In this document: positions 1-64,000 of the stretch, piece by piece | Position numbering within the stretch: position 1 is the first letter of the stretch | Layout: every line of letters begins with the position of its first letter | From: Bradyrhizobium sp. CCBAU 53351 | GTDB lineage: Bacteria; Pseudomonadota; Alphaproteobacteria; Rhizobiales; Xanthobacteraceae | Direction: 5' to 3' | DNA length: 64,000 nucleotides | Assembly: GCF_015291745.1 (NCBI RefSeq) | Contig: NZ_CP030059.1 | Coordinates: 2,507,501 to 2,571,500 of the forward strand | Notes under the pieces: generated by a model | What the model saw: only the letters and a program-made list of their open reading frames with translations | Database searches by the model: none | Told to the model about the DNA's origin: nothing | Program-made: the position numbers and the translations under genes

Positions 1-573
1 AGAAACGACTCGGCGCCGCCACCGCCGCCACCGGCTGCAGGCCCCCCGCCTTGGCAGAGCGAAGCTGCCGCGCGGGAGCGTCCGCGTGTCGAGGCTCCGC
101 CGGAGCCTGAGGCTGCAACGCCGCTCGCGGCTCCGGAAACGCCGCGCCGACGCAATCTGTTGTTCGCATCGACCTCGCGCAAGGAGCGGGAGCGTGCCGA
201 GGCGAAGGCCACCGACGGCGCGCCGCCGCAACTGCCTGCCGAGCCCAGTGAGGCCCTGGAGACTCCGTCTGCAAGCTTTGACGATGCCTGGCCGAAGCCG
301 GACCGCATGCGTCCGCCGGAGCCGCCGCCTGCCTTGCGCCGCCCGCCGCCGCGTTCGCCATCGACCTTCGCGGAGGCCGCCCCGTCTGCGCCGGAGCCGG
401 CGCCTCCACCACCTGTCGAGCAGCCGCCTGTCACCGTGCTCAAATCCGGCATCGTCGACGGCATGGCCTATTCGCTCTATTCCGACGGCTCGATCGAAGC
501 GCAGATGCCGGAGGGCATGATGCGCTTTGCCTCGATCGACGAACTGCGCTCGCATCTCGACCAGCGCGGCTGA
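1..573 (+). CDS. C-terminal part of a proline-rich protein with a short conserved C-terminal domain (5' truncated)
   Basis: The reading frame is open from base 1, so the true start lies upstream; about 190 residues are visible. The first 140 are low-complexity and rich in Pro, Ala, Glu and Arg, a probably disordered linker. The last 45 or so form a compact domain containing 'GMAYSLYSDGSIEAQ' and 'MRFASIDELRSHL'. That C-terminal segment resembles a short conserved end of hypothetical proteins in Bradyrhizobiaceae (some annotated DUF308), but I recognise it only by general likeness. Membrane segments, if present, would be upstream of the window. Function unknown; existence is well supported by coding composition and the conserved-looking end. 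Confidence 0.65.
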   Translation, partial: RNDSAPPPPPPAAGPPPWQSEAAARERPRVEAPPEPEAATPLAAPETPRRRNLLFASTSRKERERAEAKATDGAPPQLPAEPSEALETPSASFDDAWPKPDRMRPPEPPPALRRPPPRSPSTFAEAAPSAPEPAPPPPVEQPPVTVLKSGIVDGMAYSLYSDGSIEAQMPEGMMRFASIDELRSHLDQRG

Positions 574-644
574 GCGAGATAAAGCTCCCTCCACACGTCG
601 TCAGCTCATCCTCGCCAGTTGTCGCATTTCGGCCGAACGGCTGG

Positions 645-673
645 TTGACACGGATAGTTCGGCGTCGTCTATC
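645..673 (+). promoter_or_regulatory. Candidate sigma-70 promoter for mucR
   Basis: TTGACA (645-650) is followed after exactly 17 bp by TCTATC (668-673), 34 bp before the MucR start codon. The -35 element is consensus and the -10 is weak, which is usual for alphaproteobacterial vegetative promoters. Confidence 0.45.
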
Positions 674-706
674 CCGTGAGGCGCAAGGTGGAGAGAGGGC
701 GGGCCG

Positions 707-1126
707 ATGTCGGACGCTGGGGCGAAAAATTTCATCGAGCTGACGGCGAGCATCGTGTCGGCCTATGTCGGCAACAACCCGACGCCGGCCGCCGATATTC
801 CTAACCTGATCAGCCAGGTGCATGGCGCGCTGGTGCGGGTGTCGTCCGGCCGCACCGAGACCGCACCGCTCGAACCGGCGAAGCCCGCGGTCTCGCTGAA
901 GAAGTCGATCGCGCCGGATTATCTGGTTTGCCTCGAAGACGGCAAGCGCTTCAAATCGCTGAAGCGCCATCTGCGCACGCAGTACAACATGACGCCGGAG
1001 CAATATCGCGAGAAATGGGGCCTGCCGGCCGACTATCCCATGGTCGCGCCGAACTACGCAGTGGCGCGCTCGCAGTTGGCCAAGCAGATGGGCCTCGGGC
1101 AGCAGCAGCGGAAGAAGGGGAAGTAG
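707..1126 (+). CDS. mucR: MucR/Ros-family transcriptional regulator
   Basis: A 139-residue MucR/Ros-type DNA-binding protein, in rhizobia a global regulator of exopolysaccharide, motility and symbiosis genes. The N-terminal half (1-60) is the family oligomerisation region ('TASIVSAYVGNN'). The zinc-finger-like domain spans about 70-125 with the family signature 'CLEDGKRFKSLKRHL' followed by 'MTPEQYREKWGLP'. In Ros the zinc ligands are Cys, Cys, His, His; at the equivalent positions this protein has Cys75, Asp78, His88 and Tyr93, so two ligands are changed. Zinc-free Ros-like domains are known in Mesorhizobium, so this may be a functional non-zinc version. A purine-rich stretch precedes the ATG and a promoter-like site lies upstream. 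The gene stands alone. Confidence 0.9.
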   Translation: MSDAGAKNFIELTASIVSAYVGNNPTPAADIPNLISQVHGALVRVSSGRTETAPLEPAKPAVSLKKSIAPDYLVCLEDGKRFKSLKRHLRTQYNMTPEQYREKWGLPADYPMVAPNYAVARSQLAKQMGLGQQQRKKGK

Positions 1127-1176
1127 CGCGGGTAGCGTGACACGCCGCTGCTCGGGAGGTGTCGCAGGGCGGGCAA

Positions 1177-1211
1177 GGTGCGCTCTTGCGCGCCGTGGCC
1201 ACGAGTTTTTT
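1177..1211 (+). terminator. Possible terminator between mucR and sufE
   Basis: GGTGCGC (1177-1183) and GCGCGCC (1188-1194) pair with one mismatch around a TCTT loop. A run of six T follows at 1206-1211, but 11 bases after the stem, so this is an imperfect intrinsic terminator. It lies between two convergent genes. Confidence 0.3.
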
Positions 1212-1266
1212 CCGATCACGCTCAGGACGTGGGCACGCTTCGCTTTGCGCCCCCTGCGAAAGCTAC

Positions 1267-1695
1267 TTACGACGCTTCCGCGAGCGCTTCTTTCGCGTCG
1301 GTCTTGATGCGCTCGACCATCGAGCGAAGGCCGTTGGAGCGCTGCGGCGTCAGATGATCGCGAAAGCCGAACTCGTTGAACACCGCGATCGCGTCGGTAT
1401 CGAGAATCTCCTGCGGCGTGCGGCCCGAATAGAGCGACAACACGATCGCAACCAGCCCGCGCACGATATGGGCGTCGCTGTCGCCGCGATACTTCAGGAT
1501 CGGCGCGCCATGGCTGCGGTCGACCAGCTTCTGCAGCCAGACCTGGCTGACGCAGCCGTTCACCTTGTTCGCGGCGGAATGTTCCGCCTCCGGCATCGGT
1601 TCCAGGGTGCGGCCAAGCTCGATGACGTACCGGTAGCGGTCGTCCCACTCGTCCAGAAGCTCGAAATTGTCCCTGATTTCGTCGATTGTCGTCAT
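1267..1695 (-). CDS. sufE: SufE-family cysteine desulfurase sulfur acceptor
   Basis: A 142-residue SufE protein: it accepts persulfide sulfur from the cysteine desulfurase SufS and passes it to the SufBCD scaffold for Fe-S cluster assembly in the cytosol. The start is the ATG giving MTTIDEIRDNF, because the upstream extension of the frame is arginine-rich and noncoding in character. The catalytic cysteine is Cys48 in 'NKVNGCVSQVW', and the C-terminal half contains the family motif 'FNEFGFRDHLTPQRSNGL'. Length is normal for the family. It lies downstream of the DUF5330 gene on the same strand with a 68-bp gap; no other suf gene is nearby, so it probably acts with a distant suf operon. Confidence 0.95.
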   Translation of the reverse strand: MTTIDEIRDNFELLDEWDDRYRYVIELGRTLEPMPEAEHSAANKVNGCVSQVWLQKLVDRSHGAPILKYRGDSDAHIVRGLVAIVLSLYSGRTPQEILDTDAIAVFNEFGFRDHLTPQRSNGLRSMVERIKTDAKEALAEAS

Positions 1696-1763
1696 GCTGG
1701 CCCGTGTTCCCGCTTCCCGCCAATATAGGGATGCGAAGCGCCGAAATCGATAGGGTTTGGGGC

Positions 1764-2207
1764 CTAATTCGCTGCTTGAGGGCCGCGCCATTCCAGCGCG
1801 AGATCGTCCTGGCTCAGGGTGTCGTGCGGCGCTTCGCTCGAGACGGCATCGCCTTCGCCGGCCATGGCGATCGAGCCGGTATGGTCGGGCGCCTTCTTGT
1901 CGTTCTTGTCGTTTTTCTCGTTCTTGTCGTTGGTGATCTGATCTTTCTTGTCGTTGATGATCTGGTAGATCTTCTTCGCGCCGTCCTGGGCGCGCTGGCC
2001 GATGATGGTCGCGGCCTGCCCGCCGACCTCGCAAGCCGCCGGCTGGCGCTTGCAGAACTGGGTCATGTCGGAGACGGCCGCGGTCGCAGCCTGAACCGCG
2101 TCGGCAGCGCCGATCTGCGGCAGCTTGTCCGATTCGGGCGTCTTGTCCCGCGGCAGGAGCACCAGCACCAGCCCGAGCCAGAATGTGATGCGGAGCAGAA
2201 AGCGCAT
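1764..2207 (-). CDS. DUF5330 domain-containing small membrane or exported protein
   Basis: A 147-residue protein beginning MRFLLRITFWLGLVLVLLP, a single hydrophobic segment that is either a signal anchor or an uncleaved signal. The N-terminal portion matches the DUF5330 family of Rhizobiales; a CX-type pair occurs in 'QFCKRQPAACEVGG'. Residues 85-105 form a Lys/Asn/Asp-rich tract encoded by imperfect 9-bp tandem repeats (TTCTTGTCG on the plus strand, 1894-1965). The C-terminal 40 residues look disordered. Function unknown. It lies directly upstream of sufE on the same strand, and the repeat tract could vary in length between strains. Confidence 0.8.
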   Translation of the reverse strand: MRFLLRITFWLGLVLVLLPRDKTPESDKLPQIGAADAVQAATAAVSDMTQFCKRQPAACEVGGQAATIIGQRAQDGAKKIYQIINDKKDQITNDKNEKNDKNDKKAPDHTGSIAMAGEGDAVSSEAPHDTLSQDDLALEWRGPQAAN

Positions 2208-2595
2208 CTCTATCGACCTGTATGGTAGATCCCGTCCGCGGCGAACTCCGGGGATGTCGGACCTAGCAACTCTCGATAAATCGCAAGTGATTGCCTTGAG
2301 CTTAATTCGCGGAAAATTGGCGCAAATTTCTTCGCGATCGAAGGTGTCGTAAATTTTCGATTGACGCCGCGGCCCGTGTTACTGCTGGCGGGCCTTCCAC
2401 CAATTCGAAACCATGAGCGGAACGGTGAAACCCTGTGTTCACCATCCTCACTGAAGACGTCGCCAAATCGTCTAAAAAGCCCCGCGATGTCCCGGCGTCC
2501 GGCCGCGTGCCGCGCCGCCTTAGCACTCGTTTAAGGTCGCTCTGACACGGTGGGCTCAACGACAAGGAGGCGTTCCGGCGCGTCTTCTAAGACGA
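2208..2595. other. Divergent intergenic region, DUF5330 gene versus sensor kinase
   Basis: About 390 bp with no convincing gene. It has a moderately AT-richer part (2290-2365) with AATTTTCG-like words at 2350-2360 and a TTGACG at about 2362. A strong Shine-Dalgarno-like AAGGAGG lies at 2564-2570, but no start codon in the kinase frame follows it at normal spacing. Promoters for both flanking genes must lie here. Confidence 0.4.
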
Positions 2596-4492
<1,897 letters not shown>

Positions 4493-4500
<8 letters not shown>

Positions 4501-5197
4501 GAAATCTGCCAAGGACGTAGCCGCTCCGCGCCGCCGTGGTGCCAAAGCCGCAATTGTCGATATCGAGACCGAGCGCAACCTCGTGATGCGCGTGCTGCTG
4601 CACAGCCCCAAGGACACGCTGGCCGGTCTCATCGCCGTCGCCGCGATCGGCGCAATCGTTGCCAATGCGCTGTTCCTGCAGACCGGCCGGCATCCGGCGC
4701 CGATGTTCGGCACCGTGATCAATCTGCCCGCGCCGTCCTCCGTGGCGCTGTCGAATCCCTTGCCGCGGCCGCGCCCCGTCGGCGCCGACAGCTCGCCACT
4801 CGAGCCGCGCGCGACCGAATTCCGCGCTGAGCCCAAACCCGCCGAGCGCGCCGCCGAGAAGCCGCCGGAGAAACCCGTCGAAGCGACCGCATCGACGCGC
4901 GCGAACGATCCCATGACCAATCTGGTCAAGCAGACGACCTCGACGCCGCCCTCCGCGATGCGTCCGCCGGCCCCGATTCCCGTAACCCACAACCCTGCCG
5001 CACGACGTATCGCCGGCGTGCAGCGCGCGCTGTCCGAATATGGCTACGGCAATCTGAAGATCACGGGCACGATGAGCGGCGAGACCCAGTCCGCGATCCA
5101 GAAGTTCGAGCGCGAGCACAAGATGCAGGTCACCGGCCAGCTGTCCGACCGGCTGCTGCGCGAGCTCGGTGCCGCGATCGGTCATCCCGTCGAATAG
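4493..5197 (+). CDS. Membrane-anchored peptidoglycan-binding domain protein
   Basis: A 234-residue protein starting at GTG 4493, inside the end of the kinase gene. A basic cytoplasmic N-terminus (1-38) is followed by one membrane helix (about 44-62, 'LAGLIAVAAIGAIVANALFL'), a Pro/Ala/Glu-rich periplasmic linker (65-165), and a C-terminal PG_binding_1-type domain (about 168-230, 'RIAGVQRALSEYGYGNLKI' through 'IQKFEREHKMQVTGQLSDRLL'). The topology places the binding domain in the periplasm. The 8-bp overlap with the sensor kinase suggests co-expression, perhaps linking envelope state to cell-cycle signalling; that link is inference. Confidence 0.85.
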
Positions 5198-5215
5198 CCA
5201 CGCCGCTCGCTGTCA

Positions 5216-5229
5216 TTGACGCCGATCAA
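5216..5229 (+). promoter_or_regulatory. FixK/FNR-type box 1
   Basis: TTGACGCCGATCAA fits TTGA-N6-TCAA, the site of FNR/FixK regulators. It lies 127 bp upstream of the small membrane protein at 5356. Confidence 0.5.
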
Positions 5230-5279
5230 TTGTCGGGCATGCCGCACCGGCACATCATGGCGTGTTCGGCAGGCGCGAT

Positions 5280-5293
5280 TTGCTTGGGATCAA
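5280..5293 (+). promoter_or_regulatory. FixK/FNR-type box 2
   Basis: TTGCTTGGGATCAA fits the relaxed FixK2 consensus TTG(A/C)-N6-(T/G)CAA. It lies 62 bp upstream of the ATG at 5356 and 64 bp after box 1. Confidence 0.4.
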
Positions 5294-5355
5294 AATTACG
5301 GCCGAGAGTTACGTGGACCATGATCGCCCATCTTCAACGAGGAAGAGAGGGTGTC

Positions 5356-5565
5356 ATGTTCAAGGTCTCGGTCCTGGTCTGGATCATGCTGGGTACGGTG
5401 CTGGCGGGCGTCAGTCTGATCGTCGTGCTGATGGTGCCGAGTTTCGCCGCAGATGCCCTCCGGAACATCCCCTATGCAGCCGCTGTGGGATTTGCGCTCG
5501 CGATCCCGCTGTCATATCTGGTCGCACGCCAGATCCGCGGCGGACAAGGCATCAGCAAGGCGTGA
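5356..5565 (+). CDS. Small two-helix membrane protein
   Basis: A 69-residue protein starting MFKVSVLVWIMLGTVL; the ATG follows a purine-rich ribosome site (ggaagagaggg). Two hydrophobic helices (about 5-27 and 39-58) are joined by a short loop, with a basic, probably cytoplasmic C-terminus. The longer frame upstream (from 5230) is unlikely to be translated because it runs through the promoter boxes. Function unknown. Two FixK-type boxes lie upstream, so expression under low oxygen is plausible. Confidence 0.65.
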   Translation: MFKVSVLVWIMLGTVLAGVSLIVVLMVPSFAADALRNIPYAAAVGFALAIPLSYLVARQIRGGQGISKA

Positions 5566-5617
5566 AATCGGACGCTGAGACTGGCGGCGCGCGTCACGCT
5601 GGCCTATCGTTCGACTC

Positions 5618-5962
5618 ATGCGTTTGAAATCCAATATATGGGTCGCGGCTTACCTGCGCCGGTGCCAGACCGAGGGCGTGTTCGGAGCAGTCCGCCGTCG
5701 CGGCGCCGAGGAGGCGGGCGCGGTGTTCGTGAAGGTGTCGCTGCTCGACGGCCAGGCGATGCTGTATGCGCCGGCCCCGCAGACCTCTTACGATGACGGC
5801 CGCCCCGTCGATCGCTTCTTCGTGCCGGTCGCGCCGCAGCCTCTGCCGGAGCACACCATCGAGGAACGTCTCACTAAGGAAGTCCGCTTCGACCCGGACG
5901 CGTGGATCGTCGAGACCGAGGACCGCGCCGGGCGGCATTTTCTGGAGCTGGCGAAGACGTAG
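5618..5962 (+). CDS. DUF1491 family protein
   Basis: A 114-residue soluble protein matching the DUF1491 family of alphaproteobacteria: 'KSNIWVAAYLRRCQTEG' at the N-terminus, 'GAVFVKVSLLDGQAMLYAP' in the centre, and 'LTKEVRFDPDAWIVETED' near the end. Family members are about 110 residues with no established biochemical function. It begins 52 bp after the small membrane protein, so the two may share a transcript. Confidence 0.85.
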   Translation: MRLKSNIWVAAYLRRCQTEGVFGAVRRRGAEEAGAVFVKVSLLDGQAMLYAPAPQTSYDDGRPVDRFFVPVAPQPLPEHTIEERLTKEVRFDPDAWIVETEDRAGRHFLELAKT

Positions 5963-6056
5963 CGGCTCCTTCGATCGTATCCCGGACAAACGGCGACGCG
6001 TCAGCGTCGCCGTGCAGAGCCGGAACCCAGTGGGCTGCACGGCGTGACGCGGTGAG

Positions 6057-6113
6057 ATGGACCCTGGCTCTGTAGCGTATCGCTAGCGCGCTGCGCTGCG
6101 TCCGGGGCACGAG
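6057..6113 (+). repeat. 57-bp hairpin repeat element, copy A
   Basis: Begins ATGGACCCTGGCTCTG and ends GTCCGGGGCACGAG, with a GC-rich, partly self-complementary centre. It has the same length and ends as the element at 55603-55659, whose centre differs. It lies between the converging DUF1491 and DUF2336 genes. Confidence 0.7.
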
Positions 6114-6136
6114 CTGAAGATGCCTCAGGGCCGGCT

Positions 6137-7114
6137 CTAGCGCTCCGACGACCCGTCGGTGCCTGTGCGGCGCGGCGGCATCGCGCCCGGCTGCACGCTT
6201 GGCCGCGTCTGGCTCGCGCCGGCACGGGCGCGCTGGCGTTCGCCGTCGTGCAGTGACGGCTGGTACTTCGCGCGGGTGACGGCGAGCGTCGAGCCGCGCC
6301 AGGCCGCCAGCATCACCAGCGCCGCGCGTTCGCTGATTCGGTCGTAGAGCCGCGACAACCGGTACACCTCGTTCACGGAGGTGCCGATCTCCGGCTTGAA
6401 GAACAAGAGGATGCGCTGGAAGTTCGGGCTCGGCATGTCGAGCGCGCGCGCGGCGACCGCGAGGGCCTCGCCGCCGGCATCGTCGACGATCTGGGCTGCG
6501 ACGCGCGAGGGCAGGATCAGGCTGTCGCCGAGCTCCAGGGCGAAGTTCTCGACATCGCCCGCGATCGCCGCCATCTCCAGGATCTGAATCGCACGCTTGG
6601 CGCGCACGGTCGGAATGCGAGGGGCGGCCTTCAGCGGGGTCTGCGCCAGATTGTGCAGGATCAGCGCGCGCTCGGAGGGGCCGGCGCCGAAGAACATGTC
6701 GTGGATCTCGGCGGCGTCCTTCGGCTGCATCGCCATGCTGGCGGCCATGCGCAGCTCGGCGTCGGAGGGCGTGCGGACCGGAGCGGGGGCGGGGGCGGGA
6801 ACGGGAAGCTCGCGGGCGAGCGGAATCCTGCGGCCTTCCTGGGCTGCGACCAGCCCGAGCTTCTGCAGCACCGCCACGGGCGTCTGCGGATAGACCGCGA
6901 GCTTGGCCTTGATGGCCGCGCGCGTCGCATCGTCGACCTGGTCGATCAGCCGTGTTGCAAGCTCGGTGAACTGCCGCTGCTCGTCCTCGCTGTGGACGCG
7001 CGTCTGGACATAGAGGTCGGTCAGCACGCGCAGCAGCGTCGGCCGAACATCGACGCCTTCGCGACGGGACAGTGACATCAGCCCGTCGAATCCGGGAAAC
7101 AGCGACTTGGTCAT
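6137..7114 (-). CDS. DUF2336 domain-containing protein
   Basis: A 325-residue soluble protein with an all-helical, HEAT-like architecture characteristic of DUF2336 proteins of alphaproteobacteria. The N-terminal part (1-90) is helical, a Pro/Ala linker lies at about 103-113, and the main domain covers about 115-290 ('VRAKRAIQILEMAAIAGD', 'LSRLYDRISERAALVMLAAWRG'). The last 35 residues are Arg/Pro-rich and probably disordered. Function unknown. A TTAA-N7-TTAA motif fitting the CtrA consensus lies 55-69 bp upstream of the start, raising the possibility of cell-cycle control. Confidence 0.85.
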   Translation of the reverse strand: MTKSLFPGFDGLMSLSRREGVDVRPTLLRVLTDLYVQTRVHSEDEQRQFTELATRLIDQVDDATRAAIKAKLAVYPQTPVAVLQKLGLVAAQEGRRIPLARELPVPAPAPAPVRTPSDAELRMAASMAMQPKDAAEIHDMFFGAGPSERALILHNLAQTPLKAAPRIPTVRAKRAIQILEMAAIAGDVENFALELGDSLILPSRVAAQIVDDAGGEALAVAARALDMPSPNFQRILLFFKPEIGTSVNEVYRLSRLYDRISERAALVMLAAWRGSTLAVTRAKYQPSLHDGERQRARAGASQTRPSVQPGAMPPRRTGTDGSSER

Positions 7115-7168
7115 GGAGGGATACGCGACCTGGAAAACATGCTCGCCGCCAGCCTAGCGCAGGCTCCT

Positions 7169-7183
7169 TTAAAGGCTCGTTAA
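7169..7183. promoter_or_regulatory. CtrA-type box TTAA-N7-TTAA
   Basis: TTAA (7169-7172), AGGCTCG, TTAA (7180-7183) matches the alphaproteobacterial CtrA consensus spacing exactly. It sits in the divergent region between the DUF2336 gene and the small gene at 7369. Confidence 0.45.
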
Positions 7184-7292
7184 GGAAAACGAGGCGTGAA
7201 GCCGAACGCTCGACTTGTATCGATCCCGTGCCTTGAAGGGACGTCGCGGCCGGCCCGTGCGGCTACGGTCGGAACGCCGCGTTTACACCCCG

Positions 7293-7300
7293 TTAACCAT
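7293..7300 (+). promoter_or_regulatory. TTAACCAT, CtrA half-site-like word
   Basis: The 8-mer TTAACCAT, a known CtrA half-site variant, occurs 69 bp upstream of the ATG at 7369; a further TTAA lies at 7310-7313. Confidence 0.35.
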
Positions 7301-7368
7301 GAACTGATCTTAATGAATTGCATGTTGCAGGGGCGCGTTCGGTCGCGCGGCAATTGAAGAGAGCTGAC

Positions 7369-7557
7369 ATGGGGACCATCATTGAATTTCCGGCCGGTCG
7401 CCGGGTGGGCTCGTCGGGGGATGTCGCTCCGCGCGCGGACATGGGAACTATCCTGATCCTTCCCGTCATCCGTATCGAGCGCGAGGCAGATGAAACCAGC
7501 GGCGATCGCGGCCCTGAGCAGGGCACAGCGCCGGGACGCCGTCGTCGCCGCCGCTGA
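7369..7557 (+). CDS. Small hypothetical protein with a duplicated MGTI motif
   Basis: A 62-residue protein starting MGTIIEFPAGRR at an ATG preceded by gaagagagc. A second copy of the motif occurs internally ('MGTILILPVIRIER'), so the protein looks like a short internal duplication. The C-terminus ends in a run of arginines. Similar short MGTI-type proteins with Arg-rich ends are familiar in Bradyrhizobium; function unknown. It ends 16 bp before the preferred lipoprotein start. Confidence 0.6.
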   Translation: MGTIIEFPAGRRVGSSGDVAPRADMGTILILPVIRIEREADETSGDRGPEQGTAPGRRRRRR

Positions 7558-7573
7558 CATCCGGCTGCGTGCA

Positions 7574-8335
7574 ATGCCGGACACCATCCGCCAGATCCGG
7601 CCCGTCATATCGGCCGTCCTGCTCGCGCTGCTCGCTGCCACGCTCGGTGCGTGCAGCGGTGGCGATTTCGGCCGTACGCGCGCCGACATGCGCAGCGACG
7701 ACATGCATCGCTGGCTGGGTGCGGAGGTCACTTCCAGCGTCGGCCTGAAGCCTTCGCAATTCCAGCTCACCGACGAGGAGCGCCAGCTGCGCGACCTCGC
7801 CTATCCCATGATCGAGCCGCCATTGTCGCGCCCCGCCTGGAAGAGCGTGTTCGGCGACTACAAGGCGATGCCCTCGCCCTGGCGGCAGAAGGTCGTGTTC
7901 GACCGCACCATGTACGGGCGCACGCTGATCGACGAACCGCACCGCTCGCACTCCTCGCGCTATGCGCAGCTGATCGAGGACGTGCGCAACGACATCACCC
8001 GCTTCGAGCCGTTCTTCGGCAGCGCCATCCGCGTCATCGATCTCGACAGGAAGCGCGATGCCAGCATGGCGCGCGTCTCAGCGCTCTCGCCGAAGGAGAA
8101 GGACGACGCGGTCGCGCGCATGCAGGAGAACTCGCTGATCGTGCAGTGGGTGCAGCAATGCCTGGAGCAGCGCGTCTCGTCCTACCGCTGGGCGCTGGAG
8201 CGCCTGGTGATCCAGGCGCCCGACGGCATGGCCGCCGACGCCGACCGCCTGATCGGCGAGCTCGCCGCCCAGACCGCCAACCCGCCGGTCCAGGCGCAAC
8301 CGCCGTACGGCCGCGCGGTCATCTCGAAGGGCTGA
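7574..8335 (+). CDS. Putative lipoprotein, hypothetical
   Basis: A 253-residue protein whose N-terminus has a signal peptide and lipobox: 'ISAVLLALLAATLGAC' with the lipidated Cys at residue 27. The mature part is helical and charged, with a central 'VWVQ'-like stretch ('ENSLIVQWVQQCLEQRVSSY'). An alternative ATG at 7490 has a better ribosome site but would add 28 residues before the signal and overlap the preceding gene, so I prefer 7574. No recognised domain. Probably anchored to the outer membrane or inner-membrane periplasmic face. The 231-bp gap to the CHAT gene leaves a shared transcript uncertain. Confidence 0.7.
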   Translation: MPDTIRQIRPVISAVLLALLAATLGACSGGDFGRTRADMRSDDMHRWLGAEVTSSVGLKPSQFQLTDEERQLRDLAYPMIEPPLSRPAWKSVFGDYKAMPSPWRQKVVFDRTMYGRTLIDEPHRSHSSRYAQLIEDVRNDITRFEPFFGSAIRVIDLDRKRDASMARVSALSPKEKDDAVARMQENSLIVQWVQQCLEQRVSSYRWALERLVIQAPDGMAADADRLIGELAAQTANPPVQAQPPYGRAVISKG

Positions 8336-8566
8336 GGGCGCGGCCCTGTCGGCACTCGCGCCAGGCGATCCTGCCCCCGCGGCCAATCAGCGCGCTCAGC
8401 CCGAGGCCGCGCGTCAGTTCGAAATCCCGAGGACCTGTGCCGTCCCTGGGCCGCCCAACTCTGTTGAGGCCTCAGGGAACCGGATTCATGGCTCTTGTCC
8501 TTCCGGACCGGCCGGATAGGATTGTCCCGTTTCTTCAAAGTCATTTTACCCCGAAGGTCTTTCGCG

Positions 8567-11500
8567 ATGAGCTTAGACGCCCTGCGTCCGTTCAAGAGCC
8601 GTCCGGACGTTACCCCGCGCCATCACTTGCTCGCGCTTGCCATTTTCCTCGGGTCGACCGGCTCCGCGGCCGCGTTGACCAAGGAGGCAGCGATCGAGAA
8701 TTGCCGGATGAGCGTCGGCAAACCGATCGTGCAGGCCTGCATGCGCGCTGGCGGCGGACCCGCCGGGGGCGCCAATCTCGAAGCCTGCCGCGCCAAGGCC
8801 TCGCCTCAGGTCAAGGCTTGCGTGATGGCGGCGCTGAATGCTGCCAATGGTCGTGCCAATATCGCGGTCGAGCTTCCCAAGGAAACGGCGCCCAAGCTCG
8901 AGGCGGGTGCCGCGCTCCCGAAGGATTTCGTTGCGCCGCCGCGCAGCATTGCCGACATCACCGCGGTCCTCGACGGCGACAAGCCCGACGAGAAGATGAT
9001 CGCGGAATTGAAATCGGACGCCGACGCCGCGCCCAGCGGTAAGGAATCCCGCCAGGATCTCGCTCAGCTCTATTTCGATCGCGCCAACGCACGCGCTCAG
9101 CTCGGTCGGCTGGCCGAAGCGATCTCCGATTCCGACAAGGCCGTAGAGGTGGGGCGCGGCGCGGTCGGTCCGCAATTGCTAGGACGGATTCTTCAACTCC
9201 AGTCGCTGCAATATGCTCTCGCTGGCGATCCGAAGCGCTCGCTCGAGATCATGCAGAGGCTTCTGCGCGAATCGGCCAGCATGCCGGGCGCCAAGGGATT
9301 GCAGTTCAACACCAACCGCGCCGTCGCGTCCGTCCTCATCCAGATGGGCGATGTCGCCCAGGCCGAAGCCTATGTCCGCCGCAGCCAGATCGCGATCCAG
9401 GAGGCCCGCACCAGCGGTCATCCCAATTGGCGGTCGGCTTACGCGAAGTTCGGCCAGAGCTGGGAAGGCGAGTTGGAGCTCTCGCGCGCCCTGATCTTCG
9501 AGGCGCGCGGGCAGTTTGCCGACGCCGAGGCCGCATATCGCAAGGCCGAGCTGCGCAAGCGCGCAAGTACGAAGGCAGTCATGGAATCCGATAATCCGCC
9601 GGCGGAGACCATCCTGCTGCAGGCGATCGACGGCATGGTGCTGAATCAAGCCCGCATGAAGGCCAGGCAGGGCAGGCTCGCCGAGGCTGAGGTGGATGCG
9701 CGCCGCGCGCTGCTCTCGCGCCTGAAGGATACCGGCAAGTACAATTCCGTCACGCCGCGCTTCGTGATGGGGCTGGCGGGCATTCTGGTCGACCAGGGTC
9801 GTTACGAGGAGGCCGAGAAGCTCGGCCGTGTCGCCCTCGAGATCAACAAGAAGGTCGGCGTGCCGGAGGAGTCGCAGGCGACGGTGCAGTTGCTGTCGCA
9901 GCTTGCAGGCATCCTGACGCTGCGCCGCCAGACCGCCGAGGCGGGCGAGATGTTTGCCAGGATCGACAAGGCCGTCGCCGGCTGGGATTCGCAGCGCCGT
10001 CAGGTGTTCGAACTCAATCCGTCTCGTATCCTGTCGCTCTATGGTTCCGGACAGTTGGACGCAGGCATTGCCGCCGCCGAGCAGCTCGTGAAGAAGCAGA
10101 TCGCCCGGGTCGGCGAGAACCATTTCGATGCCGCTTCGGCGCGCGGCACGTTGGCCGTCGGATTGATGCGCGCTCGGCGCGACTCCGATGCGATCAGGGA
10201 GTTCAAGGCGGCCATTCCGGTCATGATGGCGAGCGCCAATGAGAACGCCGATGACGAGAACACCACGGTGGTGGCCGCGCGCAGCCAGCGGCTGCAAACC
10301 ATCGTCGAAAGTTACTTGATGCTGCTCGCCAGGGCCGAAGGGACCGGCAAGGACGTCGGGGAAGAGACGTTCGGCCTCGCCGACGCTGTCCGCGGCCGTT
10401 CGGTCCAGCAGGCGCTGGCGGCTTCGAGTGCGCGCGCGGCGGCAAAGGATCCCGCGCTCGCCGACCTCGTGCGCAAGGAGCAGGATTTGACCAAGCAGGT
10501 CAACGCCCAGCTCGGTACGCTCAACAACGTGCTTGCGCTCCCCGCCGCGGAACGGGACGACAAGGGCGTTGCGCAAATCCAGGCCTCGATCGCGGCACTG
10601 CGCGGACAGCGCGACAAGGCACGCCAGGAGATCAAGCAGAAATTCCCGATCTACGCCGATCTCGTCTCACCCCGGCCGCCGAGTGTCGCGGAAATCCGCG
10701 CCACGCTGGCCGACAACGAGGCCATGCTGTCGTTCTATTTCGGCCAGAACGGCAGCTTCGTCTGGGCCGTGCCGAAGTCGGGGCCTGTCGCATTCGCCGC
10801 CGTCCAAGCGAAGATCGGCGATATCGAAAGCAAGATCCGCAAGCTGCGCGAAGCGCTCGAACCGCAGGCCGCGATGATCTCGGACATCCCGCCGTTCGAC
10901 CTCAAGCTCGGCTATGAACTCTACGAGCTGTTGCTCAAGCCCGTTGAGAGCGGATGGAAGCCGGCCAGGAACCTGATCGTCGTGACCAATGGCGCGCTCG
11001 GCCTGTTGCCACTGTCATTGTTGCCGACGGCGCCGGCGGAGGTCGCCGCCGACGAGGATCCGCTGTTCATCGGTTACCGCAACGTGGCGTGGCTGGCGCG
11101 AACCCATGCCGTGTCGACGGTCCCATCCGCGGCGGCGTTGCGCACGCTGCGGCAACTGCCGCCGGGCAAGCCGGGACGCGGCGACCTCGTCGCCTTCGGC
11201 GATCCCTACTTCAACAGGGATCAGCAGGCTGAGGCGGACGGCGCCGGGGAGAAGGTTCAGGTCGCCGACGCGGGCGGCAATGTCACGCGCGGCGGCCCGC
11301 TCAAGCGGCGCAACAGTCCGAAGCTCGATGGCGTCGACAGCGCCGAGCTTGGTTTGCTGCCGCGGCTACCCGACACCGCGGACGAGCTGAAATCGATCGC
11401 GCTGGCGCTGCAGGCCGATCCCTCGAAAGTCCTGTTCCTAGGCAAGGACGCCACCGAGAATGCGGTAAAGACCATGAATCTGTCCGGCTTCAGGATCCTG

Positions 11501-11986
11501 GCCTTTGCCACCCACGGCCTCGTCCCGGGCGAGCTGAACGGGCTCACGCAGCCAGCACTCGCCTTGTCCTCGCCGGCGGTGACGGGAGAGGGCGGCGACG
11601 GCCTCCTGACCATGGAGGAGATATTGGGTCTCAAGCTCGATGCTGACTGGGTGATCCTGTCGGCCTGCAACACCGGTGCGGGCGCTGGCGCAGGGGCTGA
11701 GGCGGCGTCCGGGCTTGGGCGCGCATTCTTCTACGCTGGAACGCGTGCGCTCCTAGTGACGAACTGGTCGGTGCATTCGCAGTCGGCGCGGCAATTGGTG
11801 ACGGACTTGTTCAAACGGCAGGCCGACGATCCCAAGCTGTCGCGCAGCGAAGCGCTGCGTCAGGCGGCGATGGCTCTCGTCGATGGTCCGGGCTATCTCA
11901 ACAGCGAAGGAAAAACCGAGTTTGCCTATGCGCATCCGCTGTTCTGGGCGCCGTACACGATCATCGGCGATGGCGGCGTTCGCTGA
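8567..11986 (+). CDS. Secreted TPR-CHAT (caspase-like) protein
   Basis: A protein of about 1139 residues. I chose ATG 8567 because it places a signal peptide at the start ('HHLLALAIFLGSTGSAAA'). Residues about 40-110 are Cys-containing; 150-660 are helical repeats of TPR type ('YFDRANARAQLGRLAEAIS', 'LAGILVDQGRYEEAEKLG'). A coiled segment follows (about 640-690), then a CHAT domain from about 711 to the end. The caspase-type dyad is visible: His983 in 'FATHGL' and Cys1034 in 'ILSACNTG', 51 residues apart. CHAT domains are clan CD cysteine peptidases. With its signal peptide this one should act in the periplasm or outside. First gene of a tight operon with 12017, 12457 and 12657. Substrate and trigger unknown. 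Confidence 0.88.
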   Translation: MSLDALRPFKSRPDVTPRHHLLALAIFLGSTGSAAALTKEAAIENCRMSVGKPIVQACMRAGGGPAGGANLEACRAKASPQVKACVMAALNAANGRANIAVELPKETAPKLEAGAALPKDFVAPPRSIADITAVLDGDKPDEKMIAELKSDADAAPSGKESRQDLAQLYFDRANARAQLGRLAEAISDSDKAVEVGRGAVGPQLLGRILQLQSLQYALAGDPKRSLEIMQRLLRESASMPGAKGLQFNTNRAVASVLIQMGDVAQAEAYVRRSQIAIQEARTSGHPNWRSAYAKFGQSWEGELELSRALIFEARGQFADAEAAYRKAELRKRASTKAVMESDNPPAETILLQAIDGMVLNQARMKARQGRLAEAEVDARRALLSRLKDTGKYNSVTPRFVMGLAGILVDQGRYEEAEKLGRVALEINKKVGVPEESQATVQLLSQLAGILTLRRQTAEAGEMFARIDKAVAGWDSQRRQVFELNPSRILSLYGSGQLDAGIAAAEQLVKKQIARVGENHFDAASARGTLAVGLMRARRDSDAIREFKAAIPVMMASANENADDENTTVVAARSQRLQTIVESYLMLLARAEGTGKDVGEETFGLADAVRGRSVQQALAASSARAAAKDPALADLVRKEQDLTKQVNAQLGTLNNVLALPAAERDDKGVAQIQASIAALRGQRDKARQEIKQKFPIYADLVSPRPPSVAEIRATLADNEAMLSFYFGQNGSFVWAVPKSGPVAFAAVQAKIGDIESKIRKLREALEPQAAMISDIPPFDLKLGYELYELLLKPVESGWKPARNLIVVTNGALGLLPLSLLPTAPAEVAADEDPLFIGYRNVAWLARTHAVSTVPSAAALRTLRQLPPGKPGRGDLVAFGDPYFNRDQQAEADGAGEKVQVADAGGNVTRGGPLKRRNSPKLDGVDSAELGLLPRLPDTADELKSIALALQADPSKVLFLGKDATENAVKTMNLSGFRILAFATHGLVPGELNGLTQPALALSSPAVTGEGGDGLLTMEEILGLKLDADWVILSACNTGAGAGAGAEAASGLGRAFFYAGTRALLVTNWSVHSQSARQLVTDLFKRQADDPKLSRSEALRQAAMALVDGPGYLNSEGKTEFAYAHPLFWAPYTIIGDGGVR

Positions 11987-12016
11987 CAAAAAGATGAGGG
12001 AAGGGATGAACGGACG

Positions 12017-12460
12017 ATGACGCGGAATGTCTTGTTGGGCGTTGTGGCGGCAGCTTTGTTGCTTTCGGCACCTGCGCACGCCACGCAATTGATCACCGAG
12101 GAAGAAGCCAAGCTGCCGCCGCCGAAGGGAGCGGTCGCGGCCGACCGGCGCGGCATTCTGCGCGGTCCCAAGGTCGAATTCATCTCGCCCGGCGGTGCCG
12201 TCAGCTCGCCGATGCCGCTGGTGTTGAAGTTCGAGTCGTTCGGCGGGGCTAAGATCGACCCGGAATCGGTCAAGGTGATCTTCCTCCGCACGCCCAACGT
12301 GGACCTCACTCCGCGGGTCAAGCCGTTCGTGAAAGCGGAAGGCATCAACATGCTCGACGCGGAGCTGCCACCGGGGGAATACACCGTGCGGGTCGACGTC
12401 AAGGACAGCGATGGTCGGCCCGGCACGACCATCTTCACCTTGAAGGTTGCACCCAAGTGA
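12017..12460 (+). CDS. Secreted beta-rich (Ig-like) protein of the CHAT operon
   Basis: A 147-residue protein with a clear signal peptide ('MTRNVLLGVVAAALLLSAPA', cleavage after AHA). The mature part is beta-rich: 'PKVEFISPGGAVSSPMPLVL', 'VKVIFLRTPNVDLTPRV' and a closing 'PPGEYTVRVDVKDSDGRPG' strand pair, which reads like a single Ig-like or CopC-like domain. No metal-binding histidines are arranged as in CopC. It starts 30 bp after the CHAT gene and its stop overlaps the next gene's GTG by 4 bp, so it is likely a partner, inhibitor or substrate of the protease. Confidence 0.75.
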   Translation: MTRNVLLGVVAAALLLSAPAHATQLITEEEAKLPPPKGAVAADRRGILRGPKVEFISPGGAVSSPMPLVLKFESFGGAKIDPESVKVIFLRTPNVDLTPRVKPFVKAEGINMLDAELPPGEYTVRVDVKDSDGRPGTTIFTLKVAPK

Positions 12461-12654
12461 CGTGTCCTTACTGCCGGGCTGACAGCGCCGAGGGTGCGCT
12501 GGTCTGCGCTGCCTGCGGGCGCGACATCGCCGTGCCCGCCACGTTGATCGCCGAGAGAGACGATCTCCTGCGCAAACGGGAGGAGCTGCGCGATGAACTG
12601 AGGCGCGCCAGAGCCGAAATCGAAGCCGTCACAAGGCGAAGGAAGTCGCGCTAG
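12457..12654 (+). CDS. Small zinc-ribbon coiled-coil protein of the CHAT operon
   Basis: A 65-residue protein starting at GTG 12457 (GTGA overlap with the preceding stop). Residues 1-25 form a zinc ribbon with two CxxC knuckles ('MTCPYCRADS' and 'LVCAACGRD'). The rest is a highly charged amphipathic helix ('LRKREELRDELRRARAE'), a probable coiled coil. No signal peptide, so cytosolic. The next gene, 2 bp downstream, also begins with a zinc ribbon and coiled coil, suggesting the two pair with each other. Function unknown. Confidence 0.75.
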   Translation: MTCPYCRADSAEGALVCAACGRDIAVPATLIAERDDLLRKREELRDELRRARAEIEAVTRRRKSR

Positions 12655-12656
12655 CG

Positions 12657-13421
12657 ATGGAATGCCCGTTCTGCGCCGAAACCATCAAGGATGAAGCGAT
12701 CGCGTGCAAGCATTGCTCGCGGGACTTACGCGTCGTGCAGCCGATGCTGCGCGAGATCGACGACATTGTCGCCGATCTGGACAAGCTCAGGCGCGATCTC
12801 GACCGCATCAATGTCCGGCTGGAGCGCTACAACAATCCGCTGCGTTATTACGGCACGCACGCGGTGCTCTACGTTGCCATTCCATCCCTCCTGCTGGTGG
12901 TCGCGCATGTGCTCGTGACCATCACTTTCAACGTATCTGCGCTCCCGCTTCGGATCGCGTCGATCGCGATACCACTTCTGTTCGGCTTCGTGGCCTATCC
13001 GTTGCACCGCGTCTCTACCTTGCCCGCCTTCGTGCTGGCGTTCCTGACGGCAGGTGTCAGCATCCTGTCGATGCTGACGGTAACCGGAGTTCACGATCAT
13101 GTCCCGATCTTGCCGGAAGCCTGGATCGAATGGCGCGAGGTGTTCGAGTATGGCGCTAGCATCCTGCTTGCCTTCGTCTCCGGAAACATCTTGAGCGTGG
13201 TGATCTTCCAAGTGCTGCCGCGCGTTTTGACCCAGGGCGGCAAGCCGAATGCGTTTGCCTTCCGCGTGGCGCGCTTGATCGGCCAGCACGTCGGCGAAGA
13301 GCAACTGCGCCGCCGCGCCCGCCTAATTCAGGATCTCATGCAGACCGTCGGGCCGCTGGCCGGCGTGGCCGCGACCGGTATCGGCTCTATCTATGCCGGC
13401 TTGAAGGGCTTGTTGGGTTAG
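12657..13421 (+). CDS. Zinc-ribbon, coiled-coil membrane protein of the CHAT operon
   Basis: A 254-residue protein: zinc ribbon (1-25, 'MECPFCAETI' and 'ACKHCSRDL'), a short coiled coil (30-60, 'DIVADLDKLRRDLDRINVRL'), then four hydrophobic segments (about 68-90, 100-118, 122-142 and 163-188). A helical C-terminal tail follows and ends in a glycine-rich hydrophobic stretch ('GPLAGVAATGIGSIYAGL'). The zinc ribbon and coiled coil should face the cytosol. Last gene of the CHAT operon; the arrangement suggests a membrane component linking a cytosolic sensor to the secreted protease, which is inference. Its last 35 bp overlap the convergent LysR gene. Confidence 0.8.
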   Translation: MECPFCAETIKDEAIACKHCSRDLRVVQPMLREIDDIVADLDKLRRDLDRINVRLERYNNPLRYYGTHAVLYVAIPSLLLVVAHVLVTITFNVSALPLRIASIAIPLLFGFVAYPLHRVSTLPAFVLAFLTAGVSILSMLTVTGVHDHVPILPEAWIEWREVFEYGASILLAFVSGNILSVVIFQVLPRVLTQGGKPNAFAFRVARLIGQHVGEEQLRRRARLIQDLMQTVGPLAGVAATGIGSIYAGLKGLLG

Positions 13422-14268
13422 CTCGGTCTTTAGCCCCAGCGCGCGGTCCGGCCGGCCGCTGCTTCTGCAGATTCCCCACAAACTCCTTCAGCGCATCCGC
13501 CAGCGGGACCGAGGCGCGGTAGGCGAGGCCGACCTCGCGCGTCACCTTGACCTCGATCTCGCGCACCGCGATGTCGGGATTGCCGCGCGCCGCGCCCTCG
13601 GGGACGATGGCAATGCCGACACCGGCCGCGACCAGCGCGATGGCCCAATCCTCGGATTGTGCGATCGCAGCGGTTTGGCGCCGCTGCGCATTGCGGCCGA
13701 AGAACGCGCTTTGCTCACAATGGCAGCGGTCGATCAGCGGGACGCCGGCGAGATCGGCGGTGCGAAGCTTGTCCTTCAGCGTCAGCGGATGCGACGGCGG
13801 CAGCGCGGCGACGTAGCGCTCGCTCCACATCGCGACGAACTGCTCGTCCTTGCGCCGCATGCTCTTCGAGATGATCCGCGCATCCGCCTGCTCGTCGCTG
13901 CCGACGAGGCGGAGCGCGACGTCGCTGCGCGCCGTCAGCGGCTTCAAGAGCGCGATCGTGCGAGGCACGTCGAGCGTGCGCATCAGGCCGAGCGTGACAT
14001 TGGTCTTCGTGCTTGGCTTCCTGAACAGGCTGCGCGCCGCGTCGGTCTCGTCGATGATGCGGCGCGCCAGAATGTGAAACTGCTCGGCCGAGGCGGTCGG
14101 CGCCACGCCCTTCTTGTGCCGGATGAACAGCGTGGTGCCGAGCTCGGCCTCGAGACTGGTGATCGCGGTCGAGATCGACGGCTGCGACACGAAGCAGGCC
14201 CGCGCCGCCGCGGTCAGATTGCGTTCGCGGTAGACGGCGGCGAAATAGCGAAGCTCGCGGATGTCCAT
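13387..14268 (-). CDS. LysR-family transcriptional regulator
   Basis: A 293-residue LysR protein. The winged helix-turn-helix is at 1-60 ('MDIRELRYFAAVYRERNLT', 'FVSQPSISTAITSLEAELG'); the effector-binding domain covers about 90-275 ('AALPPSHPLTLKDKLRTADL', 'ALVAAGVGIAIVPEG'). The helix-turn-helix and the His/Cys-containing 'DRCHCEQSAFFGRN' are reminiscent of oxidative-stress or aromatic-responsive members, but the effector cannot be told. It is divergent from the MBL hydrolase at 14362, which it probably controls. Its 3' end overlaps the end of the CHAT operon by 35 bp on the opposite strand. Confidence 0.9.
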   Translation of the reverse strand: MDIRELRYFAAVYRERNLTAAARACFVSQPSISTAITSLEAELGTTLFIRHKKGVAPTASAEQFHILARRIIDETDAARSLFRKPSTKTNVTLGLMRTLDVPRTIALLKPLTARSDVALRLVGSDEQADARIISKSMRRKDEQFVAMWSERYVAALPPSHPLTLKDKLRTADLAGVPLIDRCHCEQSAFFGRNAQRRQTAAIAQSEDWAIALVAAGVGIAIVPEGAARGNPDIAVREIEVKVTREVGLAYRASVPLADALKEFVGNLQKQRPAGPRAGAKDRANPTSPSSRHR

Positions 14269-14361
14269 AGGATAAGCCTAGAGATAGCATCAATAATCGA
14301 TATTTTACCTATGATGAGAGCGATGACAAGAACGGCTGCTCAGGACAGGCGAGGGTCATCC
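14269..14361. promoter_or_regulatory. Divergent LysR/MBL promoter with AT-rich operator-like core
   Basis: A 93-bp region whose centre, AATAATCGATATTTT (14292-14306), is AT-rich and nearly palindromic around ATCGAT, and contains T-N11-A spacings typical of LysR sites. It is the only AT-rich block between the two genes. Confidence 0.45.
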
Positions 14362-15189
14362 ATGAAGATTCACCATCTCAACACCGGCACGATGTGCCCG
14401 CTCGGCCGCCGCCTGGTGAACGGTTCCGGCGGCCTGTTCCAGCGCGCCCGCCTGGTCTGCCATTGCCTTCTGATGGAGACCGGCGATGGACTCGCCCTGG
14501 TCGATACCGGCATCGGTCTTGGCGACATCGGCACGCCCGAGCGGCTGGGGCGGCGGTGGGTGCGGCAGACCGCGCCCAAGCTCGATCCCGCGGAGACGGC
14601 GGTCGAACAGGTGAGGACGCTCGGCTATTCACCCAACGACGTGCGTCACCTGCTGTTGACGCATCTCGACCGAGACCACGCCGGCGGCGTGCCCGATTTT
14701 CCCCACGCCGCGATTCACGTCCATCGCGCCGAATACGACATGGCGGTAGAGCGCAAGCCGGCGCCGCCCGAAGGGCGCTATGTCACAGGGCAGTGGAGCC
14801 ACGGACCGCGCTGGCAATTCTATGGCGAAACCGGCGAGGACTGGTTCGGCTTCAAGGGCGTGCGCGCGCTCGGCGACACGGAAGCGGACGTCCTGATGAT
14901 CCCGCTCGCCGGGCACACGCTCGGCCATTGCGGCATCGCGGTGCGCTCGGGCGACACATGGCTGCTGCATGCGGGCGACAGTTACTTCCATCATGCTCAG
15001 CTCGACCCATCGCCGCGCGTGCCCCTGATGCTCGGCTACTTCCAGCGCCGCGGCGACATGGACCGCGCGATGCGGATCGCCAACCAGGCCCGGCTGCGCG
15101 CGCTGAAGCGCGATCACGGCGATCGCGTGACGATCGTCAACAGTCACGATCCCGCCGATTACGAGCGCTGCCGCTGCGGCGCGCATTGA
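14362..15189 (+). CDS. MBL-fold metallo-hydrolase, lactonase-like
   Basis: A 275-residue metallo-beta-lactamase fold enzyme. The long frame begins far upstream, but ATG 14362 gives the natural N-terminus MKIHHLNTGTMCPLG. Metal ligands are visible: the HxxxDH motif in 'LLLTHLDRDHAGG', a His in 'PLAGHTLGHCG', an Asp in 'LLHAGDSYFHH' and a final His in 'TIVNSHDP'. The opening resembles the N-acyl homoserine lactonase branch (AttM/AiiA-like), so it may hydrolyse a lactone; substrate is not determinable. It is divergent from a LysR gene and convergent with the AA_synth gene across a hairpin. Confidence 0.85.
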   Translation: MKIHHLNTGTMCPLGRRLVNGSGGLFQRARLVCHCLLMETGDGLALVDTGIGLGDIGTPERLGRRWVRQTAPKLDPAETAVEQVRTLGYSPNDVRHLLLTHLDRDHAGGVPDFPHAAIHVHRAEYDMAVERKPAPPEGRYVTGQWSHGPRWQFYGETGEDWFGFKGVRALGDTEADVLMIPLAGHTLGHCGIAVRSGDTWLLHAGDSYFHHAQLDPSPRVPLMLGYFQRRGDMDRAMRIANQARLRALKRDHGDRVTIVNSHDPADYERCRCGAH

Positions 15190-15195
15190 GCGCGC

Positions 15196-15215
15196 GGCAG
15201 CGCCTCAGCGCTGCC
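15196..15215. terminator. Hairpin between convergent MBL and AA_synth genes
   Basis: GGCAGCGC (15196-15203), loop CTCA, GCGCTGCC (15208-15215): a perfect 8-bp stem between two convergent stops. There is no T-run, so it may act as a weak bidirectional terminator. Its second arm lies in the last codons of the minus-strand gene. Confidence 0.45.
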
Positions 15216-15795
15216 CGTCGTGCACGGAGATCTCGGATGCCTTCAGGCCCCCGATGCGCGCGTGGGGGCGGCCGCCGGTTGCCATCACGAGGCCGAAGGC
15301 GATCTCGTCACGTCTTGGTGCGTCCCACAGCGTCATCTCCGCGGTGCCGAAATGGCTGCGCACATAACACGCGTGGATGTGGCCGAGCGGCACCATCAGC
15401 CGCGTGCCGGGACCGCCGATGGTCTTTGCCGCCGGCACGATCGCCTTCGGTTGTCCCAACACCTCGCGCATGCCTTGGCCGCCGGCTTCATGCCAGACCG
15501 CGCCGTGCTCGAGCTCGCCGTCCTCGCCGACGATGATGCCCTTGCCATAGGCCTCGATGCGCTCGGCGCCGCCGAGCTGCGCGATCAGTGCGCCAGCGAG
15601 CTCGCGGCCCAGGCCGCGCAAGGACGCCTGGAACGGCATCAGATCCGGCTCATAGCGGCCGGCGAAGGGATTGCGGATCACGGCAATCGCGGTGCCGACC
15701 AGCAGCGGCTTCTCCAGCCGGGGGCCGCGCTCGTGCCAGACGGTCTCGACGCCGAGCGCGGTCTTGCGAATGTCGTAAGACATGTCTTGGGACAT
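15205..15795 (-). CDS. Amino acid synthesis (AA_synth, PF06684) family protein
   Basis: A 196-residue protein of the AA_synth family. Recognisable features are 'IRKTALGVETVWHERGP', 'IAVIRNPFAGRYEPDL', 'IEAYGKGIIVGEDGELEHG', 'GGPGTRLMVPLGHIHACYVR' and 'DAPRRDEIAF'. Despite the family name, the biochemical role is unproven; members often sit in catabolic clusters with FAH-family hydrolases. It starts 8 bp after the FAH gene, so the two are co-transcribed. A second in-frame ATG at 15783 would shorten it by four residues. Confidence 0.85.
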   Translation of the reverse strand: MSQDMSYDIRKTALGVETVWHERGPRLEKPLLVGTAIAVIRNPFAGRYEPDLMPFQASLRGLGRELAGALIAQLGGAERIEAYGKGIIVGEDGELEHGAVWHEAGGQGMREVLGQPKAIVPAAKTIGGPGTRLMVPLGHIHACYVRSHFGTAEMTLWDAPRRDEIAFGLVMATGGRPHARIGGLKASEISVHDGQR

Positions 15796-15803
15796 GCGGC
15801 GTC

Positions 15804-16667
15804 TTACGCCTCGTCCACGACGGGATTGCGGAGCACACCGATATTCTGGATCTCGACCTCGACCACGTCGCCCGGCTTGAGGAAGACCGGCGGCTTGCGG
15901 GTGAAGCCGACGCCGGCCGGCGTGCCTGTCGCGATGACGTCGCCGGGCACGAGGTCGAAGATGGTCGAGCAATATTCGATCAGCCGCGGGATCGAGAAGA
16001 TCAGCATCGAGGTGTCGGAGGACTGCACGGTCGCCCCGTTGACGCGCGTCTCCAGCTTGAGTTTCGTCGGGTCGCCGATCTCGTCCGGCGTGACCAGCCA
16101 CGGACCGAACGGGCCGGTGCCGACAAAATTCTTGCCGGAGGCGATCTGCTGCGCATGGCGCTGCCAGTCGCGCACGCTGACGTCGTTGTAGATCGAGTAG
16201 CCCGCAACGTGAGTCCAGGCGTCGGCCTGGCTGATGTGACGGCCGCCCTTGCCGATCACCACGGCGAGCTCACCCTCCCAGTCGAAATTGTCCGAGACTT
16301 TTGGCCGGATCACCGGCGCGTTGTGGCCTACCTGGGAGCGCCAGACCCGCAGGAAGATCGGCGGAAACTCCGTGATCTCGCGCTTCATGCCGAACGCCAC
16401 GGCTTCGTTGTGGTGATCGAGATAGTTGCGCACGGCGCAGACGATCTTCTCGGGGCGCGGGATCACCGGTAGGTATTTGACGTCGCTCAGCGCGATCGTG
16501 GGCTTGTGCCCGGCGACGATCGCCTCGCGCTTGGCGTAGTCGTCGCTGCCGAGGAAGTCCGCAAGCGCAGGGTATTGGGGCAGGGCGCGGCCCAGATCCA
16601 CCACGCCGTTTTCGACAACGGCGCCCCAGCTTTCCCGATTTCCATCCAAGAACGACAGCAGCTTCAT
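15804..16667 (-). CDS. Fumarylacetoacetate hydrolase (FAH) family protein
   Basis: A 287-residue FAH-superfamily enzyme. These use a divalent metal to cleave or decarboxylate beta-diketo or 2-oxo acids from aromatic breakdown. Visible motifs: 'VRNYLDHHNEA' (substrate loop), the metal-binding 'DNFDWEGELAVVIGKGG', 'VAGYSIYNDVSVRDWQ', 'GTGPFGPWLVTPDEIGD' and 'PGDVIATGTPAGVG'. The start MKLLSFLDGNRESWG is supported by this conserved N-terminus. A palindromic ATTTTCGAAAAT lies 41-52 bp upstream, so the gene likely has its own GntR-controlled promoter even though the regulator gene is 91 bp upstream on the same strand. The exact substrate is not evident. Confidence 0.92.
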   Translation of the reverse strand: MKLLSFLDGNRESWGAVVENGVVDLGRALPQYPALADFLGSDDYAKREAIVAGHKPTIALSDVKYLPVIPRPEKIVCAVRNYLDHHNEAVAFGMKREITEFPPIFLRVWRSQVGHNAPVIRPKVSDNFDWEGELAVVIGKGGRHISQADAWTHVAGYSIYNDVSVRDWQRHAQQIASGKNFVGTGPFGPWLVTPDEIGDPTKLKLETRVNGATVQSSDTSMLIFSIPRLIEYCSTIFDLVPGDVIATGTPAGVGFTRKPPVFLKPGDVVEVEIQNIGVLRNPVVDEA

Positions 16668-16707
16668 GGTTTCGCCCCAAGGGTTCCTATTTTCGATCCA
16701 GTCTATT

Positions 16708-16719
16708 ATTTTCGAAAAT
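16708..16719. promoter_or_regulatory. GntR operator candidate ATTTTCGAAAAT, copy 1
   Basis: A perfect 12-bp palindrome between the GntR stop and the FAH start. The identical sequence occurs at 17536-17547. A related half site (ATTTTCGA) occurs at 16689-16696. Confidence 0.65.
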
Positions 16720-16758
16720 GAGGCGGGGCGCAAGCCCGCCCGGTGAAAATGCCATCGC

Positions 16759-17472
16759 CTAATCGCTGTCGAGCAGGTGGGCGGCGTATTTTGCGACATT
16801 ATCCGCGGTGGTGCGGATATGGGTCTCGATCAGCTGCACGGCGAGATCGGCGTTGCGCGAGATCGCGGCCTGCATGATGGCCTGGTGCTCGCCGGCCTTG
16901 TCGCGCGGGCGCGGCCGGAAATTGGCCGACAGGTGCCGGTAGCGCTCGGCACGGTCGAACAGTTCGGCGCGAATGGCGAGCAACGTCGCCGAGCCGCAAG
17001 CAGACACCAGTGCTTGGTGGAATTGCCGATGCGCGATCTTCCATTCGGGGTCGCGCAGGGGATGCTCGGGATCGCGCTGCTCGATCCGCTTCAGGCGATG
17101 CAGCGTGGAGATGACAGCGATTTCCCAGTCGTCGTCGCCGCGCTCGATCGACCGGCGGATCAACTCCACCTCGATCAGCACCCGCGCGTCGGTGACCTCA
17201 ATCAGATCCTGGCGGCTGACCGGCGCGACGCGAAAGCCGCGCTGCTCCTGGGCGTCGACCAGGCCTTCAGCGGCGAGCGCGGTCAGCGCCTCCCGCAGTG
17301 TCGTGAAACTCGCGCCGAACCGCTCGCGCAGCACGTCGAAGCGCAACGGCTCGCCGGGCGCAAGCGCGCAGGCGATGATCTCCTCGCGCAGCCGATGCGT
17401 GATGTCGGCGGCGATGGTCTTGCCGAATTCCTTGCGCGGGCGAACGGCGCTGTCAGCCATGGGGTTTGCCAT
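16759..17472 (-). CDS. GntR-family regulator, FCD (FadR) subfamily
   Basis: A 237-residue regulator. The N-terminal winged helix-turn-helix (about 15-80) shows 'ITHRLREEIIACALAPGEPL' and 'FGASFTTLREALTALAAEGLV'. The C-terminal all-helical FCD ligand domain (about 95-230) has the metal and ligand residues Asp and His expected in 'AHRQFHQALVSACGS', 'EHQAIMQAAISRNADLA' and 'LIETHIRTT'. The start at MANPMADSAVRP is one of several close choices. It is divergent from the oxidoreductase at 17572 and upstream of the FAH/AA_synth pair. The palindromes before both arms make it the likely local repressor, with autoregulation. Confidence 0.92.
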   Translation of the reverse strand: MANPMADSAVRPRKEFGKTIAADITHRLREEIIACALAPGEPLRFDVLRERFGASFTTLREALTALAAEGLVDAQEQRGFRVAPVSRQDLIEVTDARVLIEVELIRRSIERGDDDWEIAVISTLHRLKRIEQRDPEHPLRDPEWKIAHRQFHQALVSACGSATLLAIRAELFDRAERYRHLSANFRPRPRDKAGEHQAIMQAAISRNADLAVQLIETHIRTTADNVAKYAAHLLDSD

Positions 17473-17517
17473 TGAATCGATGCCCCAAGATGCCGTGCCA
17501 ACGACCATCTTGCAATA

Positions 17518-17547
17518 ATTTTCGTAATGAGTATGATTTTCGAAAAT
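17518..17547. promoter_or_regulatory. GntR operator candidate, copy 2 with an upstream degenerate copy
   Basis: ATTTTCGAAAAT at 17536-17547 repeats copy 1 exactly. A degenerate ATTTTCGTAAT at 17518-17528 lies 18 bp away, about two helical turns, allowing two dimers side by side. This is the divergent promoter of the GntR and oxidoreductase genes. Confidence 0.65.
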
Positions 17548-17571
17548 ATGGCTTGGGAGGCTGAGGACGTC

Positions 17572-18564
17572 ATGAGAGCGGTGCTGGTGCGTCAGCCGGG
17601 TGGGCCGGATGCACTCGAAATGGTCGAGCTTCCGGTGCCTGCGCCCGGCGCCGGCCAGGTGCAGATCCGGGCCGAGGCGTTCGGAGTCGGTCAGCCCGAC
17701 GTGCTGATCCGGCGCGGCGTCTACAAATGGATGCCGCCATTGCCGGCCAATCCCGGCAATGACGTCGCGGGGCGCATTTCCGCCCTCGGCTCCGGCGTCG
17801 AAGGCTTTGCGATCGGCCAGAAGGTGCTGCTGAGCGCGCGCGATCTCTCCCAGCGCGGCGGCTGCTACGCCGACTATGTGGTCGCGCCCGCGGATGCCGT
17901 TCACGCGCTGCCCGACAATGTCGATCTGCAAGCCGCGGTGTGCCTGTCGAACTACCAGGTGGCCTATGCCCTGCTGCACGAGTGCCGCCATCCGCGCTCG
18001 CCGGCCAGCGTGCTGGTGATTGGCGCCGCCGGCGGCGTCGGCACCGCGCTGGTGCAACTGGCCAAGCTCGCCGGGATGACTGTGATCGGCACGGTCTCCA
18101 CCGAGGAGAAGGCTGCCTTCGCGAAAGCGAACGGCGCCGATCACATCATCTTCTACCGCAGTGAGGACGTGGTGGCGCGCACCCGCGAGCTGACCGGGGG
18201 CGAGGGCGTCGGCCTCGTGCTCGATCATGTCTGCGGTCCCGAGTTCACCGGCTATCTTGGCGCACTCGGCAAATGGGGCACGCTGCTGTCCTACAACGCC
18301 TTCGCGGGACTTCCGGAAGAAAACCTGATGGCGGCGATGCGCAACCATCTCGACATTTGTCCGGCGATACGATGCTTCTCCTTCCACATCTACGACCACG
18401 ATCGCGACGGCCGCCGTGCCCTGATGCGCAGCGTGATCGAGGCGCTCGGCCGCAACGCGATCAAGCCGGCGATCTCGGCCGTGCTGAGGCTCGACGAGGT
18501 CAGGAAAGCGCATACGCTGCTGGAGCAGGGCTCGGCGCTCGGCAAGATCATCATGATTCCATAA
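17572..18564 (+). CDS. Quinone-oxidoreductase-like MDR-family dehydrogenase
   Basis: A 330-residue medium-chain dehydrogenase/reductase. I chose ATG 17572 (MRAVLVRQPGGPDALE), preceded by GGGAGG; upstream residues would run through the operator. The N-terminal GroES-like domain covers 1-120 and contains 'PANPGNDVAGRISALGSGV'. The Rossmann fold has the NADPH motif 'GAAGGVGTALVQLAKLAGM'. The cysteines of the structural and catalytic zinc sites of alcohol dehydrogenases are missing, which places it in the zinc-independent quinone oxidoreductase branch. First gene of the plus-strand arm with the VOC dioxygenase and TctC protein; probably reduces a quinone or enone intermediate of the pathway. Confidence 0.9.
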   Translation: MRAVLVRQPGGPDALEMVELPVPAPGAGQVQIRAEAFGVGQPDVLIRRGVYKWMPPLPANPGNDVAGRISALGSGVEGFAIGQKVLLSARDLSQRGGCYADYVVAPADAVHALPDNVDLQAAVCLSNYQVAYALLHECRHPRSPASVLVIGAAGGVGTALVQLAKLAGMTVIGTVSTEEKAAFAKANGADHIIFYRSEDVVARTRELTGGEGVGLVLDHVCGPEFTGYLGALGKWGTLLSYNAFAGLPEENLMAAMRNHLDICPAIRCFSFHIYDHDRDGRRALMRSVIEALGRNAIKPAISAVLRLDEVRKAHTLLEQGSALGKIIMIP

Positions 18565-18579
18565 GGGGTGGATTGCACG

Positions 18580-19485
18580 ATGAGCACACAAGCACCCATT
18601 GCACGCTTCACCCGGCTGCGGCACGCGACCTTCACCTCGCCGGATCCGGAGCGGCTGCTCGATTATTATCGCGGCGTGATCGGCCTTGGCCTCGTTGCCC
18701 GCGATGGCGACCGCCTGTTCCTCGCCAGCGAGTCCGAGCAGCTCTCGCTCGTGATCGAGCCTGGCGATGCCGCGCTCGGCAGCGTCGCCTTTGAAATCTC
18801 CCCGGAGGTGGAGATCGACGCACTGGGCGCCGCGCTGAAGCAGGCTGATCTGCGGCCCGAGCTGCGGAGCGATCCGTTGCCCGGTGTTTCCAGACTGCTG
18901 TCCTTTACCGATCCGGAAGGCACGCGCTTCGAGCTGATCCAGGGCTGGACGCCGACGCCCGCGCAGGAGCGAATCGGCGGGTTTGCCGTCAGCAAGCTCG
19001 GCCATGTCGCGCTGCGCACGCCTGACCCGAAAGCCGCCTCGGAGTTTTACGCGAACGTGATGGGCCTGCGCGTCTCCGACTGGATCGAGGACCGCTTCGT
19101 GTTCATGCGCAGCGGCTTCGAGCATCACACGCTCAATTTTGCCCGCGCGCCCGTCCGCAGTCTTCATCACTTCGCCTTCGAGCTGCGGGGCCCCGACCAC
19201 ATGCATCGCGCCTGCGATCATCTCGCGCGGCACAAGCTGCCCGTGCTCTGGGGGCCGGTGCGTCACGGCCCAGGCCACAACACCGCGATCTATCACCGCA
19301 ATCCCGATGGCCACCTGGTCGAGCTGTTCCATGATCTCGACCGGATGGTGGACGAGGAACTCGGCTATTTCGAGCCGCGTCCCTGGCACCGCGATCGCCC
19401 GCAGCGGCCGAAGGTCTGGGTCGGGCTGCCGCGCGACGTCTGGGGCATGCCGCCATCGCCTGAATGCACCGAGTTCGCGCGCTAG
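18580..19485 (+). CDS. Two-domain VOC extradiol dioxygenase-like protein
   Basis: A 301-residue protein with two vicinal-oxygen-chelate domains, as in type I extradiol (catechol 2,3-) dioxygenases. Domain 1 covers about 10-125 ('FTRLRHATFTSPDPERLLDYY'), domain 2 about 138-270. The three metal ligands of the catalytic domain are recognisable: His in 'KLGHVALRTPDPKA', His in 'LHHFAFELRG' and Glu in 'GHLVELFHDLDRM'. It starts 15 bp after the oxidoreductase stop, behind AAGGGGTGG. It likely cleaves a catecholic ring or acts on a related substrate, feeding the FAH hydrolase in the other arm; the substrate is inferred only. Confidence 0.88.
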   Translation: MSTQAPIARFTRLRHATFTSPDPERLLDYYRGVIGLGLVARDGDRLFLASESEQLSLVIEPGDAALGSVAFEISPEVEIDALGAALKQADLRPELRSDPLPGVSRLLSFTDPEGTRFELIQGWTPTPAQERIGGFAVSKLGHVALRTPDPKAASEFYANVMGLRVSDWIEDRFVFMRSGFEHHTLNFARAPVRSLHHFAFELRGPDHMHRACDHLARHKLPVLWGPVRHGPGHNTAIYHRNPDGHLVELFHDLDRMVDEELGYFEPRPWHRDRPQRPKVWVGLPRDVWGMPPSPECTEFAR

Positions 19486-19553
19486 CGCGTCACGACTTGA
19501 AGACGCCGCACAAGCTGCGGCCAACGATAGAACAATCAAGGGGAAAAGCATCC

Positions 19554-20540
19554 ATGCGAGGGATGAAGCGGCTTGCTGCGGCCATTTTTCTGGTCGGCGT
19601 TTTTCTTGCCGGTTGTCTGGCCGGTCCGGCATCGGCGGAGAATTATCCGTCGCGTCCGATCCGCCTGCTGCATGGTTTTGCCGCCGGCGGTGCGGCCGAC
19701 ACGCTCTCGCGCATCATCGCGGACGGACTGTCGAAGAAGCTGGGCCAGCCGGTCATCGTCGAGGCCAAGCCGGGCGCCGGCGGCAACATCGCGGCGGACG
19801 CGGTCGCCAAGGCGGCGCCTGACGGTTACACGCTCGGGCTCGTCACCGGCGCCCACGCGATTTCCGCGGCGACCTACAAGAGCCTCGCCTATCAGCCGGC
19901 CGACAGCTTCGAGATGATCTCGACGCTGGTCTACTACGCGCTCGTCATCGCCGTGCGCAACGACTATCCCGCGAAATCGCTGGGCGAGCTCATTGCGATC
20001 GCCAAGGCAAAGCCCGGCTCGCTCAGCTTCGGATCGGTGGGTTTCGGCTCGACCCATCACCTCGCGGGCGAATTGCTCAACGCCACCGCCGGAATCGAGA
20101 TGGTGCACGTGCCGTATCGCGGCGATTCCCAATCCACCACCGCGCTGCTCGGCGGCGAGGTTCCTGTCGTCGTCGGCACGCCTGTTCTGCTCGCCCCGCA
20201 AATCCAGAGCGGCGCGATCCGCGGCCTTGCCGTGACCTCGCCGGCGCGCACCGCGTTGCTGCCCGATGTCCCGACGGTGCAGGAGGCCGGCATCAAGGGC
20301 TACGACGTGCGCACCTGGGCCGGCCTGCTGGCCCCCAAGGGAACGCCGCCCGCCATCATCGCCGCGCTCAATGCCGCAACGCTGGATGCGCTGAGGGATC
20401 CCGAGCTCAAGCAGCGCCTGGAGACGGCCGTCGGCGGCGAGGTCCGCGGCAGCTCGCCGGAGGAGATGAAGAAGCTGATCGAGACCGAGATCGCCAAATG
20501 GACCGGCGTGGTGGAGCGGGCAAAGATCCCGCGGATCTGA
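19554..20540 (+). CDS. TctC/Bug-type tripartite tricarboxylate transporter binding protein
   Basis: A 328-residue periplasmic solute-binding protein of the Bug family. The signal peptide carries 'FLVGVFLAGCLAGPASAE', where the Cys could even be a lipobox. Family motifs: 'NYPSRPIRLLHGFAAGGAAD', 'VIVEAKPGAGGNIAADAVAK', 'HVPYRGDSQSTTALLGGEV' and 'TWAGLLAPKGTPPAII'. No TctA/TctB membrane subunits are present in the window, so it either works with a distant transporter or serves as an extracytoplasmic sensor, as many Bug proteins do. Last gene of the GntR-regulated plus-strand arm, 68 bp after the dioxygenase, with AAGGGG before the start. Confidence 0.92.
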   Translation: MRGMKRLAAAIFLVGVFLAGCLAGPASAENYPSRPIRLLHGFAAGGAADTLSRIIADGLSKKLGQPVIVEAKPGAGGNIAADAVAKAAPDGYTLGLVTGAHAISAATYKSLAYQPADSFEMISTLVYYALVIAVRNDYPAKSLGELIAIAKAKPGSLSFGSVGFGSTHHLAGELLNATAGIEMVHVPYRGDSQSTTALLGGEVPVVVGTPVLLAPQIQSGAIRGLAVTSPARTALLPDVPTVQEAGIKGYDVRTWAGLLAPKGTPPAIIAALNAATLDALRDPELKQRLETAVGGEVRGSSPEEMKKLIETEIAKWTGVVERAKIPRI

Positions 20541-20590
20541 GCCGGGCAGGGGACCGCGCGATGCCGGCCGGGCTCCCTGCTCACGAATGC

Positions 20591-20604
20591 TTGATCCGGA
20601 TCAA
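20591..20604 (+). promoter_or_regulatory. Perfect FixK/FNR box before the metal efflux operon
   Basis: TTGATCCGGATCAA is a perfect 14-bp palindrome fitting TTGA-N6-TCAA. A -10-like TATGCT (20626-20631) lies downstream such that the box centre would be near -41.5 from a start at about 20639, the class II position. Confidence 0.6.
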
Positions 20605-20671
20605 CAAGCGCCGCTGGCTCTGGGATATGCTAGGAAGAAGGCATTGCGGCCCGAAAGGTAAATTCATCCAG

Positions 20672-21037
20672 ATGCGGTTCGTCCGTACCATCCTGGCAAT
20701 TGCCATCGCCATCTCCCTGGCGATGCTGCCGGTTGGCGTGTCCGCATCAAGCCTTGCCACGTCGTCGGACGACATGCACGCGACCATGCAGATGGGCGGC
20801 GACGCTGAGATGGCGATGGACGATTGCTGCCCCGACATGAAGGGACCGGCCTCCTCCACGGGCGGCTACAAATGCGGGATGGGCTTCTGCTGCGTCGGCG
20901 GGCTCGTTGCGCTCGATGACGTCAGGCCCGTCGTCTTCGGGCATTTCGCCGTCGCGGCGAGCACGCTTCCCATCCCTGAGGACCAGGTCGTCTCCGTCCG
21001 CGGCGGCCCTCCTCCCTTCCGACCTCCTCGAATCTGA
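20672..21037 (+). CDS. Small exported Met/Cys-rich protein of the metal efflux operon
   Basis: A 121-residue protein. ATG 20672 gives a signal peptide ('TILAIAIAISLAMLPVGVSA'). The mature part is Met- and Cys-rich: 'DDMHATMQMGGDAEMAMDDCC' region (Met and paired Cys), 'GYKCGMGFCCVGG', and a proline-rich end 'PPPFRPPRI'. Such Met/Cys clusters favour copper or silver binding. It resembles short DUF2946-like proteins before copper efflux genes, but I cannot place it in a family. First gene after the FixK-type box; the FixH-like and CusBA genes follow. Confidence 0.7.
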   Translation: MRFVRTILAIAIAISLAMLPVGVSASSLATSSDDMHATMQMGGDAEMAMDDCCPDMKGPASSTGGYKCGMGFCCVGGLVALDDVRPVVFGHFAVAASTLPIPEDQVVSVRGGPPPFRPPRI

Positions 21038-21136
21038 TCTCGCCAAGCCCAAAGACACGTGCGGCATGCCCGCGCGCGAGAACTGACGTGCGCGCTTCCT
21101 GCGCCACGGCGAAGATCAGATCATGAGGACAAGACA

Positions 21137-21529
21137 ATGCTTGCCAGATTCAGCACAGCGGCGCTCGCCGCCACCCTTTCGCTTGCCGCTTCCGCCGCGA
21201 TGGCGGGCGCCGGCGACTACGCCTTCGAGCCCGTCACGGCGCAGATGAAGAAGGGCGACGACGTCACGCTCTCGGTGCGCCTGACCAACAAGCAGACCGG
21301 CAAGCCGGTGGCGGACGCCGTCATCTTCAAGACCCGCGTCGACATGGCCCCGGACGGCATGGCCGAGATGGAATCGGCCGTGGCGCCGTTGCCGTCGCAG
21401 GAGCCGGGCGTCTACGCCTTCAGGACCGACCTGCCGATGGCGGGCCGTTACCAGGTCACGCTGTCGGCCAAGGTGCAGGGCGAGGCTGAGACCGTCACCG
21501 GCAAGGTGATCGTCACGGCGATCAAGTGA
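21137..21529 (+). CDS. FixH-like exported protein
   Basis: A 130-residue protein with signal peptide ('STAALAATLSLAASAAMAGA') and one beta-sandwich domain of the FixH/YtkA type: 'YAFEPVTAQMKKGDDVTLSV', 'LTNKQTGKPVADAVIFKTRV', 'EPGVYAFRTDLPMAGRYQVT' and 'GKVIVTAI'. Domains of this type occur next to copper and cbb3-oxidase assembly genes, where they are thought to handle copper in the periplasm. Unlike true FixH it lacks a membrane anchor apart from the signal. It is 99 bp after the small Met/Cys protein and 64 bp before CusB. Confidence 0.8.
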   Translation: MLARFSTAALAATLSLAASAAMAGAGDYAFEPVTAQMKKGDDVTLSVRLTNKQTGKPVADAVIFKTRVDMAPDGMAEMESAVAPLPSQEPGVYAFRTDLPMAGRYQVTLSAKVQGEAETVTGKVIVTAIK

Positions 21530-21593
21530 GCGTTCGGACGTCGCAAGCGGCGTCCGGACTTCTCTGTCCCATTCACATGGACACGATCACACC

Positions 21594-23015
21594 ATGAAGA
21601 AGCTGCGTCTCCTGACTGCTCTCGCGCTGGGCGGTGGCCTCGCGCTGGGCGCGACATGGGCCTTGTTCGACGGGCATTGGTCCGTTCACGCCGAGGCAAC
21701 GCCGGCTGTGGCCGAGGCGAACCGGGCTCCGCTCTATTACCGCGATTCCAGCGGCGCGCCGTTCTGGTCCGCCGCTCCGAAGAAGGATGACCGCGGCCGC
21801 GACTATCTGCCGGTCTACGAGGACGGCCAAGCCGCCGCTGCGGCACCAAAGCCGCCGCAGGCGGCGTCATCGCGAAGGATCCTCTACTACCGCAATCCCA
21901 TGGGCCTGCCCGACACCTCGCCGGTGCCGAAGAAGGACCCGATGGGGATGAACTACATCCCCGTCTACGAAGGCGACGAGGTCGACGACGGCACGGTAAA
22001 ACTCTCGCCGGGCAAGATTCAACGTACCGGCGTGAAATCCGAGCCCGTCGAACGGCGCGCGATCCGCGTCTCGGTCAAGGCGCCCGGCACGATCCAGCTG
22101 GACGAGCGCCGCATCTCGGTGATCGCGATGCGCGCCGAAAGCTTCGTGCAAGAGGTTGCCGACGTCACCACCGGCACGCGCGTGAGGGCAGGCCAGCCGC
22201 TGATGGAGATCTACAGTTCGGCGGTCGCCTCCGCCGCGGCGGAATATCTCGCGACGATTACCTCGAAGACGGTGGGCGGCGTCGAGATGTACGGCCGCGG
22301 CTCGCGGCAGCGGCTAATGAACCTCAACGTGCCCGAACAAATCATCGCCGAGATGGAGCGGACGCGCGTCGCGCCCGTCACCGTGCATTGGTCGGCGCCG
22401 CGCGACGGCATCGTGCTCGAACGCAGCGCGATCGAAGGCATGCGCGCCAATCCCGGCGACGTGTTGTTCCGGATCGCGGATATCTCGCTGGTCTGGGCGC
22501 TGGTCGACGTCGCCGAGCGCGATCTCGGCACGATCGCGGTGGGGCAGCCCGTGGCGGTGCGCGCACGGAGCTTTCCCGGCCGCATCTTCAGCGGCAAGAT
22601 CGCCGTGGTTTATCCGCAGGTGAACCGCGACACCAGGACGGTGCGCGTCCGCATCGAGCTCGCCAATCCCGATGCTGTGCTGCTGCCGGACATGTATGTC
22701 GATGCCGACATCGACACGGCCGATGGCGCGCCCGTGCTGGCGATCCAGGACAGCGCGGTGCTCGACACCGGCGCGCGTCAGGCCGTCCTGGTCGACAAGG
22801 GCGAGGGCCGCTTCGAGCCGCGCGAGGTGAAGCTTGGCCGGCGCGGCGGCGGCTATATCGAGGTGCGCGACGGACTCGCGGACGGCGAGGCAGTGGTCAC
22901 CTCCGCCAACTTCCTGATCGATGCGGAAAGCAATCTGAAGGCCGCGCTCAAGGGCTTTGCGGAAGGAGCGCCGCAGGCGTCCGAATCCGGCCACGCCGCG
23001 GGAGAGCACAAATGA
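21594..23015 (+). CDS. cusB: CusB-type RND efflux adaptor with two heavy-metal-binding motifs
   Basis: A 473-residue periplasmic adaptor (membrane fusion protein) for heavy-metal RND efflux. An N-terminal signal anchor covers 1-30. Two copies of a short heavy-metal-binding domain follow at about 48-75 ('LYYRDSSGAPFWSAAPKKD') and 98-125 ('LYYRNPMGLPDTSPVPKKD'), each ending in DY/NYxPVY. The adaptor body has 'VSVKAPGTIQLDERRI' (barrel), a helical hairpin (about 205-255) and 'VLFRIADISLVWALVDVAE'. The first metal domain has lost the Met of the 'NPMG' motif. Stop and start overlap with CusA (ATGA) means strict co-translation. Metal (Cu/Ag, Co/Zn or another) cannot be assigned from sequence alone. 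Confidence 0.9.
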   Translation: MKKLRLLTALALGGGLALGATWALFDGHWSVHAEATPAVAEANRAPLYYRDSSGAPFWSAAPKKDDRGRDYLPVYEDGQAAAAAPKPPQAASSRRILYYRNPMGLPDTSPVPKKDPMGMNYIPVYEGDEVDDGTVKLSPGKIQRTGVKSEPVERRAIRVSVKAPGTIQLDERRISVIAMRAESFVQEVADVTTGTRVRAGQPLMEIYSSAVASAAAEYLATITSKTVGGVEMYGRGSRQRLMNLNVPEQIIAEMERTRVAPVTVHWSAPRDGIVLERSAIEGMRANPGDVLFRIADISLVWALVDVAERDLGTIAVGQPVAVRARSFPGRIFSGKIAVVYPQVNRDTRTVRVRIELANPDAVLLPDMYVDADIDTADGAPVLAIQDSAVLDTGARQAVLVDKGEGRFEPREVKLGRRGGGYIEVRDGLADGEAVVTSANFLIDAESNLKAALKGFAEGAPQASESGHAAGEHK

Positions 23016-26000
23016 TCGCCCGCATCATCGCCTGGTCGGCGCGCAATCTGCTGCTGGTGCTGTTCGGTACCGGCTTTGCGGCCGCCGCCGGTCTCTATGC
23101 GCTGATCCATCTGCCGCTGGATGCGATCCCGGACCTCTCCGACACCCAGGTCATCGTCTACACCGAATATCCCGGCCAGGCGCCGCAGGTGATCGAGGAC
23201 CAGGTGACCTATCCCCTGACCACGGCGATGCTGACCGTGCCGAAATCGAAGGTCGTGCGCGGCTTCTCGTTCTTCGGGGTGTCGTTCGTCTACGTGATCT
23301 TCGAGGACGGCACCGACATCTACTGGGCGCGTTCGCGCGTGCTGGAGTTTTTGAACGGCGCGGCGTCGCGGCTTCCCGCCGGCGTCAGCCCGACCATCGG
23401 GCCCGATGCCACCGGCGTCGGCTGGGTCTATCAGTACGCGGTGATGTCGAAAGAGTTGAATCTCGCCGACCTCAGGACGATCCAGGACTGGAACCTGAAG
23501 TTCGCGCTGGCCAAGGCCGAAGGCGTCGCCGAAATCGCCAGCATCGGCGGCTTCGTCAAGCAGTACAACGTGGTGCTCGATCCGCAGCGGATGCGCGATC
23601 GCGGCATCAGCATGCAGAAGATTCGCGACGCGATCCGCGCCAGCAACGCCGATGTCGGCGGGCGCACCGTCGAGCTCGCCGAGTTCGAATACGTCATCCG
23701 CGGCAAGGGCTACATCAAGAGCATCAACGATCTCGGCAACATCGTGCTGAAGACGAGCAACGGCACGCCGGTGCTGCTCCGCGACGTTGCCCATGTCGAG
23801 CTCGGACCGGACGAGCGCAGGGGCATCACCGAGCTGAACGGCGAGGGCGAGGTCGCAAGCGGCATCGTGCTGCAGCGCTTCGGCGTCAACGCCCTCGACG
23901 TCATCGAGAACGTCAAGCGACGCTTCAAGGAGATCGCGAGCAGCCTGCCGGCATCGGTCGAGATCGTCCCGGTCTACGACCGCTCCAGCCTGATCTACGC
24001 GGCGATCGACACGCTCAAGCACACGCTGTTCGAGGAGAGCATCGTCGTCGCGCTGGTCTGCATCGTGTTCCTGCTGCACGTCCGCAGCGCGCTGGTCGCG
24101 ATCCTGATGCTGCCGGTCGGCGTGCTGATGGCGTTCGGCGCCATGAAGCTGCTCGGCCTCGGCTCGAACATCATGAGCCTAGGGGGCATCGCGATCGCGA
24201 TCGGCGCCATGGTCGATGCAGCGATCGTCATGATCGAGAACGCGCACAAGCATCTCGAACGCGCCAAGCCCGATCAGTCGCGCGTGCAGATCCTGATCGA
24301 TGCCGCCTCGGAAGTCGGTCCTGCGCTGTTCTTCAGCCTGCTGATCATCACCGTGTCGTTCATGCCGATCTTCACGCTGGAATCGCAGGAGGGGCGGCTG
24401 TTCAGTCCGCTCGCCTTCACCAAGACGTTCTCGATGGCCGCTGCGGCCCTCTTGTCCGTCACGCTGGTGCCGGCGCTGATGGTGATCTTCGTCCGCGGCC
24501 GGATCGTGCCGGAGGGCAGGAATGTCATCAATCGCTTCCTGATCTGGATCTACCGGCCCGTCATCAAGGGCGTGCTTCGCGCCAAGACGCTGGTGATCCT
24601 TGCCGCCGTCGCAGTGCTTGCGGTCACCGCTTGGCCGGCAGGCCGGCTCGGCACCGAGTTCATGCCGACGCTGAACGAGGGCACGCTGCTCTACATGCCG
24701 ACCACGCTGCCCGGCATCTCCGTCACCAAGGCGGCCGAGCTGATGCAGACCCAGGACCGCATCATCAAATCATTCCCCGAGGTCGCCTCGGTCTACGGCA
24801 AGGCGGGACGGGCGGCGACCGCGACCGACCCGGCGCCGACCGAGATGTTCGAGACGGTGGTCAATCTGAAGCCGAAGGAGGCTTGGCGCCCCGGCGTCAC
24901 CGTCGACAGCCTGATCGCTGAGATGGACAAGGCGCTGCAATTCCCCGGTGTCTCCAACGCCTGGACCATGCCGATCAAGGCGCGCATCGACATGCTGTCC
25001 ACCGGCATCCGCACGCCTGTCGGCGTCAAGGTCATGGGCACCGATCTCGTCGAGATCGACCGGCTTGCACGGCAGGTCGAGCGCGTGATCAAGACCGTCC
25101 CGGGCACGTCCTCGGCCTACGCCGAGCGCGGCATCGGCGGCTATTATCTCGAGATCGTGCCGGACCGCGAAGCGCTCGCGCGCTATGGCATCCTGATCCA
25201 GGACGTTCAGGACACCATCGCTGCTGCGCTCGGCGGCCAGACGGTGACGACGACCGTGGAGGGCCGGCAGCGCTTCACGGTGAACATGCGCTATCCGCGC
25301 GACCTCCGCGACAATCCCAAGGCGATCGCCAGCGAAATCCTGGTGCCGATGCCGGCGGGCGGCGCCGTGCCGCTCGGCGAGGTCGCCAAGGTCGAGCCAG
25401 CGCGTGGGCCGACCTCGATCCGGACCGAGAACGGCCAGCTCGCGACCTACATCTATGTCGACATCCGCGATCGCGACATCGGCAGCTACGTCGCGGACGC
25501 GCAACGCGCGGTGACGGAGAGCATCCAGTTTCCCGCCGGCACCTATGTGGTCTGGAGCGGACAGTACGAATATCTGCAGCGCGCCGCCGCGCGCCTGAAG
25601 ATCGTGGTGCCCGTGACGCTCACGATCATCTTCCTGCTGCTGTACCTGAATTTCAAGGCGTTGACCGAGACCCTGATCGTGATGCTGTCGCTGCCGTTCG
25701 CGCTGGTCGGCGGCATCTGGATGATGTGGTGGTTCGGCTTCAACCTGTCGGTCGCGGTCGCCGTCGGCTTCATCGCGCTCGCGGGCGTTGCCGCCGAGAC
25801 CGGCGTCGTGATGCTGATCTACCTCGACCACGCGCTGGCCGAGATGAAGGCAAGGTGCGGCACCGAGGGCAGGGTCTTCACCCGTGCCGATCTTCACGAC
25901 GCCATCATGGTCGGCGCGGTCGAGCGCGTTCGGCCCAAGATGATGACCGTGGTCGCCATCATGGCCGGCCTGCTGCCGATCATGTGGAGCACCGGAACGG

Positions 26001-26200
26001 GATCGGAGATCATGCAGCGCATCGCGCTGCCGATGATCGCCGGCATGATCTCGTCGACGCTGCTGACGCTGATCGTGATCCCCGCGATCTTCGGCCTGGT
26101 GAAGGGGCGGGGACTGCCTGATGGCGAGCAGCCGGCGCTGGCCGATAACCATGCCGTTGAATCGGCCAACGCCATGCAGGCGTCGCAAGCGGCAGAGTAG
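23012..26200 (+). CDS. cusA: CusA-type heavy-metal RND efflux pump
   Basis: A 1062-residue inner-membrane proton-driven pump of the HME-RND family. The start ATG 23012 overlaps the CusB stop and gives MIARIIAWSARNLLLVLFG. Twelve membrane helices in the usual 1+5 and 1+5 pattern frame two large periplasmic loops. Diagnostic motifs: 'IPDLSDTQVIVYTEYPGQAP' early, 'GAMVDAAIVMIENAHKHLE' in helix 4 with the proton-relay Asp, 'MPTLNEGTLLYMPTTLPG', 'KVMGTDLVEIDRLA' and 'GVAAETGVVMLIYL' in helix 10. It completes a CusCBA-type system except that no outer-membrane factor gene (CusC) is present. It converges with the GFA gene 18 bp downstream. Confidence 0.95.
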   Translation: MIARIIAWSARNLLLVLFGTGFAAAAGLYALIHLPLDAIPDLSDTQVIVYTEYPGQAPQVIEDQVTYPLTTAMLTVPKSKVVRGFSFFGVSFVYVIFEDGTDIYWARSRVLEFLNGAASRLPAGVSPTIGPDATGVGWVYQYAVMSKELNLADLRTIQDWNLKFALAKAEGVAEIASIGGFVKQYNVVLDPQRMRDRGISMQKIRDAIRASNADVGGRTVELAEFEYVIRGKGYIKSINDLGNIVLKTSNGTPVLLRDVAHVELGPDERRGITELNGEGEVASGIVLQRFGVNALDVIENVKRRFKEIASSLPASVEIVPVYDRSSLIYAAIDTLKHTLFEESIVVALVCIVFLLHVRSALVAILMLPVGVLMAFGAMKLLGLGSNIMSLGGIAIAIGAMVDAAIVMIENAHKHLERAKPDQSRVQILIDAASEVGPALFFSLLIITVSFMPIFTLESQEGRLFSPLAFTKTFSMAAAALLSVTLVPALMVIFVRGRIVPEGRNVINRFLIWIYRPVIKGVLRAKTLVILAAVAVLAVTAWPAGRLGTEFMPTLNEGTLLYMPTTLPGISVTKAAELMQTQDRIIKSFPEVASVYGKAGRAATATDPAPTEMFETVVNLKPKEAWRPGVTVDSLIAEMDKALQFPGVSNAWTMPIKARIDMLSTGIRTPVGVKVMGTDLVEIDRLARQVERVIKTVPGTSSAYAERGIGGYYLEIVPDREALARYGILIQDVQDTIAAALGGQTVTTTVEGRQRFTVNMRYPRDLRDNPKAIASEILVPMPAGGAVPLGEVAKVEPARGPTSIRTENGQLATYIYVDIRDRDIGSYVADAQRAVTESIQFPAGTYVVWSGQYEYLQRAAARLKIVVPVTLTIIFLLLYLNFKALTETLIVMLSLPFALVGGIWMMWWFGFNLSVAVAVGFIALAGVAAETGVVMLIYLDHALAEMKARCGTEGRVFTRADLHDAIMVGAVERVRPKMMTVVAIMAGLLPIMWSTGTGSEIMQRIALPMIAGMISSTLLTLIVIPAIFGLVKGRGLPDGEQPALADNHAVESANAMQASQAAE

Positions 26201-26218
26201 GATCAGCGTCGCAGGGTA

Positions 26219-26626
26219 CTACGGCTGCGGCGGAAAGCGCTCGAACGCCGGCAATTTATGCGCGTGCTCCATCCAGCGCAGGCGCTCGGCGACCTGGATC
26301 TGCATCGTGGGCGGCACGGCCTCGGGATCGTCGTAAGTCGCGCTCTGGATGTCGATCACGCCCGGCATCAGGCTGGCATTGACGTAAAACAGGCCGGTGC
26401 CGCAATCGCCGCAGAAGTGCCGCCGTCCGTGCTCCGACGAACTGTAGATCCTGGGCTCGCCCCTGGTCAGCTTGACGGCGCCGTCCGCATACATCGTCCA
26501 GCCAACGACAGGTGCGCCGGCATGGAGCCGGCAATCGCGGCAATGGCACAGCGCATGCACGATCGCCTCGCCCTCGACCTCATAACGGATCGCGCCGCAG
26601 TGACAGCCGCCGGTGATGGTGCTCAT
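26219..26626 (-). CDS. GFA (glutathione-dependent formaldehyde-activating enzyme-like) protein
   Basis: A 135-residue member of the GFA family. The zinc-binding cysteines are present: 'GGCHCGAIRYEVEGEA', 'ALCHCRDCRLHAGAP' and 'HFCGDCGTGLFYV'. The family's formaldehyde-glutathione activity is established only for the Paracoccus enzyme, so the substrate is uncertain. It lies 122 bp downstream of arsC on the same strand. It could be the last gene of the arsenic operon or independent; other GFA genes are common in rhizobia with no arsenic link. Confidence 0.85.
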   Translation of the reverse strand: MSTITGGCHCGAIRYEVEGEAIVHALCHCRDCRLHAGAPVVGWTMYADGAVKLTRGEPRIYSSSEHGRRHFCGDCGTGLFYVNASLMPGVIDIQSATYDDPEAVPPTMQIQVAERLRWMEHAHKLPAFERFPPQP

Positions 26627-26748
26627 GCGTCTCTCCCGACCGGATATTGCTTTGCCGATCGATAGTGTCCGCGATTTGCGGCATCAACGATGCAATCGGT
26701 TTGCGCTTGCGTCCTACTGTCGCGTGACAGCTGCTGCCATCGACCCGT

Positions 26749-27150
26749 CTATCGCGCTTCCACCACTTCACCGTCCTCCTTGACGAAGCGGCCGACGGGA
26801 TTGTCCAGCAGGTCGATGACGGCTTCCGATGGGCGGCACAACCGCGTGCCCTTTGAGGTCACGACGATCGGACGGTTGATGAGAATGGGATGTGCGAGCA
26901 TCTGGTCGATCAGCTCGTCGTCGGACCATTTGGGATCTTCGAGGCCGAGCTCCTTGTAGGGTGTTCCCTTCTCGCGCAGCAGCGCGCGCACGGAAACGCC
27001 CATCGTGTCGATCAGCTCCTTGAGCGTCTCGCGCGAGGGCGGCGTCTTCAGATATTCGATCACGACGGGTTCGGTGCCGCTCTGCCGGATCATCGCCAGC
27101 GTGTTGCGCGAGGTGCCGCAGGCGGGGTTGTGATAGATCGTGACGCTCAT
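26749..27150 (-). CDS. arsC: Arsenate reductase ArsC (glutaredoxin-dependent)
   Basis: A 133-residue arsenate reductase. The start MSVTIYHNPACGTSRN puts the catalytic Cys at residue 11 in the classic HNPxCGTSRN motif. Other family residues: 'EPVVIEYLKTPPSRETLK', 'LIDQMLAHPILINRPIVVT' and 'LCRPSEAVIDLL', where the two Arg of the active site lie. It reduces arsenate to arsenite for export. The upstream extension (MSCGESI) starts inside the gap and is not needed. It follows acr3 by 17 bp. Confidence 0.95.
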   Translation of the reverse strand: MSVTIYHNPACGTSRNTLAMIRQSGTEPVVIEYLKTPPSRETLKELIDTMGVSVRALLREKGTPYKELGLEDPKWSDDELIDQMLAHPILINRPIVVTSKGTRLCRPSEAVIDLLDNPVGRFVKEDGEVVEAR

Positions 27151-27167
27151 GATCGATTCTCCGCAAC

Positions 27168-28223
27168 TCACTGGCGCGCTTCCAGGGCCGCCCGGGCTCT
27201 GCCAGCGCCTCCCTCATACCAGCCCCGGGTCGCCTTGACGATGCGGACAACCGACAGCATCACGGGGACCTCGACCAGCACGCCGACCACGGTTGCCAGC
27301 GCGGCGCGGGAGTCGAGGCCGAACAGGCTGATCGCCGCGGCAACCGCCAGCTCGAAGAAGTTGCTCGCGCCGATGAGGGCGGCCGGAGCAGCGACGCACC
27401 AGGCGACGCCAAACCGTCGGCTCAGCCAGTACGCCAGGCCCGCATTGAGATAGACCTGGACAAGGATCGGCACGGCGAGGATGGCAATGACGAGCGGCTG
27501 CCTGACGATCTGCTCGCCCTGGAAGCCGAACAGCAGCACCAATGTCGCGAGCAGCGCCACCAGCGACAGAGGCCGCAGCAGCCGCATGACGCGGTCGAAA
27601 CCGGCCACGCCATTCCGCAGCAGCGCCTTGCGCCACAGCTGTGCGACGATCACGGGAACCACGATGTAGAGCAGGACGGAGAGCAGCAGCGTGCCCCAGG
27701 GGACACTGATCGAGGCGACTCCCAGCAGCAGTCCCACCAGCGGAGCGAACAGGAACACCATGATCAAATCGTTCAGGGCGACCTGGCTCAGCGTGTAGTG
27801 AGGCTCGCCCTCGCACAGGTTCGACCACACGAACACCATCGCAGTGCAGGGCGCGGCCGCCAGCAGAATCAAGCCGGCGATGTAGGACGAGATCTGCCCG
27901 GCCGGCAGCAGCGGCGCGAAGAGATGGCCGATGAAGAAGGAACCGAGCAGCGCCATCGAGAACGGCTTCACGGCCCAGTTGATGAAGAGGGTGACGCCGA
28001 CGCCGCGCCAGTGCTCCCGGACCCGACCGAGCGAACCGAAGTCGATCTTCAACAACATGGGTACGATCATGAGCCAGATCAGCAGGGCGACCGGCAGGTT
28101 GACCTTGGCGACCTCGGCGGCCGCGACCGTGCCGAAGAATCCGGGCATGACGTGCCCCAGCGCCACGCCGACGACGATGCAGAGCGCGACCCACAGAGTG
28201 AGGTATCGTTCAAAGATGCCCAT
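27168..28223 (-). CDS. acr3: Acr3-family arsenite efflux transporter
   Basis: A 351-residue membrane protein with about ten helices, matching Acr3 (ArsB in the alternative nomenclature). The start MGIFERYLTLWVALCIVVGV is the usual Acr3 opening. The essential Cys of Acr3 lies in 'LLAAAPCTAMVFVWS', and 'NLPVALLIWLMIVPML' and 'GASNFFELAVAAAISLFG' are family signatures. It exports arsenite using the proton gradient. It sits between arsR and arsC in one minus-strand operon, 75 bp after arsR. A longer frame starting at 28274 lacks family-like residues. Confidence 0.95.
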   Translation of the reverse strand: MGIFERYLTLWVALCIVVGVALGHVMPGFFGTVAAAEVAKVNLPVALLIWLMIVPMLLKIDFGSLGRVREHWRGVGVTLFINWAVKPFSMALLGSFFIGHLFAPLLPAGQISSYIAGLILLAAAPCTAMVFVWSNLCEGEPHYTLSQVALNDLIMVFLFAPLVGLLLGVASISVPWGTLLLSVLLYIVVPVIVAQLWRKALLRNGVAGFDRVMRLLRPLSLVALLATLVLLFGFQGEQIVRQPLVIAILAVPILVQVYLNAGLAYWLSRRFGVAWCVAAPAALIGASNFFELAVAAAISLFGLDSRAALATVVGVLVEVPVMLSVVRIVKATRGWYEGGAGRARAALEARQ

Positions 28224-28298
28224 CGTCACGCCACCCGCTCTGCCGGGATGGAGCGCGCCGAATGGCCACTGCACTGGAACGACACATTGTAGACCTGG

Positions 28299-28661
28299 TC
28301 AGGCACGGCTTCGCTCCCTCCGTTTCGGCGCGCAGCAGGCTTGCAGCGTCTCGACCACGGGATTGCAGACTTCCGGGCGTCCGCCGCAGCAATCGCGCAG
28401 CAGGAACAGCGCGACGTCGCGGAATTCGTCGAGATTGGCGCGGTAGACGATCGAGCGGCTGTGCCGCTCGGAGCTGACGAGGCGCGCCCGGCTCAAGATC
28501 GCCAGATGCGCGGACAGCGTGTTCTGCGGCACTTCCAGCAGGCGGGCGAGGTCGCCGGCGGCCAAGCCGTCGGGCTCATGCCTGACCAGCGTTTGGAAGG
28601 CTTCCAGGCGCGTCGGCTGCGCCAGCGCGGCAAGGGCGAGGACGGCTTCTTCTGATTCCAT
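28299..28661 (-). CDS. arsR: ArsR-family regulator 1
   Basis: A 120-residue winged-helix repressor. The start MESEEAVLALAALAQPTRL is chosen because the earlier part of the frame runs through the divergent promoter. The helix-turn-helix lies at about 35-60 ('LARLLEVPQNTLSAHLAILS'). The C-terminal part is cysteine-rich: Cys91-Cys92 in 'LRDCCGGRPEVCN', Cys99, and a terminal Cys109-Cys110 pair, an arrangement consistent with arsenite binding outside the classical alpha3 ELCVC motif. A TCTAGATATATGG site overlaps its own start codon, so it is probably autoregulated. It heads the arsR-acr3-arsC operon. Confidence 0.9.
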   Translation of the reverse strand: MESEEAVLALAALAQPTRLEAFQTLVRHEPDGLAAGDLARLLEVPQNTLSAHLAILSRARLVSSERHSRSIVYRANLDEFRDVALFLLRDCCGGRPEVCNPVVETLQACCAPKRRERSRA

Positions 28662-28746
28662 ATATCTAGATTTACGGAAATGTTTCCGGCGGGTCAACCG
28701 GAATTCCGAAGCGGCGTGCATTAATTCGAACATTCTAGAAATATGG
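28658..28746. promoter_or_regulatory. Divergent arsR1/arsR2 promoter with two TCTAGA-centred operators
   Basis: One operator reads TCTAGATATATGG on the minus strand and overlaps the arsR1 start codon (about 28658-28670). The other, facing arsR2, is ATTCGA-N2-ATTCTAGAAATA-T-GG at 28724-28746. A copy of the second lies at 29116-29138. Confidence 0.6.
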
Positions 28747-28782
28747 TTGACACGCAGGCAGAACAGGCGCAGCGTTACTGCC

Positions 28783-29100
28783 ATGAAGATCGCCGACGCA
28801 GCAGCACGATTGGAAGCCCTGGGCAATCAGACCCGGCTCCAGATCTACCGGGCCCTGGTCCGGGCCGGGCACGCGGGCATGCCCGTCGGCCGCCTGCAGG
28901 ACAAGCTGAAGATCCCGGCGTCGACGCTGTCGCATCACATCAAGACCCTGGTTGCGGTCGGGCTCGTCAGCCAGGTCAGGGAATCGACCACGCTGATCTG
29001 CCACGCCAATTTTGACGCGATGCGAGGCCTGGTGGCCTTCCTGGCGGCGGAATGCTGCGCCGACGAAGTCGGATGCAAGGGGGCGCAAACGGCGGCGTGA
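28783..29100 (+). CDS. ArsR-family regulator 2
   Basis: A 105-residue winged-helix regulator: 'MKIADAAARLEALGNQTRL' start, helix-turn-helix 'LQDKLKIPASTLSHHIKTLV', and a C-terminal Cys-rich end 'AAECCADEVGCKGAQ' with Cys91, Cys92 and Cys98. The Cys pair lies at the same residue numbers as in ArsR1, but overall similarity is low; they belong to different branches. ArsR2 is divergent from the arsR-acr3-arsC operon and precedes the flavoprotein. Operator copies lie before it and again between it and the flavoprotein, so it probably controls the plus-strand unit. The metalloid specificity is unproven. Confidence 0.9.
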   Translation: MKIADAAARLEALGNQTRLQIYRALVRAGHAGMPVGRLQDKLKIPASTLSHHIKTLVAVGLVSQVRESTTLICHANFDAMRGLVAFLAAECCADEVGCKGAQTAA

Positions 29101-29115
29101 TTCATTTACGAACTT

Positions 29116-29138
29116 ATTCGATGATTCTAGAAATACGG
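29116..29138 (+). promoter_or_regulatory. ArsR operator copy before the flavoprotein gene
   Basis: ATTCGA-N2-ATTCTAGAAATA-C-GG repeats the site at 28724-28746 almost exactly (20 of the 23 positions). It ends 11 bp before the GTG start of the flavoprotein. Confidence 0.6.
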
Positions 29139-29149
29139 GAGAAGTCGGA

Positions 29150-30523
29150 GTGAGCACCAAAATCAGCGCCAAGACGGTCGCTATCATCGGAGCCGGGCCG
29201 GTGGGCCTCGCTGCCGCCGCACATGTGCTCGAACGCGGCATGTCTCCCATCGTGCTCGAGGCCGGGCCTGAAGCCGCGCACGCGGTCCGACAGTGGCAGC
29301 ATGTCCAGCTGTTCTCGCCGTGGGAGTATAATATCGACAAGGCGGCGGCGCGCCTGCTCGCGCCGACGGGGTGGAATTCGCCGGACCCTCAGTCCTATCC
29401 GACAGGCGGCGAGCTCATCGACCGATATCTGACGCCGCTCGCCACGCGCACGCCGTTGCGCGAGACGATCCGGACTTCTAGCCGGGTTACGGCGATCAGC
29501 CGCGCCGGCTTCGACAAGGCGAAGACGAAGGGGAGGGAGCAGGCTCCGTTCGAAATCCGTTATCAGAACGGCAGGGGTCCCGAGGTGCTGCGTGCCGATG
29601 CCGTCATCGACGCGTCAGGCAATTGGTTCTCCCCCAACCCCGCTGGCAGCAACGGTTTGCCCGCGATTGGCGAGCGCGAGCGGGCCGACTGCATCTCCTA
29701 TGGCATGCCGGATGTGCGGGGCACGGGTCGCGCCAGATATGCCGGCAAGACCGTTGCCGTGCTCGGTGCCGGCCATTCGGCGGTCGGTACGCTGATCGAT
29801 CTCGCGCAGCTCGCGGGCGAGGTACCGGGCACGCAAGCGATCTGGTTGTTGCGCGGCGCCGATCCCGCCAAGGCCTTCGGCGGCGGCCGCAATGACAAGC
29901 TGGCCGCGCGCGGCGAACTGGGCTCGGCCTTTGCCGCACTCGTCGCCGCCGGCAAGATCAAGGTGGAGAGCGAATTTGGAGTCACGCATCTCGGGGAGGC
30001 CGAAGGTCGCCTGAAGATTTCGGCTGGCAGCGGCTGTGGTGCGCGAAGTGTGGTGGCCGATCAACTCGTCGTCTCCACCGGCTTCCGTCCCGATCTATCG
30101 TTCCTGTCCGAATTGCGGCTGCGGCTCGATCCGGCGATCGAGGCTCCGGCCGCACTGGCGCCGCTGATCGATCCCAACGAGCACAGCTGCGGCACGGTCC
30201 GTCCCCACGGCGCGCGCGAGCTCGCGCACGACGAGCCGGGCTTCTATCTTGCCGGCATGAAGTCCTACGGCCGTGCGCCGACCTTCCTGATGATGACCGG
30301 ATACGAGCAGGTCCGCTCCATCGCGGCCGACATCTCAGGTGACAAGAAGGCCGCTGCTCGGGTCGAGCTCGTGCTGCCGGAGACCGGCGTCTGCACGCGG
30401 GGTGGGGTCGAGACGGCCGATGCGGGATGCTGCGGCGGCCCGGCGAAGCAGGATCTCTCGGCTTGCTGCGCGGCGGATGAATCGGCCAAGAAGGCAGGCC
30501 GCGCCGGGTGTGGCTGCTCATGA
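29150..30523 (+). CDS. FAD-dependent oxidoreductase (ArsO-like) with Cys-rich C-terminal tail
   Basis: A 457-residue flavoprotein starting at GTG 29150. The first dinucleotide motif is 'VAIIGAGPVGLAAAAHVLE' (FAD) and the second 'TVAVLGAGHSAVGTLIDLAQ' (NADPH), the arrangement of flavin-dependent monooxygenases and related proteins; 'WQHVQLFSPWEYNID' and 'DASGNWFSPNP' are also family-like. Flavoproteins of this type occur in arsenic operons (ArsO group), but the reaction is not settled. The last 45 residues are not part of the fold and contain seven Cys in clusters ('DAGCCGGPAKQDLSACCAA', 'RAGCGCS'), which look like a metalloid-binding tail. Followed closely by an MFS transporter. Confidence 0.85.
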   Translation: MSTKISAKTVAIIGAGPVGLAAAAHVLERGMSPIVLEAGPEAAHAVRQWQHVQLFSPWEYNIDKAAARLLAPTGWNSPDPQSYPTGGELIDRYLTPLATRTPLRETIRTSSRVTAISRAGFDKAKTKGREQAPFEIRYQNGRGPEVLRADAVIDASGNWFSPNPAGSNGLPAIGERERADCISYGMPDVRGTGRARYAGKTVAVLGAGHSAVGTLIDLAQLAGEVPGTQAIWLLRGADPAKAFGGGRNDKLAARGELGSAFAALVAAGKIKVESEFGVTHLGEAEGRLKISAGSGCGARSVVADQLVVSTGFRPDLSFLSELRLRLDPAIEAPAALAPLIDPNEHSCGTVRPHGARELAHDEPGFYLAGMKSYGRAPTFLMMTGYEQVRSIAADISGDKKAAARVELVLPETGVCTRGGVETADAGCCGGPAKQDLSACCAADESAKKAGRAGCGCS

Positions 30524-31760
30524 CGCGATCAGACGGGAGGAGAGCATTCGGAGCTTGAGCGGGGCGCCGCTGATTGCGGTGATGTGTCTCGGCCAGCTCG
30601 GCAATCTGCTGCCGCATGTGACGCTGTCCGCGAACCTGGCGCAGCATCTGATGCCGGCGTGGGGGCTGTCTGCTGCCGAAGGCGGGCTGATGGCGAGCGG
30701 CTACGCGTTCGGATACATGCTGGCTGTTCCGGTCCTGACGACGCTGACCGATCGCATCGATGCGCGGATCGTGCTGCTGTGCGGCTCCATCGTCAGCGGA
30801 CTCGCGACCCTGGCGTTCGGCGTCTTCGCCGACGGGTTCTGGTCGGGTACCATCATCTGGTCGCTCGCGGGGTTGGGCTTTGCCGGCGCCTACATGCCGG
30901 GGCTGAAGGCGCTGACCGACCGATTGCCTGCCGGCGACACGTCGCGGGCGGTGACGCTGTACACGTCGAGTTTCTCGGTGGGCGTCGGCCTGTCGTTCCT
31001 GGTTGCGCAAGTCCTCGCCGATCGCTGGGGCTGGCGGACCGCGTTCTACGTCACCGGCGTCGGCCCGATCGCGATGGTGGCCGCGTGCCTGCTGATCGAG
31101 CAACGGCGGCCGGCGCCGAAGGCCGGACGGCTGCTGAATTTCGCACCCGTCTTCACCAATCGCGAGGCGCTCGGCTACATCCTCGGTTACGGCGCCCACT
31201 GCTTCGAACTCTACGGCATCCGCACCTGGCTGGTCGGGTTCTGGACTTTCGTCGTTGCGCATCAAGGCGGGCCGTCCTGGATGACGCCCGTGCTGATGAG
31301 CTTTTGCTTCGCGGTGATCTCGATGCCCGCCAGCATCCTCGGCAACGAGGCCGCCCTGAAATTCGGACGCCACCGCGCGATCACGGTCGTGATGATCGCG
31401 TCGGCCTGCGTTGCGCTGGTGATCGGACTCAACGCCACGGCTCCGGCATGGGTGCTCGCGCTGCTGCTGATGCTCTACGGCCTGACGGTGCCGGCGGATT
31501 CAGGCGCGCTCACCGCGGGCATGTCGGCTGCGGCTGTCTCCGAGCATCGCGGCGCGACACTGGCCCTGCACTCGACGGTCGGCTTTGGCTTGTCGGCGCT
31601 CGGCGCCTGGGGCACCGGCGTGGCGCTCGACATCGCCGGCGGACCGCAGAGCGCAAGCGGCTGGCTGCTGGTGTTCATCGTGCTCGCGGCCGGAATCGCA
31701 CTGGGGCCGCTGGCGCTATTGTGGGCGCGGCGGGATCATGCGGGCAAGCGTTCATCGTGA
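30510..31760 (+). CDS. MFS transporter of the arsenic island
   Basis: A major-facilitator protein of about 400 residues with twelve predicted helices ('GAPLIAVMCLGQLGNLLPHV', 'LMASGYAFGYMLAVPVLTTL', 'GFAGAYMPGLKALTDRLPAG'). The start is uncertain: GTG 30510 overlaps the flavoprotein end, while TTG 30555 has a better ribosome site (GGAGGAG). Either way it is translationally linked to the flavoprotein. Motif A-like 'TDRIDARIVLLC' is present after helix 2. It could export the product of the flavoprotein, but no substrate is evident. It is not the ArsJ type, since no GAPDH gene is adjacent. Confidence 0.82.
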   Translation: MAAHDAIRREESIRSLSGAPLIAVMCLGQLGNLLPHVTLSANLAQHLMPAWGLSAAEGGLMASGYAFGYMLAVPVLTTLTDRIDARIVLLCGSIVSGLATLAFGVFADGFWSGTIIWSLAGLGFAGAYMPGLKALTDRLPAGDTSRAVTLYTSSFSVGVGLSFLVAQVLADRWGWRTAFYVTGVGPIAMVAACLLIEQRRPAPKAGRLLNFAPVFTNREALGYILGYGAHCFELYGIRTWLVGFWTFVVAHQGGPSWMTPVLMSFCFAVISMPASILGNEAALKFGRHRAITVVMIASACVALVIGLNATAPAWVLALLLMLYGLTVPADSGALTAGMSAAAVSEHRGATLALHSTVGFGLSALGAWGTGVALDIAGGPQSASGWLLVFIVLAAGIALGPLALLWARRDHAGKRSS

Positions 31761-31926
31761 GCCCGGCCGCTGCGGGGATCGCTAGTCATCACGCACTGGG
31801 TAGAGCTCGCGCGGATTGTCGGATGCGTTTGAACTATCGGCCTCGTACCGACGACCAAGATCCGTGCGTGAATGGGCTGAACTGCGCGGTTTGAGAGCGC
31901 CGTCGAACAGCCGATTGGGTAAAATC

Positions 31927-32280
31927 ATGTTCGACACCCTGGTGAATTCCCTGGTCGTTCTCTCCGTCGGCTTTCCCGCCGTGCCATGGCTTTTTGGTGC
32001 GCGATGGGGAAGGAGGGGCGTTTGGTTCAGTACAGGAATTTCCGTCGTCACCCTGCTAGGTGTTTTTCCCATCGTGTTTGAGTTGGGGTGCGGCGCCTGT
32101 GGCCAGGGCGCAATTGCCATCTTCCTGCTGGTGCCGATCTGGATTGCGTCGGCAATGTTCACGGTCGCTTCCGCGGCGGTCGCCCACTTCAAATTCGCAC
32201 TGATTTCCGCAGCCGCTTGGGTTAACGAGGCGCCGACCTCCGGCTTGCGGATCACCGGGCCTCGGCATGGTCAGACTTGA
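31927..32280 (+). CDS. Small hypothetical membrane protein
   Basis: A 117-residue protein with three hydrophobic segments ('SLVVLSVGFPAVPWLFGA', 'FSTGISVVTLLGVFPIVF', 'GAIAIFLLVPIWIASAMF') and a small Cys pair in 'GCGACGQG'. ATG 31927 is chosen over a TTG at 31816 because the intervening residues are Arg-rich and not membrane-like. No good ribosome site is visible. Function unknown; codon use is less biased than in neighbouring genes, so the gene may be recent or weakly expressed. Confidence 0.5.
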   Translation: MFDTLVNSLVVLSVGFPAVPWLFGARWGRRGVWFSTGISVVTLLGVFPIVFELGCGACGQGAIAIFLLVPIWIASAMFTVASAAVAHFKFALISAAAWVNEAPTSGLRITGPRHGQT

Positions 32281-32410
32281 TCGACGGTGCGCGCAGCTGA
32301 CATGCGGGCTACGAGCTTGTTGCGATGCACAGCGCATCGGTATAGAAAAGATGATGGCGGTAAGATCGTGCGTAACGTCAACTGCGCAACGCCCACGGGT
32401 ACCTGATCTC

Positions 32411-32920
32411 ATGACCAAAGCGCGCGCCGTGCCCATGCCCAGCAACAGCGCGCTCACGCCGCTTTACGGGGGCGCGGACCTTCTGGACGCGTTTGCAATT
32501 TACCTGCCGGCGGGCGCCAGCGACGATGTCGAGGTGCTGACACGCGCCGCGCTCGAGCGACAGGCGTGGTGGATTCGTGCACTCACGCGCCTCCGCGATG
32601 TGGTGATGTCGACGGTCGGCGTCAAATCCTCGCGCGCCGTCGGTCTCGCCGGCGCGGCGCATGGGCCGGTGATCGGCTTCTTCCCGGTGCTGTCAAAGAG
32701 CGCGACGGAATTGATCCTGGGCGCGGACGACCGGCATCTCGACTTCCGCCTCACGATCCAGCTTCGTGCCGACGCAGCAAATCGGCGCGAGCTGGTCGCG
32801 GGCACAGTGGTGCATTGCCATAACCGGCTCGGGCGCATCTATCTGGCGACGATAGCACCGTTTCATCGCGTGATCGTGCCGGCCAGTCTGGAGCAGGCGG
32901 CAAGAGCCGTGAAGATCTAG
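32411..32920 (+). CDS. DUF2867 domain-containing protein
   Basis: A 169-residue protein of the DUF2867 family. Recognisable motifs: 'LYGGADLLDAFAIYLPAG' at the N-terminus, 'IGFFPVLSKSATELILGADD' and 'RHLDFRLTIQLRA' in the centre, and 'VVHCHNRLGRIYLATIAPFH' near the end. The family has an SRPBCC-like fold with no known activity. I chose ATG 32411; an earlier frame extension is Cys/Arg-rich and not family-like. Confidence 0.88.
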   Translation: MTKARAVPMPSNSALTPLYGGADLLDAFAIYLPAGASDDVEVLTRAALERQAWWIRALTRLRDVVMSTVGVKSSRAVGLAGAAHGPVIGFFPVLSKSATELILGADDRHLDFRLTIQLRADAANRRELVAGTVVHCHNRLGRIYLATIAPFHRVIVPASLEQAARAVKI

Positions 32921-33284
32921 GCCGGCCACGCTGTAGGGGCAATCGCATCTGGGCAAGACGTGACGAGGCGGCGTGCTCACGATGACAAGGCAACGCATAG
33001 GTGCCTGAGACGATGGGGTTTTCGTCGCGTTGGATTACAGCGCAAAGCGCTGAAATCAAATCAAAACAGCCAGCCGAGACCCCCTGAACGACGGGGATCC
33101 GGAAAATACATTGTTCTCACCAATTTTTGGTTGCAATCTACCTTCGGATCAAGCCTCGCAGGCTCGCGCCCTGCCAGTCTGATCATTGATTGCGATCGTG
33201 CTCGCCCCTTCGCTCTGATGTGGGGCCGGGCCAATTTCGAGCGCTAGCATTGGTGCAGTTCCGCCCGCCAGTTTAGTTTTGGCC
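32921..33284. other. 364-bp intergenic region before the P450 gene
   Basis: The AT content is higher than the surrounding genes. A frame of 95 codons here (32960-33247) has no coding character. I see no recognisable promoter motif, repeat or RNA gene. The P450 promoter presumably lies in its 3' half. Confidence 0.35.
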
Positions 33285-34571
33285 ATGTGTCATGCCTCCG
33301 CTATACCCGCCGAGTTAAGTGCGCTCTTGGTGTCTCCCAGGGCCTACGCCACCCAGAATGCATTGATGGCTGGCTTTCGCTGGTTGCGATCGAATAAGCC
33401 GCTTGGCTGGCTCGAGATGGACGGCTTCGACCCGTTTTGGGCGGTCACTCGATATGCCGATATCGTCGAGGTCAGCCGCCGCCACGATCTCTTCCGCAAT
33501 GGCGATCGGGCCAGCACACTCGTGCCCAAGGCCGCCGACCGGCTGGCGCGCAGCCTGACCGGCGGCAGTCCGCATCTCATGCGAACACTTTTGCAAATGG
33601 ACGCCCCGGACCATTCACAATATCGCCAAGTCACGCAACGATGGTTCGCGCGGCAAAGCGTTGCGATGCTTGAAGATCGCGTTCGAGCGATCGCGCGTGA
33701 CCTCGTCGACGACACGATCAAGCGGGGCGAGACCTGCGAATTCGTGCACGACGTTGCCCAGCTCTACCCGTTGCGAGTCACGATGACGATGCTCGGGCTA
33801 CCGGCGGAGGACGAGGCGCATCTGCTCGCTCTCATCCAGGGACTATTCCGTAGTCAGGACGACCCACCGGCGCGCGCGCGCTGGGCCAGCCGTGATCCGG
33901 CACGGCACGCCAGGCGTTTGAGAGACGCGGTTGCCGACTTCGACAGCTATTTTGCACCGCTGATCGAACAGGCACGTCGATCCCCGCGCGATGGCCTCAT
34001 CAGCGTAATCGCAAACGCCACGGTAGACGGCGAGCCGATCGATCGGTTTGAAGCCGTCAGCTATCTGATGGTGCTCCTGACGGCCGGTCATCACCCCGTT
34101 GGCTCCGCCATATCGGGCGCAATCTGGGCAATGTGCGAAAATCCCGGCGAATTCCGCAAAGTCAAATCCGACCTCCGTCTCGTGCCTGGTCTGGTCGAGG
34201 AAGCGGTGCGCTGGACCGCGCCAGTGCAGCATGTCATGCGGACCGCGAGGGAGAATGTCGTGTTGGACGGGCGCCAAATCGCCGCCGGCGACTGGTTGAT
34301 GTTGTGCTATCTCTCGGGAAACCGGGACGAGCTGGCCTTCGACTCGCCGGACCATTTCCGTATCGGCCATGACCGCGGCCGCAACGTTGCCTTTGGTCAT
34401 GGTGCGCATATTTGCCTTGGTCAACATCTGGCAAGGCTGGAAATGCAGGTCTTTTTCGAGGAATTGCTGCGCCGGCTGACGTTCATCGAGCTTTCGGGTA
34501 CGCCGCGCCGGCTGGCGTCGATTTTTATAGGCGGCCCTCGGACTCTGCCTGTCAGGTTTTCCGTTCTGTGA
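33285..34571 (+). CDS. Cytochrome P450 with altered I-helix active-site motif
   Basis: A 428-residue soluble bacterial P450. Heme binding is clear: 'FGHGAHICLGQHLARLE' with the axial Cys377. The ExxR motif of helix K is in 'VEEAVRWTAPVQHVMR'. The I-helix motif, normally A/G-G-x-D/E-T, reads AGHHPV (residues 267-272), so the acid becomes His270 and the oxygen-activating Thr becomes Pro271. Both halves of the acid-alcohol pair that delivers protons to bound oxygen are therefore lost. Known P450s lacking it include peroxide-driven and substrate-assisted types. No ferredoxin or reductase gene is adjacent. It precedes the beta-lactamase-like gene by 33 bp, so the two may be co-transcribed. Confidence 0.92.
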   Translation: MCHASAIPAELSALLVSPRAYATQNALMAGFRWLRSNKPLGWLEMDGFDPFWAVTRYADIVEVSRRHDLFRNGDRASTLVPKAADRLARSLTGGSPHLMRTLLQMDAPDHSQYRQVTQRWFARQSVAMLEDRVRAIARDLVDDTIKRGETCEFVHDVAQLYPLRVTMTMLGLPAEDEAHLLALIQGLFRSQDDPPARARWASRDPARHARRLRDAVADFDSYFAPLIEQARRSPRDGLISVIANATVDGEPIDRFEAVSYLMVLLTAGHHPVGSAISGAIWAMCENPGEFRKVKSDLRLVPGLVEEAVRWTAPVQHVMRTARENVVLDGRQIAAGDWLMLCYLSGNRDELAFDSPDHFRIGHDRGRNVAFGHGAHICLGQHLARLEMQVFFEELLRRLTFIELSGTPRRLASIFIGGPRTLPVRFSVL

Positions 34572-34604
34572 TCTTTTACGTGGGCGGCATTTGAGGACAA
34601 ACCA

Positions 34605-36056
34605 ATGAGTACTCCGGATTTCGCACGCATCGTCGAGGACGCAATCGAGGCTGCCGATCCGCCGGTCGCAAATACAGGCGTTGGCGTCGCGATCCTGCAG
34701 AACGGCCGGATGGTCTATGCCGGTGGCTTCGGCTTCCGCAACCGCGCGACCGGGACGCTGGTCAATGAGCACACGCTCTTTCCAATCGGCTCGGCCACCA
34801 AGGCGTTCACCAGCACGTTGCTCTCGATCTTCGCGGAGGACAAGGTGTTATCGCTTGACCGGCCGATCTGCCAGTTTGTTCCATCCTTCAAGATGTCGGA
34901 CCCGCTCGCGTCGGGCGAGGCAACGTTGATCGACCTCCTCTGTCATCGCACCGGGCTCGCCCCGCATGATTGCCTCTGGTACCTCGGTCCTTTCGCGCGG
35001 GCGGAGTTGTTCTACCGCCTGCGCGATCTGCCGTTAGCGGTGCCGTTCCGGGCGAAGTTCATCTACAACAACTTGCTGTACATGGTTGCCGGCCATCTCC
35101 TCGAGATACTGACCGGCGAGAGCTACGAGGATATCATACGGAGCCGCATCCTCGGTCCTCTCGGAATGACTGAGACGACGCTGTCGTTTGCGGACTATCT
35201 GCAAAATTCGAATCGCGTGCTCGGCTATATCGGCGAGGCATCCCTGGCCCTGAAGGACTTCACCAACATTGGTCCCGCGGGCGAGATCAACTCATCGGCA
35301 CTCGACATGGCGAAGTGGGTCGAGCTGTTGCTGAGAAGGGGGATGACAGGGAACGGCAAGGTCGTGATCGGCGAGGGAGCGCTGGGACTCACCTATCACC
35401 CGTTCAGCGATCCCGGCGACGGGACCATGTATGGACTGGGGTGGAACGTCGGGAAGCTGACCATCAAGACACCCAACGGTCCTCGGCAGAAGAGATTGGT
35501 GTTCCATACCGGCGATCCCCAGGGCGGTTCGGCATACGTGTCGTTCATGCCGGACGACGGGATGGGGGTGGTCGTCCTCACCAACCAGCACTGCACCAAC
35601 CAAATGCTGCGCAACAAATGGCCCGATAAGATCGCGACCGCCGTTTACGATCATTTGCTAACCAACTCGCTTTCCAATACCGTCGAGCTTCCCAGCTGCG
35701 CTCCGATGGGAGCCCTGAGCTTGTCCGCCGAGCCGCCGTCGCCGGTGGCCAAGGGCGTGGCCATGGCCCTGGCGCCGCCCGCAATCGCGAAATTCACGGG
35801 AATGTTCAGCAATCCCGGATATGGCGATCTCGTGGTGAGCCTGAATGGCACCATTCTGTCGATCAGCTATTACGGGTCGAGCTGGCAGCTGGATCAGTTT
35901 GGCGACACGACCTTCCTGTTCACAGTGGGGGCGTTCGGGACCTTTTTCCCCGTGCTGGTCGAATATTATAGGGATAACGACGGTGCCATCGCGGGACTTT
36001 CCGCCCAGCTTGTCCAGCGACCGCTCCTGATGATGATCCCGTTCGCAAAGCGTTAG
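34605..36056 (+). CDS. Serine hydrolase of the class C beta-lactamase/esterase family
   Basis: A 483-residue protein of the beta-lactamase (AmpC-like, PF00144) family. The catalytic serine and lysine are Ser63 and Lys66 in 'IGSATKAFTS', the Tyr is Tyr154 in 'KFIYNNLLYM' (Y-x-N), and the third motif is His301-Thr302-Gly303 in 'LVFHTGDPQGG'. The family includes esterases and D-aminopeptidases as well as lactamases; no signal peptide is present, which argues for a cytosolic esterase or peptidase rather than a periplasmic lactamase. The C-terminal 100 residues form a beta-rich domain as in EstB-like proteins. It follows the P450 gene by 33 bp. Confidence 0.9.
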   Translation: MSTPDFARIVEDAIEAADPPVANTGVGVAILQNGRMVYAGGFGFRNRATGTLVNEHTLFPIGSATKAFTSTLLSIFAEDKVLSLDRPICQFVPSFKMSDPLASGEATLIDLLCHRTGLAPHDCLWYLGPFARAELFYRLRDLPLAVPFRAKFIYNNLLYMVAGHLLEILTGESYEDIIRSRILGPLGMTETTLSFADYLQNSNRVLGYIGEASLALKDFTNIGPAGEINSSALDMAKWVELLLRRGMTGNGKVVIGEGALGLTYHPFSDPGDGTMYGLGWNVGKLTIKTPNGPRQKRLVFHTGDPQGGSAYVSFMPDDGMGVVVLTNQHCTNQMLRNKWPDKIATAVYDHLLTNSLSNTVELPSCAPMGALSLSAEPPSPVAKGVAMALAPPAIAKFTGMFSNPGYGDLVVSLNGTILSISYYGSSWQLDQFGDTTFLFTVGAFGTFFPVLVEYYRDNDGAIAGLSAQLVQRPLLMMIPFAKR

Positions 36057-36162
36057 GACCTCGGCAGGTTGGGGGTCGAATGCGCGGCGGGACCATGACT
36101 ATGGCAACAACGCATTTCCCGCGTTATCCTGATCCGTGGCGATCGGATGCAAGGTCCTGCGT

Positions 36163-39100
36163 ATGCTTTGCCGATACTGCAATAGCGACAACAGCGCGAC
36201 GAATGCATTCTGCGAGACCTGCGGAAAGCCGATGCGCACGGTCTGCATCGCGTGCGGCCACATCAACGGCCCGATCAGCCGCTTCTGCGGCAAGTGCAGC
36301 GCGCCGCTCACCATTTCCTCGAGTCGGTCGGCGGAAGAATGGTTGCGCGCGCTGAGCGCGACCGGCGGCGAACGCAAACAGCTCAGCGTCCTCTTCGCCG
36401 ATATCAGCAACTCGACGTGGCTGATCCAAAACGCCGATCCCGAGGACGCAATGCGTCGGATCCAGCCGGCGATCAACGCCATGCGGCGGGGGGTTGAGCG
36501 CTACGACGGCATCGTCAACAAGGTGCAGGGCGATGGCGTGATGGCGTTGTTCGGCGCACCGGTGCCCCGTGAGGACCACGCGGTGCGCGCTTGCGGCGCG
36601 GCCCTGGCGCTTCAGGCTGCCCTGGCGGAACTCGGTGATCGCGATCTGAGGATCCGGGTCGGCGTCCACAGCGGCGAGGTGATCCTGCAGGCGGTCGTCA
36701 ACAGCCTCTATCACACATACGATGTGTCCGGGTCCACCGCGCATGTGGCGGCGCGCATGGAGCAGATGGCCGAGCCGGGCGAAATCCTGATCACCGGCGC
36801 CACGGCCGCCGCGGCCCGCAACTACGTCGAAGCGACGCCGCTTGGACTGCGTGTGGTTCGCGGAGTGACCGAACCAATGGAGGTTTTCAGGCTGGAGCGC
36901 CTGCATCATGCGCCGGCTAGCGTCATATTTCGCAGTCAGACTGCGCTAACCCCGCTGATCGGTCGCTCCGCTCAGATCGACCTGCTTGAGGCAGAACTCG
37001 CCAGCGCAGCCGCCGGCGAGCCGCGGGCTGTCGGCGTCGTCGGAGAAGCCGGCTCGGGGAAGAGCCGGCTTTGCTTCGAATTCGCCGAGCGCTGTCGCGA
37101 TCGAGGCTATCGGGTTTTCGAAGCTCGTGTGACAGCGCACGGCCACGCGACGCCCTATCAGCCCGTCGTCGAACTGGCTCGCGACTTTCTTGGCATCAAG
37201 CCCGGCACGCTGGCCTCCGAGGCGCAGGAGCGGGTGGAAAGCGTCATGTCGGCATACGGGGTGGACGACGAGACGCTGGCACTGTTGCTCGGCTTTCTGG
37301 GCCTCGTCGACCCGGATCAGCCGACGGCCCAGACCGATCCCGCGATGCGCAAGAAGCGGCTCGTCGAACTGGTGCGTCTGTTCGTGCGATCGGGACCGCA
37401 GCTGCAGCCCGCGCTCATTCTCCTCGAGGACTTGCACTGGATCGACGCCGCGAGCGAGGAATTCATCGACGTGATCGCCGATGCCATCACCGGCACCAAG
37501 ACCATGCTGCTGCTGAACTTCCGGCATGGCTACAGCGCGCCTTGGATGCAGCGAAGCCATTACCGGCAAATCAACCTCTCCTCGCTGGCCGATACCGAGT
37601 CCGAAGGACTATTGCGCCTGCTTCTCGGCTCCGATTCCTCGCTGGCGCTGGTTTCGCGCAATATCGCCCATCGCGCACAGGGCAACCCGTTCTTTCTCGA
37701 GGAGCTGGTGCGTTGCCTTGTCGACCGCGGCGATTTAGAGGGGGAACGCGGCAATTACCGGCTTGCGGGAGGCATCGAGGCGATTCCCTTGCCGCCCACG
37801 ATCCGAGCCCTGCTCGCTGCCCGGATCGATCACCTCGACGAACCAGCGCGCCGCGTGTTGCAGTATGCCGCGGTGATCGGCCGCGAAGCGCCGCGCGATA
37901 TTCTCGAAGCGCTGACGGGGCTGTCGTCTCCGGAGCTCGACGACGCGCTCGACCGGTTGCGCCGCTCGGAGCTGCTGCGCGAACTGGCGCTCGATCCCGG
38001 CGTCCATGCCTTCTCGCATCCACTCGTTCAGGAGACCTGCTATGGCGTTCTCCTGCGCGAGCGCCGTCGCGGCATCCATGGCGACGTCGCGCGCATCATG
38101 AAGCAGCACTTCACGGACCGGAAGGAGGAGCGGGCCAGCCTGCTGGCCTATCATCTCGAAGAAGCCGGCCAGCCGATGGAAGCGGCGCAGGCCCATATCC
38201 GGGCCGCACTATGGATCGGTACGCACGATTCAAGCCAGGCCTTGCGAAGCTGGCGGAAGGTCCATCAATTGCTGGAAGGCCAGCCGTTATCCGAGTCTAT
38301 CGGTTATCTGCGGCTGACCTGCTGCATCCAGGTCCTGACCTTCGGCTGGCGCGAAGGTATTTCGGCCGAGGAGGCGCGGCGTTGGTTCGAGGAAGCACGG
38401 CAACTGGCGCTCGTCTCGGGCAATGCGCGGGCCCATGCCTGGATTCATGCCGCATATGGCCGGAACCTCGCGGTGAGCGGATCAGCGGACGACTACGTCG
38501 CGCGGACGCGCGAGGCGCTCGCGCTGACGAGTGGGCAGGACCGTAGCGGCGAGGCGATGCTGACCGCCGTGCTGTCACAAGCAATGCGGTTGTCGGGACG
38601 GCTCGACGAGGCGCTGCAGGCTATCATCGACGCGACCGACCGCGCTGACGCCATCAGCGAATTCGACCGTCAGCTCTTCAACTTCGACGTCGCGCGCTGG
38701 CTGACCGTAATGCGCGGGCAGGTCCTGGTCCAGCTCGGGCGCTTCGACGAGGCAAGGCCCTGGCTCGACCGTATGCTGCAGATCGAAGCCGATTCCAACG
38801 ACATCACGCTCCATCTCGTCAACGTTGCCTTTGTCGACATGGCTTGGGCGCTTGAGGATAAGGCGCTCGCCGATCTTCACGCCGCGCGTGCCATGGCGAT
38901 GGCCACCGAAACCGGCAGCCCCTATATCCTCGTGAATGCGCTCGCCTGTCTCGGCCTGGCGCATCTGGTCGGCGGCCGGTTTGCCCAGGCGGTGGAAAGC
39001 CTCGACAAGGCGCTGTCGGTTGCGCGAGTGCGCAAGGCCGGGCTTGAATCGGAGGCGCGGATTCTGGCCGATCTTGCCAATGCACACCGGCTGAACAATG

Positions 39101-39375
39101 AGCTGGAGGCGGCTCAACTCGCGGCAGCAGAGGCAATCGAGGTGGCGACGGCACGGACGGCGCGCGTTGCCGAATGTCTCGCCCGTCTCGTCCGGACGGA
39201 TGTACAGCGACAGGCGGGCCGGGTCGAGCTTGCGCTCTCGGATTTAGCGCGCGCCCGAAGCCTGATGCAGGAAACCGGCGCGCAGCTATACGCGCCTTTG
39301 ATGGATGAGGTTGCGGCAAGGTTCGATGAAGGTCCGACGTCTGCACGCGATGCGGTAAACGGTCAGGGCAGATAA
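36163..39375 (+). CDS. Zinc-ribbon, class III cyclase-like, AAA ATPase and TPR regulator
   Basis: A 1070-residue soluble protein (ATG 36163, behind AAGG; GTG 36136 is possible). Domain order: double zinc ribbon (1-50, 'LCRYCNSDNS', 'AFCETCGKP', 'CIACGHIN', 'RFCGKCSAP'); class III nucleotide cyclase domain (about 70-240) with metal-binding Asp80 and Asp124; AAA-type ATPase with Walker A 'GEAGSGKSRL' at 294-303 and Walker B-like 'ILLEDLHWID'; helical TPR region from about 640 to the end. The transition-state Asn of cyclases is replaced by His194 (His194-x3-Arg198). The domain set is that of LuxR/AfsR-like signal ATPases with a cyclase in place of the DNA-binding domain. Product, if any, is uncertain. 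Confidence 0.9.
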   Translation: MLCRYCNSDNSATNAFCETCGKPMRTVCIACGHINGPISRFCGKCSAPLTISSSRSAEEWLRALSATGGERKQLSVLFADISNSTWLIQNADPEDAMRRIQPAINAMRRGVERYDGIVNKVQGDGVMALFGAPVPREDHAVRACGAALALQAALAELGDRDLRIRVGVHSGEVILQAVVNSLYHTYDVSGSTAHVAARMEQMAEPGEILITGATAAAARNYVEATPLGLRVVRGVTEPMEVFRLERLHHAPASVIFRSQTALTPLIGRSAQIDLLEAELASAAAGEPRAVGVVGEAGSGKSRLCFEFAERCRDRGYRVFEARVTAHGHATPYQPVVELARDFLGIKPGTLASEAQERVESVMSAYGVDDETLALLLGFLGLVDPDQPTAQTDPAMRKKRLVELVRLFVRSGPQLQPALILLEDLHWIDAASEEFIDVIADAITGTKTMLLLNFRHGYSAPWMQRSHYRQINLSSLADTESEGLLRLLLGSDSSLALVSRNIAHRAQGNPFFLEELVRCLVDRGDLEGERGNYRLAGGIEAIPLPPTIRALLAARIDHLDEPARRVLQYAAVIGREAPRDILEALTGLSSPELDDALDRLRRSELLRELALDPGVHAFSHPLVQETCYGVLLRERRRGIHGDVARIMKQHFTDRKEERASLLAYHLEEAGQPMEAAQAHIRAALWIGTHDSSQALRSWRKVHQLLEGQPLSESIGYLRLTCCIQVLTFGWREGISAEEARRWFEEARQLALVSGNARAHAWIHAAYGRNLAVSGSADDYVARTREALALTSGQDRSGEAMLTAVLSQAMRLSGRLDEALQAIIDATDRADAISEFDRQLFNFDVARWLTVMRGQVLVQLGRFDEARPWLDRMLQIEADSNDITLHLVNVAFVDMAWALEDKALADLHAARAMAMATETGSPYILVNALACLGLAHLVGGRFAQAVESLDKALSVARVRKAGLESEARILADLANAHRLNNELEAAQLAAAEAIEVATARTARVAECLARLVRTDVQRQAGRVELALSDLARARSLMQETGAQLYAPLMDEVAARFDEGPTSARDAVNGQGR

Positions 39376-39455
39376 TCGCCGTTGCGCCGGCTATGGAGCG
39401 GTGTCAATCTTAAGCTGCATTGAGTTTTCTTCAGCCATTTGATCGGAGATTGCGG

Positions 39456-39860
39456 ATGCCTCATCTTCAAACAGCGCTCGGTAAGCTCAACATCGCGTTC
39501 TCGAAGGAAAGGATTGCCAAGTTGGTGCCGCACAGGGACGCCTTCAAGGAAGGCCAGCCTCTTGGGCAGAGCGGCGTCGTCATCGACGACAAGATGGCGA
39601 TCAAGGGCGAATGGAGGAAGTTCCTGGGGCAGATACCGATCGCGCAGCAGGAAGCGATCCGCGCCGTCATTTTCGCCGCGCTTGGGACTGACCCGGCGAC
39701 GCCCATCACATTTGCCTGGGCACCTGGGTACGATTTCGAGGTCTTGATTTGGCAGGCACCGGACACCCGGACTTCGCGCGGCGGTATCACCATCCTGATC
39801 AAGAGTCGCTATCCCTCCGACAGCCATCCGTTGGCGAACGAGCCGCCGTACGGCAGCTGA
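39456..39860 (+). CDS. Hypothetical protein
   Basis: A 134-residue soluble protein. ATG 39456 (MPHLQTALGKLNIAFSKE) follows GGAG with normal spacing. It contains 'DDKMAIKGEWRKFLGQIPIA', 'EAIRAVIFAALGTDPATPIT' and 'SRGGITILIKSRYPSD', with no signal or membrane segment. I do not recognise a family. It is 80 bp downstream of the cyclase-ATPase on the same strand, and the composition is consistent with a real gene. Confidence 0.6.
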   Translation: MPHLQTALGKLNIAFSKERIAKLVPHRDAFKEGQPLGQSGVVIDDKMAIKGEWRKFLGQIPIAQQEAIRAVIFAALGTDPATPITFAWAPGYDFEVLIWQAPDTRTSRGGITILIKSRYPSDSHPLANEPPYGS

Positions 39861-39890
39861 ATCTGCGGGGCTCAAGGCGGTTCGGGTTCG

Positions 39891-41078
39891 TCACGACGGT
39901 GTGCCACCGACGGACCCGCTGCCGTGCGTCCCCAGCCAGCGGAGATAGTTCCCGCAACGATCGATCACCTCGCTTTGGGAAAGGTCGAACTGCTCGAGCG
40001 CATAAGTGTGCCGCGCTTTTGCGGCCTGCTCGCTCTCGAGATGGCGCGCCATCGCGCCTTCAAAACTCGCGCCGCCGTAGGGATAGCCGAAGCGCCGGTA
40101 AACGCTGCGTACCGTCGCCACTGGATCTGCGACGAGATCCTCAAATTGGATGTCGGTGATCTGGCCCGCCTTGTCCGCCGGCGCCGCCATGGACCGGTCC
40201 ATGTTATCCACGAACATGTCCAGAAGAGTGGAGCCGATTTCGGCATAGTCCACTCTTTGCGCGAACAGCCGCCGGTAACCGGACACGAGGCTGCACAGGG
40301 ATGGCACCGCGTCGGAGGGATGGCGGTGCAGCCGCACCACGTTGGCGTCGGGAAAGACGTCGAACAACACTGGCAAGAAATGCAGGTGGGTCGTAGGGGA
40401 TTTGCTCACCCAGACATCGCCGCGGACATATAACTGCAAATGCTGTACCTGGAGCCGATAATGCGAGTAGAGCTGGTGGAGGTCTCCCTTGCTCAGCTGC
40501 TTTAACCATTCCCAGTATTCAGGTGCCTGATAGAACATTGGCGTCAGCGTGTTATGCCGCATCATCCAGTGACACTCGTCCGGCGCAAGGGCTGCCATCG
40601 GATGTATCTTCAGGATCGACGGATCGGCGGCAGTAAACGCCTTCAGCCGTCGCCGCGCGAACGCGATGCGCGGATCGGACGCGGCCGTCTCGGGACGCGG
40701 AGGCGGCGACGGGCTCCATAATTCCCACAGCCGAGGCGCGCGCATGTGAGGATCGAGCGCGATCAGATTATGGAGGAGAGTGCTTCCGGTGCGGCCGTAT
40801 CCGGTGATCAAGAGCGGGCGCCTGACCGGAACGTCGGCGATCTCGGGATGATCAGCGATATCCCGGGATACGCTGAGGTCGGCCAGGATGCGGACGAATA
40901 ATTCGCGCTGGAGGAGACGCAACTCCCCTTCGGTGTACCGACCGGGTCTCGCCAGCGCCGAGGCGAGGCAGCGCAATCCATCGAGATGGACATCGTCGGG
41001 TGGTTTGCTCCAACCGCCGAGCTTTCGCGCGGCGGCGCGCCGGAGGTCGTCGATATCGATGGTGCGAGCCGGCGACAT
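39891..41078 (-). CDS. Sulfotransferase family protein
   Basis: A 395-residue protein of the sulfotransferase family (PF13469). The 5'-phosphosulfate-binding loop is in 'LLITGYGRTGSTLLHNLIAL', and the 3'-phosphate site is in 'VRLHRHPSDAVPSLCSLVSG'. It would transfer sulfate from PAPS to a hydroxyl or amine of an unknown acceptor. ATG 41078 (MSPARTIDIDDL) is preferred to a TTG at 41105. Its stop faces the 134-residue gene across 30 bp. The large N-terminal and C-terminal portions resemble the actinobacterial/alphaproteobacterial branch that often sits with lipid or steroid genes. Confidence 0.9.
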   Translation of the reverse strand: MSPARTIDIDDLRRAAARKLGGWSKPPDDVHLDGLRCLASALARPGRYTEGELRLLQRELFVRILADLSVSRDIADHPEIADVPVRRPLLITGYGRTGSTLLHNLIALDPHMRAPRLWELWSPSPPPRPETAASDPRIAFARRRLKAFTAADPSILKIHPMAALAPDECHWMMRHNTLTPMFYQAPEYWEWLKQLSKGDLHQLYSHYRLQVQHLQLYVRGDVWVSKSPTTHLHFLPVLFDVFPDANVVRLHRHPSDAVPSLCSLVSGYRRLFAQRVDYAEIGSTLLDMFVDNMDRSMAAPADKAGQITDIQFEDLVADPVATVRSVYRRFGYPYGGASFEGAMARHLESEQAAKARHTYALEQFDLSQSEVIDRCGNYLRWLGTHGSGSVGGTPS

Positions 41079-41253
41079 TGGCTGCAAGGCTATGCGCGCC
41101 GACAAAGGCTTTCAAGATCCGAACAGGCCGACATCAGGTCAGCGGCCGCTTGACGGGTCCGCGGCTTAAACCCAACGATTTCAATGCCCCTGCTACTGTG
41201 CATGGGGTTGTTTTTCAGATTTTGGATCTTGAGGGCCGCCGAACCAGCCGCGC

Positions 41254-41838
41254 TCAGCGCCGGCCCCGCGGCGCTTCGGCCTTGGCGGGCGGCTCGGTCT
41301 GTGGCGCGCAGGTCGCGGCTTGCAGCGTGGCCTGCGCCTGCTGCATCAGGCCGGGCTCGGGGGCGAGCGCCTTCATCACGATCAGGCCGGTGGTGCTGGG
41401 GGAATCGATGATGAGGCGGTCGGCCGCGGTGACCTCTTCGTCCTCGGGCAGATCGTTGTGCTGCGCTTCCGTCATCAAATCGAGCTCGATCACCTTGCGG
41501 CCCGCCGAGCGGTCGTTGATGGCGTAATAGGCGATCTCGTTGCGGGTGTAGAACGACACCGAGGTGTAGGCCTGGCTGACGGGCACGGTGAGCTTGATCG
41601 GTCCACCCGAAAGGTCGTAGCGGCAGATCGCCAGCGCAAAGGCCGGGTCCATGAACGGCATCGGCGACGTCGAGGGATCGGCGAGGGGAAGCTGGCTGAC
41701 GGCGTTCAGCTTCGTCATCGGCGTCAGCCTGGAATAGGCGTCCTGCGTCGCGATCCGCGGCAGCGCCAGCACGCTGACGAGATGGACGACGAGGCCCAGC
41801 ACGATGCCGGCAACGATGGTGAACAGCAGGCGGATCAT
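41254..41838 (-). CDS. DUF1254-type membrane-anchored protein
   Basis: A 194-residue protein with an N-terminal membrane helix ('LLFTIVAGIVLGLVVHLVS') and a beta-rich periplasmic domain of DUF1254 type: 'MPFMDPAFALAICRYDLSGG', 'VPVSQAYTSVSFYTRNEIAY' and 'DRLIIDSPSTTGLIVMKAL'. The C-terminus ends in a charged, proline-containing tail. Its ATG overlaps the stop of the DUF1214 gene by 4 bp. The two domains occur fused, DUF1254 first, in many proteobacteria, here split and in the reverse order. Function unknown. Confidence 0.85.
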   Translation of the reverse strand: MIRLLFTIVAGIVLGLVVHLVSVLALPRIATQDAYSRLTPMTKLNAVSQLPLADPSTSPMPFMDPAFALAICRYDLSGGPIKLTVPVSQAYTSVSFYTRNEIAYYAINDRSAGRKVIELDLMTEAQHNDLPEDEEVTAADRLIIDSPSTTGLIVMKALAPEPGLMQQAQATLQAATCAPQTEPPAKAEAPRGRR

Positions 41839-42413
41839 GAGCAGCCCACCGTCGAGATGGAGGGCATCGGCGCATCGCGTTGGGTACGCGTCGCAACGCC
41901 GACCGGGGTGTCGTAGAGGCGCAGCATCAGGGCGTAGCGCTCGATGCCGCCGGTCGGCAGCCAGTTGCCGGCGCGCGAGCGCGAGGCGATGCGGATCTCG
42001 AACGAGCCGTCGGACTGCCGCACGATCTCCTGGCTAGTGAAGCCGTAACGCTGGAGCGAATTCGCGACGAGATGGCCCTTGCGGTCGTAGAGCGTCAACG
42101 TCCAGAACCGCGCGGGCGGCGTCACGCCGGAGACGATCACGTCGCAGCGGCCGTCGAGCGCCTTTTTCTTGTCGTCGGTGGTGGCGGTGAAGGCGACGCC
42201 GTCGCCGGTGCCGATCGGCAGCTCGCCGTTGCGCACGATGGTGGCGCGCGAATAGGGATCGACGTCGGCGGTGCCGGTGCGCGGGCGCGCGGTCCAGGCG
42301 CCGATGGTCAGCGCACCGATCTCGGTGCCGCGCGTCGTCGTCATCCAGGTTGCGCCGACGCCGACCACCGTCGCGAGCAGAAGGGCCGTCAATGTGATCA
42401 GGATCAGCCGCAC
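41835..42413 (-). CDS. DUF1214-type membrane-anchored protein
   Basis: A 192-residue protein with an N-terminal signal anchor ('LILITLTALLLATVVGVGAT') and a DUF1214 domain: 'GAWTARPRTGTADVDPYSRA', 'PARFWTLTLYDRKGHLVAN', 'FTSQEIVRQSDGSFEIRIAS' and 'NWLPTGGIERYALMLRLYD'. It is periplasmic. It is 9 bp downstream of the penicillin-binding protein gene on the same strand, so the three genes are probably one transcript. Function unknown. Confidence 0.87.
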   Translation of the reverse strand: MRLILITLTALLLATVVGVGATWMTTTRGTEIGALTIGAWTARPRTGTADVDPYSRATIVRNGELPIGTGDGVAFTATTDDKKKALDGRCDVIVSGVTPPARFWTLTLYDRKGHLVANSLQRYGFTSQEIVRQSDGSFEIRIASRSRAGNWLPTGGIERYALMLRLYDTPVGVATRTQRDAPMPSISTVGCS

Positions 42414-42422
42414 GGGTTTCGA

Positions 42423-44711
42423 TCAGTTCTTGCGCGGGGCGGTGGCGTTGGCATTCTCTTCCGCATAGTTCTGCGGGAAGGCGAGCGCGCTCGTCGCCGA
42501 GGCCGGCTTGGCCGCCTTGGCGTCGGCATCCGCCGATTTCCTGGCCGTCTTGGCCGCGTCATCCAGCAGCTTCTCGACGCGCACCAGGATGTCGGCGCCG
42601 CGCTTGGTCAGCACCGGCGGCGGACCGGGCTTGGTCTCCAGGATCTTCGGCGCTGCGTTGGCCTGCGCGTTGCTCACGTGCTGCGGCGGCAGCTTCTGGC
42701 CCATGCCGATGCCTGGGATCTCCCGCACCTCGACGCCCTGATGCGCCGCGAGCATGATGTCGTGCCAGGTCTGCGCCGGCAACGAGCCGCCGGTCATGCG
42801 GTTGGTCGGCGAGTAATCGTCGTTGCCGTACCACACCGCGCAGGTGAAATTGCCGGTGTAGCCGACGAACCAGGCGTCGCGATACGCGTTGGTGGTGCCG
42901 GTCTTGCCCGCGGTCGGAATGCCGTCGAGCGCGGCACGGCGCGCCGTGCCTTCGCTGACGACGTGGCTCATCATGCCGGCCATGTCGGCGGCAACGGAGG
43001 CCGGGATCGCCTGCCGCGGCTTCGGGCCGTCGCGGTCCCAGCGCCAGACGAGGTCGCCGGCGCCGGTGCGCACTTCGAGCACCGAATGCGGCGTCACCGC
43101 CTTGCCGCGGTTGGGGAAGGTCGCGTAGGCGACGGCGTGCTCGAGCACGGTGACTTCGTCCGAGCCGATCGGCAGCGACGGCGTGTCGGGCAGCGGCGCC
43201 TTGAGGCCGAAGCGGCGCGCGACCTCGACGATCTTGGCGCGGCCGACCTTGGCCGGGTTCTGCGCTTTGGGCTCGTTCCTCCGGCCGATCTCGATCGAGA
43301 GCTTCACCGGCACCACGTTGATCGAGCGCGTGATCGCCTGCGTCAGCGTCACCGAGCCGGAATAGGAATGACCATAATTCTGCGGGCACCAATTGCCGAT
43401 GCAAACCGGGCCGTCGACCACGACCGAGTTCGGCGTGTAACCGTTCAGCAGGGCGGTGGTGTAGACATAGGGCTTGAACGAGGAGCCGGGCTGGCGATAG
43501 GCGTCGGTGGCGCGGTTGAACTGGCTGGCGCCGTAGTCGCGGCCGCCGACCATGGCGCGGATGCCGCCGTCGAGATCGGACACCACGGTCGCGGCCTGCG
43601 TCGCGTGATAGTCGCGGCCGAACTGGCGCAGCTGGTTCTCGACCGCGTCCTCCGCGGCCTTCTGCACGTTGGTGTCGATGGCGAGCCGGACCACGAAGAC
43701 GCGCTCGGTGTACGACTTCGGGAAGGTGTCGACCAGCTTGCGCATCTCGTCGAAGGCGTAGTCGAGATAGTAGTTCGGCGAGGCCTCGTCGCGGCGGTCG
43801 ACCGCGAAGGCCGGATTGCGGCGGGCGCCGAACACCTGGCCCTCGGTCATGAAGCCGGCATCGACGAGGTTGTCGAGCACGACGTTGGCGCGGGCGCGGG
43901 CGGCGGGCAGGTTGATGTGGGGGGCGTATTTGGTCGGCGCCTTGAACAGGCCGGCGAGCATCGCGGCTTCCGCCAAGGTCACGTCGCGCGCGGATTTGTT
44001 GAAGTAGAAATGCGCCGCGCCGTCGACGCCGAAGGTGCCGCCGCCCATATAGGCGCGATCCAGATACAGCTTGAGGATCTCGTTCTTGGTCAGGCGCCAT
44101 TCCAGCCAGACCGCGAGGAAGGCCTCGTTGACCTTGCGCTCGATGGTGCGCTCGTTGCTCAGGAACAGGTTCTTGGCGAGTTGCTGGGTGATCGAGGAGC
44201 CGCCCTGGCGGACGCCGCCCGCTTGCGCGTTGGTCACGAGCGCGCGCGCGGTGCCGGCGATGTCGATGCCGAAATGCTCGTAGAAGCGGCGGTCTTCGGT
44301 CGCCAGCGTCGCCTTGATCAGCACGTCAGGAAAATCTTCCAGCGGGATCGAGTCGTTGTGCTTGATGCCGCGGCTGCCGATCGGGTTGCCGTAGCGGTCG
44401 AGGAAGGTCACCGCGAGATCGGACTTCTTCAGCCAGTCCTCGTCCGCGGTCTCGCGGAAGGCGGGAATGGCGAGCGTGAGCATCACGACCAGGCCGCCGA
44501 GGCCCAGCGTTGCGGCTTCCGACAGTGGCTCGATGAACACCCAGCGCTTCCAGCGCCCGACATAGAAGCGGTCCATGAAGGTCGAATAGCGCTCGTAGAG
44601 CTCGCGGATGCCCTTGGCCGAGGAGAACAGCGAGGAGTCGATGCGCGCATCGAGATCCAGGAAGAAATTCCGGATCTTCTGCTTCCAATGCGGTGGTATG
44701 ATCTGGCGCAC
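42423..44711 (-). CDS. Class A penicillin-binding protein (PBP1A-like)
   Basis: A 762-residue bifunctional peptidoglycan synthase. One membrane anchor lies at about 67-85 after a basic cytoplasmic N-terminus. The glycosyltransferase domain (GT51) shows Glu139 in 'ATEDRRFYEHFGID', 'GGSSITQQLAKNLFLSNERT' and 'RKVNEAFLAVWLEWRLTKNE'. The transpeptidase domain has Ser and Lys in 'PGSSFKPYVY', 'SINVVPVKLS' and the KTG box in 'TAGKTGTTNAYRDAWFVGYT'. The C-terminal 60 residues are Ala/Lys-rich. It polymerises and crosslinks peptidoglycan at the periplasmic face. It is divergent from the YcgN gene with a 293-bp gap. Confidence 0.95.
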   Translation of the reverse strand: MRQIIPPHWKQKIRNFFLDLDARIDSSLFSSAKGIRELYERYSTFMDRFYVGRWKRWVFIEPLSEAATLGLGGLVVMLTLAIPAFRETADEDWLKKSDLAVTFLDRYGNPIGSRGIKHNDSIPLEDFPDVLIKATLATEDRRFYEHFGIDIAGTARALVTNAQAGGVRQGGSSITQQLAKNLFLSNERTIERKVNEAFLAVWLEWRLTKNEILKLYLDRAYMGGGTFGVDGAAHFYFNKSARDVTLAEAAMLAGLFKAPTKYAPHINLPAARARANVVLDNLVDAGFMTEGQVFGARRNPAFAVDRRDEASPNYYLDYAFDEMRKLVDTFPKSYTERVFVVRLAIDTNVQKAAEDAVENQLRQFGRDYHATQAATVVSDLDGGIRAMVGGRDYGASQFNRATDAYRQPGSSFKPYVYTTALLNGYTPNSVVVDGPVCIGNWCPQNYGHSYSGSVTLTQAITRSINVVPVKLSIEIGRRNEPKAQNPAKVGRAKIVEVARRFGLKAPLPDTPSLPIGSDEVTVLEHAVAYATFPNRGKAVTPHSVLEVRTGAGDLVWRWDRDGPKPRQAIPASVAADMAGMMSHVVSEGTARRAALDGIPTAGKTGTTNAYRDAWFVGYTGNFTCAVWYGNDDYSPTNRMTGGSLPAQTWHDIMLAAHQGVEVREIPGIGMGQKLPPQHVSNAQANAAPKILETKPGPPPVLTKRGADILVRVEKLLDDAAKTARKSADADAKAAKPASATSALAFPQNYAEENANATAPRKN

Positions 44712-45004
44712 CTAGAACCCTTGAGGCTCGCTTCGAAAGCGTCCAAGCACCCGGCCGGGGCGGCGTCGAGACGTCTTGGGGGAATGTTGCGGCAAACCCA
44801 AGGCGCCCGGCCAGCATCCGAGGGACTTGCTGTTCCTTCTAGCCGAGCGGGGGCCATAAACCAATGGTCAGGCTCGCGATTTTGAACAACAGGCCTAATT
44901 GACCCCGGGTCATTACGGGCCTCAAAGGCGCGTTGCTTGCACCATGGCGGCCGCACGCCCTAGATGGCATGGCTCGTTGCTCTTTCGAACCTTTGTTGAG
45001 GCGC

Positions 45005-45520
45005 ATGACCGCAGCTCCCAAACGACCTTCAGGCCAGGAAGGATTCTTCTGGAAAACCAAGACGTTGGAAGAGATGTCGGCGGGCGAATGGGAAAGCCTG
45101 TGCGACGGCTGCGGCCGCTGCTGCCTGAACAAGCTCGAGGACGAAGACACCGGCGAGATCTATTTCACCCATATCGGCTGCAAGCTGCTCGATGGTGCGA
45201 GCTGCGCCTGCAAGGACTATCCGAATCGGTCCGACAAGGTTCCGGATTGCGTCCGCCTGACGCCGGCCAATGTCCGCACCCTGAACTGGCTGCCGCCGAG
45301 CTGCGGCTACAAGCTCGTCGCCGAGGGCCGTGACCTCTATTGGTGGCATCCGCTGGTCTCCGGTGATCCCAACACGGTGCACGAAGCCGGCGTCTCCGTG
45401 CGCGGCCGGGTCGAGGGCAGCGAGGAGGAGATCCCGGACGAGGAGCTCGAAGACCACATCGTGCAATGGCCCGCGCTTCTGCCGAAACGGGCGCGCTTGA
45501 AGCGACGTCCGAAGGACTGA
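45005..45520 (+). CDS. YcgN-family cysteine cluster protein
   Basis: A 171-residue protein of the YcgN/UPF0260 (zinc/iron-chelating CxxCxxCC) family. Conserved motif: '[17 protein letters not shown]', with more cysteines in '[15 protein letters not shown]', 'PDCVRLT' and 'PPSCGYK'. The end contains '[20 protein letters not shown]'. The family is thought to bind a metal or Fe-S cluster; role unknown. ATG 45005 is chosen over a longer upstream frame. Alone on the plus strand, divergent from the PBP gene. Confidence 0.9.
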
Positions 45521-45677
45521 GCCGCCGCACGGGCTCCGATCACTTGTTCGGGATGACCCGGGGGCGGGATGCTCCCATGCGCCGGGGTGCCTGCCCGGGA
45601 CAAACTTTGCTGTCTAGATTGGGCTGCATAGAACGAATCCTTTGCGGCGTTGCGCCGCCCCATGACGTCCGAGCGAG

Positions 45678-47261
45678 ATGAACAAGTTCGACCGGCAGAG
45701 CAGTTCTGCCGACATCCAGACTTTGCCCGACGACATCGCCGAGGAGCTGTCCCGGCTTCCGAGCGAGGTCATCAGTGTCGATGACGCGCCGTCCATCACG
45801 CCGCCGGCGCCGCTGTCGCAGGACGAGGTCCGCACCATCGTCATCAGCCTGATGCTGACGATGTTCCTGGCGGCGCTCGACCAGACCATCGTGGCGACGG
45901 CGTTGCCGACCATCGGGCGCCAGTTCCAGGACGTCTCCAATCTCTCCTGGGTCATCACCGCCTATCTGCTCGCCTCGACCGCGGTCGCGCCGGTGTTCGG
46001 CACGCTCAGCGACATCTACGGCCGCCGCGTCATGATCATCATCTCGCTCAGCCTGTTCGTGGCGGGCTCGGTGCTGTGCGCGGTGGCACCGAACATGCCG
46101 ATGCTGATCCTGGCGCGCGGCCTTCAGGGGCTTGGCGGCGGCGGCATCATGCCTGTCGTGCAGACCGTGATCTCCGACGTCGTCTCGCCGCGCGAGCGCG
46201 GCCAGTACCAGGCCTATTTCTCCAGCGTCTGGATGGTCGGCGGCATTTTGGGTCCGGTCATCGGCGGCGTGTTCGCCGAGCATCTGCATTGGTCGATGAT
46301 CTTCTGGATCAATCTGCCGCTCACCGCCGCGGCGCTTGGGCTGCTGCTGCCGAACATGAAGAAGATCCCGGTGTTCCACCGCAAGCGCAAGGTCGACTGG
46401 CTCGGCGGCGTGCTGCTGATGGCGTCTGCGGTCGTCTTCATGCTGGTGCTGACCTGGGGCGGCTCGCGCTATCCCTGGCTGTCGCCGACCGTACTGGCGA
46501 TGGTGGGCGGCGCCGTCGCGCTCGCGGTGACCTTCGTCTGGCACGCCCGGCGGGCCGACGAGCCGTTCCTGCCGCTGAAGCTGCTGACCGGATCGGTGGC
46601 GCCGTTCGCGCTGACGGCCGGCGGCTGCGGGCTCGGCGCGATCACCGGCCTCACGGTGCAGCTGCCGCTTTATTACGAGTCGGTCTACCATCTCACCGCC
46701 AGCGAGGCGGGTCTCGCGCTGATTCCGCTGGCGGCGGTCTCGACCTGCGGCGCGGCGATCGCCGGCCGCACCATGGCCCGTGCAAAACACTACAAGCGCG
46801 TCGCCATCATCGGCACCTCCTGGGCCGCGCTGTGCGGCCTCGGCCTCACGCTCACCACCTTGCCGCTGTGGAGCCTGCTCACGCTGATGGCGGCGTTCGC
46901 GCTTGGGCTCGGCACCACGTTCCCGGTCTGCGTGGTCTCGCTGCAGAACTCGGTCGCGCGCCCGCAGGTCGGCACCATCACCGGCGCGATGAACTTCTTC
47001 CGCTCGCTGATGTCCTCGTTCACGGTTGCCGCCTTCGCCGCGATCCTGCTGATCGCGCTCGGCATCGACGTTCCGCTCGCCGGCGAGCATCACGCCGCGG
47101 GCAGCGTCGCCATTCCCACCGAGGACATGCGGCACGCCTTCCGCTACGTGTTCGGCGCCGCCACCGCGCTGATGACCATTGCCGCGCTGTGCCTGATCGC
47201 GATGGAAGAGCGGCCGCTGGCCGGTCCTTCGGCGAAGCAACCCGTCGAGATGGCGGAGTAG
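45678..47261 (+). CDS. DHA2-family MFS drug exporter (14 helices)
   Basis: A 527-residue drug:H+ antiporter of the DHA2 (EmrB/QacA) group. The first helix carries the signature 'MFLAALDQTIVATALPTIGR', followed by 'SNLSWVITAYLLASTAVAPV', the motif A-like 'GTLSDIYGRRVMIIISLSL', and 'RGLQGLGGGGIMPVVQTVIS' (motif C region). About 14 helices; a cytosolic N-terminus of about 45 residues precedes them. No EmrA adaptor is adjacent, so it acts alone at the inner membrane or with a distant partner. Its stop and the stop of the converging kinase gene are only 3 bp apart. Confidence 0.92.
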   Translation: MNKFDRQSSSADIQTLPDDIAEELSRLPSEVISVDDAPSITPPAPLSQDEVRTIVISLMLTMFLAALDQTIVATALPTIGRQFQDVSNLSWVITAYLLASTAVAPVFGTLSDIYGRRVMIIISLSLFVAGSVLCAVAPNMPMLILARGLQGLGGGGIMPVVQTVISDVVSPRERGQYQAYFSSVWMVGGILGPVIGGVFAEHLHWSMIFWINLPLTAAALGLLLPNMKKIPVFHRKRKVDWLGGVLLMASAVVFMLVLTWGGSRYPWLSPTVLAMVGGAVALAVTFVWHARRADEPFLPLKLLTGSVAPFALTAGGCGLGAITGLTVQLPLYYESVYHLTASEAGLALIPLAAVSTCGAAIAGRTMARAKHYKRVAIIGTSWAALCGLGLTLTTLPLWSLLTLMAAFALGLGTTFPVCVVSLQNSVARPQVGTITGAMNFFRSLMSSFTVAAFAAILLIALGIDVPLAGEHHAAGSVAIPTEDMRHAFRYVFGAATALMTIAALCLIAMEERPLAGPSAKQPVEMAE

Positions 47262-47264
47262 GGC

Positions 47265-49223
47265 TCAGTCCGCGCGAACCGGGAAGCTGCTCTTGCGTGG
47301 CAGCAGGATCGTGAATTCGGTAAACTTGCCCGGCTCCGTCGCGACCTCGATCGTGCCGCCATGTTGCTTCACCACGATGTCGTGGCTCATCGACAGTCCG
47401 AGGCCAGTGCCTTCGCCGGCCGGCTTGGTGGTGAAGAACGGATTGAACATCTTCTCCTTCACCTCATCCGGGATGCCCGTGCCGTTGTCGCGGATGCGGA
47501 TCTCGATGCTGTCGCCGCGGTCGCGGGTCGCGGCGGTCACGACCGGCTCGTAAGCGCCCGCTGCGGTCTCCGCCTTGCGCTTGGCGACCGCATGGAATCC
47601 GTTTCCAATCAGGTTCAGCAGCACCCGCGTGATCTCCTGCGGGAATACGTCGGCCGAGCCGGCGGCCGGATCGAGGTCGCGTTCGAGCGTCACGTCGAAC
47701 TGCGGCTTCTCGGCCCGCGCGCCGTGATAGGCGAGGTTGAGGCTCTCCTCGACCACCGCGTTGATGTCGCTCAGCCGGTGCTCGCCGCCGCCCTCGCGCG
47801 AATGCAGCAGCATGTTCTTGACGATGGAATCGGCGCGCCGTCCGTGCTGCACGACCTTGCCGAGATTGTCCTTCAGCAGCCCCGTGAGCTCGTCCACCTC
47901 GGCGCGAACGTCGTCGGCGAGGTCGACAGGTGCGAGCACCTCGTTCAGCTCGTCGGTCAATTCGGCGGAGAGCGAGGCGAAATTGTTGACGAAGTTGAGC
48001 GGGTTCTTGATCTCGTGCGCGATGCCGGCGGTGAGCTGGCCGAGCGAAGCGAGCTTCTCGGTCTGGACCAGCCGGTCCTGCGCCGCGCGCAAATCGTCGA
48101 GCGACCTGGCAAGCTCCCGCGTGCGGCTCGCGACTTCATTGAACAGGCTGACATTCTTGATCGCGATCACCGCTTGGTCGGCGAAGGTCTGCAGCAGGTG
48201 CACGTGATGCTCGGCGAACGGGCCCGCTGCGCGTCGCGTCGCGATGATGATGCCGATCGCTCCGCCCTCGCTCATCAAGGGCGCGAACAGCATGCTGCGA
48301 TAGCCGCGGGCGCGCGCGATGTCGCGCGCCGCCGGCTCAAGCTCGGTGTCGGGCAATTGCGCGGCGGTCCCCTTGGCCACGAGCTGATAGGGCGGGAATC
48401 GCGCGAACGGCACAGGGAACGAGGCCTGCAGCACGCGATCGCCGGCCGGATCGGTCGGCGTGAACGCCGCAATGTGCGCGGCGCCGTCGACGTAGCGCAG
48501 CACCGCCGTCGAGAAGCCGCCGATCAACCGGTTGGCGTTGGCGGCGATGGCCTCGAACACCGGCTGCACGTCGGACGGCGAGGCCGCCATCACCTTCAGG
48601 ATGTCGGCGGTGGCGGTCTGGCGCTCCAGCGCCTCCTGTGTCGCGTTGAACAGGCGTGCATTCTCGATCGCGATCACGGCCTGGTCGGCGAAGGTCTGCA
48701 AGAGCTGCACGAGGTCGGGAGCGAACGCGCCCGGCTCGGCGCGCGTGACGCTGATCATGCCGACCGGCGTGCCGCGGTTCATCAACGGCATGAACAGTAC
48801 GCTGCGGAAGCCGCGCAGCCGCGCCAGCTCGCGATTCAGCTCGGGGACGTCAGCGGCCTCGCTGTCGGGAAACTGGATCGTCTCGCCGCCGCGCACCAGC
48901 GCAAAGGTCGGAAACTCCGCGATCTTGCGCGGGAACGAGGCCTTCAGCCCTTCGTCCGCCTCCGGGCTGGTCGGCGTGTAGGCCACGAGATGCAGCTCGT
49001 CGCCGATGAACTGGAGCACGGTGGCGGAGAAGCCGTCGAGCAGGCGCTTGGAGCTCGACGCAATCGCGGCGAACACCGGGCGGGCATCGGAGGGCGAGGC
49101 CGCGATGTTGCGCAGGATCTCGGCGCTGGCGTTCTGGCGGTCGCGCGCAATGGCAAGCTCGCTGCGCAACCGCGCATTCTCGGCCGCAAGCTCCACGGCG
49201 ACATCATGGGAAGAATTGGTCAT
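47265..49223 (-). CDS. Soluble twin-GAF histidine kinase
   Basis: A 652-residue cytosolic histidine kinase. A short coiled coil (10-35) precedes two tandem GAF domains (about 45-200 and 215-370) that are near copies: both contain 'ASPSDxxPVFxAIAxxxxRL' and 'LLQTFADQAVIAIxN'. The HisKA-type region has the phospho-acceptor His in 'LGQLTAGIAHEIKNPLNFVN', and the HATPase domain has 'LLNLIGNGFHAVAKRKAE' and 'GEGTGLGLSMSHDIVV'. No membrane segment, so it senses something intracellular through the GAF domains. The start MTNSSHDVAVELAAENARL is the first plausible ATG. No response regulator is adjacent, so its target is elsewhere. Confidence 0.9.
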   Translation of the reverse strand: MTNSSHDVAVELAAENARLRSELAIARDRQNASAEILRNIAASPSDARPVFAAIASSSKRLLDGFSATVLQFIGDELHLVAYTPTSPEADEGLKASFPRKIAEFPTFALVRGGETIQFPDSEAADVPELNRELARLRGFRSVLFMPLMNRGTPVGMISVTRAEPGAFAPDLVQLLQTFADQAVIAIENARLFNATQEALERQTATADILKVMAASPSDVQPVFEAIAANANRLIGGFSTAVLRYVDGAAHIAAFTPTDPAGDRVLQASFPVPFARFPPYQLVAKGTAAQLPDTELEPAARDIARARGYRSMLFAPLMSEGGAIGIIIATRRAAGPFAEHHVHLLQTFADQAVIAIKNVSLFNEVASRTRELARSLDDLRAAQDRLVQTEKLASLGQLTAGIAHEIKNPLNFVNNFASLSAELTDELNEVLAPVDLADDVRAEVDELTGLLKDNLGKVVQHGRRADSIVKNMLLHSREGGGEHRLSDINAVVEESLNLAYHGARAEKPQFDVTLERDLDPAAGSADVFPQEITRVLLNLIGNGFHAVAKRKAETAAGAYEPVVTAATRDRGDSIEIRIRDNGTGIPDEVKEKMFNPFFTTKPAGEGTGLGLSMSHDIVVKQHGGTIEVATEPGKFTEFTILLPRKSSFPVRAD

Positions 49224-49309
49224 TCGCAATCCGCCTTGGTGCCGCGGCAGGCGCGGCACCGGGCCGGATTATCACATCCCCTGCGGCCGGAGCCAGCGCC
49301 CGGCTTGCC

Positions 49310-50944
49310 TCACGTGCCCGGCCGCGACACCTCCGTCTCCTTGCTGGTGATGAATTCCAGCAGCACCGGGATGCCCTCCTGCGTCTTCTGGATGCCGCGC
49401 TTGATTGCGGGGATGATGTCCTCCGGCCGCGTCACCCGCTCACCATAGCCGCCGAAAGCGCGCGCCATGGCGGCATAGTCGCCGGAAATGTCGGTCGAGC
49501 GATATTTCTCGGTCGAGATCGGCATCACCTTCAACTCGATCGCCATCGAGAAATTGTTGAGCAGGATCGACATGATCGGGATGCGCTCGCGCACTGCGGT
49601 CTCGAAATCCATGCCGGTGAAGCCGATCGCCGCATCGCCCCAGACATTGACGCAGAGCTTGTCGGGCCTTGCCAGCTTGGCGCCCATCGCAAGGCCCAGG
49701 CCATAGCCGAGCTGCGTCGTCTTGCCCCAGCCGAGATAGGTGAGGGGTTTTGTCGATTTCCAGAACGGCGAGAGCTGGTCGCGCGGGCTGCCGGCATCGT
49801 GCGTGATGATGGTGTTGTCGATGTCGACCGTGTGCTGCAAATCCCACAGTACGCGATAGGGGCTGAGCGGCGCATCGTTGCTGGTGAGCTTCGGCATCCA
49901 TTTCGCCAGCCACTCCTTGTGCGAGGCCGCGATCTCGGCCGCGACGGATGAGGCATCTCGGTCCGCGGTGACGGTCTTGCCGATCTCCTCCAGCAGCGCA
50001 TCGAGCACCAGGCCGGCGTCGCCGACGAGGCCGATTTTTGCCTCCACATCCTTGTTGAGATGATTGGGATCGAGCGTGGAATGGATGATGGTCTTGCCCT
50101 TCGGCATCGCGATGCCGAAATTGGTTTCCGTGAACGAGCAGCCGATGCCGAAGATGACGTCGGCTTCGCCGAGGAATTTCGGCACCGCGCGCGGCACCGC
50201 AAGGCCGCCGGAGCCGAGCGAGAGCGGATGCGTTTCGGGGAATGACGATTTGCCGCCTAAGCTGGTGGTGACGGGGATCGCCAGCCGCTCCGCGAGCCGC
50301 TTCAACTGCGGCCAGGCCTGCGCGTAATGCACGCCCTGGCCGGCATAGATCACCGCGCGTTTGGCGTTGACGAGCAGTTGCGCGGCTTCCTTCACATGAA
50401 CGGGATCGGCGCCGTAGCGCGTGCGCAGCACCGGCGTGTAGTCGAGCGGCTCCGGCACCTCCTCGTTCCACATGTCGGAGGGGATCTCGACGATGACAGG
50501 GCCGCCGCGGCCGTTCTTCAGTTTGGTGAAGGCGCGGCGGAAGATGTTGGCGACCTCCGCCGCGAGGATGATCGGCTCCGACGATTTCGCGAACGGCTTC
50601 ATCGCTTCGCTGGAATTGAAGTTCGGCTCGATATGCGAAAGCCGGCGCTGATAGCCCATCGGCAGCACCAGCACGGGCACGGATTCGCCGAAGCATTGCG
50701 CGACGCCGCCCATCGCATTCTCCGCGCCGGGCCCATGCTGCATGCAGAACGCGCCGATGCTGCGTCCCGAGGTCACCCGCGAGATCGCATCCGCCATGTG
50801 GATGCCGACGCGCTCCTGCCGCACCATCACCGGGCGGATCTCTGCTTTCGCGGCGTGCTCGATCAGATGGTTGACGGGATAGCCGCAGAGGATCTCGATC
50901 CCCTCGCGCCGCATGATTTCCGCAATAGCGGTGCCGAGCTTCAT
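49310..50944 (-). CDS. Thiamine-diphosphate-dependent enzyme (acetolactate synthase-like)
   Basis: A 544-residue ThDP enzyme of the acetolactate synthase/oxalyl-CoA decarboxylase superfamily. The catalytic Glu is Glu44 in 'MVRQERVGIHMADAISRV'. The middle domain covers about 190-320 ('AQLLVNAKRAVIYAGQGV', 'LGEADVIFGIGCSFTETNF'), and the ThDP/Mg motif is 'VWGDAAIGFTGMDFETAV' ending in 'LLNN'. No FAD-binding residues diagnostic of biosynthetic ALS are obvious, and no regulatory subunit (ilvN) is nearby, so this is more likely a catabolic or decarboxylating relative. Substrate unknown. It stands alone between the GAF kinase and a VOC gene. Confidence 0.9.
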   Translation of the reverse strand: MKLGTAIAEIMRREGIEILCGYPVNHLIEHAAKAEIRPVMVRQERVGIHMADAISRVTSGRSIGAFCMQHGPGAENAMGGVAQCFGESVPVLVLPMGYQRRLSHIEPNFNSSEAMKPFAKSSEPIILAAEVANIFRRAFTKLKNGRGGPVIVEIPSDMWNEEVPEPLDYTPVLRTRYGADPVHVKEAAQLLVNAKRAVIYAGQGVHYAQAWPQLKRLAERLAIPVTTSLGGKSSFPETHPLSLGSGGLAVPRAVPKFLGEADVIFGIGCSFTETNFGIAMPKGKTIIHSTLDPNHLNKDVEAKIGLVGDAGLVLDALLEEIGKTVTADRDASSVAAEIAASHKEWLAKWMPKLTSNDAPLSPYRVLWDLQHTVDIDNTIITHDAGSPRDQLSPFWKSTKPLTYLGWGKTTQLGYGLGLAMGAKLARPDKLCVNVWGDAAIGFTGMDFETAVRERIPIMSILLNNFSMAIELKVMPISTEKYRSTDISGDYAAMARAFGGYGERVTRPEDIIPAIKRGIQKTQEGIPVLLEFITSKETEVSRPGT

Positions 50945-51159
50945 GGCGTCTCTCCCCTTGAGGCTTTGGCCGGTTGATCCGGCCGGTTGGGCAGAGAGGA
51001 TCAGGAATCGACTGCAGGGTAAAGCGAAGCGCGGCGCGGATGCGGTAGGTCAGCCATGCAGGAGGGGCGTCACCAGGCCAAAGTGGAGCCGAGTGACGAC
51101 GTTGCAAGCCGGAGATGACGATTGCATGATGAGGCAACCTCGCCGCGGAATCCCGGAAG

Positions 51160-51798
51160 ATGTTGCAGCTCGATCATATCACGGTCATCGCTCCGAGCCT
51201 GGCCGAAGGCGTCCTCCATGTTCGAAACTGCCTCGATCTCGATGTCCCATTCGGGCAGCGCCATGCCTATATGGGCACCCACAATCACCTGCTTCAGCTC
51301 GGTGACTCCGTCTACCTGGAAATCGTGGCGCTCGATCCCGAGGCCGTTGCGCCGGGCCGCCCGCGCTGGTTCGGCCTGGACGACCAGGACCAGGTCAGGT
51401 CCGATTGGGATGAGGGCCGCCGCCTGCGCGGCTGGGTCGCGCGAACCGATGTGATCGACGCGGTCCTCGCGGGCCGAGAAGATATCTTCGGCGCCAAGGT
51501 TCCGCTTCCCGCAAATGATCCGTCGTTCGACTTCGCCATTCCGAACGACGGCTCACTCCCGCTCGACGGCGCCGCTCCCTCGATCATCGACAGGCGTGGC
51601 AAGCCCCGCTCGATGGCTGCGATCGCGGATCTCGGCGCGCGGCTAACATCCTTCACGCTCGAGCATCCGGAACCCGCCGCGCTGCAGACGCTGTATCGGT
51701 CGTTGACGATCGACCGGCCGCCGGACATCGTCAGAGGACCCAAGCTGCGCTACCGCGCCCGGATCGAGACATCAGGCGGACCCCGAGAGCTGACCTGA
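51160..51798 (+). CDS. VOC-family protein, glyoxalase-like domain (PF13468 type)
   Basis: A 212-residue protein of the glyoxalase-like VOC type. The start MLQLDHITVIAPSLAEGVLH is the usual opening. Motifs: 'GQRHAYMGTHNHLLQLGDSV' and 'YLEIVALDPEAVAPGRPRWF'. The glyoxalase I metal-ligand pattern is only partly present, so a catalytic role is not certain; members are annotated as hypothetical or glyoxalase-like. It is convergent with the RTX gene across an 8-bp GC stem. Confidence 0.88.
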   Translation: MLQLDHITVIAPSLAEGVLHVRNCLDLDVPFGQRHAYMGTHNHLLQLGDSVYLEIVALDPEAVAPGRPRWFGLDDQDQVRSDWDEGRRLRGWVARTDVIDAVLAGREDIFGAKVPLPANDPSFDFAIPNDGSLPLDGAAPSIIDRRGKPRSMAAIADLGARLTSFTLEHPEPAALQTLYRSLTIDRPPDIVRGPKLRYRARIETSGGPRELT

Positions 51799-51800
51799 GG

Positions 51801-51819
51801 GCCGCCGGCATCCGGCGGC
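51801..51819. terminator. Hairpin between convergent VOC and RTX genes
   Basis: GCCGCCGG (51801-51808), loop CAT, CCGGCGGC (51812-51819): a perfect 8-bp GC stem with a 3-base loop. No T-run. It lies between the stops of two convergent genes. Confidence 0.5.
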
Positions 51820-51855
51820 GCTCTGTCCATTCTCCAGCGGCGCGGCCTTCGAAGT

Positions 51856-54609
51856 TCAGACCAGCGTGTCCACATGCAAGCCCGCGTGGGCGAGCAAGGA
51901 CTGGATCACGACGTTGTCGCCGGGACCGCCGTCCAGCACGTCGATGCCGCCGCCGCCGATCAGCACGTCGTCACCGAGCCCGCCGAGCAGCGTGTCGTTG
52001 CCGGCGCTGCCGATGAGCACGTCGTTGCCGGCGCCGCCGTCGAACACAAGGTGCGGCCCGCCCGGGCCGACGCCAGACGCCGTGATCACGTCGTCGCCGC
52101 CGAGACCGTTGATGGTGATGGTGTCGTTGAAGTCGAAATTCTCGATCACGACCTGGCTGGCCAGACCGTCGATCACCAGCGCGCCGTTGCTGTTGAGCGA
52201 CAGCGTGATGACGTCGTCCCCGCCGGTGCCGTTGATCACGATGTTGTCGACCGCGCCGTCGCCCCCGGGGGTGCCGGGAACGGCGCCGAGGTCGATCTTC
52301 ACCTGCGTCACGTCGGTGCCGGTCATGTCGCCGACAGTGATCTTGTCGGCGCCGCCGCGGACGTTGAACGCGATCGTCTCGACGCCGCCCGTGTCCATCG
52401 TGATATTTGCGACGTCCCGCGTCAGCTCGGCGCGGGAGCCGTTCGCGAAGATGTTGATGGTTTCGGCGATGTTGGCGCCGTTGAACAGCAGGGAGTCACT
52501 GCCCGCCTGGCCCTCGACCGTGTCGTTGTCGTCGCCGGGATTCCAGACGAAGGTGTCGTTGCCGGCGCCCATCAGCGCGACGTCATTGCCGTCGCCGCCG
52601 TTGATGATGTCGTCGCCCTGACTGCCGCGGATGGTGTCGTTGCCGATGCCGCCGTTGATCGTCAGTTGCAGCGCGCCGGCAGCGAGCCCGCTCGCGTCGA
52701 TGACGTCGTCGCCGCTGAGGCCATTGAGGGTCAGCTGATCGGTTCCGTCCATTCCGGTCACGTGCGTCGCCGCATGCAGGCCGAACACCGTCACGCCACC
52801 GGCGTTGCCGCGCACGCCGAACGTGTCGGCAGCCTGGCTGGCATCGACCGAGACGGTATCGACGGCTCCGTCGGGCGTACCGGTCGAGCCGCCGAGGTCG
52901 ATGTTCACCTGCGTCAGTTCGGTCCCGCTCAGATCGCCCACCGCGATATGGTCGGCGCCGCCCAGCGTATGGAGATCGGCATGCTCGACCCCGTGCAGAT
53001 CCATCGTAATGTTGGCGACGTCGCGTGTCAGCAGGGCGCGGTCGCCGTTCGCCACGATGGACATGGTCTCGGCAATGTTGGCGCCAAAGAACCGCAGCGT
53101 GTCGACGCCGGCACCGCCCTCGACGGTGTCGCTGCCGTCGCCCGGATTCCACTGAAAGATATCGTTGCCGGCGCCAAGCAGGGCGACGTCGTTGCCCTGG
53201 TTGCCGTCGATGAAATCATTGCCGTCGCCGCCGATCAGCGTGTCGCTGCCGGCGCTGCCGAGGATCGTATCGTTGCCGGCGCCGCCGTCGATCGTCAGGT
53301 GCACGATTCCGGCGGCCAGCGCGGCGGCCGAGATCGTGTCGTTGCCGCCGAGGCCCTCGATGAGAAGCGCATCGTTCGCGCCTTCCGCATTGGTGATGGC
53401 GAGTGCGGCCGGCAGTCCCGTGACCGCAACCGAGGTGCCCGTGCCGGACACTTCGATCGCATTGGCGCCGTTCGTGCCGACGAGCGTCACGGCGTCGGCC
53501 GCGCCGTCACCAGTGCCGTTCGACCCGAGATCGATATTGACCTGCTTGACGTCGGTTCCAGCCAGGTTGTTGACGACGATATCGTCGCTGCCGCCGCGGG
53601 CGTTGATGGTGACGGTCTCTATGCTGTCGAGGTCCATCGCGATGTTGGCGACGTCGCGCGTAAGCAGCGTGCGTCCGCCATTGGCGGCGGACAGGGCGAT
53701 GTGCTCGGCGATGTTCGAGCCGTTGAACAGCAGGGTGTCGGTGCCGGCCTGTCCGTCGACCTTGTCGCTGCCGTCGCCGGGATCCCACTGGAAGGTGTCG
53801 TTGCCCGCGCCCAGGAGGGCGGTGTCGTTGCCCTGGTTGCCGTCGATGAAATCGTTGCCGTCGCCGCCGAGCAGCAGATCCGCGCCGTTGCCGCCGAGGA
53901 TCGTGTCGTTGCCGGCCCCGCCGTCGAGCGTCAGCGCGATGAGCGCGGCGAGATTGCCTGAGGCCGAGATCATGTCGTCGCCGCCGCCGGCATGGACCAC
54001 GAGGTTCTCGGTGGTGCCGATGTCGAGCGAGAAGGGGGCCGGGTCGACCCGGTCGAAGCGCACGCGCGTGCCGTTCGCCGTGATGGCAAAGGTTTCGCTG
54101 CCGTTGCCGCCGTTCACCTCGGCGGTATCGATGCCTTCGCCGCCCTCCATCAGGTCGCTGTCGTCGCCGGGATTCCAGATCATGCGGTCGTTACCGGCTT
54201 CACCAAACATCTGGTCGTTGCCGTCGCCGCCGACCAGCACATCGTTGCCGGAACCGCCGAACAGCAGGTCGTTGCCGCCCTTGCCGAACAGCGTGTCGTT
54301 GCCGGACTGGCCGAACAGCATGTCGCCGCCGGATCCTCCGGTCAGCACATCGTTGCCGGCGCCGCCGAACAGGTTCGCCGCGGGCATCGCGCCGTTGCTC
54401 TCGTCGATCGTGATGATGTCGTTGCCGTCCTGGCCGAAGGCCTGGATCAATTTCGTGTTGGCGACCGTCGCGGGGCCGCCCTTGATCGCGACTGCGCCGT
54501 GGTTGACGACGATCGTCCCGGCTGCGTTGCGGCCCAACGTGACCGAATTGTTGTGGCCGTTGCCAAGGACGGTAAGAATTCCGGCGGAAAAATTTGCTGT
54601 GACAGCCAT
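51856..54609 (-). CDS. Large RTX (calcium-binding) repeat protein with four modules
   Basis: A 917-residue protein, ATG 54609 (MAVTANFSAGILTVLGNGH). No signal peptide, consistent with type I secretion. Residues about 75-150 contain nonapeptide RTX repeats ('GGAGNDVLTGGSGGDMLFG', 'GNDTLFGKGGNDLLFG'). The rest consists of four consecutive modules of up to about 205 residues, each with 'NPGD' or 'DPGD', then 'TRDVANI-x-MD', then a GGxDxI segment and RTX-like GGxGNDTI repeats. The C-terminus ('IQSLLAHAGLHVDTLV') is the likely T1SS signal. It would bind Ca2+ outside the cell; a cell-surface or biofilm role is inferred. No TolC, HlyB or HlyD gene is in the window. Confidence 0.9.
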   Translation of the reverse strand: MAVTANFSAGILTVLGNGHNNSVTLGRNAAGTIVVNHGAVAIKGGPATVANTKLIQAFGQDGNDIITIDESNGAMPAANLFGGAGNDVLTGGSGGDMLFGQSGNDTLFGKGGNDLLFGGSGNDVLVGGDGNDQMFGEAGNDRMIWNPGDDSDLMEGGEGIDTAEVNGGNGSETFAITANGTRVRFDRVDPAPFSLDIGTTENLVVHAGGGDDMISASGNLAALIALTLDGGAGNDTILGGNGADLLLGGDGNDFIDGNQGNDTALLGAGNDTFQWDPGDGSDKVDGQAGTDTLLFNGSNIAEHIALSAANGGRTLLTRDVANIAMDLDSIETVTINARGGSDDIVVNNLAGTDVKQVNIDLGSNGTGDGAADAVTLVGTNGANAIEVSGTGTSVAVTGLPAALAITNAEGANDALLIEGLGGNDTISAAALAAGIVHLTIDGGAGNDTILGSAGSDTLIGGDGNDFIDGNQGNDVALLGAGNDIFQWNPGDGSDTVEGGAGVDTLRFFGANIAETMSIVANGDRALLTRDVANITMDLHGVEHADLHTLGGADHIAVGDLSGTELTQVNIDLGGSTGTPDGAVDTVSVDASQAADTFGVRGNAGGVTVFGLHAATHVTGMDGTDQLTLNGLSGDDVIDASGLAAGALQLTINGGIGNDTIRGSQGDDIINGGDGNDVALMGAGNDTFVWNPGDDNDTVEGQAGSDSLLFNGANIAETINIFANGSRAELTRDVANITMDTGGVETIAFNVRGGADKITVGDMTGTDVTQVKIDLGAVPGTPGGDGAVDNIVINGTGGDDVITLSLNSNGALVIDGLASQVVIENFDFNDTITINGLGGDDVITASGVGPGGPHLVFDGGAGNDVLIGSAGNDTLLGGLGDDVLIGGGGIDVLDGGPGDNVVIQSLLAHAGLHVDTLV

Positions 54610-54935
54610 GTGCACTTCTCGCTCTGCGTGATCGAAATAGGCCGTGCGGCGGTATCGTGACGCTTTTCGCGATGCCGAGGCGAACGGCAAACAATCTCGT
54701 CTGTAGGCCGGGATGCCGGTTCCGGCTTGGCTGAAGTCTTCCGATGGGCTCCTGTTTTCCTTGAGAACAGCTTGATTTTTCGGGAAGGGCGCGGTGGAGC
54801 GGCAGTTCACGCAGCCGTGTTCGCAGCAACCCAGCCGATGCCGCCCACCATCCGTTGTGTCGCCCGACGGGCAAAACACGCCAGCGCTGGGTCCATATGC
54901 CCTGGCAAAAATATTCGTATTTACAGAAGTTCGGT

Positions 54936-55495
54936 TTTGCCGTACAACGCGCGCCATCCCGCCCGCCACAAGGGGCGTTTCGCGATCGTCACGAGACGCG
55001 GGCCGGGATGCGGTGGCCGCGACGGCGTCGGCGCGCGATGGTGGCTAGCAGGGCGGGAAACCGTGAGCAGCGCCAGGCGCGATACGACACGGCGCTGACA
55101 GCGTCTTCGAATGGTCTTTGCGGTGAGCGCACGCCAGCCGCGGAGAGCCCAGCGAGGACGTGCGCGGACGGAGAAGTCGTGTGGTCCCGACGCCCGCGGC
55201 TCTGGCGTCAAGTCTTAGCGGAGATGCAGCGGCCAACCGGTGCGCGCATCACACATCCGCAAGGCGACGGGGGCAATAGTGCAACGCTCCCCGAGGAGAG
55301 CACGAAGGACACCGTGAAAACCATCGCGCAGGGAAGGCCGGGCGACCGGCATCACCTGTCGTCCACCCCGTGCGCGTTCTCTAGCACACGCGGGACTTCG
55401 GGTGCCAGCCGGCGCCCGGCCTTCCCTGCGCCCTTGCTTTCGAAGAGGGCGGAAGAGACAGCAAAGCTCGGGCGAGATTCGCCGCGAGGATGAGC
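54936..55495. repeat. Degraded copy of a Bradyrhizobium dispersed repeat
   Basis: About 560 bp with no intact gene. Translated, it contains phrases (for example 'ETRAGMRW' and 'TKDTVKTIAQGRPG' on the plus strand) that I recognise from many short hypothetical frames in Bradyrhizobium genomes, where this DNA occurs as a scattered repeat. Recognition is from memory. The frame of 212 codons here is a remnant and should not be called a gene. The rest of 54610-54935 holds only the RTX promoter region. Confidence 0.6.
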
Positions 55496-55521
55496 AGGTA
55501 TGTCCATTGCCAAACAGCGGT

Positions 55522-55577
55522 CTCGTGCCCCGGACGCGCGGCGGCACGAAGTGATGCGGCGCAGAGCCGAGGCCCAT
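55522..55577 (-). repeat. Hairpin repeat element, copy B (inverted)
   Basis: Starts CTCGTGCCCCGGAC and ends GAGCCGAGGCCCAT; the reverse complement matches the ends of copies A and C (ATGG..CGGCTCTG and GTCCGGGGCACGAG). 56 bp, in inverted orientation 25 bp from copy C. Confidence 0.65.
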
Positions 55578-55602
55578 ATCTCACAGCGCGACCGTCGGAA
55601 AC

Positions 55603-55659
55603 ATGGGTCCCGGCTCTGCGCAGCAGCGCAAGAGCGCTGCTGCGCGTCCGGGACACGAG
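55603..55659 (+). repeat. Hairpin repeat element, copy C
   Basis: Starts ATGGGTCCCGGCTCTG and ends GTCCGGGACACGAG. The centre has a perfect 10-bp stem, GCAGCAGCGC/GCGCTGCTGC around AAGA, inside an outer GTCCCGG/CCGGGAC pair. Same 57-bp length as copy A. Confidence 0.7.
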
Positions 55660-55709
55660 AGCGGTGCGATATCGCCAATGACGTCGGTTGGAGAGGCGCC
55701 AACGCGCCG

Positions 55710-57305
55710 CTACGTCGTCTCCTCCAGCGCGCGGCGCAGCCGTCGGATGATCACGCCGCGGGCGCGGTCGTCGGCGGCGACTCCAATCCGGTCGTTGATG
55801 TCGAGCATGAGCTCGGACATCTCGTTGTGCCAGTCGAGGCGGGTCACGGCTTCCGGCGCGAGGCGGCGGCGGTGATCGACGTCGAGCACGCGCGGTTCGG
55901 GCGCGGCGAGTTCGTAGATGTCGTCCAGCGTCGGCTGATAGACCTTCGCCGCCGGAATGATGCGCTTGGCAACGCGTTCGGCGAGGCCTGCGATGGCGGC
56001 TTCCTCGCCGTGGACCAGGAACAGCCCGCGGGCGATCGGCCGGCGCGCCGCGATCCAACCGGCCATGCCGGCACCGTCGGCATGGCCCGAATATTCGTCG
56101 ATCATGCGGATGCGGGCGGCGACCTTGATCTCCTCGCCCTGGATCCGCACCGCCTTGGCCCCGTTCTGCAGGAAGCGGCCGAGCGTGCCGTTGGCCTGGA
56201 AGCCGGCGAGCAGCACGGTCGCGCGCTCGTTCCACAGCCAGCGCTTCAGATGATGGCGGATGCGGCCGGCGTCGCACATGCCGCTTGCGGCGATGATGAT
56301 GTGGAATCCGGACAGGCGCATGATCGCCTTGCTCTCGTCCGCCGTCTCCGTGAATTTGAGATGCGGCGAGTTGAGCAGCCGCGCGGCATCGACCGATGGG
56401 TCGAGGCTCTCGGCATGGCGGCGAAACACTTCGGTGGCGCGGATCGCGAGCGGAGAATCGAGGAAGATCGGTGCGGTCGGAATCTCGCCGTGCTCCATCA
56501 GGTCGACGAGATCGACGATCAGCTCCTGGGTGCGCTCGACCGCGAAGGCGGGCAGCAGCAGCGCGCCGCCGGCCGCCGCCGCATCGCGCACCTCGGCCGC
56601 GAGGTGCTTGCGGCGAAGGGCAGGCGTCGTCGCCTCGCGCACCCGGTCGCCATAGGTCGATTCCGAGATGACGTAGTCGAGATCGCTTGGCGCTTCGGGA
56701 TCGGGTTGCAGCAGCTTGGCCTCCGGCCCGACGTCGCCGGAGAGCAGCACGCGCAGCGGACGTGGCGCGCCCTGCTCGGCGATCTCGAGCTCGATCGAGG
56801 CCGAGCCGAGCAGATGGCCCGCGTTCCAGTAGCGCGCGCGGACGCCCGGGATCACGTCGGTCCAGCGTTCGTAGTCGACCGCTCGAAACGATTGCAGCGA
56901 TGCGATCGCATCGGCCTGCGTGTAGATGGGGAAAACTTCCTTGCGGCCTCGCGAGGCGTTGCGCCGGTTGAGCTGGGTGACTTCCGATTCCTGGATGCTG
57001 CCGGCGTCGGGCAGCATGTAGGAGCAGAGATCGATCGTGCCGCGCGTCGCCAGGATCGGTCCCTCGAATCCCGCGCGCACGAGTTTCGGCAACAGGCCGC
57101 TATGGTCGATATGGGCATGCGTGAGCAGCACGGCATCGATATCGGCGGGGCGAAACGGAAAGGCGCCGTAGTTGAGCTCCTTCAGCGTCTTCTGGCCCTG
57201 GAACAGGCCGCAATCGACCAGGAAGCGGCCGCCTGCGGTCTGGAACAGATAGCTCGATCCCGTCACGGTGCGGGCGGCACCGCAAAATCGAACGGTAGTG
57301 CTCAT
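55710..57305 (-). CDS. Beta-CASP metallo-beta-lactamase nuclease (RNA-processing type)
   Basis: A 531-residue beta-CASP nuclease. MBL motifs: 'VLLTHAHIDHSGLLPKLV' (HxHxDH), a His in 'RYWNAGHLLGSASIE' and 'VLLSGDVGPEA'. The beta-CASP motifs follow: 'LLLPAFAVERTQELIVDL' (A), 'FHIIIAASGMCDAGRIRHHL' (B region) and 'DEYSGHADGAGMAGWI' with the late His. This is the domain set of CPSF73/RNase J-like and YSH1-like proteins, and an RNA substrate is likely; DNA is possible. Its ATG overlaps the stop of the PRPP synthetase by 4 bp, last gene of a three-gene operon. A tail of about 70 residues follows the catalytic part. Confidence 0.92.
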   Translation of the reverse strand: MSTTVRFCGAARTVTGSSYLFQTAGGRFLVDCGLFQGQKTLKELNYGAFPFRPADIDAVLLTHAHIDHSGLLPKLVRAGFEGPILATRGTIDLCSYMLPDAGSIQESEVTQLNRRNASRGRKEVFPIYTQADAIASLQSFRAVDYERWTDVIPGVRARYWNAGHLLGSASIELEIAEQGAPRPLRVLLSGDVGPEAKLLQPDPEAPSDLDYVISESTYGDRVREATTPALRRKHLAAEVRDAAAAGGALLLPAFAVERTQELIVDLVDLMEHGEIPTAPIFLDSPLAIRATEVFRRHAESLDPSVDAARLLNSPHLKFTETADESKAIMRLSGFHIIIAASGMCDAGRIRHHLKRWLWNERATVLLAGFQANGTLGRFLQNGAKAVRIQGEEIKVAARIRMIDEYSGHADGAGMAGWIAARRPIARGLFLVHGEEAAIAGLAERVAKRIIPAAKVYQPTLDDIYELAAPEPRVLDVDHRRRLAPEAVTRLDWHNEMSELMLDINDRIGVAADDRARGVIIRRLRRALEETT

Positions 57306-58222
57306 GGAATCGTCTCCGCAAGATGTGTCGTCGGCAGTTCGGACCGCAACGCGGTCGCGAGAATCTCGTCGAGCGCGATCGCGTTGGTCGGGTGCGGCAC
57401 GCTGTCGGTCGAGCGGATCGACCGGATGCCAGCGCTGGAGAATGCGACGGTCATCGCGGGCGGAAACAGCGCGTGCGTGATGACAGCGTCGACGGCGGTC
57501 GCGCCCATCGCCGTCAGAGCCTTGGCCGCTTCCATCAGCGTCGTCCCTGAGGAGACGATATCGTCCACCAGCAGCGCCGGCCGTCCCGACAGCAGCCCGG
57601 GATCGGCAAAACTGATCGCCACGGAACGATCGCCGTGTCGCGTCTTGTTTGCCGCCGTGTGCTGCAATTGCAGCCGGCGCGCGATGTCGCTGACCCAGGG
57701 CTCGGACTCCATGTCGGGTCCGATCACGATGGTCGAGGGGTCGATGCCGCCGCTTGCCAGTGCGGCCGCGATCGCAGGCATGGCGGACAGATTCTCCGCT
57801 TCAATGCCTGGAAAGACCAAGCGGATGTCGGAGGTGCGATGCAAATGCGCATCCACGGTGACGATTCGGTCGACGGTCCTTGCGAGCAGATCACCCATGG
57901 CACGCTGGCTGATGGCCTCGCCCGCATGAAACGCAGCATCCTGCCGCATGTAGCAGAGATAGGGCGCGACCAGCACCAGCCGCTTCGAACCGCCACGTCG
58001 CAAGGCCTCCGCAGCGAACAGCAGGGCGATCAGCTTGTCATTGGGTTGATCGAGCGGGGCATAGAGGAGGGTGGTGTCTGTCGCCGGCGCGACGGTGACG
58101 CGCAGCTCGCCGTCCGGAAAGCGATGCACGGCGATCTCCGCGCAGGACAACCCAAGCCGCGCCGCAAGGCGTTTCGCCGCATCGTTGCCGCCGGACAATG
58201 TCTGCAGCGCGATCGTGCTCAT
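57302..58222 (-). CDS. prs: Ribose-phosphate pyrophosphokinase (PRPP synthetase), divergent
   Basis: A 306-residue PRPP synthetase: it transfers pyrophosphate from ATP to ribose 5-phosphate. Visible motifs: '[17 protein letters not shown]' (FPDGE), '[21 protein letters not shown]', '[15 protein letters not shown]' (catalytic DxH loop) and the PRPP loop '[17 protein letters not shown]'. It is slightly shorter than housekeeping Prs, and the flexible-loop residues differ, so it is probably a second, pathway-specific paralog. The operon partners argue for a role in nucleotide or nucleoside salvage. Start and stop overlap the neighbouring genes by 4 bp on each side. Confidence 0.93.
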
Positions 58223-59793
58223 GGCGCGGTCTTGCCCTGCGGGGGCTCATGACCGTTGACGACGTAACCGCTCTCCTCGGTGGCGGCATCGGTGGCCAGG
58301 TCATGCTCGGGGCGGCCGAACGTGTAGACGCGATAGAGCGGCTCGCCCTGCTCGACGCGATCGCCGATCTTCTTGAACAGGCGGATGCCGGCACCCTTGT
58401 CGAGCGGCGCGCCGGCGGTGCGGGCGAGGCGGTTCAGACGCAGGCAGTCGATGGCGGACACGGTGCCGTCATGCGCCGCCTTGACGTCGAAGCTGAGCGA
58501 TCCCAGCTCGCTGCCGCATGTCGACGGGCCCTGGGCGTCGATGATCTTCTGCATCTGCTTCAGCGCCGCGCCGCTGTCGAGCAGCTCGCGCGCCCGCGCA
58601 TAGCCGGCGCCGCCGCGCAGCTTCGGATCGTATTCCAGCAGATGCGCGGCCAGCCGCAGCGACTTCTCGCGCAGATCGCGAGGCGCATCCGGATCGTTGC
58701 CGAGCACGGCCATGACGTCATTGGCCTCGAGCACCGGGCCGATGCCGTTGCCGATCGGCTGGCTGCCATCGGTCATGATCACCTCGACCGAGCGGCCGAA
58801 GCGGTCGCCGACGAATTCGAACAGCTTGCGCAGCCGCATCGCCTCGACGCCGCTCGTGACCTTCGCGGTCGGCCCGACCGGAATGTCGATCAACAGATGC
58901 GTCGAGCCGGCCGCGATCTTCTTGGACATGATGGAGGCGACCATCTGCTCGCGGGTATCGAGGCTGAGCGGGCGCTCGACGGAGATCAGGACGTCGTCGG
59001 CCGGCGACAGGTTCACATGTCCGCCCCAGATCAGGCAGCCATTGCAGGCCGAGACGATCGCCTTCATCTCCTCGACGCCGACATTGACCCGCGCCAGCAC
59101 CTCCATCGTGTCGGCGGTGCCGGCGGGCGAGGTGATGGCGCGCGAGGAGGTCTTGGGGATCGGCAGGCCATGCGCGGCGACGATCGGCACCACCACCATC
59201 GAGGTGCGATTGCCGGGGATGCCTCCGATGCAATGCTTGTCGACGACAACAGGCGTCGGCCACACCAATTGCGTGCCGGCCTGGGCCATCGCGCCGGTGA
59301 GGGCGAGCAGCTCGTCGCTGGTGATGAAGCTCGCCGAGCCGATCAGGAAGGCGGCGATCTCCATGTCCGAGTAGCGATAATGGGCGAGGTCGTCGATGAT
59401 CGCGCCGATCTCGGCCTGGCTCAAGGTTCGGCCGCGGATCTTTGCGCGCACCGCTTCCAGGCTCTCCGGAGGCGAGGCCGGCCTGACGGTGACCTGGGTG
59501 CCCACGCCTTGCGCGAAGCGGTGGAACGCGGGTTCAGAGAGGCCGATCTCGTCGGGGGCCACCAGCGTATCGTCGTCGGTGATCAGCAGCGTCGCCAGCA
59601 GGACCTTGCCGCCCTGGCGCAGCTCGACGCGGCTGAAGCCGCGGAAGATCTCGGCGCGCAGCGCTTTCGACTGCCGGGAGAGCACGACGACGTTTTCGCG
59701 TCCGGTATCGAGCCGGACACGGCGTATCTTCAGTTGGGCGTGCGGAAGGTCTGGATGCATGGACGGGCCGGCAGGAGGAAACTCGGCGTCCAT
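58219..59793 (-). CDS. AMP phosphorylase / thymidine phosphorylase family protein
   Basis: A 524-residue protein with an N-terminal extension of about 85 residues before the helical domain, as in AMP phosphorylase (archaeal DeoA) and unlike the shorter bacterial pyrimidine nucleoside phosphorylases. Recognisable: '[20 protein letters not shown]', '[20 protein letters not shown]', '[20 protein letters not shown]' and '[20 protein letters not shown]'. It phosphorolyses a nucleotide or nucleoside. AMP phosphorylases make ribose 1,5-bisphosphate, which in archaea feeds RuBisCO; here no R15P isomerase is adjacent. First gene of the operon, overlapping prs by ATGA. Confidence 0.9.
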
Positions 59794-59977
59794 GCTTAGA
59801 CGTCGCGGTCCTGATGCTGTTGACCCAGATCATGGCCCGCGCGCGGCTACAGCACGGGCGGGCTGCGGCGTGCCGTCACGCAGCCGTGCTGCTGCAGGCG
59901 CGTCGGTCCGGAAATGGGAGGAGCCGAATGCGGCGGCGATATCGCCGATATCGGCCCCGGCCAGATCGGGATCGGGG

Positions 59978-60142
59978 CTACTTCATTGCCGTGCTGATTG
60001 CGACGAACTTACTGTTGAGGAGGGTCGTGCCCATGGTGTTCACGGCCGTTATGATTGCCAGCGCGATGCCGGCGGCGATGAGACCGTACTCGATCGCGGT
60101 CGCACCGTTTTCATCGGCAAGGAAAGACCTAAGCAAAGGCAT
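59978..60142 (-). CDS. Flp family type IVb pilin
   Basis: A 54-residue Flp/Fap pilin precursor. The ATG at 60142 follows CAGGAG. A short leader 'MPLLRSFLADENG' is followed by the class signature 'ATAIEYGLIAAGIALAIITA': the pre-pilin peptidase cleaves after the Gly and the Glu lies at +5. Assembled pili are tad-type surface fibres for adhesion. No tad or cpa gene is nearby, so its secretion machinery lies elsewhere. A purine-rich, AT-rich upstream region is present, but no canonical CtrA box is visible. Confidence 0.9.
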   Translation of the reverse strand: MPLLRSFLADENGATAIEYGLIAAGIALAIITAVNTMGTTLLNSKFVAISTAMK

Positions 60143-60427
60143 TGCCAACTCCTGTTCGTCCGATCCAACGTATGACCGCGTCGTCATCGAATTCGTCAAT
60201 AGATCGAATAAGTCTTTATGCGCGCCAAAAGAATTAAGACCGGGCGATCGCGCCTCCGCTGATACGACGGCAGTCATTAAATTAAGGTTCCGCCGGCCTG
60301 TCCAAATGGATTCAAATCGCGGGGCCCGTGTGGCTGGTCAAGCCTCGGGAGGCGCTTGCACGATACCGGCATCGAGAGAGGGGTGGCGCTTAACGAATTG
60401 TTGAGGCTGTTTGCCGGGCCATCGCGG

Positions 60428-60664
60428 TCATCGGCGCCCGCCAGGCGCGTTCAGGGCCCGCAACATGGCGATACGGGCGAACATCATCCAGCCGCCGCCC
60501 GTCTCGGCCGCATTGATCAAGGTCTCGACGGCGGTCTGCCAATGCGCCTCGTGCTGGGCGTCCGCGGGCAGCTGCATGATGTAGTCGGCGGCGTCCTGGA
60601 GCGTGAGCAGCGCGCGCTTGCTGCTCACGCGAACGGGATCGTCGAACGCCGTCGACCAGGGCAT
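60428..60664 (-). CDS. Small hypothetical protein
   Basis: A 78-residue protein ('MPWSTAFDDPVRVSSKRALL', 'ALLTLQDAADYIMQLPADAQ', 'INAAETGGGWMMFARIAMLR'). Such a short soluble protein is familiar in Bradyrhizobium, with no known function. No neighbour on the same strand is close enough to share a transcript with certainty: it starts 58 bp downstream of the Ku stop, so co-transcription with ku is possible. Confidence 0.65.
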   Translation of the reverse strand: MPWSTAFDDPVRVSSKRALLTLQDAADYIMQLPADAQHEAHWQTAVETLINAAETGGGWMMFARIAMLRALNAPGGRR

Positions 60665-60722
60665 GTCAGGCCGCCCGATCCGCGAGAGGTGACATCACGG
60701 CGTGATCGCGCGCGCGGTGCGG

Positions 60723-61697
60723 CTAACCGGCCTTCTTCGTTCGCGCCGGCGCGCGCACCGGCTTGTCGGGCTTCTTCGGTGCGGTTGCGGCCTTCGCCGC
60801 GGCCTCCTTGCCACCCTTGCCGGCGATCGGCAGCAGCATCTCGCGCTGGCCCTCGACGCGCTTCTTCGGCTTCTTGGCCTTGGTCTCCTTGGCGACCTTC
60901 GCCGCGGGCGCGGTATCCTTCTCGTTCGCGATGCTCTTCTTCAGCGCGTCCATCAGGTTGATGACGTTGCTGCCGGTCTTCGGCGCGGCCTTGGCCGCGA
61001 TCGGCATGCCCGAGCGCTTCTTGTTGATGAGATCGATCAGGGCGGTCTCGTAATGATCCTCGAACAGCTCGGGCTCGAACGCGCCGGACTTCTTCTCGAC
61101 GATGTGCTTGGCGAGGTCGAGCATGTCCCTGGTGAGCTTCACGTCCTGGATGTCGTCGAAATATTCGCTCTCGCTGCGGACCTCGTAGGGATAGCGCAGC
61201 AGCGTGCCCATCAGCCCGCTCTCGAGCGGCTCGAGCGCGATGATGTGCTCGCGGTTGGTCAGCACCACGCGGCCGATCGCGACCTTGTCCATGCTGCGGA
61301 TGGTCTCGCGGATCACGGCATAGGCGTCGTGGCCGACCTTGCCGTCCGGCACGAGATAATAGGGGCGGATCAGATAGCGGTTGTCGATGTCGGACTTCGG
61401 CACGAACTCGTCGATCTCGATCGTGTGCGTGGAGTCCAGCGCGATGTCGTCGAGCTCGTCCTTGGTGACCTCGATATAGGTGTCGGTGTCGACCTTGTAG
61501 CCCTTGACGATGTCCTCGGAGGTGACCTCGTCGCCGGTCTCGGCGTCGACCTTGAGGTACTTGATCCGGTGCCCGGTCTTGCGGTTGATCTGGTTGAAGG
61601 AGACCTTCTCGGTATCCGAAGTGGCCGGATAGAGCGCGACCGGGCAGGTCACGAGCGACAGACGCAGAAAACCCTTCCAATTGGCGCGGGGGGCCAT
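60723..61697 (-). CDS. ku: Ku protein (non-homologous end joining)
   Basis: A 324-residue bacterial Ku. The core covers 1-255 and contains 'WKGFLRLSLVTCPVALYPAT', 'VTSEDIVKGYKVDTDTYIEV', 'PYYLVPDGKVGHDAYAVIRE' and 'VIAIGRVVLTNREHIIALEP'-like stretches, then 'ALKKSIANEK'. The C-terminal 70 residues are Lys/Ala-rich, typical of rhizobial Ku, and probably bind DNA. Ku homodimers thread onto DNA ends and recruit LigD; no ligD is in the window. Several ku paralogs are usual in Bradyrhizobium, so this one is likely one of several. Confidence 0.95.
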   Translation of the reverse strand: MAPRANWKGFLRLSLVTCPVALYPATSDTEKVSFNQINRKTGHRIKYLKVDAETGDEVTSEDIVKGYKVDTDTYIEVTKDELDDIALDSTHTIEIDEFVPKSDIDNRYLIRPYYLVPDGKVGHDAYAVIRETIRSMDKVAIGRVVLTNREHIIALEPLESGLMGTLLRYPYEVRSESEYFDDIQDVKLTRDMLDLAKHIVEKKSGAFEPELFEDHYETALIDLINKKRSGMPIAAKAAPKTGSNVINLMDALKKSIANEKDTAPAAKVAKETKAKKPKKRVEGQREMLLPIAGKGGKEAAAKAATAPKKPDKPVRAPARTKKAG

Positions 61698-61931
61698 GGG
61701 CTACTCCAAACGCAACGGGGACAGACGACTAGGATACCATCGGGGAACAACGAATCAAAGCAAGGTCGGCTGCTGAATCTTGCAACTGCGTTAACTGGCC
61801 GCTGGGCCATGCTGTGCCGCCCGATCCGGCCGCAAAAGCCGGAACATCGTATCCCATCACGCGTTGGCTCTGGACATCGGCTGCGAGGAGGTCGCGGCTA
61901 TCGGGAGCGACATCCAGAGATTGAGGGCATC

Positions 61932-62087
61932 ATGGCAACCACGCGAGAGCAGCATCAGATCGTCGAAACGGCAACCGAGGCGCGGCAGGGTGAACCTGGG
62001 CCGTCCGTTGCCGCCCTGCTCGCCATCTCGACCGGGCTTGCGATCCTGATCCTCGCCGTCATCTGGTTCGTGTTCTTCCGGACCTGA
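61932..62087 (+). CDS. Small single-helix membrane protein
   Basis: A 51-residue protein, ATG 61932 after GAGGG. A polar N-terminal half (1-24, 'ATTREQHQIVETATEARQGE') is followed by one hydrophobic helix ('SVAALLAISTGLAILILAVI') and ends 'WFVFFRT'. Probably a tail-anchored inner-membrane protein. Function unknown. Divergent from ku with a 234-bp gap. Confidence 0.55.
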   Translation: MATTREQHQIVETATEARQGEPGPSVAALLAISTGLAILILAVIWFVFFRT

Positions 62088-62101
62088 CGGCCAAATTCAC
62101 G

Positions 62102-62188
62102 GGAAGGGCGGACCTTCCACTTGCCGCAGTCCGCGGCACATCTGCGCCCGTCCTGCTGCCGGCTCATCCGGCCGCAGGGCGGGCGCAG
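62102..62188. other. Structured intergenic segment with two hairpins
   Basis: Hairpin 1: GGAAGG (62102-62107), loop GCGGA, CCTTCC (62113-62118). Hairpin 2: CTGCGCCCGTCCTGC (62142-62156) pairs with GCAGGGCGGGCGCAG (62174-62188) with one mismatch, and contains an inner GCCGG/CCGGC stem. Situated between the small membrane protein stop and feuP. It may be a terminator or a structured leader; no T-run follows. Confidence 0.55.
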
Positions 62189-62317
62189 TCGCGTTGGCTG
62201 CGAACACGGCGTATATGACCAAAAAGTAACGCGGCAGGTTCCCGGCGTTCATATTCAGTTCACGCCGGAATTGCTCATCTGGCGCAGTGTTGATGCGGCC
62301 TATCTCTGGAGAGAAAC

Positions 62318-62983
62318 GTGCGCCTGCTCGTTGTTGAGGACGACCCCGATCTCAATCGCCAGCTCACCAAGGCGCTGACCGACGCTGGCTATGTCGTCGA
62401 TCGGGCCTTCGACGGGGAGGAGGGGCATTATCTCGGCGACAACGAGCCGTATGATGCCGTCGTGCTCGACATAGGTCTGCCGAAGAAGGACGGCATCTCG
62501 GTGCTGGAGGCCTGGCGCCGCAACGGCCGCACCATGCCGGTCCTGATCCTCACCGCACGCGACCGCTGGAGCGACAAGGTGCAGGGCTTCGATGCCGGCG
62601 CCGACGACTATGTCGCAAAACCGTTCCATCTGGAGGAAGTGCTGGCGCGCATCCGTGCGCTGCTGCGCCGCTCCACCGGCCATGCCCAGAGCGAGCTCAG
62701 CTGCGGCCCCGTGACCCTCGACACCCGCACCGGCCGGGTCAGCGTTTCCGGCAATCCCGTCAAGATGACCTCGCACGAATATCGGCTTCTGGCCTACCTG
62801 ATGCACCATTCCGGGCGTGTGGTGTCCCGCACCGAGCTGGTCGAGCACCTCTACGACCAGGACTTCGACCGCGACTCCAACACGATCGAAGTGTTCGTCG
62901 GCCGCATCCGCAAGAAGCTCGACGTCGACATCATCCAGACCGTCCGCGGCCTCGGCTATCTCCTGACCCCGCCGGCCGCTTGA
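62318..62983 (+). CDS. feuP: OmpR-family response regulator, FeuP-like
   Basis: A 221-residue response regulator starting at GTG 62318 (gagaaac before it). The receiver has the phospho-acceptor Asp in 'AVVLDIGLPKKDGISVLE' and the conserved Lys in 'GADDYVAKPFHLEEVLA'. The winged-helix output domain shows 'KMTSHEYRLLAYLMHHSGRV' and 'RTELVEHLYDQDFDRDSNT'. The sequence agrees very closely with what I know of rhizobial FeuP, which with FeuQ controls iron uptake and osmotic adaptation genes. The kinase gene follows 94 bp downstream. Confidence 0.85.
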   Translation: MRLLVVEDDPDLNRQLTKALTDAGYVVDRAFDGEEGHYLGDNEPYDAVVLDIGLPKKDGISVLEAWRRNGRTMPVLILTARDRWSDKVQGFDAGADDYVAKPFHLEEVLARIRALLRRSTGHAQSELSCGPVTLDTRTGRVSVSGNPVKMTSHEYRLLAYLMHHSGRVVSRTELVEHLYDQDFDRDSNTIEVFVGRIRKKLDVDIIQTVRGLGYLLTPPAA

Positions 62984-63077
62984 GGCGTTCCGGGGCTTGA
63001 CGGGCCGCCCCACAGGGGCCTTGGTCCGATCATGACCTCCGCCGCCCTGCCATCCTGCGCCTCCCGGGATCGTTCCG

Positions 63078-64000
63078 ATGGCCGCTAGCTCACTTGCCAA
63101 CCGACTGTTCCTGTCGGCGACCGCCTGGCTCGTGGTGATCCTGGCCATCACCGGCGTGGTGCTGTCGTCGGTCTACAAGAACGCCACGGAGCGCGCCTTC
63201 GACCGCCGGCTCAACCTCTATCTGCGCACCCTGATCGCGGAGGTCGCGACCCCCGACGAGCCGCCGGACCGCCAGTTCCAGTCGCTGGGCGAGCCCCTGT
63301 TCGAGCTGCCGCTGTCGGGCTGGTACTGGCAGATCACGCGGACCGACACCGAGAAGCCGGAAGTGCGGTCCTCGCGCTCGCTCTGGGACAAGAAGCTGCC
63401 GAAGCTGGAGGAGCAGGGCACCGAGCTCACCGCCGCCGGCATTCGCCTCGCCTATGTCGACGGGCCCGAGGGGCAGAATTTGCGCATGGTCGAACGTCCC
63501 GTCGATCTCGGCGCCGACGGCAAATTTCTCGTCAGCGTCGCCGGCGACGACACCGAGATTTTCGACGAGACGCGCAGCTTCGACTATTATCTCGGCGGCA
63601 CCTTCACCGCGCTTGGCATCGTGCTGCTGCTGACGACCGTGTTCCAGGTCCGCTTCGGCCTCGCACCGCTCAAGCGCATCTCGGAATCGATTGCCGATAT
63701 CCGCTCCGGGCGGGCGGAGCGGCTTGAGGGCGAATTCCCGGTCGAGATCGCGCCATTGGCGCGCGAGACCAACGCGCTGATCGATGCCAACCGCGAGATC
63801 GTCGAGCGCGCGCGGACCCATGTCGGCAATCTCGCCCACGCCATCAAGACGCCGCTCTCGGTGATCGTCAACGAGGCCGGCGCCCACATTGCCGATCCGT
63901 TCGCAGCCAAGGTGATGGAGCAGGCGGACGTGATGCGCGACCAAGTCGCCCATCATCTGGAGCGCGCGCGCATCGCGGCGCGGGTCTCCGTGGTCGCGAC
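63078..64000 (+). CDS. feuQ: Sensor histidine kinase FeuQ-like (3' truncated by the window)
   Basis: The first 307 residues of a membrane sensor kinase. A membrane helix at about 10-33 ('ATAWLVVILAITGVVLSSVY'), a periplasmic domain (35-165), a second helix ('GGTFTALGIVLLLTTVFQVR', about 173-192), a HAMP-like linker ('APLKRISESIADIRSGRAER') and the HisKA-like region. The phospho-acceptor His is in 'GNLAHAIKTPLSVIVNEAG', the HxxKTP form of the PhoQ/FeuQ branch. The ATPase domain lies beyond the window. It follows feuP by 94 bp and would phosphorylate it. Confidence 0.85.
   Translation, partial: MAASSLANRLFLSATAWLVVILAITGVVLSSVYKNATERAFDRRLNLYLRTLIAEVATPDEPPDRQFQSLGEPLFELPLSGWYWQITRTDTEKPEVRSSRSLWDKKLPKLEEQGTELTAAGIRLAYVDGPEGQNLRMVERPVDLGADGKFLVSVAGDDTEIFDETRSFDYYLGGTFTALGIVLLLTTVFQVRFGLAPLKRISESIADIRSGRAERLEGEFPVEIAPLARETNALIDANREIVERARTHVGNLAHAIKTPLSVIVNEAGAHIADPFAAKVMEQADVMRDQVAHHLERARIAARVSVVA

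Follow-up and report, generated by a model that had tools for sequence, protein, structure and literature searches.

A Bradyrhizobium operon that looks like an undescribed link between proteolysis outside the inner membrane and the cell interior

Introduction

The TPR-CHAT architecture of Csx29, the protease of Craspase (type III-E CRISPR), and of eukaryotic separase is also that of a protease encoded in the 64,000-nucleotide stretch of Bradyrhizobium DNA analyzed here (the window). The window protease differs from both in its signal-peptide-like start, in its N-terminal cysteine domain, and in its gene partners, which are Ig-like and membrane proteins. While the Craspase protease is cytosolic, the window type carries a signal-peptide-like start in 41 of 42 sequences, as judged by hydropathy only. 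Furthermore, unlike Craspase, positions 1-22000 of the window hold no CRISPR-type direct-repeat family (none of at least 22 bp recurring within 200 bp). With regard to a Cas7-11/gRAMP gene, Pfam or NCBIfam searches covering 7 ORFs beyond the operon, some of which are probably no genes, matched no Cas family.

In type IV Thoeris, a TIR-made small molecule activates a protease, according to the available portion of the report (PMC12847820). The likeness, a TIR and a caspase-fold protease at one locus, is confined to a minority version of the module described below, in which, in contrast, the protease is apparently exported and the TIR is fused to a four-helix transmembrane (4-TM) domain; no TIR matched the window's four proteins in Pfam. 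System 4 of Kaur et al. 2020 (EACC1 plus caspase) resembles the module in joining a membrane component to a caspase-superfamily protease with exchangeable domains. However, EACC1 has one TM helix, and no secreted Ig-like partner is described in the portion of the paper available (PMC7159879). Four variant C14 proteases scored 50-58 against the EACC1 caspase model (cut-off 140), and the window's four proteins matched neither the EACC1 model nor any NCBIfam model above cut-off.

Caspase-fold proteases with an Ig-like domain include MALT1 with its Ig3, PorU and the gingipains; in MALT1, Ig3 has been proposed to autoinhibit the paracaspase (PMC4357240, in part). In the module, by contrast, a gene of its own encodes the Ig-like part, and the likeness is seen at the level of fold. 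Prokaryotic metacaspases are common in Alphaproteobacteria, and their likely signal peptides (N-terminal helices), operon neighbors and possible extracellular roles have been noted, whereas the available portion of that survey describes no Ig/zinc-ribbon/4-TM module (PMC3501461).

Results

Operon layout and conservation

The four genes (Table 1) lie on one strand and are spaced, in order, by a 30 bp gap, a 4-bp overlap between the Ig and small zinc-ribbon genes, and a 2 bp gap, which bears out the tight unit with gaps of at most 30 bp or overlaps described in the first-pass annotation. In an alignment of 43 upstream regions from Bradyrhizobium-type loci, both hexamers of a putative housekeeping promoter coincide with conserved blocks, the last base of the first hexamer being variable; these hexamers were absent from the output of an E. 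coli-consensus promoter scan. No structured RNA in the window matched Rfam at gathering scores.

Table 1. Positions of the operon's genes and predicted features in the window
Feature	Position	Strand	Basis
Putative housekeeping promoter: CTTGTC (8494-8499), 17 bp, TAGGAT (8517-8522)	8494..8522	+	inference
TPR-CHAT caspase-like protease with signal-peptide-like start, 1139 aa	8567..11986	+	ORF
Signal-peptide-like N-terminus, residues 1-37	8567..8677	+	hydrophobic core, then AAA
N-terminal four-cysteine domain, residues 46-85 (C46, C58, C74, C85)	8702..8821	+	conservation
CHAT domain, residues 781-1135	10907..11971	+	Pfam PF12770
Predicted catalytic His983 codon	11513..11515	+	H in 92/92 sequences, window's included
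Predicted catalytic Cys1034 codon	11666..11668	+	C in 92/92 sequences, window's included
Ig-like protein with signal-peptide-like start, 147 aa	12017..12460	+	ORF
Small zinc-ribbon/coiled-coil protein, 65 aa, GTG start	12457..12654	+	ORF
Zinc-ribbon/coiled-coil/4-TM membrane protein, 254 aa	12657..13421	+	ORF, alignment
Predicted periplasmic loop TM3-TM4 (residues 144-164), candidate docking/cleavage site	13086..13148	+	conservation; charge-based topology

The first-pass annotation would have been refuted by the lack of a conserved neighborhood in other genomes, yet the order CHAT, Ig, small zinc ribbon, zinc ribbon/TM was recovered on one strand in 67 of 96 family loci, and all four genes are present in 75 of 77 named loci. 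The same genome holds four further CHAT-family matches, all without partner genes. Given these locus counts and the partnerless matches, chance adjacency was rejected. The module has a patchy distribution (91/391 genomes). Note that the 96-locus count leaves out four weak partial Ig matches (L259-L262, 21-23 bits) and that its profiles, built from the first loci found, may miss divergent parts. Protein searches returned no new variants among the best 120 of 1277 and 1638 matches, nearly all of them close relatives. Mirror-tree correlations of 0.86-0.95 across 141 loci include duplicates and shared phylogeny, and were left out of the argument.

Both the protease class (CHAT or C14) and the cytosolic end (zinc ribbon or TIR) are exchangeable among relatives. 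The zinc-ribbon version of the membrane protein occurs in 85/96 loci and a TIR-TM version in 6/96. TIR_2 (PF13676) was matched in L058, L060 and L061 (40.8, 42.8 and 40.7 bits; cut-off 28), the TIR of L251, L252 and L256 was recognized by a local profile only, and the TIR of these variant 4-TM proteins keeps its Glu. The variable part of the protease is made of TPRs in the window, and C14 versions instead show Sel1 repeats or weak matches of a peptidoglycan-binding-like kind. The small zinc-ribbon protein is absent from some relatives.

Features of the four proteins

The CHAT domain is recognized by Pfam at 173.4 bits (cut-off 24), TPRs are also matched, and the protein shows a TPR solenoid N-terminal to a CHAT domain with a Csx29/separase-like fold. 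The His983/Cys1034 dyad, already visible in the first reading of the sequence, lies within FATHG and SACNTG, both residues being kept in all 92 sequences; the protein is a predicted protease. Among ungapped sequences of these 92, the N-terminal cysteines are kept at C46 in 88/88, at C58 in 88/88, at C74 in 87/89 and at C85 in 88/89; a similar domain stands at the start of the TPR-C14 caspases encoded by L043 and L248. Against the PDB, the protease sequence matched TPR proteins, mostly kinesin light chains.

The Ig-like domain covers approximately residues 50-147. An AlphaFold2 model (pLDDT 86, mostly strands) supports the fold assigned to this protein in the first-pass annotation, and its export is predicted. 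The top Foldseek match of the model was CopC (5icu, E 4.1e-4), and the names of some homologues also suggest CopC. The copper site of CopC uses histidine ligands. The sole His of the window protein lies within the signal-peptide-like part, and a CopC-like copper protein was rejected because the mature protein has none. The family shows no invariant or near-invariant His column in 24 homologues, and the window protein scored 14.7 bits against Pfam CopC (cut-off 23.3). No dedicated relative of the Ig-like protein was prominent in the VIA list, where rows were tied, and a PDB sequence search gave nothing useful for the Ig and 4-TM families.

The paired CxxC motifs noted in the first reading recur as C3, C6, C17 and C20 of the fourth protein, invariant in 21/21 aligned versions. 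Among 115 different zinc-ribbon-type sequences, the invariant residues are these four cysteines together with H84, D147, P153 and S168. Since zinc-ribbon Pfam matches fell below gathering cut-offs for both the small and the 4-TM protein, it is their cysteines that suggest zinc binding by both. Over 54 residues, the small protein shares 31% identity with the N-terminal end of the 4-TM protein. The best-conserved residues of the latter include D147, P153, W159, E161 and E164 of the TM3-TM4 loop. TIR-type versions keep PI(L/M)P....EW in 4/6 and the Trp in 6/6.

Signal-peptide-like starts, called by simple hydropathy plus an AxA-type site and not by SignalP, occur in 41/42 CHAT and 23/24 Ig sequences, in line with the signal peptides first proposed for these two proteins; the same test was passed by 0/21 zinc-ribbon/TM proteins. 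Export of the protease and Ig-like protein to the periplasm is predicted, and the charge distribution suggests the topology of the 4-TM protein. The compartments proposed at the outset, with protease and Ig-like protein outside, zinc ribbons inside and one membrane partner, are predictions that fit the N-termini, the charge distribution and the domain swaps. Within this arrangement, the zinc-ribbon proteins may control the protease, as the first-pass annotation suggested.

Discussion

Computation has established the gene order and its conservation, the exchange of proteases and cytosolic domains, the predicted folds and the conserved dyad. We propose, with a probability of roughly one half, that the operon encodes one membrane-spanning module in which a change at a periplasmic protease is passed on to the cytosol. 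The Ig-like protein would bind the caspase-fold protease in the periplasm and regulate it by inhibiting it, activating it or assisting its folding. The 4-TM protein would sit in the inner membrane, its zinc ribbon and coiled coil in the cytosol and paired with the small zinc-ribbon protein, while its conserved TM3-TM4 loop would face the protease/Ig pair. The variable part of the protease (TPRs in the window) may sense an envelope event, upon which the activated protease would cleave or release the Ig/loop assembly. This change would then be transmitted through the 4-TM protein to the exchangeable cytosolic end, where a zinc ribbon may act as adaptor and a TIR as adaptor or NAD-using enzyme. 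We infer that the proteins of the module form a complex; the outside-to-inside direction and the trigger are the most conjectural elements. The general form of this proposal, a transmembrane caspase relay in which CHAT or C14 proteases with an Ig regulator signal via a four-helix protein to a zinc ribbon or TIR, is tentative and less likely than not.

Signals could instead run from inside to outside. The cytosolic zinc ribbon or TIR would then sense infection or damage, upon which the 4-TM protein would unleash the periplasmic protease on envelope proteins in an abortive infection. Type IV Thoeris, which joins TIR domains and caspase-like proteases (PMC12847820, portion available), the patchy distribution, and a weak match of the L060 TIR-TM protein to Thoeris models (37.7 bits against 220; PADLOC ThsB E 7e-6) speak for such self-killing. 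However, the CHAT, Ig and 4-TM proteins drew no PADLOC match, and a known defense system was rejected, the small zinc-ribbon protein reaching 13 bits (E 0.005, LmuB). Moreover, no defense gene was recognized among the few neighboring ORFs scanned, the predominant zinc-ribbon version carries no known sensor domain, and 31/96 loci have upstream genes in common with the window, a stable placement unlike that of an island; we regard self-killing as rather unlikely. It is also unlikely that there is no signaling at all, with the 4-TM protein acting as an anchor, the Ig-like protein devoted to folding the periplasmic protease, and that protease useful constitutively: an anchor would require neither a conserved zinc ribbon nor a second cytosolic zinc-ribbon protein, nor an exchange for a TIR in which the Glu is retained.

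The genomic position raises the prospect that the module adds an extracytoplasmic arm of proteolysis to the tig-clpP-clpX-lon locus, serving envelope protein quality control tied to ClpXP. Twenty-three of the 96 loci sit in the clpP-clpX interval, or adjoin one of these genes where the available sequence ends, with flanking genes on the same strand in 23/23. But 73/96 loci lie elsewhere, and the gaps to clpP and clpX (approximately 170-410 bp in the loci read) do not indicate co-transcription. The site may be merely a permissive place for insertion, and in L237 the cassette there is decayed while a full copy exists elsewhere in the same genome. We consider this link very improbable.

In the literature searched, whose scope excludes most subscription journals, we recognized no description of this module and found no bacterial caspase system working across the membrane as in the proposed relay. 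In the portions of the sources available, neither Craspase nor type IV Thoeris nor the EACC1 systems are said to combine an exported protease with a multi-helix membrane partner. Overall, the operon appears to connect proteolysis beyond the inner membrane with the inside of the cell in a manner that looks undescribed. The compact module is marked by two protein families that no curated model recognizes above its cut-off; its Ig-like and 4-TM parts are constant, and the class of protease and the cytosolic domain change independently of each other. One loop (TM3-TM4) and one dyad (His983/Cys1034) are singled out as targets for mutation, and the module offers a handle on the role of secreted caspases and CHAT proteins in Alphaproteobacteria.

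The conserved cassette

The four genes of the window lie close together on one strand, with intergenic distances of 30, -4 and 2 bp, and their open reading frames agree with the coordinates of the operon proposed in the first-pass annotation. In the gene 1 product, TPRs accompany a CHAT match of 173.4 bits (Pfam), and both family and fold make it a TPR-CHAT protease. The proposed catalytic pair, H983 and C1034, is present in this domain and shared by all 92 sequences compared, which came from the window and the fetched loci (matches above 600 bits, near-duplicates kept in). Hydropathy is consistent with the signal peptides assigned to the CHAT and Ig-like proteins, showing signal-peptide-like N-termini in both and in 41 of 42 CHAT and 23 of 24 Ig aligned sequences. 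The zinc-ribbon assignment stands in part: paired CxxC motifs open the products of genes 3 and 4, the four gene 4 cysteines being invariant in 21 aligned versions, but the Pfam zinc-ribbon scores of the window proteins fall below curated cut-offs. The Ig-like and 4-TM proteins had no Pfam or NCBIfam match over cut-off.

Positions of the cassette genes in the window and of repeated 3' ends of the zinc-ribbon/TM gene at two loci of genome G123
Feature	Location	Positions	Strand
Gene 1, TPR-CHAT protein	window	8567-11986	+
Gene 2, Ig-like protein	window	12017-12460	+
Gene 3, small zinc-ribbon protein	window	12457-12654	+
Gene 4, zinc-ribbon/4-TM protein	window	12657-13421	+
Zinc-ribbon/TM 3'-end copies	L039	12363-12484, 12934-13054, 15857-15969, 17493-17559, 19308-19500	
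Zinc-ribbon/TM 3'-end copies	L040	3390-3592, 5047-5211, 7661-7771, 11912-11955	

An Ig profile matched 91 of 391 genomes of the family (15 of 47 genera), leaving 300 without a match, and the gene 4 protein as query matched 25 of 149 sampled family genomes. All 100 places with an Ig match were inspected, and removal of four partial matches (21-23 bits) left 96 loci. The neighbourhood conservation suggested earlier as a check on the operon was recovered: the order CHAT, Ig, small zinc ribbon, zinc ribbon/TM occurs on the same strand in 67 of these loci, where the gaps have medians near 43, 5 and 2 bp (profile starts as reference) and one CHAT-Ig gap reaches 3.5 kb, and all four genes are present in 75 of 77 named loci, which were fetched by Ig query and overlap partly with the surveyed genomes. 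A 4-TM partner accompanies the Ig gene in 91 of the 96 loci (85 of zinc-ribbon and 6 of TIR type) and was not found in L237, L245, L246, L257 and L258. TPR-CHAT genes are doubled in tandem upstream of the Ig gene in L139 and L155. The L117 record, labelled Frankia sp. RB7, has a Bradyrhizobium-type cassette and flanks, probably through mislabelling or contamination.

Bradyrhizobium provides the closest named relatives among the fetched loci. The 8.3 Mb source genome holds five CHAT matches, four above cut-off; since the Ig, small zinc-ribbon and zinc-ribbon/TM genes are all lacking at the four other CHAT loci (17-18 kb each examined), these partners are specific to the CHAT gene of the window.

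Cassettes share at least one of two genes upstream in the window in 31 of 96 cases, lie at the tig-clpP-clpX-lon locus in 23 (same strand in 23 of 23; Afipia and relatives, including L041, L042, L045, L049 and L052) and occupy other places in 42; the module therefore stays together across genomic settings. At clpP-clpX in L237, hardly anything beyond the Ig gene remains. In G123, about eight more copies of the 3'-terminal part of the zinc-ribbon/TM gene are spread over some 19 kb downstream, mostly at 81-98% identity, and this sequence may be an attachment site for serial integrations.

By the features tested, the module matches none of Craspase, type IV Thoeris or the EACC1 system, and we recognised no description of it in the open-licence literature searched.

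Exchange at both ends

Within 6.5 kb of the Ig gene, 75 of the 96 loci have CHAT only, 11 Peptidase_C14 only, one both (L047, its C14 being 4.9 kb off on the opposite strand) and nine neither (L048, L054, L056, L057, L237, L258 and the short contigs L058, L061 and L256). A C14 caspase lies close by at 11 of the 20 CHAT-less loci, in the same orientation as the Ig gene in eight and in the opposite one in three. Against a background of 71 C14 matches in 18 Ig-positive genomes (about 75 Mb; 0.012 per 13 kb, rising to 0.046 in the genome with the highest density), a binomial calculation at that highest rate puts the chance at about 2e-10. Genomes G016 and G138 have an unusual caspase load, with 15 and 13 C14 matches, some being fragments of one gene. 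Signal-peptide-like starts were seen in the eight C14s checked (L051 and L246 left out). Accessory parts include TPRs in L043, Sel1 repeats in L077 and below-cut-off peptidoglycan-binding matches in L050 and L051; an N-terminal Cys domain resembling that of the CHAT protein recurs in the C14s of L043 and L248.

At the cytosolic end, a TIR domain replaces the zinc ribbon in L058, L060, L061, L251, L252 and L256 (identified by Pfam TIR_2 above cut-off for the three versions scanned and by a local profile for the rest), with Glu at the expected position in all, as read by eye. The 4-TM domain is the part common to zinc-ribbon and TIR versions. In L058 (1790-2683) it is set within the TIR domain, after the segment that ends in LIGSNWL and ahead of the conserved-Glu helix. 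A tree of 99 Ig proteins, built by a quick method from few columns and with 39 of its 95 inner branches open, requires 12 changes of the protease label and 6 of the cytosolic label when 'none' is treated as a state. C14 rows fall at four separate positions, and the TIR loci form a cluster (94) that takes in CHAT and C14 versions.

The Ig profile is sparse outside the family, since it matches few genomes at class (10 of 385, two of them family members) and phylum level (12 of 398, ten of them genus members); the 4-TM profile gave no more than two weak zinc-ribbon matches in 297 genomes of the order beyond the genus. Distant Ig loci mostly have a protease close by: TPR-CHAT in L076, C14-Sel1 with a ZnR-TM protein in L077, C14 with ZnR-TM in L272 (another class), TPR-C14 and TPR-trypsin in L080, a trypsin-like gene read by eye in L083 (a genome with no C14 or CHAT matches), and in L078 (13564-16377) a single protein joining trypsin, Peptidase_C14 and DUF4384, with similar genes containing a C14 match in L081 and L082. 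No protease was seen at L079 (contig end) or L160 (Ig and ZnR-TM only). L080 (9247-16197) and L083 (2112-5769; names read by eye) present a second divergent Ig context, similarly ordered in two distant genomes, of Ig, LPP20-like lipoprotein, DUF4384(-like) and TPR-trypsin genes, with a TPR-caspase added in L080.

Predicted topology and proposed direction of signalling

In the predicted topology, based on the signal-peptide-like starts of genes 1 and 2, the four helices predicted for the 4-TM protein and the pattern of charges, the CHAT and Ig proteins lie outside and the 4-TM protein has its N- and C-termini inside. The TM3-TM4 loop is among the most conserved parts of the 4-TM protein (D147, P153, W159, E161, E164), and TIR versions keep PI(L/M)P....EW in four of six and the Trp in six of six, the pattern expected if this surface faces a constant Ig-like partner. 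The small zinc-ribbon protein shares 31% identity over 54 residues with the N-terminal part of the 4-TM protein and is absent from several divergent loci, which makes an accessory role as a coiled-coil partner probable. We favor a signal that would run through the module from outside to inside, because the proteases differ in their accessory parts on the outer side and the cytosolic end can be either adaptor-like or enzyme-like.
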